NCBI RefSeq assembly: GCF_005771495.1
Contig: NZ_VAUW01000006.1
Location: 1-64,000 of the forward strand
Origin: Maribacter sp. ACAM166
Lineage (GTDB): Bacteria > Bacteroidota > Bacteroidia > Flavobacteriales > Flavobacteriaceae
Length of the DNA stretch: 64,000 bases
Reading direction: 5' to 3'
The notes under the pieces are model-generated. The model searched no databases. It was not told the DNA's origin and saw only the letters and a program-made list of their open reading frames with translations. Positions 1 to 64,000 of this stretch are shown piece by piece; the first letter of the stretch is position 1, and each line of letters begins with the position of its first letter. Made by a program: the position numbers and the translations under genes.

Positions 1-115
1 CTTTGGTAATTTCTTGGTGAATATTATCTCAGGCCTTATTGCATATAGCTTCTTGCCCAAGAAACCTAGCATCAAATATCAAACCGTTAAAACAAATCAA
101 CTAGTTATGTTTTAA
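1..115 (+). CDS. C-terminal end of an integral membrane protein (partial)
   Basis: The frame beginning at base 2 is open from the left edge and ends in TAA at 113-115, giving about 37 residues. They read as the end of a hydrophobic helix (NFLVNIISGLIAYSFLP) followed by a short basic and polar tail. This is typical of the last transmembrane segment and cytoplasmic tail of a membrane protein. The gene is cut by the window edge and I do not recognise the family. Its last 11 bp overlap the stop end of the convergent antiporter gene on the other strand. Seen: open frame and hydrophobic helix. Inferred: membrane protein. Confidence 0.45.
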   Translation, partial: FGNFLVNIISGLIAYSFLPKKPSIKYQTVKTNQLVMF

Positions 116-1937
116 TCGAACTCAGGTTTTTACCCAAATAGGCTAGTTTGTAGCCTTCCTGTATATCTGTGAATTCTTTGCTGAATGCTGTTATAATATG
201 AATATCGCCATCAGTGTCTTTAAGAAATAAGGGGACGATGTCAGCGTCGGCCTTTGTGATTTCTATCAAACCTTCATAATGCTCTGTATCATGAAGTTCA
301 ATTTCATGTATCGCCGGATACTTTCTAGCAGCTTCCGTCAGTTTTATGAAATCATCGGTATGGGAAAATAAACCTTCTTTCGGATTATTTTCAGGATCTC
401 CCATTTCATCGGCATCCACCAATCTAAAAGAACCATTTTCTCCAAATGCACTTTGAAATTTATTAATGGCATATTTATTAATATCAGAGTTGCCAGTCAA
501 TGCCATTAAATACCCAATGTCATTAAGTTCTATATTATCTGTCAAACTATCGGAATAAATATTGGCTGAAATTGCTTCTAAGCCCAGTTTATTCGCCTTG
601 TCAATATTTGATTGATTATTATCAATCAACACCACATGCCTAGCGTTTTGATGTAAATAGTTGCCGATAAGCCTAGATGCTTTTGAGGCGCCCAGAATTA
701 AAATTCCCTCTGATTTGTTCAGAAATACGCCAACCAGTTTAGCGAACATACGAGCAGTAGTGGCGTTCAATAGAACGGTACCCAGCACAATCATAAACAC
801 CAAAGGGGTAATATACTCAGCACCCGGTTCACCTTTAGATAATAGCTTAGAACCAAATAGAGAAGCTATACCTGCTGCAACGATACCTCTAGGGCCAACC
901 CAACTAATAAATAGTTTTTCGTTAAACTTTAAATTAGAGCCCATTGAACTAAGGAAAACTCCAAGCGGCCTTATTAATAAGACAATGGATAAAAATAAAG
1001 CCACCGTTTTCCATGTATATATTAATTCAAGATCTGCAATATTGATATTGGCTGCAAGTAAAATGAATAATATTGAAATTAGTAGAATACTCAATGATTC
1101 CTTAAAGTAGAGTAGCTCTTTAATATTGGGTAAATTGGTATTCCCCATGACCATCCCCATGACCACAACGGCCAACAGTCCAGATTCATGCGCGAAAACA
1201 TCTGACATTACGAACACGCCCAACACCACTGAAAGTGTGACTACGTTCAATAAATAATGTGGAATAAAGTTCTTTTTAATTAAAAAAGTAAGGGCATGGG
1301 CAAAGGTGAAGCCGAATGTAAACCCAAACAATAAAATTTTTCCGAATTCAATCAATGCCGTCACCGTATATGCCTGTCCTTCTCCTACGCTGATAAACTC
1401 GTATACCAAAACGGCTGCCAACGCGCCAATGGGGTCAATAAGAATTCCTTCCCATTTTAGAATGGCCGAAACATCCTTTTTAAGTGGAATATTTCGTAGA
1501 ATGGGCGTAATTACCGTTGGCCCTGTAACGATAATCAATGCCGAGAACAAGAAACATAGTTGCCAAGAAAGACCGAACAGAAAATAAGCTGCCAATGCGG
1601 CACCAAAAAACGTAGTGACACTTCCTAGTGTGATTAATTTAGTAATCACTGGGCCAATACTGCTTATCTCAGAACGCTTAAGGGTCAATCCGCCTTCAAA
1701 TAATATGATACTTATGGCAAGTGACACAAAATAATACAGACTGTCCCCCGGAAAGAGACCTTTTTCCCCATTCCAAATTGGCTCTATGATTTTAGAACCA
1801 TCTACCGTATAAAGCGTAGAAAATGGCCCTACCAATAAACCAATAAGTATCAAAGGTAATATGGCAGGCAGTTTTAAACGCCACGCCACCCATTGAGCGA
1901 GTATTCCCAAAATAATAATTCCAGCAAGCTCTAGCAT
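105..1937 (-). CDS. CPA1-family sodium:proton antiporter with C-terminal nucleotide-binding-like domain
   Basis: A 610-residue inner-membrane cation/proton antiporter, expected to exchange Na+ (or K+) for H+ for pH and salt homeostasis. The first ~400 residues are a run of about a dozen hydrophobic segments with CPA1 signatures: FEGGLTL near residue 80, GPTVITPILR near 140, and EGILIDPIGA near 165, whose Asp belongs to the ion-binding site of this family. From about residue 410 a cytosolic Rossmann-like part starts (GILILGASKASRLIG, then an acidic strand end VVLIDNN), as in TrkA-N/RCK domains that regulate transport by nucleotide or ligand binding. The start ATG is immediately followed by a hydrophobic helix, as expected. 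It converges on the membrane-protein gene at the left edge and is divergent from the stress-protein gene. Confidence 0.9.
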   Translation of the reverse strand: MLELAGIIILGILAQWVAWRLKLPAILPLILIGLLVGPFSTLYTVDGSKIIEPIWNGEKGLFPGDSLYYFVSLAISIILFEGGLTLKRSEISSIGPVITKLITLGSVTTFFGAALAAYFLFGLSWQLCFLFSALIIVTGPTVITPILRNIPLKKDVSAILKWEGILIDPIGALAAVLVYEFISVGEGQAYTVTALIEFGKILLFGFTFGFTFAHALTFLIKKNFIPHYLLNVVTLSVVLGVFVMSDVFAHESGLLAVVVMGMVMGNTNLPNIKELLYFKESLSILLISILFILLAANINIADLELIYTWKTVALFLSIVLLIRPLGVFLSSMGSNLKFNEKLFISWVGPRGIVAAGIASLFGSKLLSKGEPGAEYITPLVFMIVLGTVLLNATTARMFAKLVGVFLNKSEGILILGASKASRLIGNYLHQNARHVVLIDNNQSNIDKANKLGLEAISANIYSDSLTDNIELNDIGYLMALTGNSDINKYAINKFQSAFGENGSFRLVDADEMGDPENNPKEGLFSHTDDFIKLTEAARKYPAIHEIELHDTEHYEGLIEITKADADIVPLFLKDTDGDIHIITAFSKEFTDIQEGYKLAYLGKNLSSIKT

Positions 1938-2052
1938 ATTATTTTTTTGTTAAAAATAACAATTATACAGGATTAAATACCATAAATTTTTAATCTAAAC
2001 CATGCATTTTAACCAAGTGAAATAGCAAGCCTGTTTTCCATCTTATAATTAA

Positions 2053-2943
2053 ATGTTATCTTGGAACGCACAACCCTATATTACACATCTTATCAAGCTA
2101 TATAAATCAATTTTATTCGGATTTGCCTTTTCCCCTTCGCTTAGGATAAATATCCTTGAAACTACCCGTATCGCTAATTTTCTAGATTGTAAGTTGATTT
2201 TATTGCATGTTGGAACAAAAACTCCGGCGAAATCAGAGAAAATCAATACCATAATTTCACAAACCGAACACGCAAACCTTTCCATAACTATACTTTGGGA
2301 AGAAGGAAACCCAGAATCAGTCATTACAGAAGCCTGCTTAAATTTAAAGATTGATCTCTTAATTTTAGGCGCTTTACAACGTGAAAATAAGTTTCAGTTT
2401 TACTTAGGTTCTATAGCCAGAAAGCTGACGCGTAAGGTTAACTGTTCGGTTCTTTTGTTGATAAAACCTTCTGATAAAAGAGTGCCATGTAAACATGTTG
2501 TCGTTAATGGACTTGATGCTCCAGAAACTGCTATGGCAATAGAGCATGCCTTTTACTTTTCTAATTTATTGGGGGCACAACAAATTACGATTGTAGAGGA
2601 AATTCTAACCAAAGAAATTCAAGTTACCGTTGAGGATGACCGTTCCTTAAAAAAAGCGAATATTATTAAACAACGTTTACGGCAAAGAGAAGAGTCTAGG
2701 GTCAAAAACATTGTTGAAGCACTACCTGTCGATATTACCAAAAACCTCAAAGTAAAGACCCAAAGTATTTTTGGAAAAAGAGGCTATTCAATAGGGCATT
2801 ACGCAGAGGTAGTTAGGGCCGATCTTTTAGTATTGAACGCCCCTGTAAAGTCTGGTATTTGGGACCGTATTTTTCCGCATGATATTGAATATATATTATC
2901 TGATTTACCAACCGATTTATTAATTGTTAGAAAGCAAATTTGA
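2053..2943 (+). CDS. Tandem universal stress protein (UspA family)
   Basis: A 296-residue cytoplasmic protein with two Usp folds. The first starts near residue 18 (KSILFGFAFSPSLRINILE) and ends with the nucleotide-loop pattern G-SIARKLTRKVNCSVLLL near 120-137. The second spans about 150-295 and ends DLLIVRK, but lacks a clear G-x2-G-x9-G(S/T) signature, so only the first half may bind ATP. About 15 residues precede the normal Usp start, so the ATG at 2053 may be slightly too far upstream, but no better ATG exists. Its stop overlaps the TTG start of the SulP transporter gene by 4 bp. This implies translational coupling and a stress- or energy-dependent role linked to that transporter. Confidence 0.8.
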   Translation: MLSWNAQPYITHLIKLYKSILFGFAFSPSLRINILETTRIANFLDCKLILLHVGTKTPAKSEKINTIISQTEHANLSITILWEEGNPESVITEACLNLKIDLLILGALQRENKFQFYLGSIARKLTRKVNCSVLLLIKPSDKRVPCKHVVVNGLDAPETAMAIEHAFYFSNLLGAQQITIVEEILTKEIQVTVEDDRSLKKANIIKQRLRQREESRVKNIVEALPVDITKNLKVKTQSIFGKRGYSIGHYAEVVRADLLVLNAPVKSGIWDRIFPHDIEYILSDLPTDLLIVRKQI

Positions 2944-5162
2944 GCGCTAAAAAAAAGAAAACCGCTACGTTTTTAGGTACGCTGCCCAAGAATTTATTTT
3001 CTGGTTTCGTGGTGTCTTTAATAGCCCTTCCCTTAGGGCTCGGACTGGCTTTAGCGAGCGAGGCCCCTCCTATATCCGGTATTATTGCTGCAGTGGTTGG
3101 CGGCGTAGTAGTTTCGCTTTTAGGTGGCTCGAATGTCACCATTACTGGACCAGGGAATGGAATGGTGATTGTGTTATTGAGTGCAATTACAACTTTAGGC
3201 GCAGGTAATATGTATGAAGGTTATCTTTTTACGTTAGCTGCAGTTGTATTTTCCGGTATCTTAATGCTTATCCTTGGGTTTCTTAAAATGGGCCGACTGG
3301 CAGATTTCTTTCCGGCATCTGCTATTGAGGGTATGCTGGCGGCCATAGGCTTAGGCATACTAGCCAAACAGTTTCATATTATGATCGGTCATAATAACGA
3401 GCAAGGTAGTATCGTTCACTTATTGTTACAAATACCAGAAGGCATTCTTGGCCTATATAATAATTATCATTTAGAACAGCTAATTGCCGCAATTATCGGG
3501 CTGATCGCTCTACTGATCATGGCAAATTATTCTAAGATCAGAAATAAGTATTTACATCTTATTCCCGCCCCAATGTGGATATTGATTTTAACTGTGACCT
3601 TCAGTTATGTTTTTGATTGGATAGACGTGCCCTATCCCTTACAGGGTGAGTTTTTGGTCAATATTCCAGATAACATCCTGTCTAATTTAGCCTTTCCTAA
3701 TTTTTCAAAAGTGCTTAAATTAGAATTTATAGTGGCTGTTTTCTCTATCACCCTTATCGCTAGCATCGAATCATTATTAAGCATAAAAGCAGTAGACAAG
3801 CTTGATCCTGAGCGTAGAAGATCTAATGTAAATAAAGACCTTAAAGCTCTTGGTCTCGCCACTACACTTAGTGGTTTAGTAGGTGGTTTGAACGTAGTCA
3901 CGGTGATTGCGAGAAGCTCCGTTAATGTAAACAACGGAGCGACCAATAAATCTGCTAATTTTTTTCATGCCCTTTTCCTAATTATATTTGTGCTCCTTTT
4001 TCAAGATCAATTAAAACGAATACCGTTGGCTGCTTTAGCTGCGATTTTAGTATATACTGGTTACAAGCTTGCTACACCGAAGAACATTAGAAAAATTGCC
4101 CGAATCGGTAAAGAACAGATTATCATTTTTACAGTAACCCTACTAACGACCTTATTTACAAATCTGATAACCGGTATAGCAATTGGGATTGTAATGACCT
4201 TCTTAATTCACGTTGCGCTTAATAAGAGTATTTTATTGTTCGTAAATAATTTGGTAAAGCCCAATATATTAATGTTCAAAGAAAAGGATGGAGGTAATTA
4301 TTACATCAGCGTAAAGTACTTCTCTAGTTTTCTTAACTTTTATAGATTAAAGAATAAATTGGATATTATTCCGGAAAATGAAAATGTAATACTTGATTTT
4401 TCATTATGCAATTTTGTAGACCACACCGTAATGGAAGGCCTAGAGAATTATGTGGACAACTTTACTAAAAAAGAGGGAAGTATTGAATTAATTGGGCTCG
4501 ATAAGCATGGTGCAGATTCCAAACATCCATTTGCAATTCGTAAATTGTTGCCATTGGCCAAACTTGGGCCTATTCAGAAATATTTCACCAAAAGACAGGG
4601 TCTTTTGAAAGTTATGGCCAAAGAATACAACTGGTCGTATATGCCAAATCGATCTAATAAAACTAAATTTTTAAATAAGTTCATTTTCTTTAGAACGAGA
4701 AAAGTCCCTTTTTTCTATAACAGCTTTTACGACGAAACAAAAACGTTTCATCTATTTGATGTGGAGTTTAGTGAGGGTGAATTCATTGCGCGCGAAGTAG
4801 TAAAGGCAACGATATTACATATAAAGCTAAAGCAACCAATGCCAGTATTTACATTGGATAAGGAAGGGCTTTTAGATTTCATATATGGTATGGCAGGTTT
4901 TAAAGACATTCAATTGGAAAATCATCCCGATTTTAACAAACGCTTTTTCTTAAGTGGTGAAGATCAATCTGAAATTCAAAATCTGTTTACTGACGAATTG
5001 ATATTGTTTTTAGAAAGCAACCCGTATTACCACGTTGAAACAAACGGGAATTCTATTATGATTTTAAAGAAAGAGCGCCTTTTAAGTGTTAAAGAAATTA
5101 AAGCAATGCTTTATTTTGGAAAACAATTAAACCTACTGTTGAATCAAAATAGTACCGCTTAA
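2940..5162 (+). CDS. SulP-family inorganic anion transporter with STAS domain
   Basis: A 740-residue transporter of the SulP/SLC26 family. These carry sulfate, bicarbonate or other anions across the inner membrane. The SulP core occupies about residues 12-430 (start GFVVSLIALPLGLGLAL, then GGSNVTITGPGNGMV). A STAS-like domain follows around 450-540 (NVILDFSLCNFVDHTVMEGL). Roughly 190 further residues at the C-terminus match nothing I recognise. The start is a TTG in the overlap TTGA with the stop of the Usp gene upstream, so the two proteins are probably made together. The substrate cannot be read from sequence. In marine flavobacteria SulP proteins are often proposed as bicarbonate carriers, but no carbonic anhydrase gene is next to it here. 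Confidence 0.88.
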   Translation: MSAKKKKTATFLGTLPKNLFSGFVVSLIALPLGLGLALASEAPPISGIIAAVVGGVVVSLLGGSNVTITGPGNGMVIVLLSAITTLGAGNMYEGYLFTLAAVVFSGILMLILGFLKMGRLADFFPASAIEGMLAAIGLGILAKQFHIMIGHNNEQGSIVHLLLQIPEGILGLYNNYHLEQLIAAIIGLIALLIMANYSKIRNKYLHLIPAPMWILILTVTFSYVFDWIDVPYPLQGEFLVNIPDNILSNLAFPNFSKVLKLEFIVAVFSITLIASIESLLSIKAVDKLDPERRRSNVNKDLKALGLATTLSGLVGGLNVVTVIARSSVNVNNGATNKSANFFHALFLIIFVLLFQDQLKRIPLAALAAILVYTGYKLATPKNIRKIARIGKEQIIIFTVTLLTTLFTNLITGIAIGIVMTFLIHVALNKSILLFVNNLVKPNILMFKEKDGGNYYISVKYFSSFLNFYRLKNKLDIIPENENVILDFSLCNFVDHTVMEGLENYVDNFTKKEGSIELIGLDKHGADSKHPFAIRKLLPLAKLGPIQKYFTKRQGLLKVMAKEYNWSYMPNRSNKTKFLNKFIFFRTRKVPFFYNSFYDETKTFHLFDVEFSEGEFIAREVVKATILHIKLKQPMPVFTLDKEGLLDFIYGMAGFKDIQLENHPDFNKRFFLSGEDQSEIQNLFTDELILFLESNPYYHVETNGNSIMILKKERLLSVKEIKAMLYFGKQLNLLLNQNSTA

Positions 5163-5700
5163 AACTTGTATAATACAATACGTATTAATTTAAACCAACT
5201 CCTCATTCTACTGACACAGTAACTCTAGAGTATCTATTTATTTGGTGTTCTTAATAGGGTATTGGGTAGGGGTCAATATTAATATAAGTACCATTAAAAT
5301 TAGTTATAAATCAAAATACTGTGTTGCCTATTCGTTCAATTAGACATGCTATTTTTAATATCTATTTAGGGGTGACATTGTTAAAAGATAAAGGTAATCC
5401 TACAAGATAATAAGAGAAAACTTAGCTTTATACGTGTCTTTTCTTAAATTTGTTAAAAATTGCCAATTTTATGTTTAGTCCCCTGGTAATATTTAATTCA
5501 GCATACATCAGCTATTAATATTTAATCATGGTTCTCCTTGACAAAATGTACTGTATCAATTTTAGTATAAAAAAGGCATGTACAAATTAAATTTAGTTAG
5601 GCAAATAATGGAGATTAATACGGTTTATTGTCTTGCCTACTTATACATAATTCAAATTATATGAATGCTGCCCTAACTTCTAATTGCAAAAATTCATATA
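5163..5700. other. Gene-free spacer of 538 bp
   Basis: AT-rich spacer between the SulP gene and the histidine kinase gene. All frames are broken and I found no RNA gene. The only structure noted is a 7-bp inverted repeat, TAGGCAA at 5598-5604 and TTGCCTA at 5633-5639, with a loop of about 28 nt. It is presumably the regulatory region of the downstream kinase gene. Confidence 0.4.
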
Positions 5701-7647
5701 GTGCTTAAAACTAAACAACCCTCTTTTTTCAAAAAACCACTAACTGCAGGTGTTCTGGTGTTTATTTTGGTATGTATTATTACTCAGGTAATTAGCTATC
5801 AGAGATTTCAACTATTGCAGAAAACTGAACAACAAGAGGTCAATGAAAGAGTCTTAAGCTTAAAAGAGGATTTACAGAATGTGCTTGGACAAAGTTTTAT
5901 GGCGACAAAAACCTTGTCGTTTATTGTGGAAAACTATGGTATTCCCCATGATTTTGACCGCATTGCTCAATTATTATTAAGCAGCAATAAAAATATTGAA
6001 GCTTTAGAGCTTGCTAATAGCCAAGGTGTTATTACCCATGTGTATCCATCAAGGGATAATGATGTTTTAGGTTTTAATATCCTACAAGATTCCATAAGTA
6101 GGTACGCAGCGCTCACAACAGTTAAAAGAAAAGATTATTTTACGGCGGGTCCGTTTCACTTAAAACAAGGGGGTGCGGGTTTTGTGGGTCGTACACCATT
6201 ATTCAGCGCAGGTGACTTCGCTGGTTTTGCTTCTGCAATTGTACGTTTACCCACAATTATAAGTGCCGTACAAATAGATTCTTTAAGTGATACTCAATTT
6301 TCCTATCAATTGGCTAAAATCAATCCTGATCAATCGGAAGATGTCTTTTACCGTTCTAATGAAATTTCAATTAAAGATGCTATTAAAGTGCCCCTGACCA
6401 CAAGTCAAGGGGAATGGAAGCTTTATGTCATCTCTAATCAAACACCACCATATTCAACAATTCTTATCTTTTCCTTTTTGGGACTACTACTTGCTATTGT
6501 TTGTGGTGTTCTTGTTTGGTTTCTTGTACTTCAACCATATAGATTAAATCAATTAGTACAAGAAAAAACAGTATTGTTAAGGGAAAGCAACAACAAATTC
6601 AAATCATTGGTGGAACAAGCCTCAGACGGCATATTTCTTACAAGTCCAAAAGGTGTCATTTTAGAGGTAAATAGCAAGGGGGCTGAGATGTTGGGCTATA
6701 CCTTAAATGAATTAATAGGTTTAACCTTAAAGGATATTTATGACTCCGAAGAAGTACGTTATAACCCTATTAAATTTAAGGAATTAAAAGCAGGTAAGGT
6801 TATTCTGCATGAGCGTAAAATGATTAGAAAGGATGGTAGCCATTTTTACGGAGAAGTCAATGCTAAAATGGATCTCAATGGTAATTTATTGGGCGTTTTG
6901 AGAGATAGCACTGAACGAAAAGAGGCAGAAAAAAGTTTAGAAGCTCAAAATTTAGAACTTACGAAAACTAATTCTGAACTAGATAGTTTCGTCTATAGCG
7001 CCTCACATGAACTAAGAGCTCCCCTATCTTCGGTTTTAGGACTCATAAACATCATATTATCCGAACAAAACAATCCTAATTTGGTTTTTCAAATAAATAT
7101 GATGGAAAAATCGATTAAAAGATTAGATGATTTCATCAAGGATATTATAACGTACTCTCGAAATAAGCACTTAGAAATTGAGGTGAGGAATATAAAATTC
7201 AGTAATTTAATAAAAATTTCATTGGAAAATTTCTCGTATTTAGAGAATGCAAACAAAATAAATATGCATTCCAATGTCAATGATAAAGTTGATTTTGTTT
7301 CTGATAATAAGAGAATTTCAATTCTATTGAATAATTTTATATCTAATGCAATCAAGTACCATGATGTAAGTAAAGATTCCCCTTCAATTTGGATTAATAT
7401 TGAAACCACAAAAAAGGAAGCTATTATAAAAATAAAGGACAATGGTCTGGGAATGGAAGAAGAGCAATTAGATAAAATTTTTGATATGTTCTACAGAATA
7501 TCATCGCAAATAATGGGAACAGGTATTGGTTTATTTATAGTCAAAGAAGTATTAGCAAAATTAAAAGGCTCTATAGAAGTAGAGTCTGTATTGGGGGCGG
7601 GAACAATGTTTACCTTAAAAATACCAAATGAATCAGATAGAAAATAA
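5701..7647 (+). CDS. Membrane sensor histidine kinase: CHASE-like sensor, PAS, HisKA and HATPase_c
   Basis: A 648-residue two-component sensor kinase. A transmembrane helix near residues 15-33 and a second near 253-275 bracket an extracytoplasmic CHASE-like sensor of about 220 residues (conserved-looking GFNILQDSISR and GPFHLKQGGAGFVGRTPLF). A PAS domain follows (about 295-405, SLVEQASDGIFLTSPKGVILE). Then comes the phosphoacceptor segment SYSASHEL-type with His436 (YSASHELRAPLSSVLG), and an ATPase domain with N box (NNFISNAIKYH), G1 (DNGLGM) and G2 (GTGIGLFIVKE). The start codon is GTG. The next gene, a receiver-only response regulator, begins at or within its end, so they form a pair. The ligand cannot be predicted. 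Confidence 0.9.
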   Translation: MLKTKQPSFFKKPLTAGVLVFILVCIITQVISYQRFQLLQKTEQQEVNERVLSLKEDLQNVLGQSFMATKTLSFIVENYGIPHDFDRIAQLLLSSNKNIEALELANSQGVITHVYPSRDNDVLGFNILQDSISRYAALTTVKRKDYFTAGPFHLKQGGAGFVGRTPLFSAGDFAGFASAIVRLPTIISAVQIDSLSDTQFSYQLAKINPDQSEDVFYRSNEISIKDAIKVPLTTSQGEWKLYVISNQTPPYSTILIFSFLGLLLAIVCGVLVWFLVLQPYRLNQLVQEKTVLLRESNNKFKSLVEQASDGIFLTSPKGVILEVNSKGAEMLGYTLNELIGLTLKDIYDSEEVRYNPIKFKELKAGKVILHERKMIRKDGSHFYGEVNAKMDLNGNLLGVLRDSTERKEAEKSLEAQNLELTKTNSELDSFVYSASHELRAPLSSVLGLINIILSEQNNPNLVFQINMMEKSIKRLDDFIKDIITYSRNKHLEIEVRNIKFSNLIKISLENFSYLENANKINMHSNVNDKVDFVSDNKRISILLNNFISNAIKYHDVSKDSPSIWINIETTKKEAIIKIKDNGLGMEEEQLDKIFDMFYRISSQIMGTGIGLFIVKEVLAKLKGSIEVESVLGAGTMFTLKIPNESDRK

Positions 7648-7648
7648 A

Positions 7649-8047
7649 ATGAATGAGGATATCAGCGTATTATTAATAGACGATTCGGATGTGGATAATT
7701 TTATCAACAAAGTCATAATTTCGAAAGAAGAATGTATTTCTAAAATCACGGTCAAGACTTCTGGCGTTGATGCTTTAGAATATTTGAATAGTATACTCGA
7801 CAATCCAAAAGCGTATCCAGATATGATTTTTCTAGATATCAAAATGCCAAGAATGAACGGTTTTGAATTCTTAGATCACTATATGAAATTACCGGAAACA
7901 CTAAAAGAACACTGTAAAATATTCATTCTTAGCTCCTCATTAGACCCGCTAGATTTTGAAAAGGGAAAAGAATATAGCGTGGTAAAAAAACACCTAACAA
8001 AGCCTTTGGCGCATCATCAAATTAGCGACCTGTTCGTAGAGGCTTAA
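7649..8047 (+). CDS. Single-domain response regulator (REC only)
   Basis: A receiver-domain protein of about 132 residues without an output domain. The acidic pocket is in VLLIDDSDVDN, the phosphoacceptor Asp is in IFLDIKMPRMNG (residue 63 counting from this start), and the Thr/Ser and Lys switch positions are in FILSSS and LTKPL. It probably relays phosphate from the CHASE-PAS kinase just upstream, either as a diffusible intermediate or by protein-protein contact. I placed the start at the ATG at 7649, 2 bp after the kinase stop. An in-frame ATG at 7628 would add seven residues and overlap the kinase gene by 20 bp. Confidence 0.88.
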   Translation: MNEDISVLLIDDSDVDNFINKVIISKEECISKITVKTSGVDALEYLNSILDNPKAYPDMIFLDIKMPRMNGFEFLDHYMKLPETLKEHCKIFILSSSLDPLDFEKGKEYSVVKKHLTKPLAHHQISDLFVEA

Positions 8048-8216
8048 TGACCTCAAGGCACATGGTTTTTTATAAGTTTTACCTTTATTTTCTAATACAA
8101 TAAATTGTTCTAATTTCTATACATAGGTCAAAAATCACTTTTCTGCTCCTTAGCCAAATGATAATATATTCTTAATCCAACCTAGGATTTCATACGCTTT
8201 TATTATTTTGCCCCTT

Positions 8217-9077
8217 ATGAAAATTTATCCTGTTGAAACTGGTAATTTTAAATTAGACGGTGGTGCAATGTTCGGCGTTGTTCCAAAGACCATTTGGCAA
8301 AGAACGAACCCTGCAGATAGTCGTAATTTAATTGATATAGCCGCACGTAGCCTTTTAATTGAAGATGGTGACCGCCTTATTTTAGTAGATACTGGAATGG
8401 GAAATAAGCAATCAGATAAATTTTTTGGATACTACTATCGCTGGGGAGATTTTAATATTGATTCGTCCTTAGATAAAATTGGTTTCCATAGGGATGATAT
8501 TACCGATGTTTTTTTGACTCACTTGCACTTTGACCATTGTGGCGGTGCTATTCAGTGGAACAAGGATAGAACAGGGTATGAACCCGCGTTTAAGAATGCG
8601 CGTTTCTGGTCGAATGAGAAGCATTGGAAATGGGCAACGGAACCAAACCCAAGAGAAAAAGCTTCGTTTTTAAAGGAAAACCTCATCCCTATGCAAGAAA
8701 GTGGTCAATTGAACTTTATTGACCACACAAACAAAAACTACCTTAATAATAGCCCGTTAGGTTTTGATATTCGTTTTGTTGACGGACATACTGAAAAACA
8801 AATGTTACCCCAATTTCAATATAAAGACAAGACCATTGCCTACGTAGCAGACCTTATACCTACTGTAGGCCATATTCCATTGCCTTATGTAATTGGCTAC
8901 GATACTAGACCGTTGATTACAATGACAGAGAAAGAACTGTTTTTAAATCAAGCCGCTGAAAACAACTACTATCTGTTTTTTGAACATGATGCACATAACC
9001 AATTGTGTACCCTAAAACAAACGGATAAAGGTGTTCGTTTAAATCAAGTATTTACCTTTGATGAAGTTTTCAATTAA
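8217..9077 (+). CDS. Metallo-beta-lactamase-fold hydrolase
   Basis: A 286-residue MBL-fold metalloenzyme, probably cytoplasmic because there is no signal peptide. The metal motif is His102-x-His104-x-Asp106-His107 (THLHFDHCGG), preceded by the Asp-Thr-Gly strand LILVDTGMGN. Downstream metal-site features are VDGHTEKQ (His), VADLIPT (Asp) and FEHDAH (His). The overall pattern resembles the lactonase/quorum-quenching and N-acyl hydrolase branch rather than antibiotic-destroying beta-lactamases, but the substrate is not predictable. I chose ATG 8217 over an in-frame TTG at 8208, because the latter sits inside the TATTTTG word that looks like a -7 promoter box. Confidence 0.85.
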   Translation: MKIYPVETGNFKLDGGAMFGVVPKTIWQRTNPADSRNLIDIAARSLLIEDGDRLILVDTGMGNKQSDKFFGYYYRWGDFNIDSSLDKIGFHRDDITDVFLTHLHFDHCGGAIQWNKDRTGYEPAFKNARFWSNEKHWKWATEPNPREKASFLKENLIPMQESGQLNFIDHTNKNYLNNSPLGFDIRFVDGHTEKQMLPQFQYKDKTIAYVADLIPTVGHIPLPYVIGYDTRPLITMTEKELFLNQAAENNYYLFFEHDAHNQLCTLKQTDKGVRLNQVFTFDEVFN

Positions 9078-9132
9078 TTTACGCACTACTAATATATTCA
9101 CAAATAAATTTTTTATTAAAAGTTGCCCACAT

Positions 9133-10782
9133 ATGACAAATACCTATATTAAATCGTTGTTCATACTATCCTTCTCTATATTATTATTCGGCTGTGGTAG
9201 TACGAGTCCGGCAGGAGGTCGCGGATTAATTCTCACTCCCGTCGAAAACATTGATGCCACTCCATTAAAAATAACAGACCTCACTGAAGATGAAAAGAAG
9301 AATTGGGGCCATTTGGATCTGGTTGCCGACACCATACCGGGTATGAGTGTCAACAAAGCATATGATGAAATCATCAAAAATAAGAAAGGGACCAGAACCA
9401 TCGTAGCTGTTTTAGATTCCGGCATCGATTTAAACCATGAAGATCTTGATGGTGTTCTTTGGACGAATACCAAAGAAAAAGCTGGCAATAATATTGATGA
9501 TGATGGCAATGGTTACGTAGACGACATTCATGGATACAATTTCTTGGGAGAATCTTACAACGAACAATTAGAATATGTGCGCATGTTACGCCTTAACATC
9601 GGTGATGCAGCCACGTTATCTAAAGCAAAAGCAGAATTAGAAACAAAGTATAGCGAGGCATTACAAGGTAAACAGCAATATGAGCAAATCTTACAAGCTG
9701 TAAAAAATGCTGATACAGAGGTGAAAAAATATTTAAAAAAGGATGCATATACGAAAGAAGATTTAGCCGGCATAAAAGCAACTGATGAAACCATGCAACG
9801 AAACTTGGCGGTGTTAAATCAAATGTTCAGTATCAAAGAAACCATCCCAGAAGTTATAAAGGAATTAAATGATGGGCTTACCTACTATTCTGAACAGTTA
9901 AACTATAATTTAAATAAGAATTTTAATGGGAGAACACCTGTAGGTGATGATGCGTATGATCTTACCGATGTAAATTACGGAAACGGCAATCCAAAAAATA
10001 GGTTCGATGATGAAAGTCATGGAACGCACGTAGCCGGAATCATTGCTGCAAAACGCAATAATGGCAAAGGGGCAAATGGCGTGGCAAATAATGTTGCCAT
10101 TATGAGCGTCAGAGCCGTTCCAAATGGCGATGAGTATGATAAGGATATCGCACGTGGTATTCGTTATGCCGTTGACAATGGTGCACGAGTTATAAACGGA
10201 AGCTTTGGAAAATCGTTTTCCCCAAAAGCCGAGTGGGTTTATGAAGCGATTAAATATGCTGCAGAAAAAAATGTTCTTTTCGTACATGCAGCAGGCAATG
10301 ATGGTGCTAATTTAGATGACCCTAGCATCGGTAATTTTCCAAATGACCAAGTAAAGAATGGACCTGAAATTGCTGATAACGTAATTACAGTTGGAGCCTT
10401 AAACCCTAAATATGGTTCAGAGTTGGTTGCCTCCTACTCCAATTATGGCGCTATAAATGTTGATGTTTTTGCCCCTGGCACCGATATCTACTCTACGTTC
10501 CCCAACAACGAATATGAGTTTTCGCCAGGTACCTCTATGGCGGCTCCGGCGGTTGCAGGTGTAGCGGCACTGGTAATGTCACAATACCCATCATTAACAG
10601 CTGCGCAAGTAAAACAGATTATTTTACGTTCTGGTCTGCCTATAAAAACGAAAGTAATTCTTAGTGGCGATACTACTAAAAGTGCATCTTTAGATCAAAT
10701 TTCAACCTCTGGAAAAATTGTAAATGCTTACAACGCATTGGTAATGGCAAGCAAGGTCGTTGCAGGACAGATTCAATTATAA
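9133..10782 (+). CDS. Subtilisin-like serine peptidase (S8), lipoprotein
   Basis: A 549-residue secreted protease. The N-terminus is a lipoprotein signal (hydrophobic segment, then LLFGC with lipid Cys21), so the enzyme should be anchored in the envelope. The S8 triad is complete: Asp95 (VAVLDSGIDL), His296 (SHGTHVAG) and Ser468 (GTSMAAPAVAG), with the oxyanion Asn in HAAGND. The Asp-to-His spacing of about 200 residues is far longer than in subtilisin. It is caused by a Lys/Glu-rich, probably helical insert at about residues 145-265. No T9SS sorting domain is visible at the C-terminus. The ATG at 9133 is preferred over upstream in-frame ATGs because it directly precedes the lipoprotein signal. 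It is followed closely by an M1 peptidase gene. Confidence 0.9.
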   Translation: MTNTYIKSLFILSFSILLFGCGSTSPAGGRGLILTPVENIDATPLKITDLTEDEKKNWGHLDLVADTIPGMSVNKAYDEIIKNKKGTRTIVAVLDSGIDLNHEDLDGVLWTNTKEKAGNNIDDDGNGYVDDIHGYNFLGESYNEQLEYVRMLRLNIGDAATLSKAKAELETKYSEALQGKQQYEQILQAVKNADTEVKKYLKKDAYTKEDLAGIKATDETMQRNLAVLNQMFSIKETIPEVIKELNDGLTYYSEQLNYNLNKNFNGRTPVGDDAYDLTDVNYGNGNPKNRFDDESHGTHVAGIIAAKRNNGKGANGVANNVAIMSVRAVPNGDEYDKDIARGIRYAVDNGARVINGSFGKSFSPKAEWVYEAIKYAAEKNVLFVHAAGNDGANLDDPSIGNFPNDQVKNGPEIADNVITVGALNPKYGSELVASYSNYGAINVDVFAPGTDIYSTFPNNEYEFSPGTSMAAPAVAGVAALVMSQYPSLTAAQVKQIILRSGLPIKTKVILSGDTTKSASLDQISTSGKIVNAYNALVMASKVVAGQIQL

Positions 10783-10798
10783 CATTTATACAACAAAC

Positions 10799-12652
10799 AT
10801 GACTAAATCAATATTTTCATTTTTTACAGTATTATTTACCATTGGGCTGATTGCCCAAAATAAAACAAATTACTGGCAACAACACGTAGATTATACGATG
10901 GAGGTTGACATGGATGTAGACAATTTTAAATACACCGGAACGCAAACACTGGTCTACACCAACAATTCTCCTGATGAATTAAAAAGAATTTTCTTCCATT
11001 TGTATTTCAATGCTTTTCAACCAGGAAGTGAAATGGATATACGTTTACAGACCATTGAAGATCCAGATGGTAGAATGATTACAGACAATAAAAAAAGTAG
11101 AATATCGACCCTTTCTGAAACTGAAATGGGATACTTACACGCTACTTCTCTAGTGCAAGACGGAAAAAAGGTGACATTTTCTGAAGAAGGCACTGTGTTG
11201 GTCGTAGATTTAGCTTCGCCAATACCTGCTGGTGGAAAATCAACTTTTAATATGGATTTTAAAGGTCAAGTTCCGTTGCAGGTAAGACGTTCTGGCAGAA
11301 ATAGTAGTGAGGGTGTTGCGCTTTCCATGAGCCAATGGTATCCTAAACTTGCGGAATATGATTTTGAAGGGTGGCATGCAGACCCCTATATCGCTCGGGA
11401 ATTTCACGGTGTTTGGGGTGATTTCGATGTGAAATTGACCTTAGATAAAGAATACACCGTTGGTGGAACGGGATACCTTCAAAATGCTGATGAAATAGGA
11501 CATGGCTATGAAACACCTGGGACAAAAATTAAGAAGCAAAAAGGTAAAACATTGACTTGGCACTTTAAAGCTCCAATGGTTCATGATTTTATGTGGGCGG
11601 CAGATCCAGATTATATTCATGATATACAACAAATTCCTGATGGTCCAGAATTGCATTTTTTATACAAGAACAACCCTGAAATTTTAGAGAATTGGAAAAA
11701 CCTTCAACCAAAAACGGTAGAAGCTATGGCGTTTTTCAACACGAATATTGGTCCTTATCCGTATAAGCAGTATTCTGTTATACAAGGTGGAGATGGCGGT
11801 ATGGAATATGCTATGGGAACACTAATAACTGGAGAGCGAAAATTTAGCAGCCTTGTTGGGGTGATGGCGCATGAAATGGCGCATTCTTGGTTTCAACAGG
11901 TGTTAGGCACCAATGAAGCTAAACATGAATGGATGGATGAAGGCTTCACCTCATTTATTTCTACACTTTGTATGAATCACATTATGAATCAAGAAAAGAA
12001 TAATCCTTTTGAAAATACGTATAAAGGGTATAGAAATTTGGCGCTATCTGGTAAAGAACAGCCGCAGTCTACTCACGCAGATCGGTATGCCCTCAATTTT
12101 GCCTACGGCATTTCTGCGTATAGCAAGGGTTCAATCTTTTTGTCACAATTAGGATATGTAATCGGTCAAGATAAATTAATGGAAACTATTCGTACATATT
12201 ATGCTGATTTCAAATTAAAGCATCCGATACCCAATGATGTTAAGCGTACTGCAGAAAAAGTATCTGGAATGGAGCTAGATTGGTATTTAACCGATTGGAC
12301 ACAAACAACAAACACCATTGATTATGGCATAAAAGAAGTGACGGCCTCAGATACGAATACCAAGGTTACCTTAGAGCGTATTGGATTAATGCCAATGCCT
12401 ATGGATATTTTGGTCGTATATACTGATGATACTAGAGAAACGTTTTACGCTCCTTTGAGAATGATGCGTGGTGAAAAAGAAAACCCATATACCGGCATTG
12501 AACGAACGGTATTGAACGATTGGCCTTGGGCATATCCTATCTATGAATTTGTGATTGACAAACCATTATCCTCAATTAAAGGAATTGTCTTAGATCCATC
12601 TCAGTTAATGGCAGACGTTAATTTGGAGAACAATGTTTGGCAGGCAGAGTAA
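10799..12652 (+). CDS. M1-family zinc metallopeptidase, secreted
   Basis: A 617-residue aminopeptidase-like enzyme with an N-terminal signal peptide (SIFSFFTVLFTIGLIAQ). The zinc site is His358-Glu359-x2-His362 (MAHEMAHSWFQ) with Glu381 in WMDEGFTSF. The substrate-binding GxMEN-type motif appears as GGMEYAMG around residues 333-340, which is the usual flavobacterial variant. It probably trims peptides in the periplasm or outside the cell, and follows the S8 protease gene by only 16 bp, suggesting co-expression for protein degradation. The start is the ATG at 10799, right before the signal peptide; the frame is open a little further upstream into the S8 gene. Confidence 0.9.
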   Translation: MTKSIFSFFTVLFTIGLIAQNKTNYWQQHVDYTMEVDMDVDNFKYTGTQTLVYTNNSPDELKRIFFHLYFNAFQPGSEMDIRLQTIEDPDGRMITDNKKSRISTLSETEMGYLHATSLVQDGKKVTFSEEGTVLVVDLASPIPAGGKSTFNMDFKGQVPLQVRRSGRNSSEGVALSMSQWYPKLAEYDFEGWHADPYIAREFHGVWGDFDVKLTLDKEYTVGGTGYLQNADEIGHGYETPGTKIKKQKGKTLTWHFKAPMVHDFMWAADPDYIHDIQQIPDGPELHFLYKNNPEILENWKNLQPKTVEAMAFFNTNIGPYPYKQYSVIQGGDGGMEYAMGTLITGERKFSSLVGVMAHEMAHSWFQQVLGTNEAKHEWMDEGFTSFISTLCMNHIMNQEKNNPFENTYKGYRNLALSGKEQPQSTHADRYALNFAYGISAYSKGSIFLSQLGYVIGQDKLMETIRTYYADFKLKHPIPNDVKRTAEKVSGMELDWYLTDWTQTTNTIDYGIKEVTASDTNTKVTLERIGLMPMPMDILVVYTDDTRETFYAPLRMMRGEKENPYTGIERTVLNDWPWAYPIYEFVIDKPLSSIKGIVLDPSQLMADVNLENNVWQAE

Positions 12653-12681
12653 TTTCAACGTGTAAATCTTTAGGTGGTAAT

Positions 12682-12698
12682 ACCTCTTTTAAAGAGGT
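12682..12698. repeat. Short perfect hairpin upstream of rnpA
   Basis: ACCTCTT-TTA-AAGAGGT, a 7-bp perfect stem with a 3-nt loop, lies between the M1 peptidase stop and the rnpA start. It is not followed by a T tract on either strand, so it is not a standard intrinsic terminator. It may instead be an mRNA processing or stabilising structure. Confidence 0.35.
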
Positions 12699-12724
12699 GA
12701 ATTCTTCATAATAATTCTTTTAGA

Positions 12725-13108
12725 ATGGACAAATCCTTCGGTAAAAAGGAAAAACTTAAGAGCAAAATACGCATCACGCAATTATTTGATGAGGGAAAAG
12801 GTGTTTCAAGTTTTCCATTGAAGTTGATTTATATGCCTGTTCAGCAAAAATCGATTTCTATACAAGCCGGTGTAACTGTTTCTAAACGTAATTTTAAAAG
12901 TGCCGTCGACAGAAACAGGATTAAACGCTTGCTGCGAGAGTCCTACCGACTTAATAAAGCGCTAGTTTTTAACAATACAGATGCCAACTTTGCGTTTCTA
13001 TTTTTATACCTTGGTAAGGATATGCCCTCCTTTGAGCTCGTAGATCAGAAAATGAAGCTCGTATTGAACAAATTTAAGCTCCAGATTGATGAAAAAAATA
13101 GTGCGTAA
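12725..13108 (+). CDS. rnpA: Ribonuclease P protein component
   Basis: A 127-residue basic protein that assists the RNase P RNA in 5' maturation of tRNA precursors. The family signature is clear in the middle: GVTVSKRNFKSAVDRNRIKRLLRESYR, with the RNR-type RNA-binding motif at about residues 56-78. Length and the N-terminal Phe/Lys pattern (KSKIRITQLFDEG) are normal. The gene is not next to rpmH or dnaA as in many phyla. It overlaps the downstream S41 protease gene by 20 bp, an arrangement common in this family. Confidence 0.96.
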   Translation: MDKSFGKKEKLKSKIRITQLFDEGKGVSSFPLKLIYMPVQQKSISIQAGVTVSKRNFKSAVDRNRIKRLLRESYRLNKALVFNNTDANFAFLFLYLGKDMPSFELVDQKMKLVLNKFKLQIDEKNSA

Positions 13109-14717
13109 AAAAGTTCTTATCCCTATTATAGCGGTGGTATTTCTATTTATTGGGAGTAGTTATAAAAGTGACTTTTTTGAAATAGCAAAGCAAATAGAAA
13201 TCTTTACCACGCTGTTCAAAGAATTGAACATGAACTATGTGGATGAGACCAATCCTGCAGAATTAATGGACACCGCCATTAAAAATATGCTAGAAGAATT
13301 AGATCCTTATACTAAATTCTTAAATGAACAAGATGTTGAATCTTATAGAATTAATAATGCAGGTGAATATTCTGGTATCGGTGCTCTAGTTCGTTCTTAC
13401 GATGATAAATTATTGATTGTTGAGCCTCACGAAGGCTACCCAGCAGATAAAGCAGGCTTAAAGGCTGGAGACGAAATCATTCAAATTGGGAATATAAAAG
13501 TGGCTGATTTTGAGAATAATGCTAGCGAACTTTTAAAAGGTGCAAACGGTTCAACTGTGAGCGTAACGTATAAAAGACAAGGCAAGCTAAGTACTACTTC
13601 TATCACCCGTGAAGGGATTGAGGTAGATGCAGTTCCTTTCTTTAAAATGATTGATGCTAAAACAGGATACATTGTATTGGCAAAATTCAACGCTAAAGCA
13701 ACAGAACAAACCAAATCTGCATTATTGGACCTTAAAGGAAAAGGAGCGGAAAAAATCATATTAGACCTTAGGGGAAATCCGGGAGGGTTGCTTTCAGAAG
13801 CCATTAATGTAACCAACCTGTTCGTGCCAAAGGGGGAATTAGTGGTTACTACAAAATCGAAAGTCAAAAAATTCAACCGTGAATACCATACCAACAATCA
13901 ACCTGTAGACGAAGAAATTCCTTTGGTGGTTTTGGTAAATGGCAGTAGTGCCTCAGCTAGTGAAATTGTATCGGGTAGCCTTCAAGATTTAGATAGAGCT
14001 GTTATCATGGGCGCACGGAGTTTTGGCAAGGGCTTAGTTCAGCGTCCACTAAAGTTAACCTATGGAACGCAATTAAAAGTTACCATTTCAAGATACTATA
14101 CCGCTTCTGGTCGTTGTATACAAGCTTTAGATTATTGGAATAGGGATGAAGGTGGCAATGCCGTTCGAAATACACAGTTCAATGATTTCTTTACACGTAA
14201 CGGTAGAAAGGTACAAGACGGTGGTGGTATTCTACCAGACATAGAGGTGGCAACCTCCAAAACCAATGACCTTACCTTAGCGCTGCTTCAGAATAATGTA
14301 ATCTTTGATTACGCTACTAATTATCATTACAAGAATACTTATGAAACTGTAACAGATTTCAAATTTACCGATACAGATTTCAATGCCTTTAAAAACTACG
14401 TAAAGCAAAGTGAGTTTTCTTTTGAGACCAAGGCAGAAAAGGCCATAAAGAAAGCACTTTCAGGTAGTGAAAATGATTTTTTAGGAACAGATGTAAAGGA
14501 TAGTTACAAAACGCTTTTGGCCAATATAGAAAAGGGCAAACTAAATGCCCTTGACAAGTATCAGAGTGAAATTCAAAAAAACCTGGAGGATGAAATTGTA
14601 AAACGATACTTCTACAGAGATGGCTTATACCAGTACTATTTAAATAATGACGATGCTATACTTGCTGCAGCCGAATTGTTGGGTAATCAATCTAAGTATA
14701 GTGCTATTCTAAAATAA
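13089..14717 (+). CDS. S41-family carboxyl-terminal processing protease (CtpA type)
   Basis: A 542-residue periplasmic or membrane-anchored serine protease. One N-terminal hydrophobic helix (about residues 9-24) is followed by an N-terminal domain, a PDZ domain near 93-165 (YSGIGALVRSYDDKLLIVEP, then GDEIIQIGN) and the peptidase core. The catalytic Ser289/Lys314 dyad lies in GSSASASEI and ARSFGKGLVQ. It should process C-terminal tails of envelope proteins. I used the ATG at 13089, one codon after a TTG, which overlaps rnpA by 20 bp. The C-terminal ~130 residues after the catalytic core are helical and charged, as is usual in Bacteroidota members. Confidence 0.93.
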   Translation: MKKIVRKKVLIPIIAVVFLFIGSSYKSDFFEIAKQIEIFTTLFKELNMNYVDETNPAELMDTAIKNMLEELDPYTKFLNEQDVESYRINNAGEYSGIGALVRSYDDKLLIVEPHEGYPADKAGLKAGDEIIQIGNIKVADFENNASELLKGANGSTVSVTYKRQGKLSTTSITREGIEVDAVPFFKMIDAKTGYIVLAKFNAKATEQTKSALLDLKGKGAEKIILDLRGNPGGLLSEAINVTNLFVPKGELVVTTKSKVKKFNREYHTNNQPVDEEIPLVVLVNGSSASASEIVSGSLQDLDRAVIMGARSFGKGLVQRPLKLTYGTQLKVTISRYYTASGRCIQALDYWNRDEGGNAVRNTQFNDFFTRNGRKVQDGGGILPDIEVATSKTNDLTLALLQNNVIFDYATNYHYKNTYETVTDFKFTDTDFNAFKNYVKQSEFSFETKAEKAIKKALSGSENDFLGTDVKDSYKTLLANIEKGKLNALDKYQSEIQKNLEDEIVKRYFYRDGLYQYYLNNDDAILAAAELLGNQSKYSAILK

Positions 14718-14752
14718 TACTGCCTGCCATTACAAGGTTTATACCGTGTTTA

Positions 14753-15625
14753 TCAATAAATACATGATTCTAAATCTGAAGTCATAAAATGAGCTTTATA
14801 ATTTTTGGCCTTAGGGTCCGTACATCCTCTTAAATTTCTTATTTTTATATTTCTAAAATCAATAGGCTGCCCTTCGCTCTGTAATGCAATCAGTCCCTCT
14901 CTCAATGGCTTGCCATCTACTTTTATATTGGGGTCAAACCCATTTACTACACCTCCACCAATTTGTGGTTTGGTGTATTGTAATACCGTTTTTCCATTTA
15001 CAATATGGGTAATCAACGAGTCATGTAGCACAATTAACTCTGCCGTAACCCACTGATCGCCAAAATAGGTATCTGAACTAGAGTTTATACAGTGCCTAGG
15101 GTCTATTTTGCCTTCGTAGACCACGTCTGTGCCAGGAGAGCACATATTGCCTGTGGGGCGTTCCTTCCCTTCTTCAATTCCTGCTAAAAATTGCATTTCT
15201 ACACTGATAGGCCAATCTTGTTCCTTGAGCATCGTCTTCGGGTCTTGTGAATGAAACATGATACCGCTATTTTTCATGGTATAGTCTGGGGCGCCAGGAT
15301 GTTGCTCTCCAACAAATCTATATTGCATAGTTAAATGAAAATCAGAAAAAGGTTGGTTGTAATATAGATGTGAAAAACGTTCATTAAACTGGCCTTCATA
15401 TTGATCATAGCGTACCTTAATCATTTCATCCTCTGCCCTAAATGTATCTCCATGATTGTCTCCCACTTCATAATGATGGATTTTTGTGGTCCATCCGCTT
15501 AAGTCCTCTCCATTGAACATAGCCACCCAATCGTCTTCTGTTTGTTGAGAGTTTGATACCCCGCAGCCCATTAAAAAAAGTAATGCTGTAGAAAAGAAAC
15601 TCGTTCTTAGAAATAGTGCTTTCAT
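14753..15625 (-). CDS. DUF1080 (3-keto-glycoside hydrolase-like) lipoprotein
   Basis: A 290-residue envelope protein with a lipoprotein signal ending in LFLMGC. The body is a DUF1080 concanavalin-like domain, starting DDWVAMFNGEDLSGW, with the typical NSGIMFHSQ, EMQFLAG and IALQSEGQPIDFRNIKIRNL strands. Members of this family are described as 3-keto-disaccharide or glycoside hydrolases acting in periplasmic sugar oxidation. The last ~25 residues (GCTDPKAKNYKAHF...SCIY) form a separate small Cys-rich tail of the GCTDPxAxNY type, usually found on much larger secreted proteins, which is unusual here. It is the last gene of a minus-strand trio with a PIG-L deacetylase and a DUF5009 membrane protein. 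Confidence 0.88.
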   Translation of the reverse strand: MKALFLRTSFFSTALLFLMGCGVSNSQQTEDDWVAMFNGEDLSGWTTKIHHYEVGDNHGDTFRAEDEMIKVRYDQYEGQFNERFSHLYYNQPFSDFHLTMQYRFVGEQHPGAPDYTMKNSGIMFHSQDPKTMLKEQDWPISVEMQFLAGIEEGKERPTGNMCSPGTDVVYEGKIDPRHCINSSSDTYFGDQWVTAELIVLHDSLITHIVNGKTVLQYTKPQIGGGVVNGFDPNIKVDGKPLREGLIALQSEGQPIDFRNIKIRNLRGCTDPKAKNYKAHFMTSDLESCIY

Positions 15626-15672
15626 TTTTAGTTTTTTATGTTTAATCAGTTTTTTTGATACAAGTGACTAAA

Positions 15673-16512
15673 TTAATCAAAGATAGAATCAGAGTCGCCT
15701 GAAGGGGGTTCGAATTTTCTCAAATAAATGAATCGCTCTTTATTAATTCTCCTATTTATAAAATCTTCTTTTGTTAATTTAGGGTCGATTTGGCTATAAT
15801 GACATTTGTACGAGTCGAAGGCTTTATTAAAGTCTGCTTCCGTATAAGAAATTTTGGTTCTCAAGTATGTTCTATCCTGACCTCTCAATATTTTGCCATC
15901 AGCGTCATGAATGGTTTCTGAAGGAGTACCGTAATAGAACAAAGATGTTGGTTTTTCCCAATTCTTACTTAAAAAAACCTGTGTTACCGAGGCACCCACC
16001 AATCTATGGTCCATATGTGTTGAGCCACCATCAGGTCCCCACGTAATCAAAACATCGGGCTGCAATGTTTCAATAATATCATTTAGTTCTAAAAGTATAG
16101 CCCTTGCGTGTGGCACATGACCATCATACCCTTCTTCTGCTCGTAATTGGTCATGGTACTCTAAATGAATTAATTCTACCCCTAATTGATTGGCTGCGCA
16201 TTTCATTTCCTCCTTACGAGTGGCGACTAGAGTTTCTCCTGCTTTTTGCTCATGAAAATCATTGATGCCATATCTGCCGTCTGTGACAATTACCAAATGT
16301 ACTTTGGCCCCTTCCCTTCTGTATTTAGCCAAAATTGGAGCTACTGTGCTTTCATCATCTGGGTGCGCAAATACGGCTAAGATTGTCTTGCCTTGGTATG
16401 GTTCCTGACCTTGTAAATCAGAAGATTTAAGAAGCATTAGTGCTATAAGGGCCGTTAGAAGTAAAAGCTGATGCTTCATAAAAAGCAAAAACGTTGAATA
16501 TTTAGTGTTCAT
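15673..16512 (-). CDS. PIG-L (LmbE-like) zinc deacetylase, secreted
   Basis: A de-N-acetylase of about 270 residues in the GlcNAc-PI deacetylase/LmbE superfamily. The zinc and catalytic motif AHPDDE is near residue 50, and the distal metal His lies in GSTHMDHRLVGA. The signal peptide (KHQLLLLTALIALMLLKSSDLQGQ) predicts export. An in-frame ATG at 16476 would put that signal peptide directly at the N-terminus and may be the true start. Known members remove acetyl groups from N-acetylglucosaminyl compounds. With a DUF1080 hydrolase downstream and a heparan-type acetyltransferase homolog upstream, an amino-sugar glycan substrate is plausible but inferred. Confidence 0.88.
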   Translation of the reverse strand: MNTKYSTFLLFMKHQLLLLTALIALMLLKSSDLQGQEPYQGKTILAVFAHPDDESTVAPILAKYRREGAKVHLVIVTDGRYGINDFHEQKAGETLVATRKEEMKCAANQLGVELIHLEYHDQLRAEEGYDGHVPHARAILLELNDIIETLQPDVLITWGPDGGSTHMDHRLVGASVTQVFLSKNWEKPTSLFYYGTPSETIHDADGKILRGQDRTYLRTKISYTEADFNKAFDSYKCHYSQIDPKLTKEDFINRRINKERFIYLRKFEPPSGDSDSIFD

Positions 16513-16702
16513 AGCGCATTATTTTACCGTTGAATATTATAAAAATACTGACTCTAAAGTTCCCTTCTAAATATAATAAATGTTGGTCTGTTTACTATTT
16601 TATACCCTATGCTATGAATCTATCATGTTGATGCGAAACTTAGCTCATTAGCATTGTCCTTAAATCGAATTAAAGTATAGTGTTTTCTTTTACTTATTGA
16701 AT

Positions 16703-17809
16703 TCAAACTTTGAAATACATTTTTTTCTTATTTAAAAAATACGTGATGAACCAAAAAATAAATAAAACTACCAATGAATTCAATACAAGTATTAGTGTTT
16801 CTGATACGCCCAACGGTGCCAATAACCCATGCGTCCATATTAAACCAAAATCCCTAAACCATTGAACTCCTACTGTTTCGGCAAAAAGATATATAAAGAT
16901 AGCATTGGTGCCCACTACCGAAAAAACAGCGCCCCATTTTTTATGGTTTGCCCTAATATCTATGAACCAGTAAAAAAAGGATAACGTTAATATGGCTAGT
17001 CCACCAGAAGCGAGGGTAAAGGAAGATGTCGCAATTCGTTTGATTATTGGAGTGATATTTAAAATATCTAAGACAATACCAATAATCAATATCGAGGTAC
17101 CCCAAATCAAAAAATACCGTAATTTATGCGCTGCCGATTTGTTCTGCATTAAGAATTGTCCACATAGCACACCCCAAATGGTGTGTGCGGCAGTAGGAAT
17201 AAAGTTTACAAAGACCCAGTACCCACTATTAATCTTCCCCATAACTAACATATCAATATAGGAACCAAAACTATCATGCCCTTCTGCATAGGGTGCTTCA
17301 GGGTCATAACTTCGATATAACAGCTCTGTTAACATCAATAGTGCTACGGATATAACAATTTGATTTTTATATGACATGCCCATAATGGCATACGCTATTA
17401 TAATTGTAAAAGACAATTGGACCAAAACATTCCATAATTCCCAAACCAAAGCGTGGCTGTAAACACAATGCAGTAATACCCCAAAGCTGAACAATAGAAA
17501 ACATCGTTTTAAAATATGTCTAGTTGCGCTATTTCTAGTGCCAGTCGCTAGACGTTTTCTCAACGAAAAAGGCATGGCAACACCCACAATAAACATAAAA
17601 AAGGGTTGAATTAAATCCCAAAAACGTAATCCATTCCAAGGATGATGGTGAAGTTGTAAGGCTATTGGCTCTAATAAGGTGTTTTGGCTAAGTTCTAAAA
17701 CGTTATGGTGAAAACCCGCAGCTTCCGCTATTAACATAAACATAATGGTTCCTCTAAATACGTCTAAAGAATAAAGTCGTTCAGAAATAGATGAGGACAA
17801 TTGAGGCAT
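16703..17809 (-). CDS. DUF5009/heparan-alpha-glucosaminide N-acetyltransferase-like membrane protein
   Basis: A 368-residue polytopic membrane protein with about ten hydrophobic segments. It opens with ERLYSLDVFRGTIMFMLI, followed by HHPWNGLRFWDLIQPFFMFIVGVAMPFSL, the hallmark of the YeiB/COG4299/DUF5009 group related to lysosomal HGSNAT. Those proteins move acetyl groups across a membrane onto glucosamine ends. The His/Trp-rich loop at about residues 54-65 would be the active-site region. It is the first gene of the minus-strand trio and is separated from the PIG-L gene by about 190 bp. The pairing of a de-N-acetylase with a putative N-acetyltransferase is suggestive. The biochemical role here is inferred. 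Confidence 0.82.
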   Translation of the reverse strand: MPQLSSSISERLYSLDVFRGTIMFMLIAEAAGFHHNVLELSQNTLLEPIALQLHHHPWNGLRFWDLIQPFFMFIVGVAMPFSLRKRLATGTRNSATRHILKRCFLLFSFGVLLHCVYSHALVWELWNVLVQLSFTIIIAYAIMGMSYKNQIVISVALLMLTELLYRSYDPEAPYAEGHDSFGSYIDMLVMGKINSGYWVFVNFIPTAAHTIWGVLCGQFLMQNKSAAHKLRYFLIWGTSILIIGIVLDILNITPIIKRIATSSFTLASGGLAILTLSFFYWFIDIRANHKKWGAVFSVVGTNAIFIYLFAETVGVQWFRDFGLIWTHGLLAPLGVSETLILVLNSLVVLFIFWFITYFLNKKKMYFKV

Positions 17810-17934
17810 TATTTTTTACTTGTTTAAACTTCCTCTTAAAAGTAATAGATTTTAATTGAAAAAGTGACTGTTCATATTTTATCCCTACTTTTAAATTGAT
17901 AAACTAAAACCACTAGCAATCAATAACTCAAATT

Positions 17935-19440
17935 ATGCGAAACCATTTTTTAATAACAACCATCTTGTTGTTTTGTCTACTATCAAAGGCTCAAGAAATT
18001 AAAAAAGACACTGCTCCTAAACCCATTCCAGAAGCCAAATCTTTTATCACAAAACATCAGGGTTTTTATGGTGGCAAAACTATTGAGTATACCACCACGG
18101 CGAAAGAAACTTTTCTTACCAATAAAGCGGGTGATTCAATAGCTGCTTTTTGGTCTGTAGCCTATACAAAAACGGCTATGGGCGATGTAACCAAGCGACC
18201 CGTAACCTTTATTTTTAATGGAGGCCCTGGTTCTGCTTCGATGTGGTTACATTTGGGTTTTTTTGGTCCTAAAATTGTAAAAGTAGATTCTGACGCCAAG
18301 AAGGATGATGGTGCTGCTCCCTACAATCTAATCAATAATAAACATGGCCTGCTTGACCTTACGGATATGGTGTTTATTGACCCCGTAGGCACAGGCTACA
18401 GTAGGCTAGTCGGAAAAGGAGAAGGGAAAGATTTTTACGGACTTAAAGAGGATGTGGATTCGTTTGCCCAATTTATTCGGAAATGGGTGACAGAAAACGA
18501 ACGCTGGTTTTCCCCTAAATACCTGGCCGGTGAAAGTTATGGAACTACACGTGCGGCAGCTCTTGGAAAAGCCTTAGAAGGCTCAGGGCAAAATATGGCC
18601 TTGAACGGAATGATTTTGATATCTCAAGCGCTCGATTACGCAGGCTCTACATCAGAACCTAATAATATAACTTCATTTATCACCTATTTGCCAAGTATGG
18701 CTGCCACGGCTTGGTATCACAAAAAAGCTGGGCAAGGTAAAACGTTGAAAAAGTTCACCCAAGAATGCCGTGATTTTACCTACAACACGTATATTCCTGC
18801 ACTGCATAAAGGTAATTTACTCCCCGACCATGAAAAGAACGAAATAGCAGAAAAACTAGCTTATTTTACCGGGTTGGACAAAACGTATATTCTTCGTTCA
18901 AACCTAAGAATATTAATGGGCCGCTTTCAAAAACAATTATTAATGGATCAAGGTTTGGCTATTGGTCGTCTTGACGGACGCTTTATGGGAGATGAAGAAG
19001 ACAAAGTCTCTGAAAAACCTCATCTGGGCGATGCTGCCAGTTACCAAATTAGCGCAGCCTACACCGCTAGTCTTAACCATTATTTTGCGTCTGAACTTAA
19101 GGTAAAAATGGACCGACCTTACATTACCTCTGGCGGAGGTTCAAATTGGCGTTGGAGAACCGTGCCTGACAGCGAATATTGGGAACCAATGCCCGTAAAT
19201 ACCGCACCAGACCTTGGTGAAACAATGCGTAGAAATACAGCAATGAAAGTAATGGTCGCCAGTGGTTATTATGATTTAATTACTCCGTTTTTCGATGCCG
19301 AATACACTTTTGCCAGAAATGGAATAGTGAAAGAACGGGTTCAAATGAAATACTATGAAGCAGGTCACATGATGTATACCCATGAGCCAGATTTGATTCA
19401 GCTAAGCAAAGATATCCGCGAGTTTATTACTAGCAATTGA
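17935..19440 (+). CDS. S10-type serine carboxypeptidase-like peptidase, secreted
   Basis: A 501-residue alpha/beta-hydrolase-fold peptidase with a signal peptide (FLITTILLFCLLSKAQ). The S10 oxyanion-hole motif FNGGPGSASMW is at about 94-104, and the nucleophile is Ser201 in AGESYGTTRA. The acid and base are probably in MVASGYYDLITPFFD and YEAGHMMYTHEPD near the C-terminus. It should remove C-terminal amino acids from peptides in the periplasm. It stands alone on the plus strand, divergent from the DUF5009 trio. It is followed about 150 bp later by the PQQ dehydrogenase gene. Confidence 0.9.
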   Translation: MRNHFLITTILLFCLLSKAQEIKKDTAPKPIPEAKSFITKHQGFYGGKTIEYTTTAKETFLTNKAGDSIAAFWSVAYTKTAMGDVTKRPVTFIFNGGPGSASMWLHLGFFGPKIVKVDSDAKKDDGAAPYNLINNKHGLLDLTDMVFIDPVGTGYSRLVGKGEGKDFYGLKEDVDSFAQFIRKWVTENERWFSPKYLAGESYGTTRAAALGKALEGSGQNMALNGMILISQALDYAGSTSEPNNITSFITYLPSMAATAWYHKKAGQGKTLKKFTQECRDFTYNTYIPALHKGNLLPDHEKNEIAEKLAYFTGLDKTYILRSNLRILMGRFQKQLLMDQGLAIGRLDGRFMGDEEDKVSEKPHLGDAASYQISAAYTASLNHYFASELKVKMDRPYITSGGGSNWRWRTVPDSEYWEPMPVNTAPDLGETMRRNTAMKVMVASGYYDLITPFFDAEYTFARNGIVKERVQMKYYEAGHMMYTHEPDLIQLSKDIREFITSN

Positions 19441-19586
19441 TTATTCTTTAAATAATTCTCTTCGGATAAAGCTATTAGAACATAATTGGCAACCGCTCTG
19501 AATAAATGCTAATCGTTTAATTTTTTGTGTCGTGGAGCTATTTTAAGTTGATTTTACCGGAAACCAATTAACCAACAACATCCACC

Positions 19587-21716
19587 ATGAGAGCTAATAC
19601 TAATTTTTTATTAGTTGTAATTGTATCTCTTATAACCCAAATGGGTTGTAATAAAAAGTTAGATGGTAATAAGGAAAAGGCTTACGATACTTGGTCCTCG
19701 TATTTAGGTGATTCTGGCAGGAGTCATTTTACCACGCTTGACCAAATTACCTCTCAAAATGTTTCTCAATTACACGTTGCTTGGCGTTATGAGGCACCCG
19801 ATTGGGGACAAATGCAAATGAACCCTTTGGTTGTAGACAGTATTGTTTATGGGGTTACGGCTGCATTACGAGTAGTCGCCCTTCATGCAGAAACTGGAAA
19901 AGAACTCTGGCAATTTGGTAATTCTGTTCAAGTTTGGCATTCTACGAGCAGAGGTGTTTCCTATTGGCAGAAGGGCAATGACAAACGTATTCTTTGTACT
20001 CGTGGCGCAGACCTTTATGCATTAGACGCCCTTACCGGTCTGCCTATACCCTCGTTCGGTATAAATGGTAAAATAGATATGCGTAGCGGTATGCCCGAGT
20101 CCGCCAAAGAAAAATTTGTTATTTCAAATACGCCAGGAACTATATTTAAGGATATTATAGTAATGCCTTTGCGTATATCTGAAGGCTCTGATGCAGCACC
20201 TGGTGATGTTATGGCATTTAATATAATTACCGGAAAAGTAGCATGGGTATTTCACACGATACCACACCCAGGAGAGCCGGGATATGAAACTTGGGAAGAC
20301 CCCAACGCTTACAATAGCCCAATGGTAGGTGCTGCCAATAATTGGGCGGGAATGGCATTGGACGAAGCCGCAGAAATAATTTATGTGCCAACAGGTTCTG
20401 CTGCTCCTGATTTTTATGGCGGCAATCGGTTAGGAAGCAACCTCTACGCCAATTCATTGGTGGCGTTGAACGCAAATACTGGTGAGCACATATGGCATTT
20501 TCAATTTACACATCATGATATTTGGGACCGTGACCCTCCTGCCCCGCCGAACCTATTAACCGTTGAGCATAATGGCCAGAAAATAAAAGCGGTGGCACAA
20601 ATCACCAAACAAGGGTATGTTTTTGTGTTTGACCGAATAACAGGAGAACCCTTGTTCGATATTGAAGAAGTTCCTGTTTCACCTTCAATATTATCCGGTG
20701 AAGTTGCTTGGCCAACGCAACCTATCCCCACAAAGCCAAAACCATTTGCGAGGCAATCTAATGAGCTAACAAGTGAGGATATTAGTCCTTATGCGGAGAA
20801 TAAGGAGGAGCTTCTAGCGTTTTTTAAATCCGCAGAAAAAAGCGTGTATAGTCCGCCAAGCCTTGAACCGACGTTGTTGTTGCCTGGTTATGATGGCGCT
20901 GCCGAATGGGGAGGTGCTGGCGTTGATCCTGACGATGGGATTATATATGTAAATTCTAATGAAATGGCTTGGAATCTACAGGTTAAGGTCAATGACACTG
21001 GTGCTATAGAAATACCTTTGGGTAAACGCCTCTATAGTCTTAAATGTGCTACGTGTCATCAGCAAGATAGAAAAGGTCTGGTGGCTAGTGGTTTTCCTTC
21101 CTTAGTGGATATTAATTTGAGAAAACGCAAAGAAGAAGTGCTGGCGATTGTCACTCGAGGAAAAGGAATGATGACCGGTTTTCCTACGTTATCCGATTCA
21201 GAAAAAGATGCTCTACTTCAGTTTCTTTTCAATGAAAAAAAAGCTATAGCGTCTCTAGGAAAAATGGAGATAGCAAATACTTTAGAAGAGAACCCCTACC
21301 TACATGATGGGTACAACAAGTTTTTAGATAGTAATGGCTTACCCGGTATTGCTCCGCCCTGGGGAACGTTAAATGCTATTGATTTGAATACAGGTGATTT
21401 TCTGTGGTCCATTCCATTTGGGGAGACTAAAGCGCTCAAGGAAAAAGGATTCCCTACTACGGGTAGCGAAAACTATGGCGGACCAATCATTACCCAAAAC
21501 GGATTATTATTTATAGCTGCCACCAAAGATGGATACTTTAGGGCATTCGACAAACGAACGGGTAAAATGCTTTGGGAATATGAACTGCCTGCACCTTCTT
21601 TTGCTACACCGACCACGTATGCGTATAAAGGTAAACAGTATATCGTTCTTGCGTGTGGAGGCGAAAAATTGGGGACTAAAAAAGGAAATCAGATTATTGC
21701 ATTTACCTTGAAATAG
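19587..21716 (+). CDS. PQQ-dependent dehydrogenase with cytochrome c domain, lipoprotein
   Basis: A 709-residue envelope quinoprotein. The N-terminus is a lipoprotein signal (VVIVSLITQMGC). The rest is an eight-bladed PQQ beta-propeller of the glucose/alcohol dehydrogenase type, with tryptophan-docking repeats such as TGKELWQFG, TGKVAWVF, TGEHIWHFQ and TGKMLWEYE. A cytochrome c domain is inserted late in the propeller: heme motif Cys487-x2-Cys490-His491 (KCATCHQ), with a likely axial Met in GKGMMTG. It would oxidise a sugar or alcohol in the periplasm and pass electrons through heme to the respiratory chain. No PQQ biosynthesis genes are visible, so the cofactor must come from elsewhere. The substrate is unknown. 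Confidence 0.9.
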   Translation: MRANTNFLLVVIVSLITQMGCNKKLDGNKEKAYDTWSSYLGDSGRSHFTTLDQITSQNVSQLHVAWRYEAPDWGQMQMNPLVVDSIVYGVTAALRVVALHAETGKELWQFGNSVQVWHSTSRGVSYWQKGNDKRILCTRGADLYALDALTGLPIPSFGINGKIDMRSGMPESAKEKFVISNTPGTIFKDIIVMPLRISEGSDAAPGDVMAFNIITGKVAWVFHTIPHPGEPGYETWEDPNAYNSPMVGAANNWAGMALDEAAEIIYVPTGSAAPDFYGGNRLGSNLYANSLVALNANTGEHIWHFQFTHHDIWDRDPPAPPNLLTVEHNGQKIKAVAQITKQGYVFVFDRITGEPLFDIEEVPVSPSILSGEVAWPTQPIPTKPKPFARQSNELTSEDISPYAENKEELLAFFKSAEKSVYSPPSLEPTLLLPGYDGAAEWGGAGVDPDDGIIYVNSNEMAWNLQVKVNDTGAIEIPLGKRLYSLKCATCHQQDRKGLVASGFPSLVDINLRKRKEEVLAIVTRGKGMMTGFPTLSDSEKDALLQFLFNEKKAIASLGKMEIANTLEENPYLHDGYNKFLDSNGLPGIAPPWGTLNAIDLNTGDFLWSIPFGETKALKEKGFPTTGSENYGGPIITQNGLLFIAATKDGYFRAFDKRTGKMLWEYELPAPSFATPTTYAYKGKQYIVLACGGEKLGTKKGNQIIAFTLK

Positions 21717-21722
21717 GAGAGG

Positions 21723-22283
21723 TTAATGATCACACTTTGTATTAAAAAAGTGAATAATATCTTTCACATACTTCTTCTTAAAATCTCTGTTTTGTGTCTT
21801 CTTTACGAGTTTTGGGTAATTCGAAAAATACGCTGAGGCTGCCTTTTTAAGGTTTTTAGTACATAGTTGGTTTATGCCTAAGTGAGACAATTCACCATTT
21901 TCCTCTTTTTTTACATATCGGTTTTTGATATCATAAAAATTACCGCCCATTATATTTACATGTCCTTTGGCTCCACCCACATACATACATGCGGAATAGC
22001 CTTTTTGTTACAATACATATAGATTTACAACGCCAGCTTCCAATTCTTTTACAACATCAAAGTGACCATCTCATATTTCAATATAGATAGAGGTTAAAAA
22101 CTCCTCTTGATTGTAGATGATTGCTTGTTGCAAGGTGTTAAAATTTAATTTTTAGGCCTTTTGAACTTTATTTGGTCTTCTCCAATTAATCTGTTTTACC
22201 TCATTAAATAGTAATGTTGCGGGGTCATTTTTAGCAAGTACAGGCACAGTTACAAAAATGCAAAATGAAATAGAGCGATTTTT
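21723..22283 (-). pseudogene. Decayed gene for a small secreted protein of unknown family
   Basis: One reading frame on the minus strand can be read for about 185 codons but is broken by three in-frame stops (TAA at 22152-22154, TGA at 22071-22073, TAA at 22008-22010). The N-terminal part looks like the end of a signal peptide (IFVTVPVLAKNDP), and its first half seems to be in another frame (KKSLYFIL), so a frameshift is also likely. The best-preserved part is the C-terminal 87 codons (YVGGAKGHVNIMGGNFYDIK, then CTKNLKKAASAYFSNYPKLV). This resembles small periplasmic proteins seen in many flavobacteria but with no function I can name. The remnant converges on the PQQ dehydrogenase gene. Annotated as broken because several independent lesions interrupt otherwise protein-like sequence. 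Confidence 0.7.
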
Positions 22284-22389
22284 TTATAGACACGTAATGA
22301 AATGAAATTGCCATTAAACGAGTCTAATGCGTACTTGGTATGCTGTTCTTTGAAAAATATTTAAAACAAGCCAAAATTATAAAACGAAC

Positions 22390-23583
22390 CTACTCTTTAA
22401 AAATCTTCAGATTTTTTAAATCCTTTAAAAGAGGGTCGTTTTCTTTAAACACCCTTTTGGTTCGTAAATAACGCCCAACATTATACTCATCATAATTTGG
22501 TTCGTTCTTGTCCACACTGCTTATGCGAACCATTTGGGAAGAATGAATAAATTGGTTGTCCCCAATCCACATGCCTACATGAACTACTTTTTCTGTCGTC
22601 GAATCAGTGGCTTTTCTGCCAAAAAATAATAAATCTCCTTTAGCTAACGTATTAAAATTTGCGACGGAATCTATAAATTTCCCGGCGTGCACTTGTTGCG
22701 AAGCATCTCGCGGAATCACCATGCCGTTTAAGAAAAAAACAGTTTTGGTGAAACCACTACAATCCACACCTTTTGTTGAGGTTCCTCCCCAAAGATAGGG
22801 AACGCCCATCAGTGTTTTAGATGTCTCGACCAAAGCATCTGGCTCAACACTTAGGTTAGATAACCATGTAGTATATTCTTGAGCTTCGTCTTTTGGTACA
22901 AGGCCTATTCTACCATCAGGAAATTGAACTTTATAAAAATTGCCCTCTTCACTTAAAAGCTCCAACAAACTTCCTGCAACAAGATCAGAAACCCTATAGG
23001 TAGCATCAACGGAATAATAAGCATGACCATAGGTTCTTGTATAAATTATTTTATTTGAAGCGAACCATTGTGATAGACTATTTTCATCCATTAGTTGTAT
23101 TCCGCCCGCATCTACCCATGCTAAATATGCGTCTGGTGTTTGAATTAAATACCAACCCCCTTCTTTTTTTAGAACATTTACCACAGTGCCTAACGTTGCT
23201 TGTGTAGCTAATTCTGAAGCATGTTTCGGGTTGCTTCTTAAATTTGCCGTAGATACATTAATAACTGCGTATGTCTTACTTTCTAACTCAAAAGAAGGTA
23301 GTGCCCTAATCTCATCCTTAAATTGAATTCCGTTTACTTTTAATACCGCTCTTAATGAATCTACCGCTTTCGGTAAATTACTTTCTCCTGCCAATGTTAG
23401 ACTTGATGTACCTTCCAAAACCCCTATATTGAAAAGTGCGGTACGTTCATCTGGAGCAAAGGTGCTTTTTATGTTTTCAATTTCATTATCTAAAATTTCC
23501 TTTTCTTTTAAATTGATGCCGCATGCCATATTCAATGCTATCAAAATCAATACAAAAGCCTTCTGGAACAGTATCTTCTTCAT
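22390..23583 (-). CDS. NlpC/P60-type peptidoglycan hydrolase with SH3-like domains, lipoprotein
   Basis: A 397-residue cell-wall endopeptidase. A lipoprotein signal ends in IALNMAC. After an N-terminal helical part, two bacterial SH3-like domains follow (about 105-165, STANLRSNPKHASELATQ; and about 185-235). The C40 catalytic domain starts near residue 250: the nucleophile Cys is in GVDCSGFTKTVF, the His in VVHVGMWIG, and the third polar residue in FIHSS. It should cut the peptide stem (gamma-D-Glu-diamino acid bond) of peptidoglycan for wall turnover or recycling. It is divergent from the methyltransferase gene with only 56 bp between start codons, so the two promoters overlap. Confidence 0.9.
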   Translation of the reverse strand: MKKILFQKAFVLILIALNMACGINLKEKEILDNEIENIKSTFAPDERTALFNIGVLEGTSSLTLAGESNLPKAVDSLRAVLKVNGIQFKDEIRALPSFELESKTYAVINVSTANLRSNPKHASELATQATLGTVVNVLKKEGGWYLIQTPDAYLAWVDAGGIQLMDENSLSQWFASNKIIYTRTYGHAYYSVDATYRVSDLVAGSLLELLSEEGNFYKVQFPDGRIGLVPKDEAQEYTTWLSNLSVEPDALVETSKTLMGVPYLWGGTSTKGVDCSGFTKTVFFLNGMVIPRDASQQVHAGKFIDSVANFNTLAKGDLLFFGRKATDSTTEKVVHVGMWIGDNQFIHSSQMVRISSVDKNEPNYDEYNVGRYLRTKRVFKENDPLLKDLKNLKIFKE

Positions 23584-23639
23584 GCCTAAAATAATTTCTT
23601 GTGGTATTTGCCTTGTGAATTTATGTAAATTTAGCGCAA

Positions 23640-24869
23640 ATGAAGAAACTTAAGGTTATAGAACTTTTTGCAGGAGTAGGCGGTTTTCGTTTGGGATTGG
23701 AAGACACGGGTAACTATCAGGTAGCTTGGAGCAATCAGTGGGAGCCTAGTACAAAAACCCAACATGCATCATTGGTTTACGAAGCTAGGTTTGGAAAAGA
23801 AAATCACAGTAATAAAGATATTTCAGAGGTAGAAACGGCAGTAATTCCTGATGCAGATGTTTTGGTTGGCGGTTTTCCTTGCCAAGATTACTCGGTTGCC
23901 ACAACCTTGCAAAACTCTAAAGGTCTAATTGGTAAAAAAGGTGTTTTGTGGTGGAGCATCCATAGAATATTGTTGGAAAAGAAGAATCCACCCATGTATC
24001 TTTTTTTGGAAAATGTAGATCGCTTACTTAAATCTCCGTCTAACCAGCGTGGACGGGATTTTGCCATAATGCTTAAAACTCTTGATAATTTAGGGTATGC
24101 CGTTGAATGGAGGGTGATTAATGCCGCAGATTATGGAATGCCACAGCGACGTAGGCGTGTATTTTTTCTAGGATACCACAAATCTACATCCCTATATCAA
24201 ATCTTTAAAAATAAAACTGCAAAAAACTGGATATTTGAATCTGGAACTATTGCATCTGCTTTTCCAATTACGAGTACTTCATCAAAAATAGATTCATTTA
24301 AAATTACAGATGATCTTGTAACAGTATCAGAAACTTTTAATGTCGGAGAGAAATTATCACCCTTTCAAAATACGGGTGTTCTTATGAACGGTAAGGTTCA
24401 CACCACTAAAACCCTCCCTAGCTTTGAAGGTAAGGGAACTGTTTTAAGAGATATTTTAGAAAAAGGGCTAGTCCCAGATGAATTTTACATTTCTGAAAAT
24501 GAATATGCTAAATGGGAATACTTAAAAGGCGCTAAAAAAGAAACCCGCACGGCCAAGACAGGGTTCTCATATAACTACAGTGAAGGAAGTATGATATTTC
24601 CTGATGCATTGGATAATGCTTCTAGAACTATCATAACGGGTGAAGGAGGTAAAAGCCCTTCGCGTTTCAAACATGTGGTACAGACAACAAATGGACTACG
24701 TAGATTAACACCTTTGGAAATAGAGCGTTTGAATATGTTCCCAGAAAACCATACTGCTCTTGAAGGTATATCGAACACAAAAAGGGCTTTTTTTATGGGT
24801 AATGCTTTAGTGGTTGGTGTGGTCAATAAAATAGGGAAATCGCTCTTTGATAAAATTAGTTCAACGTGA
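23640..24869 (+). CDS. DNA (cytosine-5) methyltransferase
   Basis: A 409-residue C5-MTase. Motif I is VIELFAGVGGFRLGLE (SAM binding). Motif IV has the catalytic Cys81 in GGFPCQDYSVA. Motif VI is ENVDRLL (Glu124). Motif VIII is MPQRRRRVFFLG (169-173). Motifs IX and X are near the C-terminus (RRLTPLEIERLNMFPEN, then FFMGNALVVGVV). The target-recognition region, about residues 190-310, is of ordinary length and gives the sequence specificity, which I cannot predict. The stop codon overlaps the GTG start of the next gene (GTGA), a strong sign of a restriction-modification operon in which this protein protects host DNA. It is divergent from the NlpC/P60 gene. Confidence 0.95.
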   Translation: MKKLKVIELFAGVGGFRLGLEDTGNYQVAWSNQWEPSTKTQHASLVYEARFGKENHSNKDISEVETAVIPDADVLVGGFPCQDYSVATTLQNSKGLIGKKGVLWWSIHRILLEKKNPPMYLFLENVDRLLKSPSNQRGRDFAIMLKTLDNLGYAVEWRVINAADYGMPQRRRRVFFLGYHKSTSLYQIFKNKTAKNWIFESGTIASAFPITSTSSKIDSFKITDDLVTVSETFNVGEKLSPFQNTGVLMNGKVHTTKTLPSFEGKGTVLRDILEKGLVPDEFYISENEYAKWEYLKGAKKETRTAKTGFSYNYSEGSMIFPDALDNASRTIITGEGGKSPSRFKHVVQTTNGLRRLTPLEIERLNMFPENHTALEGISNTKRAFFMGNALVVGVVNKIGKSLFDKISST

Positions 24870-25474
24870 AAAGTTCATTCACATCTGATTTAAAGAAGGA
24901 GAAAAAACTTTCCCTTCTCATGGATGTGTATTATCAAAATCACTTAAACCACTATAATACAAAACGTGTTTTTGATATGAAAAATCAAATGGCAGGAGTT
25001 GATGTAGTTTTTACACATAAACAAACTAAAAACAGGTTCTATATTGATGAAAAAGCTCAATTAGATTATATTAATGATGATTTGCCCACATTTGCTTTTG
25101 AGCTAGCATATAATAAAAACGGTACTTATAAAGAAGGTTGGCTATTTGATATAAATAAAAAGACAGATTTTTATGCATTGGCTACCGCTATTTATGAGGA
25201 TGAGCCAAGTGTTTTTACCACATGTAAAATTACCTTGGTTAACCGTAAAAAACTATGCACCTTTTTAGAACATAGAAACGTTACAAAGTCATCATTAGAA
25301 AAATATAGTAAGAAAACTACCGAAAAACATGGTAAACTAAAACTGAATGAGTTGCACCATAGAACAGAAGGATATCTCTACTTTTCAAGGAATAATAAAG
25401 TAGAAAAACCCATCAATTTAATTTTAAAACTAGATTTTTTAGTTGGACAAGGAATTGCAAAACGTTTGGTTTAA
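24866..25474 (+). CDS. Putative type II restriction endonuclease (PD-(D/E)xK-like)
   Basis: A 202-residue protein with no signal peptide, translated from a GTG that overlaps the methyltransferase stop by 4 bp. The segment around residues 43-65 has the layout of a PD-(D/E)xK nuclease core: Asp46 in a strand (AGVDVVF), a hairpin of about 14 residues, then FYIDEKAQ with Asp61 and Lys63 as the (D/E)xK pair. The following PTFAFELAY and GWLF segments would be the next core strands. I do not recognise a named restriction-enzyme family. Tight coupling to a C5-methyltransferase plus this motif makes a restriction enzyme with the same target the best explanation. Other options are a nicking or Vsr-like repair enzyme. 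Function is inferred. Confidence 0.62.
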   Translation: MKSSFTSDLKKEKKLSLLMDVYYQNHLNHYNTKRVFDMKNQMAGVDVVFTHKQTKNRFYIDEKAQLDYINDDLPTFAFELAYNKNGTYKEGWLFDINKKTDFYALATAIYEDEPSVFTTCKITLVNRKKLCTFLEHRNVTKSSLEKYSKKTTEKHGKLKLNELHHRTEGYLYFSRNNKVEKPINLILKLDFLVGQGIAKRLV

Positions 25475-25554
25475 GGAGTATTCAATAATCTTAACATATT
25501 GTTAATCAATGGATAAAATTTGTAATTGTCCTTTTTTTTGTTATCTTAATAAGT

Positions 25555-25929
25555 ATGGTAAAAGTTGAAAAGTTAGAAAACGTAAAATTTTTAGAAAAGT
25601 CAATCCAACATTTAGAAGCAACAGGATTTGAAAATATTAAAGCAGATATGGAGGGTTATGAAACTCCAAAGTCATTTACTAGAAAAGGTAAAGAAGATTC
25701 TGTTACACCAGATATTGTTGCCTACAAAAATGGTAGAAAATATTTTTTTGATCTTAGCCTAAAATCTTCCAAAACAAGTTTACTTAAATCTAAATGGTTA
25801 TTCTTGGACACCTTAAGTAGATTGAAATCGAATCGATTTAGAATAATAACAACACGAGGTCATTACAAGTTTACAGATACCATGCTCGAGGATATTAATC
25901 TGAGTAATAAAAAACCAATTCGCATTTAA
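25555..25929 (+). CDS. Small nuclease-like conserved protein of unknown function
   Basis: A 124-residue cytoplasmic protein. Residues about 50-72 (VTPDIVAYKNGRKYFFDLSL, then KSS) follow the strand-turn-strand layout of PD-(D/E)xK nucleases: Asp53 in PD, then a strand ending Asp66-Leu-Ser68-Leu-Lys70. The usual acidic residue two before the Lys is Ser68, so either Asp66 substitutes or the site is inactive. The rest is helical and basic (KSKWLFLDTLSRLKSNRFR), compatible with nucleic-acid binding. It follows the putative restriction gene by 80 bp with its own likely promoter region, so it need not belong to that system. I do not recognise a family. Confidence 0.55.
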   Translation: MVKVEKLENVKFLEKSIQHLEATGFENIKADMEGYETPKSFTRKGKEDSVTPDIVAYKNGRKYFFDLSLKSSKTSLLKSKWLFLDTLSRLKSNRFRIITTRGHYKFTDTMLEDINLSNKKPIRI

Positions 25930-25951
25930 TAGATTTTTCACCTTAAATAAT

Positions 25952-25979
25952 AAAAGAGTTGCAAATTGCAGCTCTTTTT
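25952..25979. terminator. Bidirectional intrinsic terminator
   Basis: AAAAGAGTTGCAA pairs with TTGCAGCTCTTTT around a minimal loop and has A and T tracts on its two sides. It therefore works on both strands, between the plus-strand nuclease-like gene and the minus-strand acetyltransferase gene that end here. Confidence 0.8.
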
Positions 25980-26421
25980 AATTTTTAACCATTTGAATAT
26001 GTGGAATACCATCTTCTAGATAACCTTCCCCAATAGACTTGAAACCTAGTTCGTTATAAAATTTAGTTAAATATGTTTGTGCTGATAATTTTATTTTATT
26101 CTTATGAAATATTTCTTCTACCGCTTTAATAGAGGCGTCCATAATTTCTTTTCCGTAACCAATTTTTCTATGTTCTTTATGCACTGCAACCCTACCTATA
26201 CTAGATTCTTTAAAATAATCCCCAGGTTTAAAAATTCGAGTATATGCTACAACTTTACCATTCATCATACCCAGTATATGAAGGGCCTTACTGTCTTTAC
26301 CATCTAAATCTTGGTAAACGCAATCTTGTTCTACTACAAATATGTCGCTTCTCAACTGCAGAAGGCTATATAATTCTTCAATACTTAATTCACTAAATTT
26401 CTTAACTAAAATATATAACAT
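25978..26421 (-). CDS. ElaA-type GNAT N-acetyltransferase
   Basis: A 147-residue acetyl-CoA-dependent acyltransferase of the ElaA branch. The family start LYSLLQLRSDIFVVEQDCVYQDLDGKD, the substrate strand ALHILGMMNGKVVAYTRIF, and the acetyl-CoA loop VAVHKEHRKIGYGKEIM (R/Q-x-x-G-x-G/A pattern) are all visible. The C-terminal FYNELGFKSIGEGYLEDGIPH is also typical. The substrate is unknown; ElaA proteins are generic GNATs. It ends at a shared bidirectional terminator. Confidence 0.88.
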   Translation of the reverse strand: MLYILVKKFSELSIEELYSLLQLRSDIFVVEQDCVYQDLDGKDSKALHILGMMNGKVVAYTRIFKPGDYFKESSIGRVAVHKEHRKIGYGKEIMDASIKAVEEIFHKNKIKLSAQTYLTKFYNELGFKSIGEGYLEDGIPHIQMVKN

Positions 26422-26649
26422 TAGTCCTCTAAAATTAATTATTTACTATCACATATACTTTATTCTGGATGAACCGTGAGATGACTAATCCCAAAATTAG
26501 GATAAATTTAACCTGGAATATATTTAAAACTAATATAAAATTTGCGAGGCCTATAGCTTCTAAAGTAATCTACTATATATTAAATAACCATGTAAATGAT
26601 GTATGTTATCTATCTATTTTTTTAGGGTACATATGAGCTCGGCATTTAC

Positions 26650-27078
26650 TTAAATAGGAATTTTTTCAACTCTACGTTCATGGCGACCACCGCTAAAAGA
26701 AGTATTTAAAAAGGTTGATACCATTTCAAGTGCTTGTGGTAAGGAAATATATCTTGCTGGTAAACTTAAAATATTAGCATCATTATGTTCTCTTGCCAAC
26801 TGCGTTATCTCTTTAGTCCAACATAATGCTGCTCTCACATTTTGTTGCTTATTAGCGGTCATACATGCACCATTACCACTACCGCATATTAAAATACCAA
26901 AATCAACATTCCCTTCTTCTACATCTTGGGCGACAGGATGGGTAAAATCTGGATAATCTACACTATTCGTGCCATCTGTACCATGATTAATTACTTCTAC
27001 GTGCATAGATTTTAATAAACCAATTATAGCTAGTTTATATTCAGTTCCTGCATGATCATTGCCAATAGCTATTTTCAT
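26650..27078 (-). CDS. rpiB: Ribose 5-phosphate isomerase B
   Basis: A 142-residue cytosolic sugar-phosphate isomerase that interconverts ribose 5-phosphate and ribulose 5-phosphate in the pentose phosphate pathway. Signature elements are IAIGNDHAGTEYK at the start, HGTDGTNSVDYPDF, the LICGSGNGACMTANK phosphate loop (with Gly/Asn in place of the usual Gly-Ile) and REHNDANILSLPAR. The active-site Cys is in ILICGSGNG. Length is normal. Its promoter must lie in the 638-bp AT-rich block shared with rnr. Confidence 0.93.
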   Translation of the reverse strand: MKIAIGNDHAGTEYKLAIIGLLKSMHVEVINHGTDGTNSVDYPDFTHPVAQDVEEGNVDFGILICGSGNGACMTANKQQNVRAALCWTKEITQLAREHNDANILSLPARYISLPQALEMVSTFLNTSFSGGRHERRVEKIPI

Positions 27079-27716
27079 ATATAAAGGTTAATAAGTTTAT
27101 AGTGTATATACTAAGGGAAATATAAAAATCTTTTTAAAGATACGATAATCAGCTACTGGCAACAAAATTTAAGTAATTCACAACATATGTTATCTACTTA
27201 AATTTAATCATTGTTAATTACTATGTTATAAACAGGTTTACTAGATGCATAACTTGTTTAAAAATAAATGCTTTAAAAGTTGCTTTTTAAAGTTGACATC
27301 TGCTTACACTTTTAAAGTTGAAAAACATAATTAAAGTTTTATAAAGAGTTAATGGATTTTCATCAAAAAAACTCTTACCATTAACATTAAATTTACATTT
27401 AGTTATTAAAAAATTCATGTTAATAGAGGTTATAAACCATTACTAATAACTTCTCAAAATTCTGATTTACAAGTATATTTAAAGATGATATTGTGTCAAC
27501 AACTTTTGGTATCTCATAAAATCAAGTAAACTTTGAATAAGTTATACCAGTTATAAACAGACTATAATAACCATCAATATTTAATTTAATTTAAAAGAAA
27601 AACTGTCTATTATTATATAATTGTTGATAACCATGAAAAAGCTTAACTATTCATTAAAAAGTTGACTTACATGTAGTGGATTATAATTCGTAATTTTCCA
27701 ACAAATAAAAAGATTA
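27079..27716. other. AT-rich gene-free block with DnaA-box-like words; candidate replication origin
   Basis: This 638-bp divergent spacer between rpiB and rnr contains no open frame of note and is strongly AT-rich. It holds several 9-mers close to the DnaA box pattern TTATnnACA: TTATAAACA at 27226-27234 and 27551-27559, TTATCAACA on the minus strand at 27622-27630, and the weaker TTATCTACT (27190-27198), TTATAAACC (27430-27438) and TTATACCAG (27542-27550, in direct tandem with the second TTATAAACA). Two parS-type sites lie 5-8 kb downstream. Together this suggests oriC, but the box matches are imperfect and AT-rich DNA gives chance hits. It also carries the rpiB and rnr promoters. Confidence 0.45.
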
Positions 27717-29900
27717 ATGTCGAAAAGTAATAAGAAGGCGAAGAATCATAGAACCAATGAAATTACCAAAGGTATTTTTACAGTTCTTGAAAACGAGCCA
27801 AGTAAAAGTTTTAATTATAAACAAATAGCCGCTAAGATAGATATAACCGATGCTCAAGATAGAAATACCCTTATAAAAAGGTTAAATGAGTTAAAGGAAA
27901 AAAAGCGCATTCAAGAAATTGACAGGGGACAATATCAGGTAGTAGAAAATACCAAAACTTATCATGAAGGTACTGTAGATGTTACAGGAAAAGGTAATGC
28001 ATACATTGTAGTGGAAGGTATGGACGATGATATATTCATTCCAGCCAATAAATTGAACAAGGCTTTTCATAAGGATAAGGTTGAAGTATATATATATCCC
28101 AGGAAAAAAAGTAAGAAATTAGAGGGTGAAATTGTTAATATACTAGAGCGTTATAAAACTACCTTTGTCGGTGTTGTCGACATGCAAAAAACGTTTGCAT
28201 TCGTTAGACCGTCTGATTTTAGAATGTATACTGATATTTTCGTATCCAAGGATAAATTAGGGGATGCTAAGGATGGAGAAAAAGTTTTAGTTGAAATTAC
28301 TGATTGGCCAGATAATGTAGATTCTCCTTTTGGAAAAGTAACTGAAGTTTTAGGTATACCTGGTGAGCATGATACAGAAATTCATTCAATTCTTGCTGAA
28401 TATGGATTACCCTATTCATTTCCTGCTGAAGTGCAAAATTTCGCCGACGGTTTAGATACCAGTATTAAAGAAGAAGAAATAGCAAAACGTAAAGATGTAC
28501 GAGATGTACTAACATTTACTATTGATCCAAAAGATGCAAAAGATTTTGATGATGCGCTTTCTTTTCAAAAGTTAGAAAATGGTAATTATGAAATAGGAAT
28601 TCATATTGCAGATGTTTCTCATTACCTTGAAAAGGATACTATACTTGATAATGAAGCGTATGAGAGAGCAACTTCTGTTTATTTAGTAGACCGTGTAGTA
28701 CCAATGTTGCCAGAAGTTTTATCGAACAATGCGTGTTCATTAAGACCTAATGAAGAAAAATATACATTTTCTGCAATTTTTGAATTGGACGATAATGCAA
28801 TTTTAAAAAATCAATGGTTTGGTAGAACTATTATCAATTCAAATGAACGTTTTGCCTATGAAGAGGCACAGCATATTATCGAAACTGGTAAAGGTTATAT
28901 ACCACAAGATATTTCTATAAGAGATGCTGCTTATACGGTTTCTGATGATGTTGTTAAGGCAACCTTGACTATGAACCGCTTATCAAAAGTAATGCGGGAT
29001 AAACGTATGGATAATGGTGCATTATCTTTTGATAAAGTAGAGGTTCGTTTTAATCTTGATGAGAATAGCGAACCTATAGGAGTATATTTCAAAGAGTCTA
29101 AAGATGCTAACAAGCTTATAGAAGAGTTTATGCTACTCGCTAATAGGAAGGTTGCTCAGTTTATTGGTAAACAAAAACCTAAAAAGACTTTTATATATCG
29201 TGTACATGATGATCCGGATCCAGATAAATTAATGACTTTAAATGGTATTGTGGCTAAATTTGGGCATAAACTAGATTTTAAGGATAAAAAATCTATTAGT
29301 ACTTCCTTAAATCAATTGTTGCAAGATGTAAAAGGAAAGAAGGAACAAAATATGGTTGACACACTAACCATACGTAGTATGAGTAAAGCCATATACACTA
29401 TAGATAATATAGGTCATTACGGTTTGGCTTTTGATTATTATACGCATTTCACCTCTCCGATTAGAAGGTATCCTGATATAATGGTACACCGGTTATTGCA
29501 ACACTATTTAGATGGTGGGAGTACTGCAAAAGAGGAAGAATTCCAAAAGAAATGTAAACATTCGTCTGATATGGAATATCTGGCGTCAAGTGCTGAACGA
29601 GATTCTATAAAGTATATGCAAATCAAGTTTATGCAAGATCATAAAAATGAGGAGTTTCGTGGTGTGATTAGTGGCGTAACAGAATGGGGTCTTTATGTTG
29701 AAATTATTGATAATAAATGCGAGGGAATGATTCGTATTCGAGACATAAAAGGAGATTATTATATCTTTGATGAAAAGCAGTATGCTATTATAGGTGAACG
29801 AACCAAGAAAAAATATCAATTAGGTGATGAAATAACAGTAATGGTTAGGAATACCGACTTGATTAAAAGACATCTTGATTTTGCTTTGATTCCTGACTAG
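27717..29900 (+). CDS. rnr: Ribonuclease R
   Basis: A 727-residue processive 3'-5' exoribonuclease of the RNB family, for degradation of structured RNA and rRNA quality control. Order of parts: an N-terminal winged-helix-like segment (about 10-75), two cold-shock OB domains (about 80-230), and the RNB catalytic domain. In the RNB domain the metal-binding acids lie in FTIDPKDAKDFDDALSF, with the family hallmark LIEEFMLLANRKVA and HYGLAFDYYTHFTSPIRRYPD. A C-terminal S1 domain follows (about 640-725, EFRGVISGVTEWGLYVEI). Length and all motifs are normal. A GIN-domain gene follows after 100 bp. Confidence 0.96.
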   Translation: MSKSNKKAKNHRTNEITKGIFTVLENEPSKSFNYKQIAAKIDITDAQDRNTLIKRLNELKEKKRIQEIDRGQYQVVENTKTYHEGTVDVTGKGNAYIVVEGMDDDIFIPANKLNKAFHKDKVEVYIYPRKKSKKLEGEIVNILERYKTTFVGVVDMQKTFAFVRPSDFRMYTDIFVSKDKLGDAKDGEKVLVEITDWPDNVDSPFGKVTEVLGIPGEHDTEIHSILAEYGLPYSFPAEVQNFADGLDTSIKEEEIAKRKDVRDVLTFTIDPKDAKDFDDALSFQKLENGNYEIGIHIADVSHYLEKDTILDNEAYERATSVYLVDRVVPMLPEVLSNNACSLRPNEEKYTFSAIFELDDNAILKNQWFGRTIINSNERFAYEEAQHIIETGKGYIPQDISIRDAAYTVSDDVVKATLTMNRLSKVMRDKRMDNGALSFDKVEVRFNLDENSEPIGVYFKESKDANKLIEEFMLLANRKVAQFIGKQKPKKTFIYRVHDDPDPDKLMTLNGIVAKFGHKLDFKDKKSISTSLNQLLQDVKGKKEQNMVDTLTIRSMSKAIYTIDNIGHYGLAFDYYTHFTSPIRRYPDIMVHRLLQHYLDGGSTAKEEEFQKKCKHSSDMEYLASSAERDSIKYMQIKFMQDHKNEEFRGVISGVTEWGLYVEIIDNKCEGMIRIRDIKGDYYIFDEKQYAIIGERTKKKYQLGDEITVMVRNTDLIKRHLDFALIPD

Positions 29901-30000
29901 AGTAAATAAGTTGGAACGAATTTTGGTATAAGGTCGCTGAACTAGAGAAGTAACTATTAGCTTAGTAAGCTTATCTATTAAACAAATTTATACGTAAAGA

Positions 30001-30678
30001 ATGAGGCAAGTACTAATTATAATAGTTCTTTTCGGAAGTCTTTTGGTTAAAGGACAGGATAATAAAATCACTCAAAATTTAGATGCTTTTAAAGAAATTA
30101 AGGGTTTTGATGGTATTTCTATTAACCTGATTAATTCAACTGAAAATAAAGCTGTTATTACGGGTGAAAATACGAGTAGTGTGGTTATTATAAATAATGA
30201 TGGCATCCTTAAAATCCGTATGCAAATCGGTAAGATTTTTAGTGGATACAAAACATTTGTTGATTTACATTATTCTGGAAGCCTATTTGTTATTGATGTT
30301 AATGAGGATGCAAGAATTATAACTAAAAATATTATAAAACAAAAAGTATTAGAGCTTAAAGCTCAAGAGGGTGGTGAACTTATTGTGAATGCAGAAGTTG
30401 AACAAATGTTGATAAAATCGGTTTCCGGAGGAGTTATTAAAACAACAGGATCAGCTGATTTACAAGATGTGCAAATTAATACAGGTGGTATTTATGAAGG
30501 TAAAAATTTTAAAACCAATTTTTCAACAGTAAACGTAAATGCTGGTTCTAGAGCGGAAATTAATGCTAAAGATTATGTTAAGGCAACAGTTAAGGCTGGT
30601 GGTGAAGTACTTGTATATGGTAATCCCAAAAAATTAGAAGAAAAAACCATTTTTGGTGGTACAATTAAAAGAATGTAA
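30001..30678 (+). CDS. GIN-domain (DUF2807) exported protein
   Basis: A 225-residue protein with a signal peptide (QVLIIIVLFGSLLVKGQ) and one putative auto-transporter adhesin head GIN domain. This is a right-handed beta-helix-like run of short strands with repeated Gly/Asn turns (GFDGISINLINSTENKAVIT, GGVIKTTGSADLQDVQINTG, GGEVLVYGNPKKLEEK). DUF2807 proteins are common periplasmic proteins of Bacteroidota with no proven biochemical role. It ends 6 bp before the LysE-type exporter gene, so the two are probably co-transcribed, possibly with rnr upstream. Confidence 0.85.
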   Translation: MRQVLIIIVLFGSLLVKGQDNKITQNLDAFKEIKGFDGISINLINSTENKAVITGENTSSVVIINNDGILKIRMQIGKIFSGYKTFVDLHYSGSLFVIDVNEDARIITKNIIKQKVLELKAQEGGELIVNAEVEQMLIKSVSGGVIKTTGSADLQDVQINTGGIYEGKNFKTNFSTVNVNAGSRAEINAKDYVKATVKAGGEVLVYGNPKKLEEKTIFGGTIKRM

Positions 30679-30684
30679 AGGCTT

Positions 30685-31365
30685 ATGTTAGAAGATGTAC
30701 AGGCAGCAATTCCTTTAGGCTTTTTTTTAAGTTTTATGGTTGGTCCTGTTTTCTTTGTGCTTTTACAAACTAGTGCGGTAAAAGGTTTCAGAGCTGCCAT
30801 TGTTTTAGATTTAGGAGTTTTAATTGCTGATATCTTATTTATTCTTTTAGCTTATTTCAGTAGTTACCAACTGTTAGAAAATCTAAGTAATCAACCAGGA
30901 TTATATGTTTTCGGGGGTGTTATACTCTTAATTTATGGATTGTTTACCTTTTTCAAGGGTGATACTAAAAAGTTACCCGATGGATCTAAAAGAATTAAAA
31001 AGTCCGACTTTTTAGGTTTATTTATAAAAGGGTTCCTTCTAAACTTTATTAATATAGGAGTGCTTGTTTTCTGGTTAGGTATTATAATTATAATTGGTCC
31101 AAGTCTAGATAATCAACCTAGTCGATTTTTCACATTTTTTGCCACGGTATTACTTTCTTATTTTATTACCGATATTTTCAAAATATTATTAGCTAAACAG
31201 CTAAAGAAAAAATTAACGTTCAAACGAATCTGTTTTATTAAAAAGGCTATAGGGATAATTTTAGTAGTATGTGGAGTGGTGCTAATTGTAAAAGGGTTTT
31301 TACCGAAAAGTAATTTTGATATTGAAAAGGGATTTGAACGACTTGAACATACAATAATAGAATAA
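30685..31365 (+). CDS. LysE-family translocator
   Basis: A 226-residue inner-membrane exporter with about six hydrophobic segments. The family start is clear: AAIPLGFFLSFMVGPVFFVLLQTSAVKGFRAA, including the conserved Gly-Pro in the first helix hairpin. LysE/RhtB proteins export amino acids or related small molecules; the substrate is not predictable. It lies immediately downstream of the GIN protein and ends inside the left arm of a bidirectional terminator shared with the convergent OmpH-like gene. Confidence 0.88.
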   Translation: MLEDVQAAIPLGFFLSFMVGPVFFVLLQTSAVKGFRAAIVLDLGVLIADILFILLAYFSSYQLLENLSNQPGLYVFGGVILLIYGLFTFFKGDTKKLPDGSKRIKKSDFLGLFIKGFLLNFINIGVLVFWLGIIIIIGPSLDNQPSRFFTFFATVLLSYFITDIFKILLAKQLKKKLTFKRICFIKKAIGIILVVCGVVLIVKGFLPKSNFDIEKGFERLEHTIIE

Positions 31366-31392
31366 AAAAACCGGTAGAGTATACCGGTTTTT
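31364..31392. terminator. Bidirectional intrinsic terminator
   Basis: An AAAAACCGGTA arm and its complement TACCGGTTTTT enclose a GAGTA-type loop, with an A tract on the left and a T tract on the right. It serves the plus-strand LysE-family gene, whose stop overlaps it by 2 bp, and the minus-strand OmpH-like gene. Confidence 0.85.
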
Positions 31393-31410
31393 AAATAGTA
31401 TGTTGAAATG

Positions 31411-31926
31411 TTACTTCTTGTATTGGTCGTTTAATAATTTAACAACTTCATTTGTTAAGTCATTCGCATCAGTACCGTACAAAACACTGCCACCATCACC
31501 ACCACCAAGAATGTATGAGTATCCGTTAGCTTTACCGTAAGATTTAATTTCTTTTTTAACAGAAGATACTATACTGTCCATTTCAGTTTGTCCTTCAAGT
31601 TGTAATTGTTGATCTTGTTGTTGTAGTTGTTGACCAATAGCTTGTCCTCTTTGTTGCATAGCTGCATACTCTTCTTGTGCTTTGCTTTGAGATAATGATT
31701 GCGCTTTCGTTTGAAAAGACTGAGCTTCCATTTGAAAAGCTTGAGATATACTATCTCTTGTTTTAGCTAATGCATCTGCTCTAACTTTGAATTTAGCTTC
31801 AACATCAATTTTTTGTTGGTATTCATCCATCAATCTTACATTATCAACATATCCTATTTTATCTTGTTTGCAAGATGCCAATAATACGATTGCTAACAAT
31901 ACTATTACGTTTTTCATTTTTTTCAT
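31411..31926 (-). CDS. OmpH/Skp-like lipoprotein
   Basis: A protein of about 171 residues with a lipoprotein signal (NVIVLLAIVLLASC) followed by the OmpH start KIGYVDNVRLMDEYQQK. A long Gln-rich helical hairpin follows at about residues 45-120 (SQAFQMEAQSFQTKAQ, QLQQQDQQLQLEGQ) and a C-terminal strand region (GYSYILGGGDGGSVLYG). Skp/OmpH proteins chaperone outer-membrane proteins in the periplasm. This one is predicted to be lipid-anchored, unlike soluble Skp. The start is the first ATG after a good -7 box (TACTTTTG at 31939-31946). An upstream in-frame TTG overlaps that box and is unlikely. Confidence 0.88.
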   Translation of the reverse strand: MKKMKNVIVLLAIVLLASCKQDKIGYVDNVRLMDEYQQKIDVEAKFKVRADALAKTRDSISQAFQMEAQSFQTKAQSLSQSKAQEEYAAMQQRGQAIGQQLQQQDQQLQLEGQTEMDSIVSSVKKEIKSYGKANGYSYILGGGDGGSVLYGTDANDLTNEVVKLLNDQYKK

Positions 31927-31938
31927 TTTTAAGTTGTG

Positions 31939-31946
31939 CAAAAGTA
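31939..31946 (-). promoter_or_regulatory. -7 promoter box TACTTTTG of the OmpH-like gene
   Basis: Read on the minus strand, TACTTTTG matches the Bacteroidota -7 consensus TAnnTTTG exactly. It lies 12 bp upstream of the ATG at 31926, so the 5' leader is only a few bases long. No clear TTG -33 element was seen. Confidence 0.5.
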
Positions 31947-32156
31947 ATAAAGCTTTTTAGAATTGGAATTAATTTTTAATTAGATAAATATTTAAAAAAG
32001 ATAAACTATAGATAAAAATTATAATTATAACTTAACTTATAAATAATAATTATTATATATAAGTGTTTTAAAGCTGTATAAGCTAATTAAATTTTTTTTA
32101 AAGCAAACACCATAGTTTTTAATTTAAACCTCTTTAAATAGGCGTTATATAAGAAT

Positions 32157-32984
32157 TTAACCTCTTTGAAGTACATATATAAGGGATGAATACTCTCCTG
32201 TCTTGTTTGCTTTTCTATTTGACAACCATCCATAATAAATGGCCCTTAAATAATTGCGTTTCCCTGTTTTATATTTTTCAGATAATAGTGATACATAATA
32301 AGAGTCAAAATACATGGGTAGTGTTTTTATAACTTTAAAACCGTGCTTTTTAAATAGTCTATAAATCGAATCTTGTGAAAAATGCCATAGATGTCTTGGT
32401 GTATCATAAGCGGCCCAAAATTCTTTATAATGTTCAGCGTCGTAAGATTTGAAATTAGGTACCGCAATTATAAGTGTTCCGTTTTTTTCTAAATGTTTTT
32501 CTATTATAGCAATCTGCTCATTTATGTTTGGTAAATGTTCCAGTACATGCCAAAGTGTTATTACATTAAATTTTTCATCTGTTAGATTCGTTATTTTTTC
32601 TTTAATGTGTATTCCTTTTTTTTCTGCTTTTAGTTTTGCCTCTACGCTAGGTTCTATTCCAAAAGTTTTCCATTTTTTTTTTTTTGCCTGTACTAAAAAT
32701 TCACCGGTACCTGATCCAATATCAAGAAGACTTTTACTTTCATTTATAAATTGATTTATCAATTTCACTTTTTTGTTTAAAGTGTATTTTTTTACAATCT
32801 GATATATTTTTTCAAAAATCGTTTTCGATTCATCATTGTGAGATATATATGTTTTTGTTTCGTAATAAGAATTTATATTTATTGGTTGAGGACTTGTCGT
32901 AAGCATATCTAAAGATGGGTCATGTATGAGCGTAAAATTTTCTTTTGAAACTAGAAAATCTTTTGTTTTTAGGTATACCTTCAA
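32157..32984 (-). CDS. Class I SAM-dependent methyltransferase
   Basis: A 275-residue cytosolic methyltransferase. The SAM-binding motif I is SLLDIGSGTGEFLVQAKKK near residue 90, with the acidic end of strand 2 in TFGIEPS. The post-motif ITLWHVLEHLPN and LIIAVPNFKSYDAEHY match the type 11/12 small-molecule or glycan methyltransferases. The substrate is unknown. The region around it is more AT-rich than average, with a run of lysines (KKKKW). It follows mnmG on the minus strand, separated by about 120 bp that include the 38-bp palindrome. Confidence 0.85.
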   Translation of the reverse strand: MKVYLKTKDFLVSKENFTLIHDPSLDMLTTSPQPININSYYETKTYISHNDESKTIFEKIYQIVKKYTLNKKVKLINQFINESKSLLDIGSGTGEFLVQAKKKKWKTFGIEPSVEAKLKAEKKGIHIKEKITNLTDEKFNVITLWHVLEHLPNINEQIAIIEKHLEKNGTLIIAVPNFKSYDAEHYKEFWAAYDTPRHLWHFSQDSIYRLFKKHGFKVIKTLPMYFDSYYVSLLSEKYKTGKRNYLRAIYYGWLSNRKANKTGEYSSLIYVLQRG

Positions 32985-33072
32985 GTTTGATAATTATTAT
33001 GAGTTAATCTCAATTTGGAATTTTATTACATATTAAATGCGGAGCCAATAGCGCTCTAAATATTTTAGATTA

Positions 33073-33110
33073 GTAGTATTGATTGTTCCACGTGGAACAA
33101 TCAATACTAC
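33073..33110. repeat. Perfect 38-bp palindrome containing a parS site
   Basis: Bases 33073-33110 are their own reverse complement without a mismatch: 11 bp on each side of the 16-bp parS core are also palindromic (GTAGTATTGAT on the left, ATCAATACTAC on the right). The right arm includes the stop codon of mnmG. There is no T tract on either side, so it is not a classical terminator, although as RNA it would form a long hairpin. The second parS at 34985-35000 lacks these extended arms. Confidence 0.8.
33084..33099. promoter_or_regulatory. parS-type centromere site (ParB binding), copy 1
   Basis: TGTTCCACGTGGAACA is a perfect 16-bp palindrome. It matches the conserved bacterial parS core TGTTNCACGTGNAACA used by the chromosome partitioning protein ParB. 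It is just downstream of the mnmG stop. Such sites cluster near the replication origin in most bacteria. Confidence 0.82.
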
Positions 33111-34975
33111 CTACCAAGAAAAACTAAGAGAACACTTATATCACTTGGAGTTACACCACTTATTCTTGATGCTTGAGAAATGGTAACTGGTTGAATGTTT
33201 GTTAGTTTTTCTCTTGCTTCATAAGACAAAGATTTTAATTTATAATAATCAAATTTTTGTGGAATTCTCACAGCTTCTAGTCTATGCAATTTTTCTGCAT
33301 TAACTTTTTCTTTAGCAATATATCCAGAGTATTTAATTTGAACTTCTGCTTGCTCTAGTACTTCGCCATCTAAATTATTTTCTGATATATAGGAGGAAAC
33401 ATCATTGAGTTGTAGCATATGATCCATTGTCACATTTGGTCTAGAAAAAGCTTTGTACATTTTATCTGATTGTTTTACCAAAGCAGAATCTACACTTTTA
33501 AGAATAGGATTAATATCTTTTGGGAGTACACTAGTTTCTCTAAAGAATTTTACTAATGCTTCTGATTTTTCTAGTTTATCCTCCATCTTTTTCATGCGTT
33601 TTTCTCCGGCTAAACCTATCGCATAACTTAACGGGGTTAAACGTAAATCTGCATTGTCTTGTCTTAATAAGGTTCTGTATTCAGCGCGTGAGGTAAACAT
33701 TCGATAAGGCTCTTCAGTTCCTTTGGTAATAAGGTCATCAATGAGTACACCAATGTATGCTTGATCTCTTTTTAGAATAAGGGGCTCTTGTTCTTTTAAT
33801 TTTAAATGCGCATTTATTCCTGCCATTAAACCTTGCGAAGCTGCTTCCTCGTAACCGGTAGTTCCATTTATTTGTCCAGCGAAATATAGGTTGTCTACCA
33901 ACTTTGTTTCTAAAGTATGTTTCAATTGTGTAGGTGGGAAATAGTCATATTCAATAGCATAACCAGGCCTAAAGAATTTTACTTTTTCAAACCCTACAAC
34001 AGAACGTAATGCTTTAAATTGTACGTCTTCTGGCAATGAGGTAGAGAAGCCATTCACATATACTTCTACGGTTTTCCACCCTTCTGGTTCGATAAACATC
34101 TGATGACTATCTTTATCTGCGAATCTATTAATCTTATCCTCTATTGATGGGCAATACCTTGGCCCAGTACTTTTTATTCGACCATTGTACATGGGCGATC
34201 TATCAAAACCTTCTCTTAGTACATCATGGACTAATTCACTCGTGTGGGTCATGTGACAATCGCGCTGGTGTTGTAGTGGTTTTGTATTTGTGTATGAAAA
34301 TTTTTCTGGTACAGCATCCCCGGGTTGGATAATCATTTTAGAATAATCTAATGACCTTCCATCAACTCGTGGGGGTGTACCAGTTTTCATTCTTCCACTT
34401 TCAAACCCAAAATCAAGTAGTTGTTCTGTAATTCCCGTAGCTGCCTTTTCCCCTGCTCTACCACCACCAAATTGCTTTTCGCCAATATGAATGAGGCCAT
34501 TTAAAAAAGTACCGTTGGTAAGGATTACCGCTTTCGATTTTATAGCTATACCTAACGAAGTTTTGACCCCTATAACTTTGTTCTTTTCAACTAAAAGACT
34601 AGATACCATTTCTTGATAAAAGTCAACATTGGGTGTTGCTTCTAACATTAAACGCCATTCCTCAGCAAAACGCATTCTGTCGTTTTGAGTTCTAGGACTC
34701 CACATTGCAGGTCCTTTTGACTTGTTGAGCATTTTAAATTGTATGGCAGACTTATCGGAAACTATACCGCTGTATCCACCCAAGGCATCAATTTCCCTCA
34801 CTATTTGTCCTTTGGCAATACCACCCATGGCTGGGTTACATGACATTTGTCCAATGCTTTGTAAATTCATTGTAACCAAAAGTGTTTTTGATCCTAAATT
34901 GGCAGCAGAAGCAGCCGCCTCTGCGCCTGCATGACCTCCGCCAACTACGATTACATCATATTCTTCTCCAAACAT
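33107..34975 (-). CDS. mnmG: tRNA uridine-5-carboxymethylaminomethyl synthesis enzyme MnmG (GidA)
   Basis: A 622-residue FAD enzyme that, with MnmE, modifies the wobble uridine of certain tRNAs (cmnm5U34). The dinucleotide-binding motif is YDVIVVGGGHAGAEAA at the start. Family signatures follow: MSCNPAMGGIAKGQIVREIDALGG, GGGRAGEKAATGITEQL, GRMKTGTPPRVDGRS and AGQINGTTGYEEAASQGLMAG, and the C-terminal helical domain (about 560-622) ends normally. It starts 5 bp after the ybeY stop, so the two are co-transcribed with the DUF4175 gene. It is flanked on both sides by parS sites, matching the frequent origin-proximal position of gidA in bacteria. Confidence 0.97.
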   Translation of the reverse strand: MFGEEYDVIVVGGGHAGAEAAASAANLGSKTLLVTMNLQSIGQMSCNPAMGGIAKGQIVREIDALGGYSGIVSDKSAIQFKMLNKSKGPAMWSPRTQNDRMRFAEEWRLMLEATPNVDFYQEMVSSLLVEKNKVIGVKTSLGIAIKSKAVILTNGTFLNGLIHIGEKQFGGGRAGEKAATGITEQLLDFGFESGRMKTGTPPRVDGRSLDYSKMIIQPGDAVPEKFSYTNTKPLQHQRDCHMTHTSELVHDVLREGFDRSPMYNGRIKSTGPRYCPSIEDKINRFADKDSHQMFIEPEGWKTVEVYVNGFSTSLPEDVQFKALRSVVGFEKVKFFRPGYAIEYDYFPPTQLKHTLETKLVDNLYFAGQINGTTGYEEAASQGLMAGINAHLKLKEQEPLILKRDQAYIGVLIDDLITKGTEEPYRMFTSRAEYRTLLRQDNADLRLTPLSYAIGLAGEKRMKKMEDKLEKSEALVKFFRETSVLPKDINPILKSVDSALVKQSDKMYKAFSRPNVTMDHMLQLNDVSSYISENNLDGEVLEQAEVQIKYSGYIAKEKVNAEKLHRLEAVRIPQKFDYYKLKSLSYEAREKLTNIQPVTISQASRISGVTPSDISVLLVFLGR

Positions 34976-34980
34976 ATCTT

Positions 34981-35400
34981 CTATTGTTCCACGTGGAACA
35001 GCTTTATTTTTTCTTCTTCTTTAGCGCGCATTTCGGCAGTAGCTGTATCCATTTTATCCGAATAGCCCATTAGGTGTAACACCCCATGAACCATTACCCG
35101 CTTTAATTCATTTTCAAAGGTAACACTGAATTCTTCCGCATTTTCTCTTACCCGATCTATAGAAATATATAAGTCTCCAGATATATCTTTTCCTAATACA
35201 TAATCAAAAGAGATGATATCGGTTAAATAATCATGTTGTAGATAGTCTTGATTTATCTTTAATAAATAAGAATCGTCACAAAAGATATAATTTAATTCAT
35301 TAATATTAAAACCTTCAGTTTTACAGACTTCTGTTAGCCATGATTCGTATAAACCTTCAGCATCTAATTTAAAATCAGTTAAATAATTGTAGTTAATCAT
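34981..35400 (-). CDS. ybeY: Endoribonuclease YbeY (rRNA maturation)
   Basis: A 139-residue metal-dependent RNase used in 16S rRNA 3'-end maturation and ribosome quality control. The zinc motif appears as VHGVLHLMGYSDK: the first two His ligands are present, while the third, normally His in GYDH, is Asp or Lys here, as in many Bacteroidota members. The N-terminal part (YIFCDDSYLLKINQDYLQHD, then TDIISFDY) is typical. Its last codons (FHVEQ and stop) are written in a parS site, so protein sequence and ParB site overlap. It overlaps the DUF4175 gene by 8 bp and ends 5 bp before mnmG. Confidence 0.92.
   Translation of the reverse strand: MINYNYLTDFKLDAEGLYESWLTEVCKTEGFNINELNYIFCDDSYLLKINQDYLQHDYLTDIISFDYVLGKDISGDLYISIDRVRENAEEFSVTFENELKRVMVHGVLHLMGYSDKMDTATAEMRAKEEEKIKLFHVEQ
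34985..35000. promoter_or_regulatory. parS-type centromere site, copy 2, inside the 3' end of ybeY
   Basis: A second exact TGTTCCACGTGGAACA, 1.9 kb from the first. It encodes the last residues of YbeY (Phe-His-Val-Glu and the start of Gln). Two identical 16-bp sites so close together are very unlikely by chance and support a ParB-binding function. Confidence 0.85.
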
Positions 35401-38400
35401 TGGCTTTGAAATACTCTTTCACCTTGGTTTGAAAATTTTGGCGCAAAGGTAGGCTTTGCCTATTTAAAATCTCTATTTCATTACGATAATTATCTAACAA
35501 TGAGGGCTTAGTCGTAATAGGATTATTGAAATATTGTTTGTTTCCGCTACTCTCCCTTTCCGATTTTTTACCTTGTTTGAGCGCAGCATTTTCCAGCTTC
35601 AACAACTCATATTGTATCGTATTGGCTTTATTAATAGTACGTTGTGTTATGCCATTTTCTAATAAATCATTTTGAAAATCTTCCATCTGCTTGACCAATT
35701 TTTCACCAAGCTTTTGGTCATCGGTGTTAATCATATTCTGAAGTTGCTTCTCTAAAGATGCTCTGATTTTTTGTTGACTTTGATATATCTCATAGATTTC
35801 TTTCAAGTCTGCTTCGCTCATTTGACCCTGACCATTGTCTCCGCTTCCATTGCCACCTCCTTCTCCCTGTCCATTTTCTCCACCTTTCCCATTCTTATCG
35901 TTTTCTCCCTGTCCATTTTCACCACTCTCTCCGTTTTTGCCATTTCCTCCTTCTGAACCTTGTTCTCCTCCTTGCCTTTTTTTACCACTTTCGCCCTTCC
36001 CTTCTTTCCCTTGACTACCAGATTTTCCTTGTTCTCCCATTTTTTCGCCCAGCTGTTGTTGACCTTTAATAATATCAGGTAGTTGAAAACCTGCTTCGCC
36101 TTTTCCTAACCCCTTACCCATTTGCATGCTTTCCTGCATATTGTCCATAACTTCTGCTAGAAAATCAGCAAGACCATTCGCTGCAGTAAGCACATATTTT
36201 TGATGTGAAATCCCTTGAAACGTTTGACCATCGGCCATGGTTTCTAATGATTTATCAATATTGTAATATACTTCGGTAATCTGTTCATTCACAAATTCAG
36301 AGAGTTCTGCTTGTCTAAGGGATAATGCAAAAAGACTATCGTCTACATGTTCGAATAGTCGGCGTAATTCATTTTGGTCACGCACAGTTTCCGAATACTG
36401 AGACGCATCCTGATCTACCTTGGCACTAAGCTTATCAAAAAGGGATTCCTGTTTGAAAGAAAATATAATGAGATTATCCAATATCTGACGTAGCATTTCC
36501 GCATCTTCAGCAACAGAGGAACCTCCAGAGCCTGACGAAGATTCCCCTAATTGCTTGCTCATTTCCTTTATTTTTTGTGCCGCAGATTTTTGTTTTTCTT
36601 CAGCTTTGTTTTCAGTATCATTCTCTATATTCTGTTCTTTTTGAAGTTCTTCTAGGGCAGATTTTTGGTCTTTTTTTATCCTATCTTTTTTAGTTTCATC
36701 AATATTTAAATCGATTGGTTTTTTTAGAGCAGCATTATCCTTTTTAAGGGCACTCAATTCTTTGGAAAGGTCATTGAATTTTTCGTTCAGCTTTTTCTGT
36801 TCATCAGCGTTGTTTGGGCTATTTTTTTCTTCTGATAGTTCTTCTTGTTTTTTTGCAAGCTCTTCTAGGTCTCTGGCCAGTTGCGAAGCTTTTTCGGTTA
36901 CATAATACCGTTTGGTCAGTTCTAGTAATTGCTCAAGACTTCGTTCGCTGTTTTGTTGCTTCTTTGCAAGTTCTTCTAACCGTTCTGAAAGCTCTTCTTT
37001 GTTTATTTTATCTGCTATTTTGTTCAGTTCTTCAAGCAGTTTTTCGTTCTTTTTCGCCTCTATTTCTTGGCGTTCTAATCGTTCTTGTAACAATTGGTTT
37101 AATTTATCGTCTTTTTCTCCTTTGTCTAAGGTTTCTTTAAGCTCTTTGCTGAATTTCTGCATGAATTGTTCTTGACGCTCCTGCTTCTTTAAAAAATCTT
37201 TTATCTGATTTTGATCATTAAAATTTAAACTTCCTTTTTCTTTCTGATTTTGATTTAATTCATCTAAAGTTTCTTTTTGCTCCTTCGCACGTTCTAAAGA
37301 TTTATCCAGATCCTTAATGAGAGATTGTTGTACTTCGAGCACTTTGTTTTTTAGTTGATTGTCATCGAGTAGGACTTGCTTAAAAATTTGACTTTTCACT
37401 GTTTTACCATTATGTATCGCATCATTATCCGTTACCTGAAAGTAGAAGCCGTAGTTTTTTCCAACTTCGATTTCTAAACCAGAAGGAAACGTATAATAGA
37501 ACTGTTCAAAATTCGAAGTTGGTTTTATAAGGGTGACCGTTTTTTCAGACTTCTTATCCCCTACTTCGAAATAGGTAACAGTTATTTTACTTAAACCATA
37601 ATCATCGGTTGCATTACCCGTAAAGTACGATATATTAGAATTTATTGAATCTAGAACCTGAGTTACTTTAATTGTAGGATACCCATCTTTTATAACCTTA
37701 AAATCATATGACAATTGCTCATAATCTTTAATGTTTTTGTTCGAAGTAGTTAGTTGGTAATTTAGATTATGAAAAATGCGTTGACCCAATTTGAACTCAT
37801 CTTTTGCCTTTACAAATTGGTAGGAAGTGTCTTTGGTTATTAATTTAATCTCATCGGTATTTTTTCCTTCAATTTTCCAAGTAATTTTTGTACCCTCTGG
37901 TATTACTGCGTTTCCGGTGCTTTTTATTGTTTCACTTCGTTTCTTTAGATAGACAGGATAGGCTAAATCCATCGTAAAATCAACAATTGAGGGAGTTTCT
38001 AAAGCAGTCATGGTATACTTACGAGATTGAACTTCATTAGCCTTAAAATTGAATGTCGTGGTTTTTACTGGAGGTGAAAATGTATACATATAAAGCCCAT
38101 TCTCTTGTTGAAGCAGAATATCCTTCCCGTCGATATGCACATAAACATTTTCGGGTCTTATATCGCCCTTTGTGGCAACCTGAAGCGTGAAGGCTTCATC
38201 CTCCAAAACATTCAGGTTTGATGTCAAAAGTTCAAATCTGAAAGGAGCGGGTTTATCATAAGCTAGGTTATAATTAACTACACGTTCGTAAGTGCCAAAA
38301 AACGTGTTCCAATTGCCGGAGATATAAAGCAAACCTAATATCAGCAAAGGGGGTATTGCATATTTTGTGTAGCCAATCGCCTCTTTGTAAGTAACGGCAT

Positions 38401-38824
38401 TAGAAAATGGTATCGAATCCAGTTGTTTTGAGCGTTGTGAAATACTAGCCAACAACAATTCCGACTGCTGTTTGTCTTCCGCTAGATCCAATAGATTCGT
38501 CAACCTATCCCCCACTTCGGGAAAATGCTTGCCAATCATAGTGGCAGCATCTTTTGGCCCAATTCCTTTTTTTAATCGCAAGAGATAGAAAATAGGAGTA
38601 AGAATGTAGCGAAATAATAAGAAAACTTCAACCAAGACAAATACACCAAACAGCATCATTCTGCCTGAAGTACTAAGCCACAAAAAATATTCTACCCCTA
38701 ATATGATTAACAAAAACAATAGTCCGAAGACAAAAAAAAGTAAAACCCCTTTAAGTAATACTTGAGAATAATGCTTTTGAATAAACTGGTTTAATCGGTT
38801 TAATATGTGATTATAGTCTTGCAA
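35393..38824 (-). CDS. DUF4175 family large membrane protein
   Basis: A 1143-residue protein. Two transmembrane helices near the N-terminus (about 25-45 and 55-75) and one near 155-172 are followed by an extracytoplasmic beta-rich part (about 175-500) with bacterial Ig-like strands. A very long Glu/Lys/Gln coiled coil follows (about 500-830, for example LLEELNKIADKINKEELSER). A Gly/Asn/Glu low-complexity stretch is at about 925-1010 (GQGEND, NGKGGENGQGEGGG), then a final helical domain. DUF4175 proteins are conserved in flavobacteria with no assigned function; the layout suggests a cell-envelope scaffold. It overlaps ybeY by 8 bp, heading the ybeY-mnmG operon. Confidence 0.85.
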   Translation of the reverse strand: MQDYNHILNRLNQFIQKHYSQVLLKGVLLFFVFGLLFLLIILGVEYFLWLSTSGRMMLFGVFVLVEVFLLFRYILTPIFYLLRLKKGIGPKDAATMIGKHFPEVGDRLTNLLDLAEDKQQSELLLASISQRSKQLDSIPFSNAVTYKEAIGYTKYAIPPLLILGLLYISGNWNTFFGTYERVVNYNLAYDKPAPFRFELLTSNLNVLEDEAFTLQVATKGDIRPENVYVHIDGKDILLQQENGLYMYTFSPPVKTTTFNFKANEVQSRKYTMTALETPSIVDFTMDLAYPVYLKKRSETIKSTGNAVIPEGTKITWKIEGKNTDEIKLITKDTSYQFVKAKDEFKLGQRIFHNLNYQLTTSNKNIKDYEQLSYDFKVIKDGYPTIKVTQVLDSINSNISYFTGNATDDYGLSKITVTYFEVGDKKSEKTVTLIKPTSNFEQFYYTFPSGLEIEVGKNYGFYFQVTDNDAIHNGKTVKSQIFKQVLLDDNQLKNKVLEVQQSLIKDLDKSLERAKEQKETLDELNQNQKEKGSLNFNDQNQIKDFLKKQERQEQFMQKFSKELKETLDKGEKDDKLNQLLQERLERQEIEAKKNEKLLEELNKIADKINKEELSERLEELAKKQQNSERSLEQLLELTKRYYVTEKASQLARDLEELAKKQEELSEEKNSPNNADEQKKLNEKFNDLSKELSALKKDNAALKKPIDLNIDETKKDRIKKDQKSALEELQKEQNIENDTENKAEEKQKSAAQKIKEMSKQLGESSSGSGGSSVAEDAEMLRQILDNLIIFSFKQESLFDKLSAKVDQDASQYSETVRDQNELRRLFEHVDDSLFALSLRQAELSEFVNEQITEVYYNIDKSLETMADGQTFQGISHQKYVLTAANGLADFLAEVMDNMQESMQMGKGLGKGEAGFQLPDIIKGQQQLGEKMGEQGKSGSQGKEGKGESGKKRQGGEQGSEGGNGKNGESGENGQGENDKNGKGGENGQGEGGGNGSGDNGQGQMSEADLKEIYEIYQSQQKIRASLEKQLQNMINTDDQKLGEKLVKQMEDFQNDLLENGITQRTINKANTIQYELLKLENAALKQGKKSERESSGNKQYFNNPITTKPSLLDNYRNEIEILNRQSLPLRQNFQTKVKEYFKAND

Positions 38825-38989
38825 TTATTTTTTTTATACCAAGATAACGGTTATCACCAATGTTTGTTGGGAAATATGTGTTAAAACAGGGTGTTACTAA
38901 TTTGATGAAACGGCAAGCAATGAATTAGTATTACACAGTAATGAGCGAATTCCTATTTCCAATTTTAGATTTAAAAACGGTTGGTTGTG

Positions 38990-38997
38990 TATCTTTG
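38990..38997 (+). promoter_or_regulatory. -7 promoter box TATCTTTG of gltX
   Basis: An exact match to TAnnTTTG, ending 18 bp before the gltX ATG at 39016. It lies within the upstream in-frame extension of gltX, which argues that the extension is not translated. Confidence 0.6.
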
Positions 38998-39015
38998 CAC
39001 CTTTATAAAAAGCAT

Positions 39016-40524
39016 ATGTCACAAAAAGTACGCGTTCGTTTTGCACCAAGTCCTACAGGACCTTTACATATTGGCGGGGTTCGTACCGCGCTGTTTAATT
39101 ATTTATTTGCCAAAAAACACGGTGGTGATTTCATTCTTCGTATTGAAGATACAGATCAAAACAGGTATGTTGAAGGAGCTGAACAATATATTATTGATGC
39201 ATTGAATTGGTGCGGAATTCCTTTTGATGAGGGTATTGGAAAAGAAGGTGAATTTGGACCATATAGACAGAGCGAGCGTAAATCGTTGTACAAGCAATAC
39301 GCCGATAAACTTATCGAAAAAGGAAAGGCTTATTACGCTTTTGATACTTCAGAACGATTGGATTTTCACAGAAAGGACCACGAACAAAAAGGAAAGACAT
39401 TTATTTATAATTGGCATAACCGGCTAAAACTCGACAATTCTTTATCGCTTATGCCTGAAGATGTCCAGAAACGGTTGGACAATGGGGATGAGTATGTAAT
39501 TCGATTTTTAACCCCACCGGATGAAAAATTACAATTGACCGACATTATCCGTGGGTCTATGGAAATAGACACTAATGTACTTGATGATAAGGTGCTATTT
39601 AAAAGTGATGGAATGCCGACCTATCACTTGGCAAATATTGTAGATGACCATTTGATGAAAATTACTCATGTTATCCGTGGAGAAGAATGGTTACCTTCTT
39701 TAGCATTGCATAAACAACTGTATGATGCTTTCGGATGGGATACACCACAATTTGCACACTTACCATTAATTATGAAGCCTGTTGGAAAAGGAAAATTAAG
39801 CAAGCGTGATGGCGAGAAAATGGGATTCCCTGTATTCCCTTTGTCTTGGAATGATTCTCAAGGGTATAAAGAAGCTGGATATTTTCCGGAAGCGGTCATT
39901 AATTTCTTAGCCCTATTGGGATGGAATCCAGGCACGGAACAAGAATTATTTTCGTTAGATGAGCTAGTGGCTACTTTCAGCTTAGACCGGGTAAACAAGT
40001 CTGGTGCTCGTTTTGACCCAGAAAAAACTAAATGGTATAATCAATATTATTTACAACAAACTTCAGATGCTGTGTTGGCAGAGAGTTTCTTACCTACAGT
40101 AAAAGGGCACACTACGAATGATGACTATTCAAATTTGGAGTATGTTACAAAAGTGGTTTCTCTTATAAAAGAGCGTGCGGTTTTCGTTTCTGATTTTTGG
40201 GAATTGAGCGATTATTTCTTTGTAGCACCAACGGATTACAATGCGAAAGCGGCGAAAAAATCATGGAAAGCCGATACCGAAGATATCATGAATGATTTGA
40301 TTGACACCTTAAATTCCATTGGTGATTTTTCATCAGAAAATCTGGAAACTTTAGTAAAGGCATGGATAACTGAAAAGGAACTTTCGTTTGGTAAAGTTAT
40401 GCCACCTTTGCGTTTGTTCTTGGTAGGTGATATGAAAGGCCCACATATTTTTGATATAATGGGCATGGTAGGCAAAGAAGAAAGTATCACCAGAATTAAA
40501 GTTGCGCTAGAGAAATTAGGTTAG
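39016..40524 (+). CDS. gltX: Glutamyl-tRNA synthetase
   Basis: A 502-residue class I synthetase that charges tRNA-Glu. The HIGH motif appears as APSPTGPLHIGGVRTALFN, and the KMSKS-type loop as GKLSKRDGEKMG. GEEWLPSLALHKQLYDAFGW and the C-terminal anticodon-binding helical domain are normal. The frame is open 25 codons further upstream to an ATG at 38941. I chose 39016 because the protein then starts SQKVRVRFAPSP as in the family and a good -7 box lies just before it. It stands alone, divergent from the DUF4175 operon. The decayed ACT-domain gene follows it. Confidence 0.96.
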   Translation: MSQKVRVRFAPSPTGPLHIGGVRTALFNYLFAKKHGGDFILRIEDTDQNRYVEGAEQYIIDALNWCGIPFDEGIGKEGEFGPYRQSERKSLYKQYADKLIEKGKAYYAFDTSERLDFHRKDHEQKGKTFIYNWHNRLKLDNSLSLMPEDVQKRLDNGDEYVIRFLTPPDEKLQLTDIIRGSMEIDTNVLDDKVLFKSDGMPTYHLANIVDDHLMKITHVIRGEEWLPSLALHKQLYDAFGWDTPQFAHLPLIMKPVGKGKLSKRDGEKMGFPVFPLSWNDSQGYKEAGYFPEAVINFLALLGWNPGTEQELFSLDELVATFSLDRVNKSGARFDPEKTKWYNQYYLQQTSDAVLAESFLPTVKGHTTNDDYSNLEYVTKVVSLIKERAVFVSDFWELSDYFFVAPTDYNAKAAKKSWKADTEDIMNDLIDTLNSIGDFSSENLETLVKAWITEKELSFGKVMPPLRLFLVGDMKGPHIFDIMGMVGKEESITRIKVALEKLG

Positions 40525-40577
40525 AAAAAGGTATTATCTCCACGTTCGATATTAGTTAAAACTATAGGCGAAATCTT

Positions 40578-41007
40578 TTATTTTGGTGATTGAATCGAGA
40601 GTTGTTTTAAAAAACTTTTCAAAACATTCATCGCTAAGGGGGTCATCGCTATAGGGCCAAATATGTGATTATGCTGAAAAGCAGCAACCACATTATAATT
40701 AATTTTGGGTTATTTTACTGCTGTTGAAACGATGGTAGTAACGCAATAGCATGAAGTGAAGAATGAACGGTTAGGCATTATCCATTAAGTTGTGAATTCG
40801 TAAGCAAAACTAAACTCATCGGTATTTGTTTTAGAAAGGATTATTATGACTTATTTCCGCTTCATTGAATTCGAAAAATATATGTTCTCTTGAAATAACT
40901 GTTGAAGTAGTAGTATTGACAAAAACATATGCTCTAGCGTTTAGCTAAGGCTTTAAACCTTTTAAAAGCACATCTAAATCTGTTTCTCCTACCGTAAGCG
41001 CTGTTTT
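40578..41007 (-). pseudogene. Decayed ACT-domain protein gene
   Basis: Minus-strand remnants read in order as a small ACT-domain protein. The N-terminal part is LTVGETDLDVLLKGLKP, then a TAG stop, then in the same frame AYVFVNTTTSTVISREHIFF up to a TAA. After a scrambled middle comes, in a shifted frame, INYNVVAAFQHNHIFGPIAM and PLAMNVLKSFLKQL. This matches the order of flavobacterial ACT_7-type proteins (GETNLDxLLKxLxP, YVF, then NISANVVAGYYHDHIFVP and VLKxL). Several stops and at least one frameshift make it non-functional. Its 5' end runs into the stop region of the small membrane-protein gene next door. Confidence 0.72.
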
Positions 41008-41225
41008 AAGAGGGTAACTAAAGAAACCAATGCCCAAATCCCTTCAAGGATGATAAAGGGTAGGTAGTTCAATAAAACGGAAGCCAAACAAGCCATGCTC
41101 GCTCCAATGAAATTTAAAAGAAGAAAAAGGGTAGATTGGTTACTTGCGTTACCGGTTAAGTTAAGCACATAGGCCAACAAAATTTGAAATACTCCCGCAA
41201 AACCTATCCAATCTTCTACATTCAT
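40989..41225 (-). CDS. Small membrane protein, CBU_0592 family
   Basis: A 78-residue protein with two to three hydrophobic helices: DWIGFAGVFQILLAYVLNL, LFLLLNFIGASMACLASVLL and PFIILEGIWALVSLVTLL, with a short basic tail. The pattern and length match the CBU_0592 family of small inner-membrane proteins, whose function is unknown. The end of this gene touches the remains of the decayed ACT-domain gene, which was probably the next gene in the same operon. Confidence 0.75.
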   Translation of the reverse strand: MNVEDWIGFAGVFQILLAYVLNLTGNASNQSTLFLLLNFIGASMACLASVLLNYLPFIILEGIWALVSLVTLLKQRLR

Positions 41226-41383
41226 TTTTAGCCGCTTTTATATCATTTGGACAGATGTAGAAACGAATATATTTATATGTTGAAATACACTATAAACAAA
41301 TCAGGCACATCAAAGTAATTCCAGCTATTTTCAAGCTTGATTGTTGTGCATATCATTTCTTAGTATGGGATACATCTAAAATA

Positions 41384-42361
41384 TTATTCTACAGAATTTT
41401 GCCATCTTTCGGCTGACCAAGACGCCAGTTCTTTTTCATTTAAAAAAGTCCAGGCAACGATTCTACTCATTTTGTTCCCGTGTCCCATTGGGATCGTCTT
41501 ATGTTCAGTAGCTCCAATTTTTTCCAACCGATCATAGAACGAACGTAAGTTGGACTGTTTGGACACTAATGTTGAAAACCACGCACAGTTTTTAGAATAC
41601 TGGGCACTTTCATTAATCATGTTGAGTACAAAACGTTTCTCACCACCATCTGTCCATAATTCACCACCTTGGCCACCAAAATTAAGTTCGGGTTTTTTTA
41701 CCCTTTTCTTTTTTAGGTTACTTAGCTTCCGCAAAGTTCCCGCTTCGGCTTCCGCTTGTGTGGCATGAAACGGTGGGTTGCATATGGTTAAATCTAGTTG
41801 TTCGTCTGCGTTTAATATCCCAGAGAAAATATGTTCAGGTTTTGACTGAAGTCTAAATTCTACCTTGCCGACAAGTGAAGGATTGGAATGGACAATGTTT
41901 TTGGCAGCTTCAATTCCTTTGGGGTCTATATCCGTAGCGATAAAAGACCATCCGTAGGTATTATTTCCAATTATTGGGTATACGCAGTTTGCGCCCACAC
42001 CGATATCCAAGCATTTTATTTGCTCTCCCTTAGGTACAGCGCCTCCATTGCTAGCCGCTAAAACATCTGCTATGTGATGCACATAATCTGCTCGCCCAGG
42101 GATGGGAGGACAAAGAAAACCATCTGGTATATCCCAATATTCTAAGCCGTAATGGGAAATCAACAATGCTTTATTAAGTGCTTTGACTGCTATTGGATTA
42201 AAAAAATCTATAGAAAGGTTGCCATATTTATTTTTGGCGACGAATTCTTTAAGGTCAGGATTTACTAGGCGGAGGGCCTTTAAATCGTAACGACCTGTGT
42301 GCTTATTGCGTGGATGTAAACTCGGTTTTTCTAGACCTTCTTTTTTTATAGGGCTTTGCAT
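41384..42361 (-). CDS. rlmF: 23S rRNA (adenine-1618-N6)-methyltransferase
   Basis: A 325-residue SAM-dependent enzyme that methylates A1618 of 23S rRNA. The N-terminal HPRNKHTGRYDLKAL, the SAM motif LDIGVGANCVYPIIG and the N6-adenine catalytic motif NPPFHAT (in DLTICNPPFHATQAEAEAG) identify RlmF. The C-terminal part has the typical GGELWTDGGEKRFV and PMGHGNKMSRIVAW. Length is normal. It lies upstream of the CBU_0592 gene on the same strand but about 160 bp away. Confidence 0.95.
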   Translation of the reverse strand: MQSPIKKEGLEKPSLHPRNKHTGRYDLKALRLVNPDLKEFVAKNKYGNLSIDFFNPIAVKALNKALLISHYGLEYWDIPDGFLCPPIPGRADYVHHIADVLAASNGGAVPKGEQIKCLDIGVGANCVYPIIGNNTYGWSFIATDIDPKGIEAAKNIVHSNPSLVGKVEFRLQSKPEHIFSGILNADEQLDLTICNPPFHATQAEAEAGTLRKLSNLKKKRVKKPELNFGGQGGELWTDGGEKRFVLNMINESAQYSKNCAWFSTLVSKQSNLRSFYDRLEKIGATEHKTIPMGHGNKMSRIVAWTFLNEKELASWSAERWQNSVE

Positions 42362-42405
42362 CTTTCTGGCATGTGTTCTTTAGACTACAAAGCTAAAGCT
42401 AATTT

Positions 42406-42990
42406 TTACGTGGCACTATTATTTCTTCTCATGCGTTTAGGGCCATACCAGAGCCAAAAGCCGGTAATAGTAAAAACCAACAGCGCAATACCCATAACAG
42501 AAGTGTAAAATACTTTGATTTGGTTGTCACTGGTGCCTACGTAATTATCTAAAATAGAACCATCATGTATATGTTCAATTATGTCTGAATAACGACGCTC
42601 AGTGTGAAGTAGGTTGCCGGTCGCGCCATCAAGTTGTAGACCCCAAAAATGATTAGCGTATATAAACTTCACCATTCCTTTTTCCTTTCGAACATCAATA
42701 CGGTCAATTTCGGTAGAAAGTTCGGTTGAAACAGTTTCTAGAAGATATGAATTCGCCAAAGTATGCAGACTATCTAAAGGCAACCAATCTTTTAGATTCG
42801 TAGAAGTGCCGTTATGGGATTTTGACATGATAATACCTCCACTATGTTTTTTCCAACCCAAAAGTAGTCCGGTAATTGAAATGAAAAAGAAAAATATAAA
42901 AAGAGCGGCACCAGTAGCTCTATGAACCTTTCTGAACCATCGCAGCAATTTTGCTTGTCGTTTTCTCTTCGTATCCTTCCCCTTTCTCAT
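42406..42990 (-). CDS. PepSY-associated transmembrane protein
   Basis: A 194-residue inner-membrane protein. After a basic N-terminus a first helix (GAALFIFFFFISITGLLLGW) carries the FRKVHRATG start typical of PepSY_TM proteins. A periplasmic PepSY-like segment is at about 60-150 (IDRIDVRKEKGMVKFIY, GATGNLLHTERRYSD, HDGSIL). A second helix (VMGIALLVFTITGFWLWYGPKR) closes the protein. Members are often linked to iron uptake or reductase functions. Here it is short, with two helices, and has no obvious partner gene. It ends 44 bp before the rlmF start. Confidence 0.82.
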   Translation of the reverse strand: MRKGKDTKRKRQAKLLRWFRKVHRATGAALFIFFFFISITGLLLGWKKHSGGIIMSKSHNGTSTNLKDWLPLDSLHTLANSYLLETVSTELSTEIDRIDVRKEKGMVKFIYANHFWGLQLDGATGNLLHTERRYSDIIEHIHDGSILDNYVGTSDNQIKVFYTSVMGIALLVFTITGFWLWYGPKRMRRNNSAT

Positions 42991-43518
42991 AAACCAAACT
43001 TGCTGCGCAATATAGGTAGATTAAAAAAGATCGATATAAAAGAAATTGTTAAAAGACTTGGGTTTAACACCATTAATTGTTGTGTTTGATACTAGATATG
43101 GTTTGCCGTGTACTGTAGGGAGTACGGGAAGTTAAATTTAGAATTTCACTTTCCCATTCTGTTTAGAAACGGCCTCGTTTTTATTGTATTTTATACTATT
43201 CAGTCTAATTTTATTATTTTAATTGAAATCAGCATGAATTTTATGGTTAAAGGCAATCAAAACACGCTCGCACCAAAATGGTAACTGCGAAGCTAGCACT
43301 AAAATAGAGTGGTTGTTGGTGCTATTTTTCCAATTCAACGGGTCTTCTGCGCCCCCTACTAATGTGCGATGCATAGTAACAAACCAATTTTGTTTGGTAT
43401 GGGTGTGTTTAAGTATCCCCTCAAGTTAAAAGGTTCATTGCACCGGTACTTTTTAACGGACACACCCACCACAAGTAAAACGGTATATTCAGCTAAGTTT
43501 AATAGGTGCGTTACTTAC
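42991..43518. other. Spacer of 528 bp without a convincing gene
   Basis: This lies between the PepSY-type gene and the end of the M14 peptidase gene. Only short open frames exist: a 52-codon minus frame at 43219-43374 and a 65-codon plus frame at 43369-43566. Neither has family features. An imperfect inverted repeat sits at 43399-43467. The middle (about 43260-43370) is less AT-rich than the rest and could be old coding sequence, but I cannot identify it. Confidence 0.4.
43399..43467. repeat. Imperfect inverted repeat
   Basis: TGGGTGTGTTTAAGTA at the left is answered on the right by the complement of TGGGTGTGTCCGTTAAAAAGTA: nine perfect outer pairs, then TTAA and GTA blocks with small bulges, around a loop of about 30 nt. 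It could be an RNA hairpin downstream of the M14 peptidase gene, or the remains of a small palindromic element. Confidence 0.4.
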
Positions 43519-46281
43519 CTATTCTTCCTTTTCACCCTCAACACGTTGTATAGCGTCAGTAGATGACCACTCCTCGTTAACTTTATGATTGTTTGGAATG
43601 TCATTAGCATAAAATAGCGCGTTGAATAATGAACGATAGGTACCCATTGGTTGTCCTCGCCATTGGGGCTGAAAGCCAAAGAGCACTACGTGACCTTTTT
43701 TATAGTGAACATCTAAAGCTGCCGCATTGTTGTTCATATATTCTTCGCCAACTAAATAACCGGATAAGAGGGGCGAGCCTTTTTCTTGATACCGAGCAAG
43801 AACCTCGCCTTTAAAACCTTCTTTGGTTTGAAATACCGGACTATCAAATACAAAAACACTTGATTTTTCGGGCATTCCGGCCATTACAGGATGTTGGTTA
43901 TTGTTTTCTACTTCCATGATTGAACCTCCAGTGAAAAATGCGCTTCTTTCTACATCTTTAATATTGTTTCTTACCGGTAAGTGAAGAGCGTTAATGGCAA
44001 AATCACTGCTTTTATTAAGACAGACCAATGTTCCACCTTCGCTTACAAATGATTCAATGTTACGAGTACCTTTTCCGCTAAGTCCACCTGCATATTGTGG
44101 GGGCGCCATTCCTTTTTGAAAACCGTTTTCAATAACGCCAGGTCCTTCTGAAGCCATTAGAATTACATCAAACCGATCATTCAACGTACCATTGACAACA
44201 TCGGTATTCCTAATTATAGTATACGGAATTCCAAAACTATCTAAAAGCCACCTTGTCCAACCCATATCCATACTCGCCGTCCAAGGGTCGTAAACCGCAA
44301 TTCGCGATGTAAGTTTTGTTTTGGATGAACTAGACCTAAGCAAACCATTAACGGCGTACTCTTTTATCCATGTTTGAATTTGTGAACGATTTGCATTTTT
44401 AATACCATATGATTGCGTTTTTGAATCATAGAGTAGTGGCAAGCCTTTATTCATTGCTTCTCCAACCACCCTAAATGTATTATTCTCTTTAGGATTTAAA
44501 AATAACGTTCCACCACTCCCTTTAACTGAACCTGGCAAAGGCACAATGCCTGCTGCAACTTCATTTGTATTAAAACCGGCTCCACCAACAAAATCAACCT
44601 TACTAAGGTCTCCTTGTCCCTCTTGGTCAGCATCTAAAGCGATGCCTTTTACCGGAATTAACGCTTCGTTAAGCGCTTCTGTTAAAGGAGACATCGCCGC
44701 AATCACTTCTAATTCCATTTGATAGGGTAAGGTCCAACCGGCTGCATCATAAGGTTGTTCTAAAGGTCCATCTGGTGATTCTCTCAAATCTGGGTATTCT
44801 TGAACATCCATTAACTGGCGCACCAACTCACCAAATTCTTGGGCCATAGGTATTACCCAAGTTCCCTTTGGATAATTCATGCCTTCAAAAAGAATTGCTT
44901 TATCTAACTGAGAAATTTTAACACCATTAAAAGCTAATCTTCTTAGTAATTCCACTGGGCGAACGGGATCCCGTTGCTTTTGTTTTATGAAATACGCATA
45001 TGGGGGTTCTTGCTTGTATTTTTCTATAACACCAATGCCCGATTGATATTTGTTAAATAGGAGTGTCTCTTTGTATTTCGAGGCATAGTCTAAAACTGCA
45101 ATAGAAGCGGTCTGCATATATTGCATGGCATCTTTTAATCGCCACCAGCCACCTTTCCATGGGCTTGAATAAAGAGACTCTACCCTTAAGTCGGCCCTAT
45201 CTTTTGGGAAATCACGTATAGTGTAAAGGTGTGGTGTTGCGAATCGGTAGAGTGCAGTTTCTGTCCAAAAAGAGGGGATGTTTTGCATAACAGGCATATA
45301 GTCTATGTAACCTGGGTACCAAGCGTCAAAACCTTTGCCCATATGCACGGCACCCGGCAGTCCTTCAGTTTCAAGTTCCTGCGCTATTGCCATTCCGATC
45401 ATATTAACTTCACGGGCAACTATTGGGGGAGTTTGTGGGGCAATTGGTTCAGCAAAAGGAGGCAACCAAATACGTGTGGGAAATGGGGAGGATTGATGGT
45501 GAACATGAATGATGCTTGGCTCCCATTCGCGCCATGTTCGGCCTACCACCCGAGACTCTAATTGATTCAACATATAGGCATCACGATTATTATCATGACC
45601 AACATACTTTTGATACAACCAGGGTGTTGGTGCTGTTTCATACGGTGTTCCAACATTACCCAAGTACCAATTTGCAATGATATCTTGTCCATCAGGATTA
45701 AGGGAGGGCCATAACACAAGAATGACATTATCTAAAATGACCTTGAACTTCTTTTCATCTGCCTTGCTTACCAATTCGTGGGCTAACGTAATAATGTGCT
45801 GTGCACCCGCAACTTCAGAGGCATGTAATCCACCGCTTATATCAACAATCGCTTTCCCTTCTTCAGCAAGTTGTTTTGCCATTTCTCGACTTAGCCCCTG
45901 TGGGTGAGCAAGTTGTTGTGAAATCGATTTATAATGCTCAACCTTTTTAAGGTTTTCGGGTGATGATATCAACACATAGTTCCAGTCCCTACCTTCTGAG
46001 GTTTTGCCAGCATAGCGCATTTCCACCAAGTCACTTGCTTCGGCTAGCTTTTTAAAGTATGTAATGGATTGTTGGTAAGTGGCCAAATGAAAATCGGACC
46101 CTATTTCAAAACCTATCACATCATTAGGATTTGGTATATTTTGTGCGTGTATTTTAGATGTTCCAATTAGAAACAATAACAAAGCGGAACAAAACGGTAT
46201 TAAAGAGTAAGCACGTGTACCAAAGCTTATTAAAAAAGTGGAAATTTTGGATAAAGCTGTTAAAGATGATTTACAGAGCAT
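43519..46281 (-). CDS. M14-family zinc carboxypeptidase, secreted
   Basis: A 920-residue exported metallopeptidase. The signal peptide is PFCSALLLFLIGTSKIHAQ, after a long N-terminal extension, so the start may be further in. The M14 domain covers about 50-400. Zinc ligands His and Glu are in GGLHASEVAGA, the substrate Arg region in GHDNNRDAYMLNQ, and the third ligand His in SIIHVHHQSSP. The remaining ~500 residues include a glutamine-amidotransferase-like Rossmann part (VILMASEGPGVIE, FVSEGGTLVCLN), a combination common in Bacteroidota. It probably degrades proteins in the periplasm or outside. It is divergent from katG. Confidence 0.88.
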   Translation of the reverse strand: MLCKSSLTALSKISTFLISFGTRAYSLIPFCSALLLFLIGTSKIHAQNIPNPNDVIGFEIGSDFHLATYQQSITYFKKLAEASDLVEMRYAGKTSEGRDWNYVLISSPENLKKVEHYKSISQQLAHPQGLSREMAKQLAEEGKAIVDISGGLHASEVAGAQHIITLAHELVSKADEKKFKVILDNVILVLWPSLNPDGQDIIANWYLGNVGTPYETAPTPWLYQKYVGHDNNRDAYMLNQLESRVVGRTWREWEPSIIHVHHQSSPFPTRIWLPPFAEPIAPQTPPIVAREVNMIGMAIAQELETEGLPGAVHMGKGFDAWYPGYIDYMPVMQNIPSFWTETALYRFATPHLYTIRDFPKDRADLRVESLYSSPWKGGWWRLKDAMQYMQTASIAVLDYASKYKETLLFNKYQSGIGVIEKYKQEPPYAYFIKQKQRDPVRPVELLRRLAFNGVKISQLDKAILFEGMNYPKGTWVIPMAQEFGELVRQLMDVQEYPDLRESPDGPLEQPYDAAGWTLPYQMELEVIAAMSPLTEALNEALIPVKGIALDADQEGQGDLSKVDFVGGAGFNTNEVAAGIVPLPGSVKGSGGTLFLNPKENNTFRVVGEAMNKGLPLLYDSKTQSYGIKNANRSQIQTWIKEYAVNGLLRSSSSKTKLTSRIAVYDPWTASMDMGWTRWLLDSFGIPYTIIRNTDVVNGTLNDRFDVILMASEGPGVIENGFQKGMAPPQYAGGLSGKGTRNIESFVSEGGTLVCLNKSSDFAINALHLPVRNNIKDVERSAFFTGGSIMEVENNNQHPVMAGMPEKSSVFVFDSPVFQTKEGFKGEVLARYQEKGSPLLSGYLVGEEYMNNNAAALDVHYKKGHVVLFGFQPQWRGQPMGTYRSLFNALFYANDIPNNHKVNEEWSSTDAIQRVEGEKEE

Positions 46282-46471
46282 TGCGAAAGGTTTTAGTTGG
46301 TATCGCTAATGTATTAATAAAGAATCTTTCTCCTTTCTAAAATCTCAATTAAAGAAGAAAATTTAGGATATCGAAAAAATTATGGAAGAATAAAATGTCA
46401 CTTGATAATTCGATAATAGAAGGGTTGATTAAGTTTGAAAACACGCCATAGGTTTTATCTATCGATAATGA

Positions 46472-48784
<2,313 letters not shown>

Positions 48785-48815
48785 GGAATAAAGTAGATTT
48801 TATTTTGCATAAACC

Positions 48816-48847
48816 AAGGCAGCTCTAAACGGGGCTGCCTTTTTTTT
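48816..48847 (+). terminator. Intrinsic terminator after katG
   Basis: AAGGCAGC pairs with GCTGCCTT around a loop and is followed by a run of eight or more T. It is a textbook rho-independent terminator 31 bp after the katG stop. Confidence 0.88.
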
Positions 48848-48933
48848 ATCATGGTAATGAGCTAGAAATGTAACATCTGAAATTTGAGGAAATAGAACAT
48901 TAACAACAATGATGTGTAAACGAGTTGTTTAAT

Positions 48934-49293
48934 TTAGGGAAATGTCTGACCAAAGGTCAATAAGTTACTGTCGGGGTCTACTAAAGAAAATTCCTTTTGA
49001 CCCCATGGTTTAACCTCTAGTTTTCCATTAGGATGAATAGGCACCTTGTTTTTTGATAACAATCGGTATACTGTGTCTGTTTGATTTGTTCTAATATAGA
49101 GCTGACCATAATTTTCTAGTGTGTCTAGTCCCTTAAATAAGAAAAAATGAATTTGAATATTGTCTTTTTCAACCATTAAATACTCAGGATAATCAGTAGT
49201 TCCAAATTCATTAAATCCTAGAAAATTAATATAATAATCTCTAGTAACAGCCTTGTTCCGCATTGGTAATTTCGGATTTATGGAAACTAACAT
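48934..49293 (-). CDS. VOC-family (glyoxalase/bleomycin-resistance-like) protein
   Basis: A 119-residue protein of the vicinal oxygen chelate superfamily with two paired beta-alpha-beta modules. The first module (SINPKLPMRNKAVTRDYYIN, then FLGF) and the closing WGQKEFSLVDPDSNLLTFGQ are classic for the bleomycin-binding/BLMT-like subgroup. Such proteins either sequester a drug or are metal enzymes. Which of these applies is not evident, and potential metal ligands are sparse. It converges on katG's terminator. Confidence 0.85.
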   Translation of the reverse strand: MLVSINPKLPMRNKAVTRDYYINFLGFNEFGTTDYPEYLMVEKDNIQIHFFLFKGLDTLENYGQLYIRTNQTDTVYRLLSKNKVPIHPNGKLEVKPWGQKEFSLVDPDSNLLTFGQTFP

Positions 49294-49552
49294 TTAATAT
49301 CTTTTTATAGTTGTAACTTGATTTAAAGGTAACTTTTATAATAAAAGAACAAACAATAATAGAGGGCACTTTTTTTAGATAAGATATATGTGAGAGGTTA
49401 TAATCTGATGAATTTCCCATGCTTTCACCATGATTTTTAGGTTTTTTTGATAGTACTTTGTTCATTGTTACTGTAACAATTAGCAATAAATTGCTACCAA
49501 TGCTAAGAAGGCTTTTACTATCTTTCAATATTAACTATAAAATCAAAACACC

Positions 49553-50482
49553 ATGGGAGCGTTCATTTGGATTCCAATCGTAATTTTTGTGATTATTACA
49601 GTCCTTTCAGGAGTATTTATTGTAAAACAGCAGACGGCTGTTTTAATTGAAACGTTTGGAAGGTTCACGAGTGTACGTCATTCAGGTATTCAATTTAAAA
49701 TTCCGTTTGCACAACGAATTGCCGCACGAGTTGGTTTAAAAATTCAACAGTTAGATGTGATTATAGAAACGAAAACGCTTGATGATGTTTTTGTCAAAAT
49801 AAAGGTTTCTGTTCAATATGTAGTCATTAGGGAAAAAGTGTATGACGCTTTTTATAAATTGGAATATCCCCATGAACAAATTACATCGTACGTGTTTGAT
49901 GTGGTACGGGCAGAAGTGCCAAAAATGAAATTAGATGATGTTTTTGTAAGGAAAAATGACATTGCAATTGCTGTTAAATCTGAACTGCAAGAGGCAATGT
50001 TGGATTATGGATTTGATATCATTAAAACATTGGTAACTGATATTGACCCTGACGCCCAAGTTAAAGAGGCCATGAACCGTATAAATGCATCTGAGCGACA
50101 AAAAACAGCCGCACAGTTTGAAGGTGATGCTGCCCGTATATTAATAGTTGAAAAGGCAAAGGCTGAAGCTGAAAGTAAACGTTTACAAGGAATGGGTATT
50201 GCAGACCAAAGAAGAGAGATTGCTCGTGGGTTGGAAGAATCTGTTGAGGTACTGAACAAGGTCGGCATTAATTCACAAGAGGCTTCTGCGTTGATTGTAG
50301 TTACGCAACATTACGACACGTTACAAAGCATAGGAGAAGCCACGAATACCAATTTAATTTTATTGCCAAATTCCCCGCAGGCTGGAAGTGATATGTTAAA
50401 TAATATGGTGGCTAGTTTTACGGCAAGCAATATGATTGGCGAAAGCATGAAAAAATCGCAAAAACCAAAACCGAAAGAGTAA
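49553..50482 (+). CDS. SPFH-domain (stomatin/prohibitin-like) membrane protein
   Basis: A 309-residue protein with one N-terminal membrane helix (WIPIVIFVIITVLSGVFIV) and an SPFH domain (about 30-190: QQTAVLIETFGRFTSVRHSG, IDPDAQVKEAMNRINASERQ). An Ala/Glu-rich coiled coil follows (AARILIVEKAKAEAESKR), then a tail ending SQKPKPKE. Such proteins form large ring or cage assemblies in the membrane and influence proteases and membrane domains. No NfeD-type partner gene is beside it. It ends at its own strong terminator. Confidence 0.9.
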   Translation: MGAFIWIPIVIFVIITVLSGVFIVKQQTAVLIETFGRFTSVRHSGIQFKIPFAQRIAARVGLKIQQLDVIIETKTLDDVFVKIKVSVQYVVIREKVYDAFYKLEYPHEQITSYVFDVVRAEVPKMKLDDVFVRKNDIAIAVKSELQEAMLDYGFDIIKTLVTDIDPDAQVKEAMNRINASERQKTAAQFEGDAARILIVEKAKAEAESKRLQGMGIADQRREIARGLEESVEVLNKVGINSQEASALIVVTQHYDTLQSIGEATNTNLILLPNSPQAGSDMLNNMVASFTASNMIGESMKKSQKPKPKE

Positions 50483-50509
50483 ACTAAAGTTGTAAAATGT
50501 CATTTCATA

Positions 50510-50548
50510 AAAAACGCCCAGAAACTATTAAGTATCTGGGCGTTTTTG
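50510..50548 (+). terminator. Intrinsic terminator after the SPFH gene
   Basis: AAAAACGCCCAGA and its complement TCTGGGCGTTTTT form a 13-bp stem around a loop of about 13 nt, followed by T-rich sequence. The A tract on the left makes it potentially bidirectional. Confidence 0.88.
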
Positions 50549-50604
50549 TTTAGGTTCTCAGAGTTAAGGACAAAAATTACTTAACGAACCCCTAAAGCAA
50601 CCGA

Positions 50605-50638
50605 GGAACAACGTAAAACACGTTCCACACACATGTGG
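50605..50638. other. Two mutually exclusive small hairpins between terminators
   Basis: GGAAC (50605-50609) can pair with GTTCC (50622-50626), and CCACA (50625-50629) with TGTGG (50634-50638). Both stems need the same CC at 50625-50626, so only one can form at a time. The segment is enclosed between two strong terminators in a 280-bp spacer with no open frame. It could be part of a small RNA or of the glnS transcript end; the evidence is structural only. Confidence 0.3.
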
Positions 50639-50644
50639 TTTAAA

Positions 50645-50691
50645 AACACAAAAAAGCCCTTAAGATGGAGTTCTAAGGGCTTTTTTGTGTT
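50645..50691. terminator. Strong bidirectional terminator for glnS
   Basis: A perfect 18-bp stem: the arm ending GCCCTTA at 50662 and the arm starting TAAGGGC at 50674 are exact complements including the A6/T6 tracts and ACAC/GTGT ends. It lies about 70 bp past the glnS stop on the minus strand. Confidence 0.88.
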
Positions 50692-50763
50692 AGAAAATTT
50701 AATGCTACGTAGTGTATTCAATACCTAAAACGTAGACCCTAAATTCACTATAAATAAAGTAGG

Positions 50764-52449
50764 TTACTTCTTTTCTTGAACTTTTGCCCAAGAGTCTCTC
50801 AACCCTACCGTTCTATTAAAAATAAGTTTTTCTGCAGTGGTATCAGGATCAACACAAAAATATCCGATTCGTTGAAATTGAAAACGATCACCTGATTTTG
50901 CGTTTTTGAGTGCAGGTTCAACATATCCTGTAATAACACTTAAAGAATCTGGATTTATAAAATCTAAGAAATCTTTGTCTTTATGTGTATCTGGACTCTC
51001 ATCTGTAAAAAGGCGATCATACAAGCGAATTTCTGTTGGAACTGCATGTGCTATAGAAACCCAATGCAAGGTGCCTTTTACTCGACGCAAACTTTCTTCT
51101 GTACCACTGCCACTCTTACTTTTTGGGTCATACGTACATTGAACCTCTATAATATTCCCTTCGGTATCTTTGGTGCAAGACTCAGCCTTAATGATGTAAC
51201 CGTTTTTTAAACGAACTTCTCCACCCAATTTTAAACGGAAGAATTTCTTGTTTGCAGCTTCCTTAAAATCTTCTTGTTCGATATATAATTCCCTAGAGAA
51301 AGGCAATTCTCTTGAACCTGCGGTTTCATCTTCTGGTGAGTTTTCAGCTTCCAGCCATTCAGTTTCACCTTCTTGATAATTGGTGATTACCAATTTTAAC
51401 GGATTCAAAACACCCATTACCCTATGGGTGGTTTTATTCAAATGTTCGCGAATATTGAATTCAAGTAGGGATACATCAATTAGATTATCTCGTTTTGCAA
51501 TACCTATTGTATCAACGAAATTTCGAATGGATTCTGAGGTATACCCCCTTCTACGCAACCCTGAGATGGTTGGCATTCTTGGGTCATCCCATCCGGTAAC
51601 ATGTCCTTGTTCTACCAATTGTAGTAATTTACGTTTACTAACGATAGTGTGGCTTAAGTTGCGTCGCGCAAATTCACGTTGTTTAGGGCGTATGTTTTTA
51701 GTAGTATATACTTGATCTAGAAACCAATCGTAGAGCTCACGGTGCATTGCAAATTCTAACGTACAAAACGAGTGCGAAACTTGTTCGATATAGTCACTTT
51801 CCCCATGAGTCCAGTCGTACATAGGATAAATACACCAATCGGTATTAGTACGGTGATGAGCTTTATGAAGTATTCTATACATAATTGGATCCCTCATTAA
51901 CATATTCGCTGAGGCCATATCGATTTTAGCCCGCAGAACATGAGTGCCTTCTTTGAATTCTCCACTTTTCATTTTTTCGAACAGGGTAAGATTCTCTTCA
52001 ACGGTGCGATTTCGATTTGGACCATTGACCCCTGGTTCCGTTGGCGTACCTTTTTGTTCTGCCATGTCTTCAGATGATTGGTCATCTACATAGGCCTTGC
52101 CATCTTTAATTAAATGAACTGCCCAATCATGAAGTTGCTGGAAATAATCTGAGGCATACCGTTCGGTATCCCACTTAAAGCCTAACCATTCCACATCTTT
52201 TTTAATGGCATCTACATACTCTTGTTCCTCTTTTGCCGGGTTGGTATCATCAAACCTTAGGTTAACAGGGGCATTGTAGCGTAGCCCTAACCCAAAATTC
52301 AGGCAAATAGAACTGGCGTGTCCAATGTGCAGATAACCATTGGGCTCTGGTGGAAAACGAAAACGAAGTTCGTCTCTGGTATACCCATTCTCTAAGTCTT
52401 CCTCTACAAGTTGTTCTATAAAATTCAAAGACTTTGATGTCTCGCTCAT
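50764..52449 (-). CDS. glnS: Glutaminyl-tRNA synthetase
   Basis: A 561-residue class I synthetase that charges tRNA-Gln directly. The HIGH motif is in RFPPEPNGYLHIGHASSICLN, the KMSKS-type loop in HTIVSKRKLLQLVEQG, and the glutamine/ATP pocket in YPMYDWTHGESDYIEQVSHS. The C-terminal anticodon-binding beta barrels (about 340-555) are complete. Length is normal. With gltX also present, the cell has separate enzymes for Glu and Gln. It is divergent from the sprC gene. Confidence 0.97.
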   Translation of the reverse strand: MSETSKSLNFIEQLVEEDLENGYTRDELRFRFPPEPNGYLHIGHASSICLNFGLGLRYNAPVNLRFDDTNPAKEEQEYVDAIKKDVEWLGFKWDTERYASDYFQQLHDWAVHLIKDGKAYVDDQSSEDMAEQKGTPTEPGVNGPNRNRTVEENLTLFEKMKSGEFKEGTHVLRAKIDMASANMLMRDPIMYRILHKAHHRTNTDWCIYPMYDWTHGESDYIEQVSHSFCTLEFAMHRELYDWFLDQVYTTKNIRPKQREFARRNLSHTIVSKRKLLQLVEQGHVTGWDDPRMPTISGLRRRGYTSESIRNFVDTIGIAKRDNLIDVSLLEFNIREHLNKTTHRVMGVLNPLKLVITNYQEGETEWLEAENSPEDETAGSRELPFSRELYIEQEDFKEAANKKFFRLKLGGEVRLKNGYIIKAESCTKDTEGNIIEVQCTYDPKSKSGSGTEESLRRVKGTLHWVSIAHAVPTEIRLYDRLFTDESPDTHKDKDFLDFINPDSLSVITGYVEPALKNAKSGDRFQFQRIGYFCVDPDTTAEKLIFNRTVGLRDSWAKVQEKK

Positions 52450-52529
52450 GTCGTTTTATTTCAGTCTACAAAAGTAGCAAAATTGCCTGAACTAGGAGGT
52501 TTAAAATAAATACACCTTATTTTAAATGA

Positions 52530-52597
52530 GTTTCACAACATAAATGTTCCTTCCGACAACAATAAATTCCATTTCACCGTTATAAATAACATATTTG
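52530..52597 (+). promoter_or_regulatory. Bipartite upstream element plus ATATTTG box, copy 1 (sprC)
   Basis: GTTTCACAACATAAATG (52530-52546), a 9-nt spacer, ACAACAATAAATT (52556-52568), then after 22 nt ATATTTG (52591-52597). The same arrangement with the same spacings occurs upstream of sprB. The ATATTTG word resembles the end of the Bacteroidota -7 box. It lies 77 bp upstream of the sprC ATG. Confidence 0.6.
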
Positions 52598-52673
52598 ACT
52601 ATGAATTGACGGCGAAACAAAAATGTTATTAACCGACTTTTCAACCGTAGTGGCCCCATAACTACAAATACTT

Positions 52674-54920
52674 ATGAAAACTTTTACCAAAAATTTCGTT
52701 TTTAGCGTAATATGTATGCTTTTTAGTGTCACACAGTTAATGTCACAGGCAATAGTAATAAACGCACCAGAACCAGCAGATAACCCCAATTTAGCAGGTA
52801 ATTCGCCTTGGACAGCAGTTTGTGCTGGAAATGGCGGGTTCAATGAATATTATGTCAACATTACCTGGGCAGGAACCGTGAATACGGGAAACGATTTTGT
52901 TTTAGAACTGTCGGATGCCAATGGTAGCTTTACAAGTACTGAAACTTTGCTGACAATAACGGATCAAAATTCTGTTAATAATTTTGATGTTAGTTTTTCA
53001 ATTCCAACCACTACAAGAGGTCAGGGGTATAAGATGCGAGTACGTAGTACCGACCCTGTAAAGGTGGGTACGGCTTCTCCAACTTTTAACATGTACTACA
53101 TGGATGTCACCAGTAGTCTTAACATTAGCGAAACAGGTGACGGGGTTCCTCCTGGCAGTGTGTGTAGTACAGGACCAATTTCATTACAGGTAGATAATAT
53201 TAGTAATCCTGAAACCTATCAGTATATTTGGTATCGTAGTGGTACTGAAATTGTCGGAGAAAAAGGACATACACTTTCTGTTACTCAAACAGGTATGTAT
53301 AATGCCTATGTCGATTACGGTCCTATTTGTACGGGATCAGGAAATACAGATTCTAATATTGTTGATGTAAACATAGGTGCATCAGGAAACGGAATTGCAA
53401 TTACCAACCCAACTAATACATCTCTTTGTAGTACAGATGCCGAAACATTAAGTATTAATAAAACGGAAACTGATTGGAATTACCAATGGTATAAAGATGG
53501 TGCGGCTATTTTAGGCGCTATGGGAACTTCGTATACTGTTAACGCATCCACTACTGGGTTTGAAGGAGATTATGTTGTTGAGATTGCCGGGACAGGAATA
53601 TGTAATGAACAATCAGCAGTAGTAACGATAACGAATGCAGAGGCCTATACGGTAACTGTTGATAATGATATCAATTTAATTTTATTACCATCGCAAACAC
53701 AAAGTTTATCGATTACTACAACTGCAAATACACCAAGCTTTAAATGGTTCAAAGACGATGTAGAGATAGCGAGTGAAACAAATAGTACGCTAAGCGCTAC
53801 AGAAGCAGGACAGTATTATGCAGAAGTTTCACAAACAGGAGGCTCTTGCGCAATCACTTCAAAAAAATCAGAAACCACAACCCTTGTTTTACCAACTTCT
53901 TTTGAGATGACTATTGATTATACCGATGCGTATGCTGTATGTGAATCGACTAATACGACACTTAGTGTACAAACGATAGGTGCCGTAGCGTCCGATGGCA
54001 CTGTTACAGATGTTACTAGTGCATTGATTAATGTTTTTTCCTATCAATGGAAAAAAGACGGTGTAAATATAGGTGGTGCCAATAGCAAGAATATTAGCCT
54101 GGCTTCAAATGCTGAAAACGGAAGCTATCTTTTGACCGCAACAATTGAAACGTTCAATGAAAGTTCTAATACATTGTCGATAAAACTTCTAACTAATGAA
54201 ATAGTTGCTATCACTAGTTCTGGGACAGTATATTGTTCTTTAGGTGAAACGATTACATTAACGACAGCTACAGATTTAAGCGCAACTAGCTTTGAATGGC
54301 AACTAGATGGTTCTTCGATTAATACAACAGACCTATCTTTTAATGTATCCACCCCAGGAACATATCGATTAGTTTTGGACAGAGATGGTTGTTCTTTACG
54401 TTCAAATGAAATTATTATTTCTCCCTTAGATGAAAATCTAATTACGCTTGATCCAGGCACAGAAATCGTTATAACAGGAGGCACTACCAAAACGGTAACT
54501 GCTAGCGGAGGTTCAGCCTTCAGATGGTTGGATTCCAATTCTATAGAACTTAGCAATTCTGATAGTGTTACTTTTTCTGAGGCAGGTAGTTATACGCTAA
54601 TTGCTTCGATAGATAATTGTGAAATAATAAGACAATTGGAAGTAACGTTATTAGACACATTCAGGGTTCCTAATGTAATTACAGTCAATGGAGATGGTAT
54701 TAATGATCAATGGGTAATCCCGAATTCATATTCTAATAAAGAAGATGTAAATGTGATTATTTATAACGAACAGGGTCAAGAAATTATTAATGAATTTGGT
54801 TATAAAAATAATTGGCCGCAGTCAGCAACTGCGTTCACGAAACAAAATATGGTGTTCTATTACAAGATAAGGAACGCTAGTGAAGTACTCAAACAGGGTA
54901 CTATCACAGTAATACGTTAA
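52674..54920 (+). CDS. sprC: SprC-like gliding-locus protein with Ig-like repeats and T9SS type-B C-terminal domain
   Basis: A 748-residue secreted surface protein. The signal peptide is NFVFSVICMLFSVTQLMSQ. About six Ig-like repeats follow, each with a central Trp strand (YQYIWYRSGTEIVGEKG, YQWYKDGAAILGAMG, FKWFKDDVEIASE, YQWKKDGVNIGGA, FEWQLDGSSI, FRWLDSNSIELSN). The last ~90 residues are a gliding-motility-associated C-terminal domain (FRVPNVITVNGDGINDQWVI, then YNEQGQEIINEFG), which directs export by the type IX secretion system. Order and neighbours match sprC of the sprC-sprD-sprB-sprF locus of Flavobacterium johnsoniae. The gene name is inferred from synteny and architecture. sprD follows after 7 bp. 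Confidence 0.8.
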   Translation: MKTFTKNFVFSVICMLFSVTQLMSQAIVINAPEPADNPNLAGNSPWTAVCAGNGGFNEYYVNITWAGTVNTGNDFVLELSDANGSFTSTETLLTITDQNSVNNFDVSFSIPTTTRGQGYKMRVRSTDPVKVGTASPTFNMYYMDVTSSLNISETGDGVPPGSVCSTGPISLQVDNISNPETYQYIWYRSGTEIVGEKGHTLSVTQTGMYNAYVDYGPICTGSGNTDSNIVDVNIGASGNGIAITNPTNTSLCSTDAETLSINKTETDWNYQWYKDGAAILGAMGTSYTVNASTTGFEGDYVVEIAGTGICNEQSAVVTITNAEAYTVTVDNDINLILLPSQTQSLSITTTANTPSFKWFKDDVEIASETNSTLSATEAGQYYAEVSQTGGSCAITSKKSETTTLVLPTSFEMTIDYTDAYAVCESTNTTLSVQTIGAVASDGTVTDVTSALINVFSYQWKKDGVNIGGANSKNISLASNAENGSYLLTATIETFNESSNTLSIKLLTNEIVAITSSGTVYCSLGETITLTTATDLSATSFEWQLDGSSINTTDLSFNVSTPGTYRLVLDRDGCSLRSNEIIISPLDENLITLDPGTEIVITGGTTKTVTASGGSAFRWLDSNSIELSNSDSVTFSEAGSYTLIASIDNCEIIRQLEVTLLDTFRVPNVITVNGDGINDQWVIPNSYSNKEDVNVIIYNEQGQEIINEFGYKNNWPQSATAFTKQNMVFYYKIRNASEVLKQGTITVIR

Positions 54921-54927
54921 GCTCGTC

Positions 54928-57078
54928 ATGCTAAAAAAAAGTGTTTTATATCTATTGTTATTAGTGCTTGCTACTGTAAAGGTTAGCGGGCAAGAGGAAA
55001 ACCCATTTGTATCTTATGATGTTCCTGCACAGAACCTATTAAAGTATAACAGGTTTTTAATCAACCCAACCTTTTCAACCGTAAGGGAAGATAAGTCCTA
55101 TATCAATTTGCTACACCGAAACCAATCGGTACAATTTGATGATAACAATCAAAACTATTTTTTAAGCTATAGTGGTCGTATTAGCGATAAAACTGGTTTA
55201 GGCCTTAGTCTGTACTCCCAACGTTTGGGTACGCTTAGTAATTTTGGAGTCTTGGCCAACTACGCTTACGGAATAAAGCTAAATGATAAAAGCAACTTTA
55301 CCTTTGGTGCAAATGTATCTTACTACCAAAGTGGCTTTGATCAAAGTAGAGCTTCAACAGTTGAAGAAGATCCTTTTTTAGCTGGTTTGCAAGATCAAAA
55401 CCTAATTTCATTTCAACCTGGTTTCAACCTTTCTTATGGCAAGTTTGACATAGGGGTGTTCGCAGAAAATTTATTCGATTATAATATTAAAACAAGTGAG
55501 TCTCTAACTGAATTTAAGGATAAAACCTTTTCTGGCCACTTACAATATACCCATCAGTTTGAAAATCAAACAGGAATTTTTGAAGAAGGTCGACTAATGC
55601 CATTGACAAGAGTTAGAAAAGTGGGTGAAGAAGATGTTACGTTGGGTGGAAGTTTAATTTTAGACCTTCCTAAATTAGGATGGATTCAAGCTGGGTACGA
55701 TAGTTTTTATGGTGCAGCCGCTGGTGTTGGTTTTAACCTTAACCGTAGAATTTCATTAGGGTATACTATGGAAAAAGGATTGTCTAACAATTTTGACAAT
55801 TTTGGACTAACCCATGAAATCTCTTTTGCATATTCTTTCTCTCCAAACCTTACAGAAGACCGGGTAATGCTGGAGGATGATTATGAAGATGATTTAGTTA
55901 TGAATGACATAGTGCCTGAAAATATTACAACGAACGAGGAAATAGAAGAATTGAAGCAAAAATTAGCTGAAAATGATGCAATAATAGAGGAGTTAATGTT
56001 TCGTCAAGACTCATTAGAAACAACTCGACAAGGTGATTTGGAACGCCGTTTTGAAATGGTGATGCGTATGGTACGGAATGAAACAAATGGTGATAGACCA
56101 GATTTGGAAAAAAGGGCCAAGAAGCTTTTTATGTTTGACGATAACATGACGGAAATCACATCAACTCAAAATTCAAGTAATAGTGGAAGGGATTTAAATT
56201 CTGATAATTCACAAAATGAATACAAACGAAATACGGTAGCAGTTGCAAATACAATCAATAGAACGAATACTGCCATTGAAAAGCAAGAGATAGCTGAATC
56301 TAATACCAATCGTCGCAATGGTCAATCCAAAAGAAAGAAAGAACAAATACAACCAAAAGAGGCCATTGCAGTCAACAGACCTAAACTACAAAACGTACAG
56401 GATAAAGTGAAAAGTAAAAGGTTTAAAGATTTACCGAATGTAACCGACGGGTATTATGTTGTAGCCAATGTATATAAAGGAGGAAAGTATATGGATAGAT
56501 TCTTGAGCACCTTAACTAGTAAAGGTATCAATGCAGATTTTATTGATAATCCCAATAACGGACTGAAATATGTTTACTTGCAACGATATGAAACATTTGA
56601 GGAAGCTTTGGTCGCACATGATTCTAATCTAAACGGAATGTATGAAGGTGCTACTTGGATCATGAACGTTGCTAACAAGTATACAAACAAAGCCTATGCC
56701 AACAACGTAAATAAAATTAAGGAGAAGTCCTCTAAATATGAGACGAATATGCTTAGCAAAAATGTTGTTGTTAAGGATAATGTAGCATCTAACGACACAG
56801 ATCCAAAATCGTATCTTATAGATGGTGTAGGGTCTGATTATTATCTTATTGCAAACGTCTTTGCAAATCCTAACAATGCGAAGCGATTTGTGAAATTATT
56901 GAATTCTTTCGGGTTGAGTGCGAGCTATTTTATTAACCCTAAGAATAATTATAGGTACGTTTATCTTAAAAAACATGATTCTTGGACCAATGCTCTTATA
57001 TCGTACTATTCTAAACTTAACGACGCATATAACGACAAGATGTGGATAATGCGTGTGAATCATGAGCAGCTGGTATAG
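54928..57078 (+). CDS. sprD: SprD-like protein: PorP/SprF outer-membrane barrel with two SPOR-like repeats
   Basis: A 716-residue envelope protein with a signal peptide (SVLYLLLLVLATVKVSGQ). Residues ~30-310 are a PorP/SprF-type beta barrel (NPTFSTVREDKSYINLLHRN, LGLSLYSQRLGTLSNFGV, GLTHEISFAYSFSPN). A coiled-coil/low-complexity linker rich in Asn, Lys and Glu spans about 335-505. Two homologous SPOR-like modules follow: about 510-585 (GYYVVANVYKGGKYMDRFLS) and about 637-712 (YYLIANVFANPNNAKRFVKL), each ending in a W-I-M-x-V strand. SPOR modules usually bind glycan strands, so it may link the outer membrane to the cell wall. It is coupled to sprC (7 bp apart). The name is inferred from synteny. 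Confidence 0.78.
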   Translation: MLKKSVLYLLLLVLATVKVSGQEENPFVSYDVPAQNLLKYNRFLINPTFSTVREDKSYINLLHRNQSVQFDDNNQNYFLSYSGRISDKTGLGLSLYSQRLGTLSNFGVLANYAYGIKLNDKSNFTFGANVSYYQSGFDQSRASTVEEDPFLAGLQDQNLISFQPGFNLSYGKFDIGVFAENLFDYNIKTSESLTEFKDKTFSGHLQYTHQFENQTGIFEEGRLMPLTRVRKVGEEDVTLGGSLILDLPKLGWIQAGYDSFYGAAAGVGFNLNRRISLGYTMEKGLSNNFDNFGLTHEISFAYSFSPNLTEDRVMLEDDYEDDLVMNDIVPENITTNEEIEELKQKLAENDAIIEELMFRQDSLETTRQGDLERRFEMVMRMVRNETNGDRPDLEKRAKKLFMFDDNMTEITSTQNSSNSGRDLNSDNSQNEYKRNTVAVANTINRTNTAIEKQEIAESNTNRRNGQSKRKKEQIQPKEAIAVNRPKLQNVQDKVKSKRFKDLPNVTDGYYVVANVYKGGKYMDRFLSTLTSKGINADFIDNPNNGLKYVYLQRYETFEEALVAHDSNLNGMYEGATWIMNVANKYTNKAYANNVNKIKEKSSKYETNMLSKNVVVKDNVASNDTDPKSYLIDGVGSDYYLIANVFANPNNAKRFVKLLNSFGLSASYFINPKNNYRYVYLKKHDSWTNALISYYSKLNDAYNDKMWIMRVNHEQLV

Positions 57079-57234
57079 AAGGGCTTAAAGGCCACCTGAC
57101 TGTGTGCTTTCTAGGTTTATTTTAATGTTGATATTCTTTTCATTTAGTAATCTTTAGGTTTATTGACTCAATTACTGCTATTTTTAGTAGGACAGGTTCT
57201 ACTCTGACCATCCGAACCAGTAGGTTTACTCTAC

Positions 57235-58065
57235 CAGCCCCCTTCTTTCAAATAGCTCCGGTTGAGCACATAACAGTATTCATTTAAGTAACCTTGTAAA
57301 TCAGTAACATGGTGATGGAATCTCCTTAGTTATCCTTACAGGTTCATTATAACCCTATAGAGATCTGAAAAGTGTCTTCCTTTCCCCTGAAAATATTTAT
57401 TTCAGGTTTTCAATTTTTTTTTAAAGGCTTATACCCTGGCCATTTATCAGGGGTAACCCTAGCACTTGACTTTACGTAAGACTTCATAAAATCTCCCGGG
57501 CTATTTCTTTCCATCCGCTTTTTCTATGATCCTGAAATATGAACGGCTTACCCCTTTTTTCTATTTCTCTAGCGCAATTAAAACAAGTTTCTTGGTTTTG
57601 TTCTGACGCCGCTTCATCCATATTTCCTGACCCCAAATGACAGTTTCATTTACCACTGCTTGCTCTTCTATAAGGTAGTCATGTGAACTTTTCAGCGCTT
57701 TTGTGACTTTACGCTTAAAGGCCTAACTGGTTTTCTAGGATAGGTATAGTTTACCGCTAAGTTGAGTAATGGTAATTCCTTTTTTGTTCGTACTGACAAA
57801 TTATAGAATGTAAAATGCTATGAACAGATTAAACTTGACCTAATGGAAGACAGTATTTTGCAGTAGCTGATTCCACAGAGTTAAAACAGGTACAATAACG
57901 GGAATAAGTATGTAGGATGCCTTAGCAATATCGGTCGTGCCCACATTTGTGGCAAGAATAGCCTTCCTGTCATTTCATTTTAGCCTAATAGCGGGGTAAT
58001 TAATCCTGCTTAGGAAATTGCTCCTGAAATTCGAATAATGATAGGCTTTTGAATAGTTGCTTCAT
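57235..58065 (-). pseudogene. IS1595-family transposase remnant between sprD and sprB
   Basis: Minus-strand fragments in three frames line up in the order of an IS1595 transposase. They are the start MKQLFKSLSLFEFQEQFPKQ, a zinc-ribbon part (GYSCHKCGHDRYC, YCTCFNSVESAT), ITITQLSGKLYLS, KRKVTKALKSSHDYL, and the first catalytic position as VVNETVIWGQ, where Asp is expected and Asn is found. Then come KKLVLIALEK, SYFRIIEKADGKK and the C-terminal RFHHHVTDLQGYLNEYCYVL plus NRSYLKEGG. More than ten stops and several frameshifts show long decay. Element ends and target duplication were not recognisable. It explains most of the 1.5-kb gap between the sprD-like and sprB-like genes. Confidence 0.82.
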
Positions 58066-58289
58066 AAAACATATATTATTATAGCCTAAATCGCTAAGCT
58101 TTTGACTACTTGTAAAGTGCCTAAATCAATGGCTTTAATAAAAGACAAGTACTAGTTATCAATGCCGTTTTGAGAAATAGCCACCAGCTTTTTATTTTAC
58201 CTATTTATAAAGGTTTTAATCAGTAATTTCAAATTGAAAATTAAATTCACTTCCTACTCTCCAATTATTATTTGTCCGCAAAAGTATAC

Positions 58290-58314
58290 GTATTTACCTC
58301 ATAAGAGGAAATAC
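58290..58314. repeat. Small inverted repeat upstream of sprB
   Basis: GTATTT-A-CCTC, loop ATAA, GAGG-AAATAC: a 10-bp stem with one bulged base. There is no T tract after it. It lies about 75 bp before the conserved spr element and could be a protein-binding site or part of the flank of the decayed insertion sequence. Confidence 0.35.
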
Positions 58315-58387
58315 AAATACCATTGAATTACTGTTAAAGATACTAAGCAACAGGCTTTTCAATGAAATCAAACCCATTCTAATGGCT

Positions 58388-58455
58388 GTTTCACAACAGA
58401 AATGGATCATATAACAACAATAAATTTCTTACTTAATTACTATAGTGAATATTTG
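58388..58455 (+). promoter_or_regulatory. Bipartite upstream element plus ATATTTG box, copy 2 (sprB)
   Basis: GTTTCACAACAGAAATG (58388-58404), a 9-nt spacer, ACAACAATAAATT (58414-58426), then after 22 nt ATATTTG (58449-58455). Only one of the 30 element positions differs from the copy upstream of sprC, while the spacer and the 22-nt stretch differ freely. It lies 107 bp upstream of the sprB ATG and shows sprB can be transcribed independently of sprC-sprD. Confidence 0.6.
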
Positions 58456-58562
58456 TTATTGGGAAATTCGAATTTGTCACAATTTTACAATGACTAATTG
58501 CAATGTCCAAACAAATGACCAAGATGTTCATATTATTTGATACTATTAAATCTGCTAAATTT

Positions 58563-61500
58563 ATGAAACCGACTATTGTAAAACTTGTATTTTTGGTAGG
58601 CATTATTTGTTTCTTCGGAATCTCTCAAAGTAATGCTCAAGAATATGTTCCATTTACGCCGAGATTAACCGGAGGTAACATGGAGGTTAGAGGCGATATT
58701 ATTTTTGTTGGGAATAATATTTTAAATAGAGCATCTGAATCCAACCCATCACAGGCGAATGATCCTTATAATGGTACGCAGAATAACAATTCTTTGTGGA
58801 TGGAGTATATCGATATCGATACTGACCCCACAACATTTAGCTCAAGTAGTGCAGAACTTAACGTAGCTGACCCTGACTGTTCTCTGGTAAGATATGCAGG
58901 ACTATATTGGGCAGGAACCTATCCGAATGAGCGCAGTACGGACGGTGGCGCACAGTTTAACGGGACACCAAGAATAGAGGAGTGGAACGAGATAAAGTTT
59001 AGGGTTCCAGGAGGAACTTATGTAGATTTAATAGCAGACAACAACCCCGACCCTGCTGGGCAAGAAGATGATATCATCATGAATGGATACCAGCCCTTGA
59101 ACCCTACTGTTTTTGCAAAGGATGGCCCAGTTATATGTTATAAAAACATTACGGATTTAGTACGTTCTAACCCTAATCCATATGGAGAGTATACAGCGGC
59201 GAACGTTAGGGCAACAAGAGGCAGGAGAAATGGTTCAAGTTCTGCGGGTTGGGTGATGGTTATTATTTATGAGAATCCAAATGAATCAGGAAAATTTATA
59301 TCAACCTTCGACGGTTACGCAGGTCTTTCTGGAGCAGTGGGCAATGTAGACGTGGATATAGATGGATTTAGAACACTTCCAGCGCCTTTTCCAGTTAGAG
59401 CAAGAGTTGGTGTGGGTGCTTTGGAAGGTGATAGAGGTATACGAAACGACCGCTTTTTCATACGGGCAGACCTTAATTCTGGCTCTACTTTTACGAATCT
59501 TACAACGGGACTAAATCCGGCCAATAATTTTTTCAATTCTACTATAACCTTGAACGGGGCTGAGGTTTCTACGCGTACCCCTTTTGGCACAAATACGTTA
59601 GGTACAGATTTGGACCTTTTTAACTTGAACAATCCAAGTGAAACCGTACTGCCCAATGATGAATCCGGGGCAACTTTGCGTTTTACCTCCAACGGAGATG
59701 GGTACGGCCCATTTTTGGCCACATTTTCGGTAGAAATTATTGAGCCAAATATTGTTCTTGAAAAAAGAGTAGAGGATATCGCTGGTAATGATATTACTGG
59801 TGCTGGTGTAAATTTAGGGCAGACCCTTGACTATGTGCTTTCTTTTAGAAACTTGGGCAACGATAACGCAGCAGGATATACTATAAGGGACGTATTACCT
59901 GTCAATACAGCGTTTACAAGCGTAGACATTAGTAGTGCGCCAGGCGTTACCCATACTGTAAATGCCGCCACAAATGAAATTACATTTAACATACCCGATG
60001 ACTTGGTAATTATGGGAAGGCCAACCTATACTATACGTATGAGGGTAAGGGTAGCCGAAAACTGTTTTGATTTTGTAGACGCCTGTACAGACGTAGTCCA
60101 AAATTTAGCCTATTCTACTTATCAAGGAGAAATCAATAGTGCTGTAATTACAGATGACCCTAGTGTTTCCGATTTTGACAATTGTGGGTTTGTAACTCCC
60201 GGAGCAACTAATTTTTTGTTGGATGACCTTTCTTCTTGTAACTTTTCAAGGACGACACAACTCTGTGGTGATAATGTTATTTTAGATTCGGGTGATGGAT
60301 TTGATAATTATGTCTGGTATTTGGATGTAAATGAAGACGGACTTATAGATTCGGGAGATGTAAATATCACAGGGCAAGATGGAAATCCGGATAATGACCC
60401 AAGCACTATTGTAGTAACCGAAGCTGGGGTCTATATCGTAGATAAACAAATTGCTGACCCATGTAAAGGGTTTATGGAAATAATTACGGTTGAACGTTTT
60501 GGTACAACACAAACAAACCCGATAATTGACTTTTTTAACGATAGTAACTCAGATGCTAATAGCACCAACGATATTCAAGGTGAAATTGTTGTCGACTGTA
60601 ATGATGGAACTACGCAGTTCCCAAAAATCGCATTATGCGGCATAAACGATTCTCAATTATTGCAGGTAAATATTTTCGACGCACAGAGTCTTACTTGGGA
60701 AATATTAGATGAAGCTAGTTGCACTGCTCAACCAGAAAATTGTTTAAATAGAAATTTAACATGTACATGGAATCAAGTAGGTACGGGAAGTGATTTTATG
60801 GCAGACACCGCTGGTAAATATCGCTTGTCCATTAGATACCAAAACGGATGTATCAGTCGTTTCTATTTCGATGTATTCCAGAATAATCTAGACATACAGT
60901 ATACTTCACGAAACGTAGTTTGTGAAACGGAGGGTAACATCACCATCACCAATTTAGGTAGTAACTATGGTTACCAGTTGGTAAACGCTGCCAACAATAC
61001 GATTGTGGTGCCTTTTAGCGCAACTAACGGGCCAAGCTTTGATTTCAGCACCAATGGTGCCTACAGAGTAGAAGTAGTCCAATTAAATCCGTCTACAGGA
61101 AATCCTATACCAGGGGCATGTACATTCACTACTCCGGATATTGGAATTCTAAACAGGGCCCTACAGGTAGACGTAATTACCACCGATGCCAATTGCAATT
61201 CCCTTGGTTCAGTACAAATAAACGCAAACAATGTCTTTCCTAATTATAGTTATGAACTAAGGTTGAATGATGGAACTGCAGCTCCATCATCTCCTGCATA
61301 TATTGGTCATCCAGGGGGTACTTTGGTGGACAGTGAAACTGCTCAGCCAAATAACACCCATACGTTTAACAATGTAAATCCGGATGACTATTTTATAGTA
61401 ACCAGAACAGATGATGGTTGTGTAGATGTTCAATCTATAACGATTAACCGTATCCCGGACCCTGTTCTTTCAGCAATAACTTTAGCTGATATAGGTTGTT

Positions 61501-64000
61501 CGGCCGGAAGTATTGAATTGACGAGAACCGGTGGTCAAGGAAATCCAGATTTTCTATTTGCTATATGGAGTAAAGATGGAACACTGATTCACAGTCCTGG
61601 TGGAACTCCTACAGAACAGCAAATCATCGATAATATAGACCCCAATGATTTCCAAGTTGAGACTACATTTACATTTGGATGGAGAGATACGGATGATGAT
61701 GGAAATGATGAATATTTTCCGAACGAAAATGGCGTATATCAGTTTATTGTCTTAGATGCGAACAACTGTTATGGCATTTCCAGTCCAGTAACCATAAACG
61801 ATAATGGGGTTTTAGTAATCGATTCTGTAGATGAGGTAGAGCCTTCTTGTAGTGGAGATTCAGACGGGGAGCTGACAATTAATATTTCTAACGGGGTAGG
61901 ACCTTATCAATATAGTATCGATAATGGTACTACGTATCAACCTACGTCTAACTTTGTAGGCCTTTCTGCCGGTGCTTACGAAATAAGGGTTCTTGATAGC
62001 TCAGGATGTGACATTACGTTGCCATATAGTTTAAGCGAACCCTTTCCATTGAGTGCTTCGGCAGGAGTTTCTAGAGACGCTACTTGTAACCCAATGGGAG
62101 GCGAAGTAAGAATAACCAATGTTGTTGGTGGTTCTGGCACCTACGAATACAGTTTTGATGGCGGCAGCACTTGGGTTACTACTCCTAGCTCATTATTACC
62201 TCCAGGCGATTATACCGTACTGGTTCGGGACGATTCATGTTCATTTCCTATGAATGTTTCGGTGGAAGATTTGCCCGAGCCACCTAATGTTTCGCTAACA
62301 CCTGAGGTCGGTTATAATTGTGATGGTTCAGGAACGATAACTGCCTCTCCTAGTATCACGGGATATGATTATAGATATGAGTTGGACGGGGTTCCAAATA
62401 CTCCAGACCCTACGAGCAATGTGTTCAACGATGTTTCTCCTGGCACATATACGGTAACTACGTATTATACTTCACAAACACCTCCGACACCAAGCCTTCT
62501 ACTATCAGAAGATTTTGGCGTAGGAAACGGAACTATTCCAAGTCCGGACACTATTGGCTATGCTTATGAAGACCAAACTACTAGCACCGCAGGAGGGGGA
62601 GATACAAACCGAAACATCAATGATTTTCAATATAGCGTAACCAACAGGATTGTTGCTCCTTTTGGAGCATGGGTAAATCCTAATAATCACACGAACCCTG
62701 CTGATCCTAATGGCCGTTTTTTGGTCATTAATGTAGGAACTCCTAGTCCTGGTCAAATCATTTACACAAAACCTATTAATGATGTAATACCGAATAGACC
62801 ATTAACAATTAATCTGTACATATTTAATTTACTTAACGGATTAATAGGAAACACTCAGTTAAACCCCGATTTGACCATTGAAATAAGAACCATGGGCGGA
62901 GTTGTAATCCAATCCATTAGAACAGGACAGATACCAAAAAATACAGGACCAGATGATTGGGAATTGTTTACCACTGATTTTGATCCGGGAGCCAACACCA
63001 ATCTAGAGTTTGTAATTCGTTCGGAGATTTCTGGAAATAGCGGTAATGATTTAGCGTTGGATGATATTGAAATATTTCAGGTTCCTGAGGTATGCGAACT
63101 CTTTGTAGAAACTCCTGTTACTGTAGAAGCGGGTAGAGTTTTCTCAAGCTCGTTTCAAAGCGCAACAAATGTTTCTTGCAACGGCCTTTCTGATGGTACC
63201 ATAACCTTTTCAATTGAGAATTTTGATGCTACCGCAGGGTTTGAATATTCTGAAGACAACCAGTCAACATGGATTCCATCAACAAGTTCCTCGGTAACAA
63301 CCAATCCAGTTTTTGGTGCGGGTAGCCAAACGGTATTTATAAGAAAAGCAGATGAAATTACCTGTACAACGTCGGTAACCCGAACGATTACTGAACCTAG
63401 TGCAGTTGTTGTAACTTCAAGTATCACAACAGCTTTGACGTGTAATAATGATGCCAGTATTACAGCCAACGCTTCAGGTGGAACACCAACCTTTGTGTAT
63501 CAATTAGAAGATAATAGTGGTGTTATTATTGGGCTTTTCGACTTTACAACTAATGGAAATAATCGAGTTTTCTCAGGTCTTTCTGACGGAACTTATGTGG
63601 TTAGAGCAAGAGATTCAAATACTTGTGAAGAAGCTGCTACACCATTAACTATTGCGCCCTTAGATCCAGTTGCTTTCAACATTACCGAAACCTTATGTTA
63701 TACTGGGGGTAATAGCGCCAGTATTCAAGTTGACGTTACCGATGGTAATGGAGGATATCAATTTAGAGTTAATGCAGGGCCATGGTTAACACCAACACCT
63801 TCATCAGCAACCACATATACATTTAACGGACTTTCAAGCGGTATTTATGATATTGATGTTAGAGATCAATCTGGTTGCCCGGTCACCTTGGCAACGCAAA
63901 CAGTAACTATAGAAGCGCAGCTGACGGTTTCTGCAACAGTACCTAATATTTCTGCTTGTGATACAGATGCCCCAATAACGATTACGGCTAACGGTGGAGA
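58563..64000 (+). CDS. sprB: SprB-like giant gliding adhesin (partial, runs off the right edge)
   Basis: The frame beginning at the ATG at 58563 appears open to the window end (1812 codons visible; I read selected stretches codon by codon and found no stop). Signal peptide: KLVFLVGIICFFGISQSNAQ. The mature start (FTPRLTGGNMEVRGDIIFVG, then SLWMEYIDIDTDPTTFSSSS and YAGLYWAGTYP) is the N-terminal domain of SprB-type adhesins. A DUF11-like segment follows (~400-510, LGQTLDYVLSFRNLGND). Tandem SprB-type repeats come after it, with the pattern S-C-x-G-x-S-D-G, GGxxxYxYSxDxG, GLSxGxYxIxVRDxxGC (for example at ~1090-1250 and ~1535-1800). SprB is carried along the cell surface by the gliding motor and exported by T9SS. 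Gene name by architecture and synteny. Confidence 0.85.
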   Translation, partial: MKPTIVKLVFLVGIICFFGISQSNAQEYVPFTPRLTGGNMEVRGDIIFVGNNILNRASESNPSQANDPYNGTQNNNSLWMEYIDIDTDPTTFSSSSAELNVADPDCSLVRYAGLYWAGTYPNERSTDGGAQFNGTPRIEEWNEIKFRVPGGTYVDLIADNNPDPAGQEDDIIMNGYQPLNPTVFAKDGPVICYKNITDLVRSNPNPYGEYTAANVRATRGRRNGSSSAGWVMVIIYENPNESGKFISTFDGYAGLSGAVGNVDVDIDGFRTLPAPFPVRARVGVGALEGDRGIRNDRFFIRADLNSGSTFTNLTTGLNPANNFFNSTITLNGAEVSTRTPFGTNTLGTDLDLFNLNNPSETVLPNDESGATLRFTSNGDGYGPFLATFSVEIIEPNIVLEKRVEDIAGNDITGAGVNLGQTLDYVLSFRNLGNDNAAGYTIRDVLPVNTAFTSVDISSAPGVTHTVNAATNEITFNIPDDLVIMGRPTYTIRMRVRVAENCFDFVDACTDVVQNLAYSTYQGEINSAVITDDPSVSDFDNCGFVTPGATNFLLDDLSSCNFSRTTQLCGDNVILDSGDGFDNYVWYLDVNEDGLIDSGDVNITGQDGNPDNDPSTIVVTEAGVYIVDKQIADPCKGFMEIITVERFGTTQTNPIIDFFNDSNSDANSTNDIQGEIVVDCNDGTTQFPKIALCGINDSQLLQVNIFDAQSLTWEILDEASCTAQPENCLNRNLTCTWNQVGTGSDFMADTAGKYRLSIRYQNGCISRFYFDVFQNNLDIQYTSRNVVCETEGNITITNLGSNYGYQLVNAANNTIVVPFSATNGPSFDFSTNGAYRVEVVQLNPSTGNPIPGACTFTTPDIGILNRALQVDVITTDANCNSLGSVQINANNVFPNYSYELRLNDGTAAPSSPAYIGHPGGTLVDSETAQPNNTHTFNNVNPDDYFIVTRTDDGCVDVQSITINRIPDPVLSAITLADIGCSAGSIELTRTGGQGNPDFLFAIWSKDGTLIHSPGGTPTEQQIIDNIDPNDFQVETTFTFGWRDTDDDGNDEYFPNENGVYQFIVLDANNCYGISSPVTINDNGVLVIDSVDEVEPSCSGDSDGELTINISNGVGPYQYSIDNGTTYQPTSNFVGLSAGAYEIRVLDSSGCDITLPYSLSEPFPLSASAGVSRDATCNPMGGEVRITNVVGGSGTYEYSFDGGSTWVTTPSSLLPPGDYTVLVRDDSCSFPMNVSVEDLPEPPNVSLTPEVGYNCDGSGTITASPSITGYDYRYELDGVPNTPDPTSNVFNDVSPGTYTVTTYYTSQTPPTPSLLLSEDFGVGNGTIPSPDTIGYAYEDQTTSTAGGGDTNRNINDFQYSVTNRIVAPFGAWVNPNNHTNPADPNGRFLVINVGTPSPGQIIYTKPINDVIPNRPLTINLYIFNLLNGLIGNTQLNPDLTIEIRTMGGVVIQSIRTGQIPKNTGPDDWELFTTDFDPGANTNLEFVIRSEISGNSGNDLALDDIEIFQVPEVCELFVETPVTVEAGRVFSSSFQSATNVSCNGLSDGTITFSIENFDATAGFEYSEDNQSTWIPSTSSSVTTNPVFGAGSQTVFIRKADEITCTTSVTRTITEPSAVVVTSSITTALTCNNDASITANASGGTPTFVYQLEDNSGVIIGLFDFTTNGNNRVFSGLSDGTYVVRARDSNTCEEAATPLTIAPLDPVAFNITETLCYTGGNSASIQVDVTDGNGGYQFRVNAGPWLTPTPSSATTYTFNGLSSGIYDIDVRDQSGCPVTLATQTVTIEAQLTVSATVPNISACDTDAPITITANGG

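Follow-up and report, generated by a model that had tools for sequence, protein, structure and literature searches.

The gliding gene cluster of Maribacter sp. ACAM166 contains two copies of a bipartite 39-bp element, one upstream of sprC and one upstream of the giant adhesin gene sprB, and each copy is, with good confidence, predicted from sequence to be the binding site of one and the same LytTR response regulator, whose gene lies at another place in the genome. A LytTR-type regulator of this kind seems to serve in many marine flavobacteria, both for gliding adhesin genes and for undescribed candidate small RNAs. Little is known about the transcriptional on/off control of the giant gliding adhesin SprB, and the analysis now predicts a single regulator, its probable partner kinase and an exact site for many species. 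The same regulator is linked to a candidate small RNA with an almost invariant core, for which the loci searched gave no Rfam match. All coordinates given without a contig or locus name refer to the 64,000-nucleotide stretch analyzed here (contig NZ_VAUW01000006.1, positions 1 to 64,000), from now on referred to as the window.

Two copies of a bipartite element upstream of sprC and sprB

All three genes of the cluster are located on the forward strand. The sprC gene (52674..54920) encodes a protein with a CHU_C T9SS signal and Ig domains, sprD (54928..57078), starting 7 nt behind sprC, a protein with a PorP_SprF domain and a weak SPOR match, and sprB (58503..63998) an adhesin with SprB repeats that runs off the window and may truly start at a later ATG than 58503. 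The names sprC, sprD and sprB, taken over from the initial annotation, are backed by these Pfam matches in part only. The gap of 1.4 kb between sprD and sprB (57079-58502) contains no ORF of 80 or more amino acids and, in the one frame read, no Pfam match.

The proposed LytTR response regulator sites are found at 52530..52568 upstream of sprC and at 58388..58426 upstream of sprB, both on the forward strand, scoring 38.9 and 39.5 bits, respectively, with the site matrix described below and both having orthologous copies in relatives. The initial annotation had described the copies as identical at 29/30 block positions, with differing spacers and surroundings and an ATATTTG word exactly 22 nt further on, and the sequence reads in just this way: block 1 agrees at 16/17, the spacer at 2/9 and block 2 at 13/13 positions, the following 22 nt agree at 6/22, and ATATTTG (7/7), the proposed -7 box, follows on the same strand at 52591..52597 and 58449..58455. 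The two blocks form a direct repeat, ACAACA-N15-ACAACA, with a period of 21 bp, whose forward-strand half-sites are located at 52535-52540 and 52556-52561 (sprC) as well as 58393-58398 and 58414-58419 (sprB). A chance origin of the two matching elements is excluded. The core, allowing up to three mismatches, occurs twice in the window compared with a mean of 0.01 in 100 dinucleotide shuffles, none of which reached two occurrences, and adding the N22-ATATTTG tail left two matches in the window and none in 100 shuffles. Throughout the 4.92-Mb host genome, the 39-bp pattern (up to three mismatches) is found only at these two places, and the reversed control is not found at all. A Rfam search of window positions 49000-64000 found no known structured RNA at the elements.

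Near-identical copies 5.86 kb apart within one gene cluster could also stem from a duplication that took place locally and recently, or belong to a small mobile repeat. The probability of this explanation is negligible, as not only the spacers but also the flanks are close to random identity (33/100 upstream and 31/100 downstream, against a mean of 26.9 with a standard deviation of 4.6 for random 100-mers of the window), spacer types are specific to the gene, being kept gene by gene across species, and the sites face a gene or RNA at a constant distance to the -7 box. Based on the near-random flanks and the gene-specific spacers, this candidate explanation was rejected.

Conservation of the element in relatives

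Within the genus, the 39-bp pattern (up to three mismatches) was detected in 22/36 genomes, 14 of which contain it twice with the copies 5.9 to 8.3 kb apart, and its reversed version had no match. A trimmed core was present in 34/36 genus genomes, including all 30 of the 30 good ones, with 110 matches compared to 6 for the reversed control. When the spacer was lengthened by one base, a single match remained in the 36 genomes, against 6 for the reversed control; given the 110 matches at the true spacing, the spacing is thus part of the signal. Weak trimmed-core matches in three further loci (L081-L083; 7-15 bits, poor -7 boxes) are probably due to chance.

When 84,980 species genomes were scanned for exact matches, at least 118 stretches were found, and 80 loci with 86 matches were analyzed. 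Genera among the matches listed are Maribacter, Arenibacter, Zobellia, Cellulophaga, Robiginitalea, Eudoraea and Muriicola. The gene following the element in the 86 matches listed was SprC-like in 45 cases, SprB-like in 33 and unassigned in 8, four of the latter because the stretch ended. In 79 of these 86 listed matches, the element is followed 23 nt later by the start of TATTTG, and no other offset was seen within the up to 34 nt examined. Family-wide, with at most one mismatch, the element was found in 70/397 genomes representing 41/237 genera, and none of the matches listed was to the reversed pattern. The search of the genome and its relatives called for by the initial annotation led to the two spr locations in the host and to a SprC- or SprB-like gene in 78/86 listed matches in relatives. 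Its view that the element is a conserved regulatory module and not a recent duplication is supported, the same module being found before SprC- and SprB-like genes in many Flavobacteriaceae.

Promoter architecture and site format

Sigma-A promoters of Flavobacterium carry a TTG at -33. By eye, no such TTG was seen at the usual distance from ATATTTG in the sprC and sprB promoters, as expected for an activator-dependent promoter. The ATATTTG word itself keeps an invariant distance and behaves like the -7 box of a promoter, in agreement with the promoter-like part of the module as first proposed. It fits the sigma-A -7 box of Flavobacterium, given as TAnnTTTG in excerpts of PMC9723704, save its missing first T; a perfect TAnnTTTG was found in 0/86 matches listed in relatives. 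A second group of sites, referred to as class B to distinguish them from the sprC/sprB type (class A), reads TTTCACAACA followed by TTCACAACAAWAATTT with the same 21-bp period. Class B sites have TAnnTTTA at the same offset and often no close gene on that strand. According to the consensus lines, the distance to an upstream ACC word is 21 bp in class A and 16 bp in class B, and because of this difference a shared third half-site 21 bp upstream is not claimed in general.

The site matrix combines 22 sites of each class; those of class A are a random draw from 84, and those of class B exclude L262 and include L256 and L257, the regulator-kinase loci of genomes G111 and G321. As a null, reversed sequence gave a maximum of 4.8 bits in 75,720 positions and the reversed window 6.8 bits. 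LytTR regulators bind promoter-proximal pairs of 9-11 nt repeats that are separated by 11-13 nt, and their sites have no common consensus, as described in excerpts of PMC4847170. The latter means that the site sequence itself is not comparable; the sites of the window and its relatives match the LytTR format in having ACAACA half-sites with a period of 21 bp.

The initial annotation had suggested one regulator, for example an ECF sigma factor or a response regulator. An ECF-type or other alternative sigma factor for T9SS and gliding genes, recognizing the element directly, would account for conserved blocks at fixed distances before T9SS-related genes, and excerpts of PMC9723704 report an ECF-like promoter (SM6) with CGT in the -10 region for some T9SS genes of Flavobacterium psychrophilum. 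However, the element consists of direct repeats, and its sigma-A-like -7 box is a separate unit that follows at a constant distance, the class A consensus carries CATATTTGTT in the -10 region and lacks the CGT box that marks SM6, and sites cluster at a LytTR regulator gene. On these grounds the sigma factor module, a very unlikely explanation, was rejected; the response regulator part of the suggestion fits the 21-bp direct repeat and was retained, and the ECF factor with its -35/-10 pair was dropped.

A LytTR regulator with a neighboring kinase

Weaker genus matches at other intergenic sites led to a locus (L067) in which a site is located between a regulator gene and a TPR/HisKA_2 kinase gene. 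The regulator contains Response_reg (7.2e-21) and LytTR (9.5e-18) domains, and its N-terminus is the same in a second locus (L069), whose kinase was scanned for domains too. The host regulator is encoded at G000:C36:55205-55963 and is 94% identical to the L067 copy; its DNA (L211) matches the LytTR model. In the host locus (L310), the regulator gene (2200-2967) is followed by the site (~3104) and the kinase gene (3374-5344), and directly ahead of the kinase start comes another site, weak at 5.5 bits, with TAAGTTTG behind it. The TPR/HisKA_2 kinase encoded directly behind the regulator gene is likely its partner.

Sites above 8 bits were detected at 26/30 regulator loci from 28 genera, none of them among the loci used for building the matrix, and the other 4/30 are without such a site. 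Genomes G111 and G130 contain rows of five and four sites, respectively, between the regulator and kinase genes, those of G130 having weak -7 boxes. Because of these rows, control of the regulator locus may be the older function and the capture of spr promoters may have come later. In G095, a single site is located upstream of the regulator gene, behind which there is no kinase gene.

Co-occurrence was analyzed in 239 family genomes, with the regulator called at E-values up to 1e-60 and found in 50 of them. All 43 site-bearing genomes encode the regulator, 7 genomes encode it without a site at one or fewer mismatches and 189 have neither (Fisher 1.8e-40, not corrected for the relatedness of the genomes). 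Site-bearing here includes matches away from spr genes, for example in G111, G218 and G269, the last having a single match near an RnpA-like ORF (L262). Two of the seven exceptions (G184 and G263) have a site of 24-26 bits before a SprC-like gene, three (G065, G092 and G257) encode SprC-like genes without a site before them, and in the remaining two (G095 and G130) no SprC-like match at 1e-40 was found. The regulators of these last five are divergent (60-79% identity), and equally divergent ones are found in the site-bearing genomes G111 (75%) and G269 (68%). Among 23 regulator-free genomes tested, a SprC match at 1e-40 was found only in G056, which has no site, and this comparison therefore carries little weight.

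Kinship of the site-bearing genomes means that many genes of the clade would co-occur with the element, and the host has 13 LytTR loci (one resembling a broken fragment), so that another protein might bind the element and the LytTR regulator be a mere marker of the same clade. We consider this improbable: the site is found at the regulator's own locus in 26/30 cases but at none of the 12 other LytTR loci of the host, where only the orthologue of the L067 regulator has one (27.1 bits), and the tandem rows in G111 and G130 are located between the regulator and kinase genes.

Under the preferred reading, regulation by the LytTR protein, we infer binding, phosphorylation and activation (rather than repression) as follows. 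Two regulator monomers would occupy the two ACAACA half-sites on one helix face, two turns apart, and the bound regulator would activate the promoter directly downstream, which is of the sigma-A type, with ATATTTG as its -7 box and lacking an evident TTG at -33. The TPR/HisKA_2 kinase would signal to the regulator as its likely partner. Once active, the regulator would switch on sprC-sprD and sprB, the gene of its kinase and several short RNAs from intergenic regions, and the supply of gliding adhesin would in this way be tied to the signaling state.

Predicted targets beyond the adhesin genes and candidate small RNAs

Both spr promoters carry the site, in line with the regulator of sprC/sprD and the adhesin that was first suggested, but the regulon predicted from the sites is wider than adhesins and would also include the regulator-kinase locus, an OmpA/PD40 protein and short intergenic RNAs. 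Sites before the OmpA/PD40 protein gene were found at G000:C94:83880-83917 (L064) and in L078, scoring 30 and 24 bits and having weak -7 boxes, and a 22-bit site, likewise with a weak -7 box, precedes the gene of a protein with a weak SprB-repeat match (L076). In the host, the -7 boxes are poor both at the OmpA/PD40 site (0.1 bits) and at a site behind a CoA-transferase gene (-13.8 bits).

Two recurrent intergenic sequences with predicted terminators, referred to as alpha and beta, are found behind class B sites, and we infer that they are transcribed and functional as RNAs. Alpha candidate RNAs are longer intergenic sequences (L245, L247-L251, L260, L264 and L075) in which CCCAAATC words recur and which carry a terminator; some of them consist of two units about 300 bp apart. 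The beta candidate RNA has a nearly invariant 35-nt core followed by a terminator hairpin. Ten loci, alpha and beta loci among them, were searched against Rfam and gave no match. Beta is present in 35/36 genus genomes, mostly in three copies each; the host copies are located at G000:C22:77008, C48:8897 and C83:148317 (L307-L309), and one of the three is without a site. In the family sample, 44/239 genomes contain beta (108 copies), and all 44 encode the regulator; beta is absent from all 189 regulator-free genomes and from 6 regulator-bearing ones. In 22 of the 44 genomes, a beta copy follows the regulator gene on the same strand at a distance of 113-203 nt. Sites above 8 bits precede 16 of 20 distinct beta copies (a duplicate row having been dropped and L252 and L263 left out), two of the 16 lacking a good in-register -7 box. 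By eye, some beta promoters seem to carry not two but three repeats at the 21-bp spacing.

A more far-reaching interpretation, which we favor by a little, is an RNA-centered circuit of marine Flavobacteriaceae in which the LytTR regulator would drive multicopy small RNAs and tiny conserved peptides, some of the RNAs being encoded between the regulator and kinase genes, where up to five sites stand in a row, with the sprC and sprB promoters having been captured in the Maribacter-Zobellia-Cellulophaga-Robiginitalea part of the family. Production of the gliding adhesin would there be governed by the same signaling state as the small RNAs.

Comparison with known systems

The nearest functional likeness is to AgrA and RNAIII of the Staphylococcus aureus agr system. 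As described in excerpts of PMC4227749, the promoters controlled by AgrA are immediately preceded by two direct repeats to which it binds, and AgrA drives RNAIII, a regulatory RNA at its own locus, as well as protein genes directly. Shared features are a LytTR regulator and promoter-proximal direct repeats, and the candidate RNA gene at the regulator locus may be a further parallel. The circuit proposed here differs in phylum, repeat sequence and kinase (TPR and HisKA_2) and would have several dispersed RNA genes instead of one; because the kinase is of another type, it is not classified as an agr system. YpdB, as covered in excerpts of PMC4847170, likewise has LytTR sites with two promoter-proximal repeats of 9-11 nt, the period being 21 bp here, but a single target gene is described for it, compared with many sites per genome in the present case.

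The corresponding gliding genes of F. psychrophilum (remFG-sprCDBF) have promoters that were mapped and mutagenized, and the excerpts of PMC9723704 assign them to a sigma-54 type (SM4) and to SM5 (TAnnTTGY), unlike the promoters proposed here; LytTR has 0 occurrences in the main text of that paper. This points to a different wiring of spr control in this part of the family than in F. psychrophilum. PorXY-SigP of Porphyromonas gingivalis, as far as partial sources describe it, is also a two-component control linked to T9SS genes. It acts via an ECF sigma factor, and the title of PMC5005315 states that T9SS genes are not under direct regulation by PorX; the regulator proposed here combines receiver and LytTR domains and would have its sites at the genes it controls. 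Among open-licence papers, searched by title and beginning of abstract, no description of the element or the circuit was found.

Additional conserved ORFs and site-like sequences

A conserved ORF of 35-36 codons ending in KLFML is found behind class B sites in four loci (L246, L253, L258 and L261), adjoining a CoA-transferase gene or its neighborhood. Two other loci (L068 and L079) contain two tiny conserved ORFs in tandem behind the site, encoding MLYDTYGEEYLVFLQ... and MA(N/H)Q...NINKLTYS. Site-like sequences of 20-22 bits with a poor -7 box are located before a hybrid histidine kinase gene in L073 and L077.
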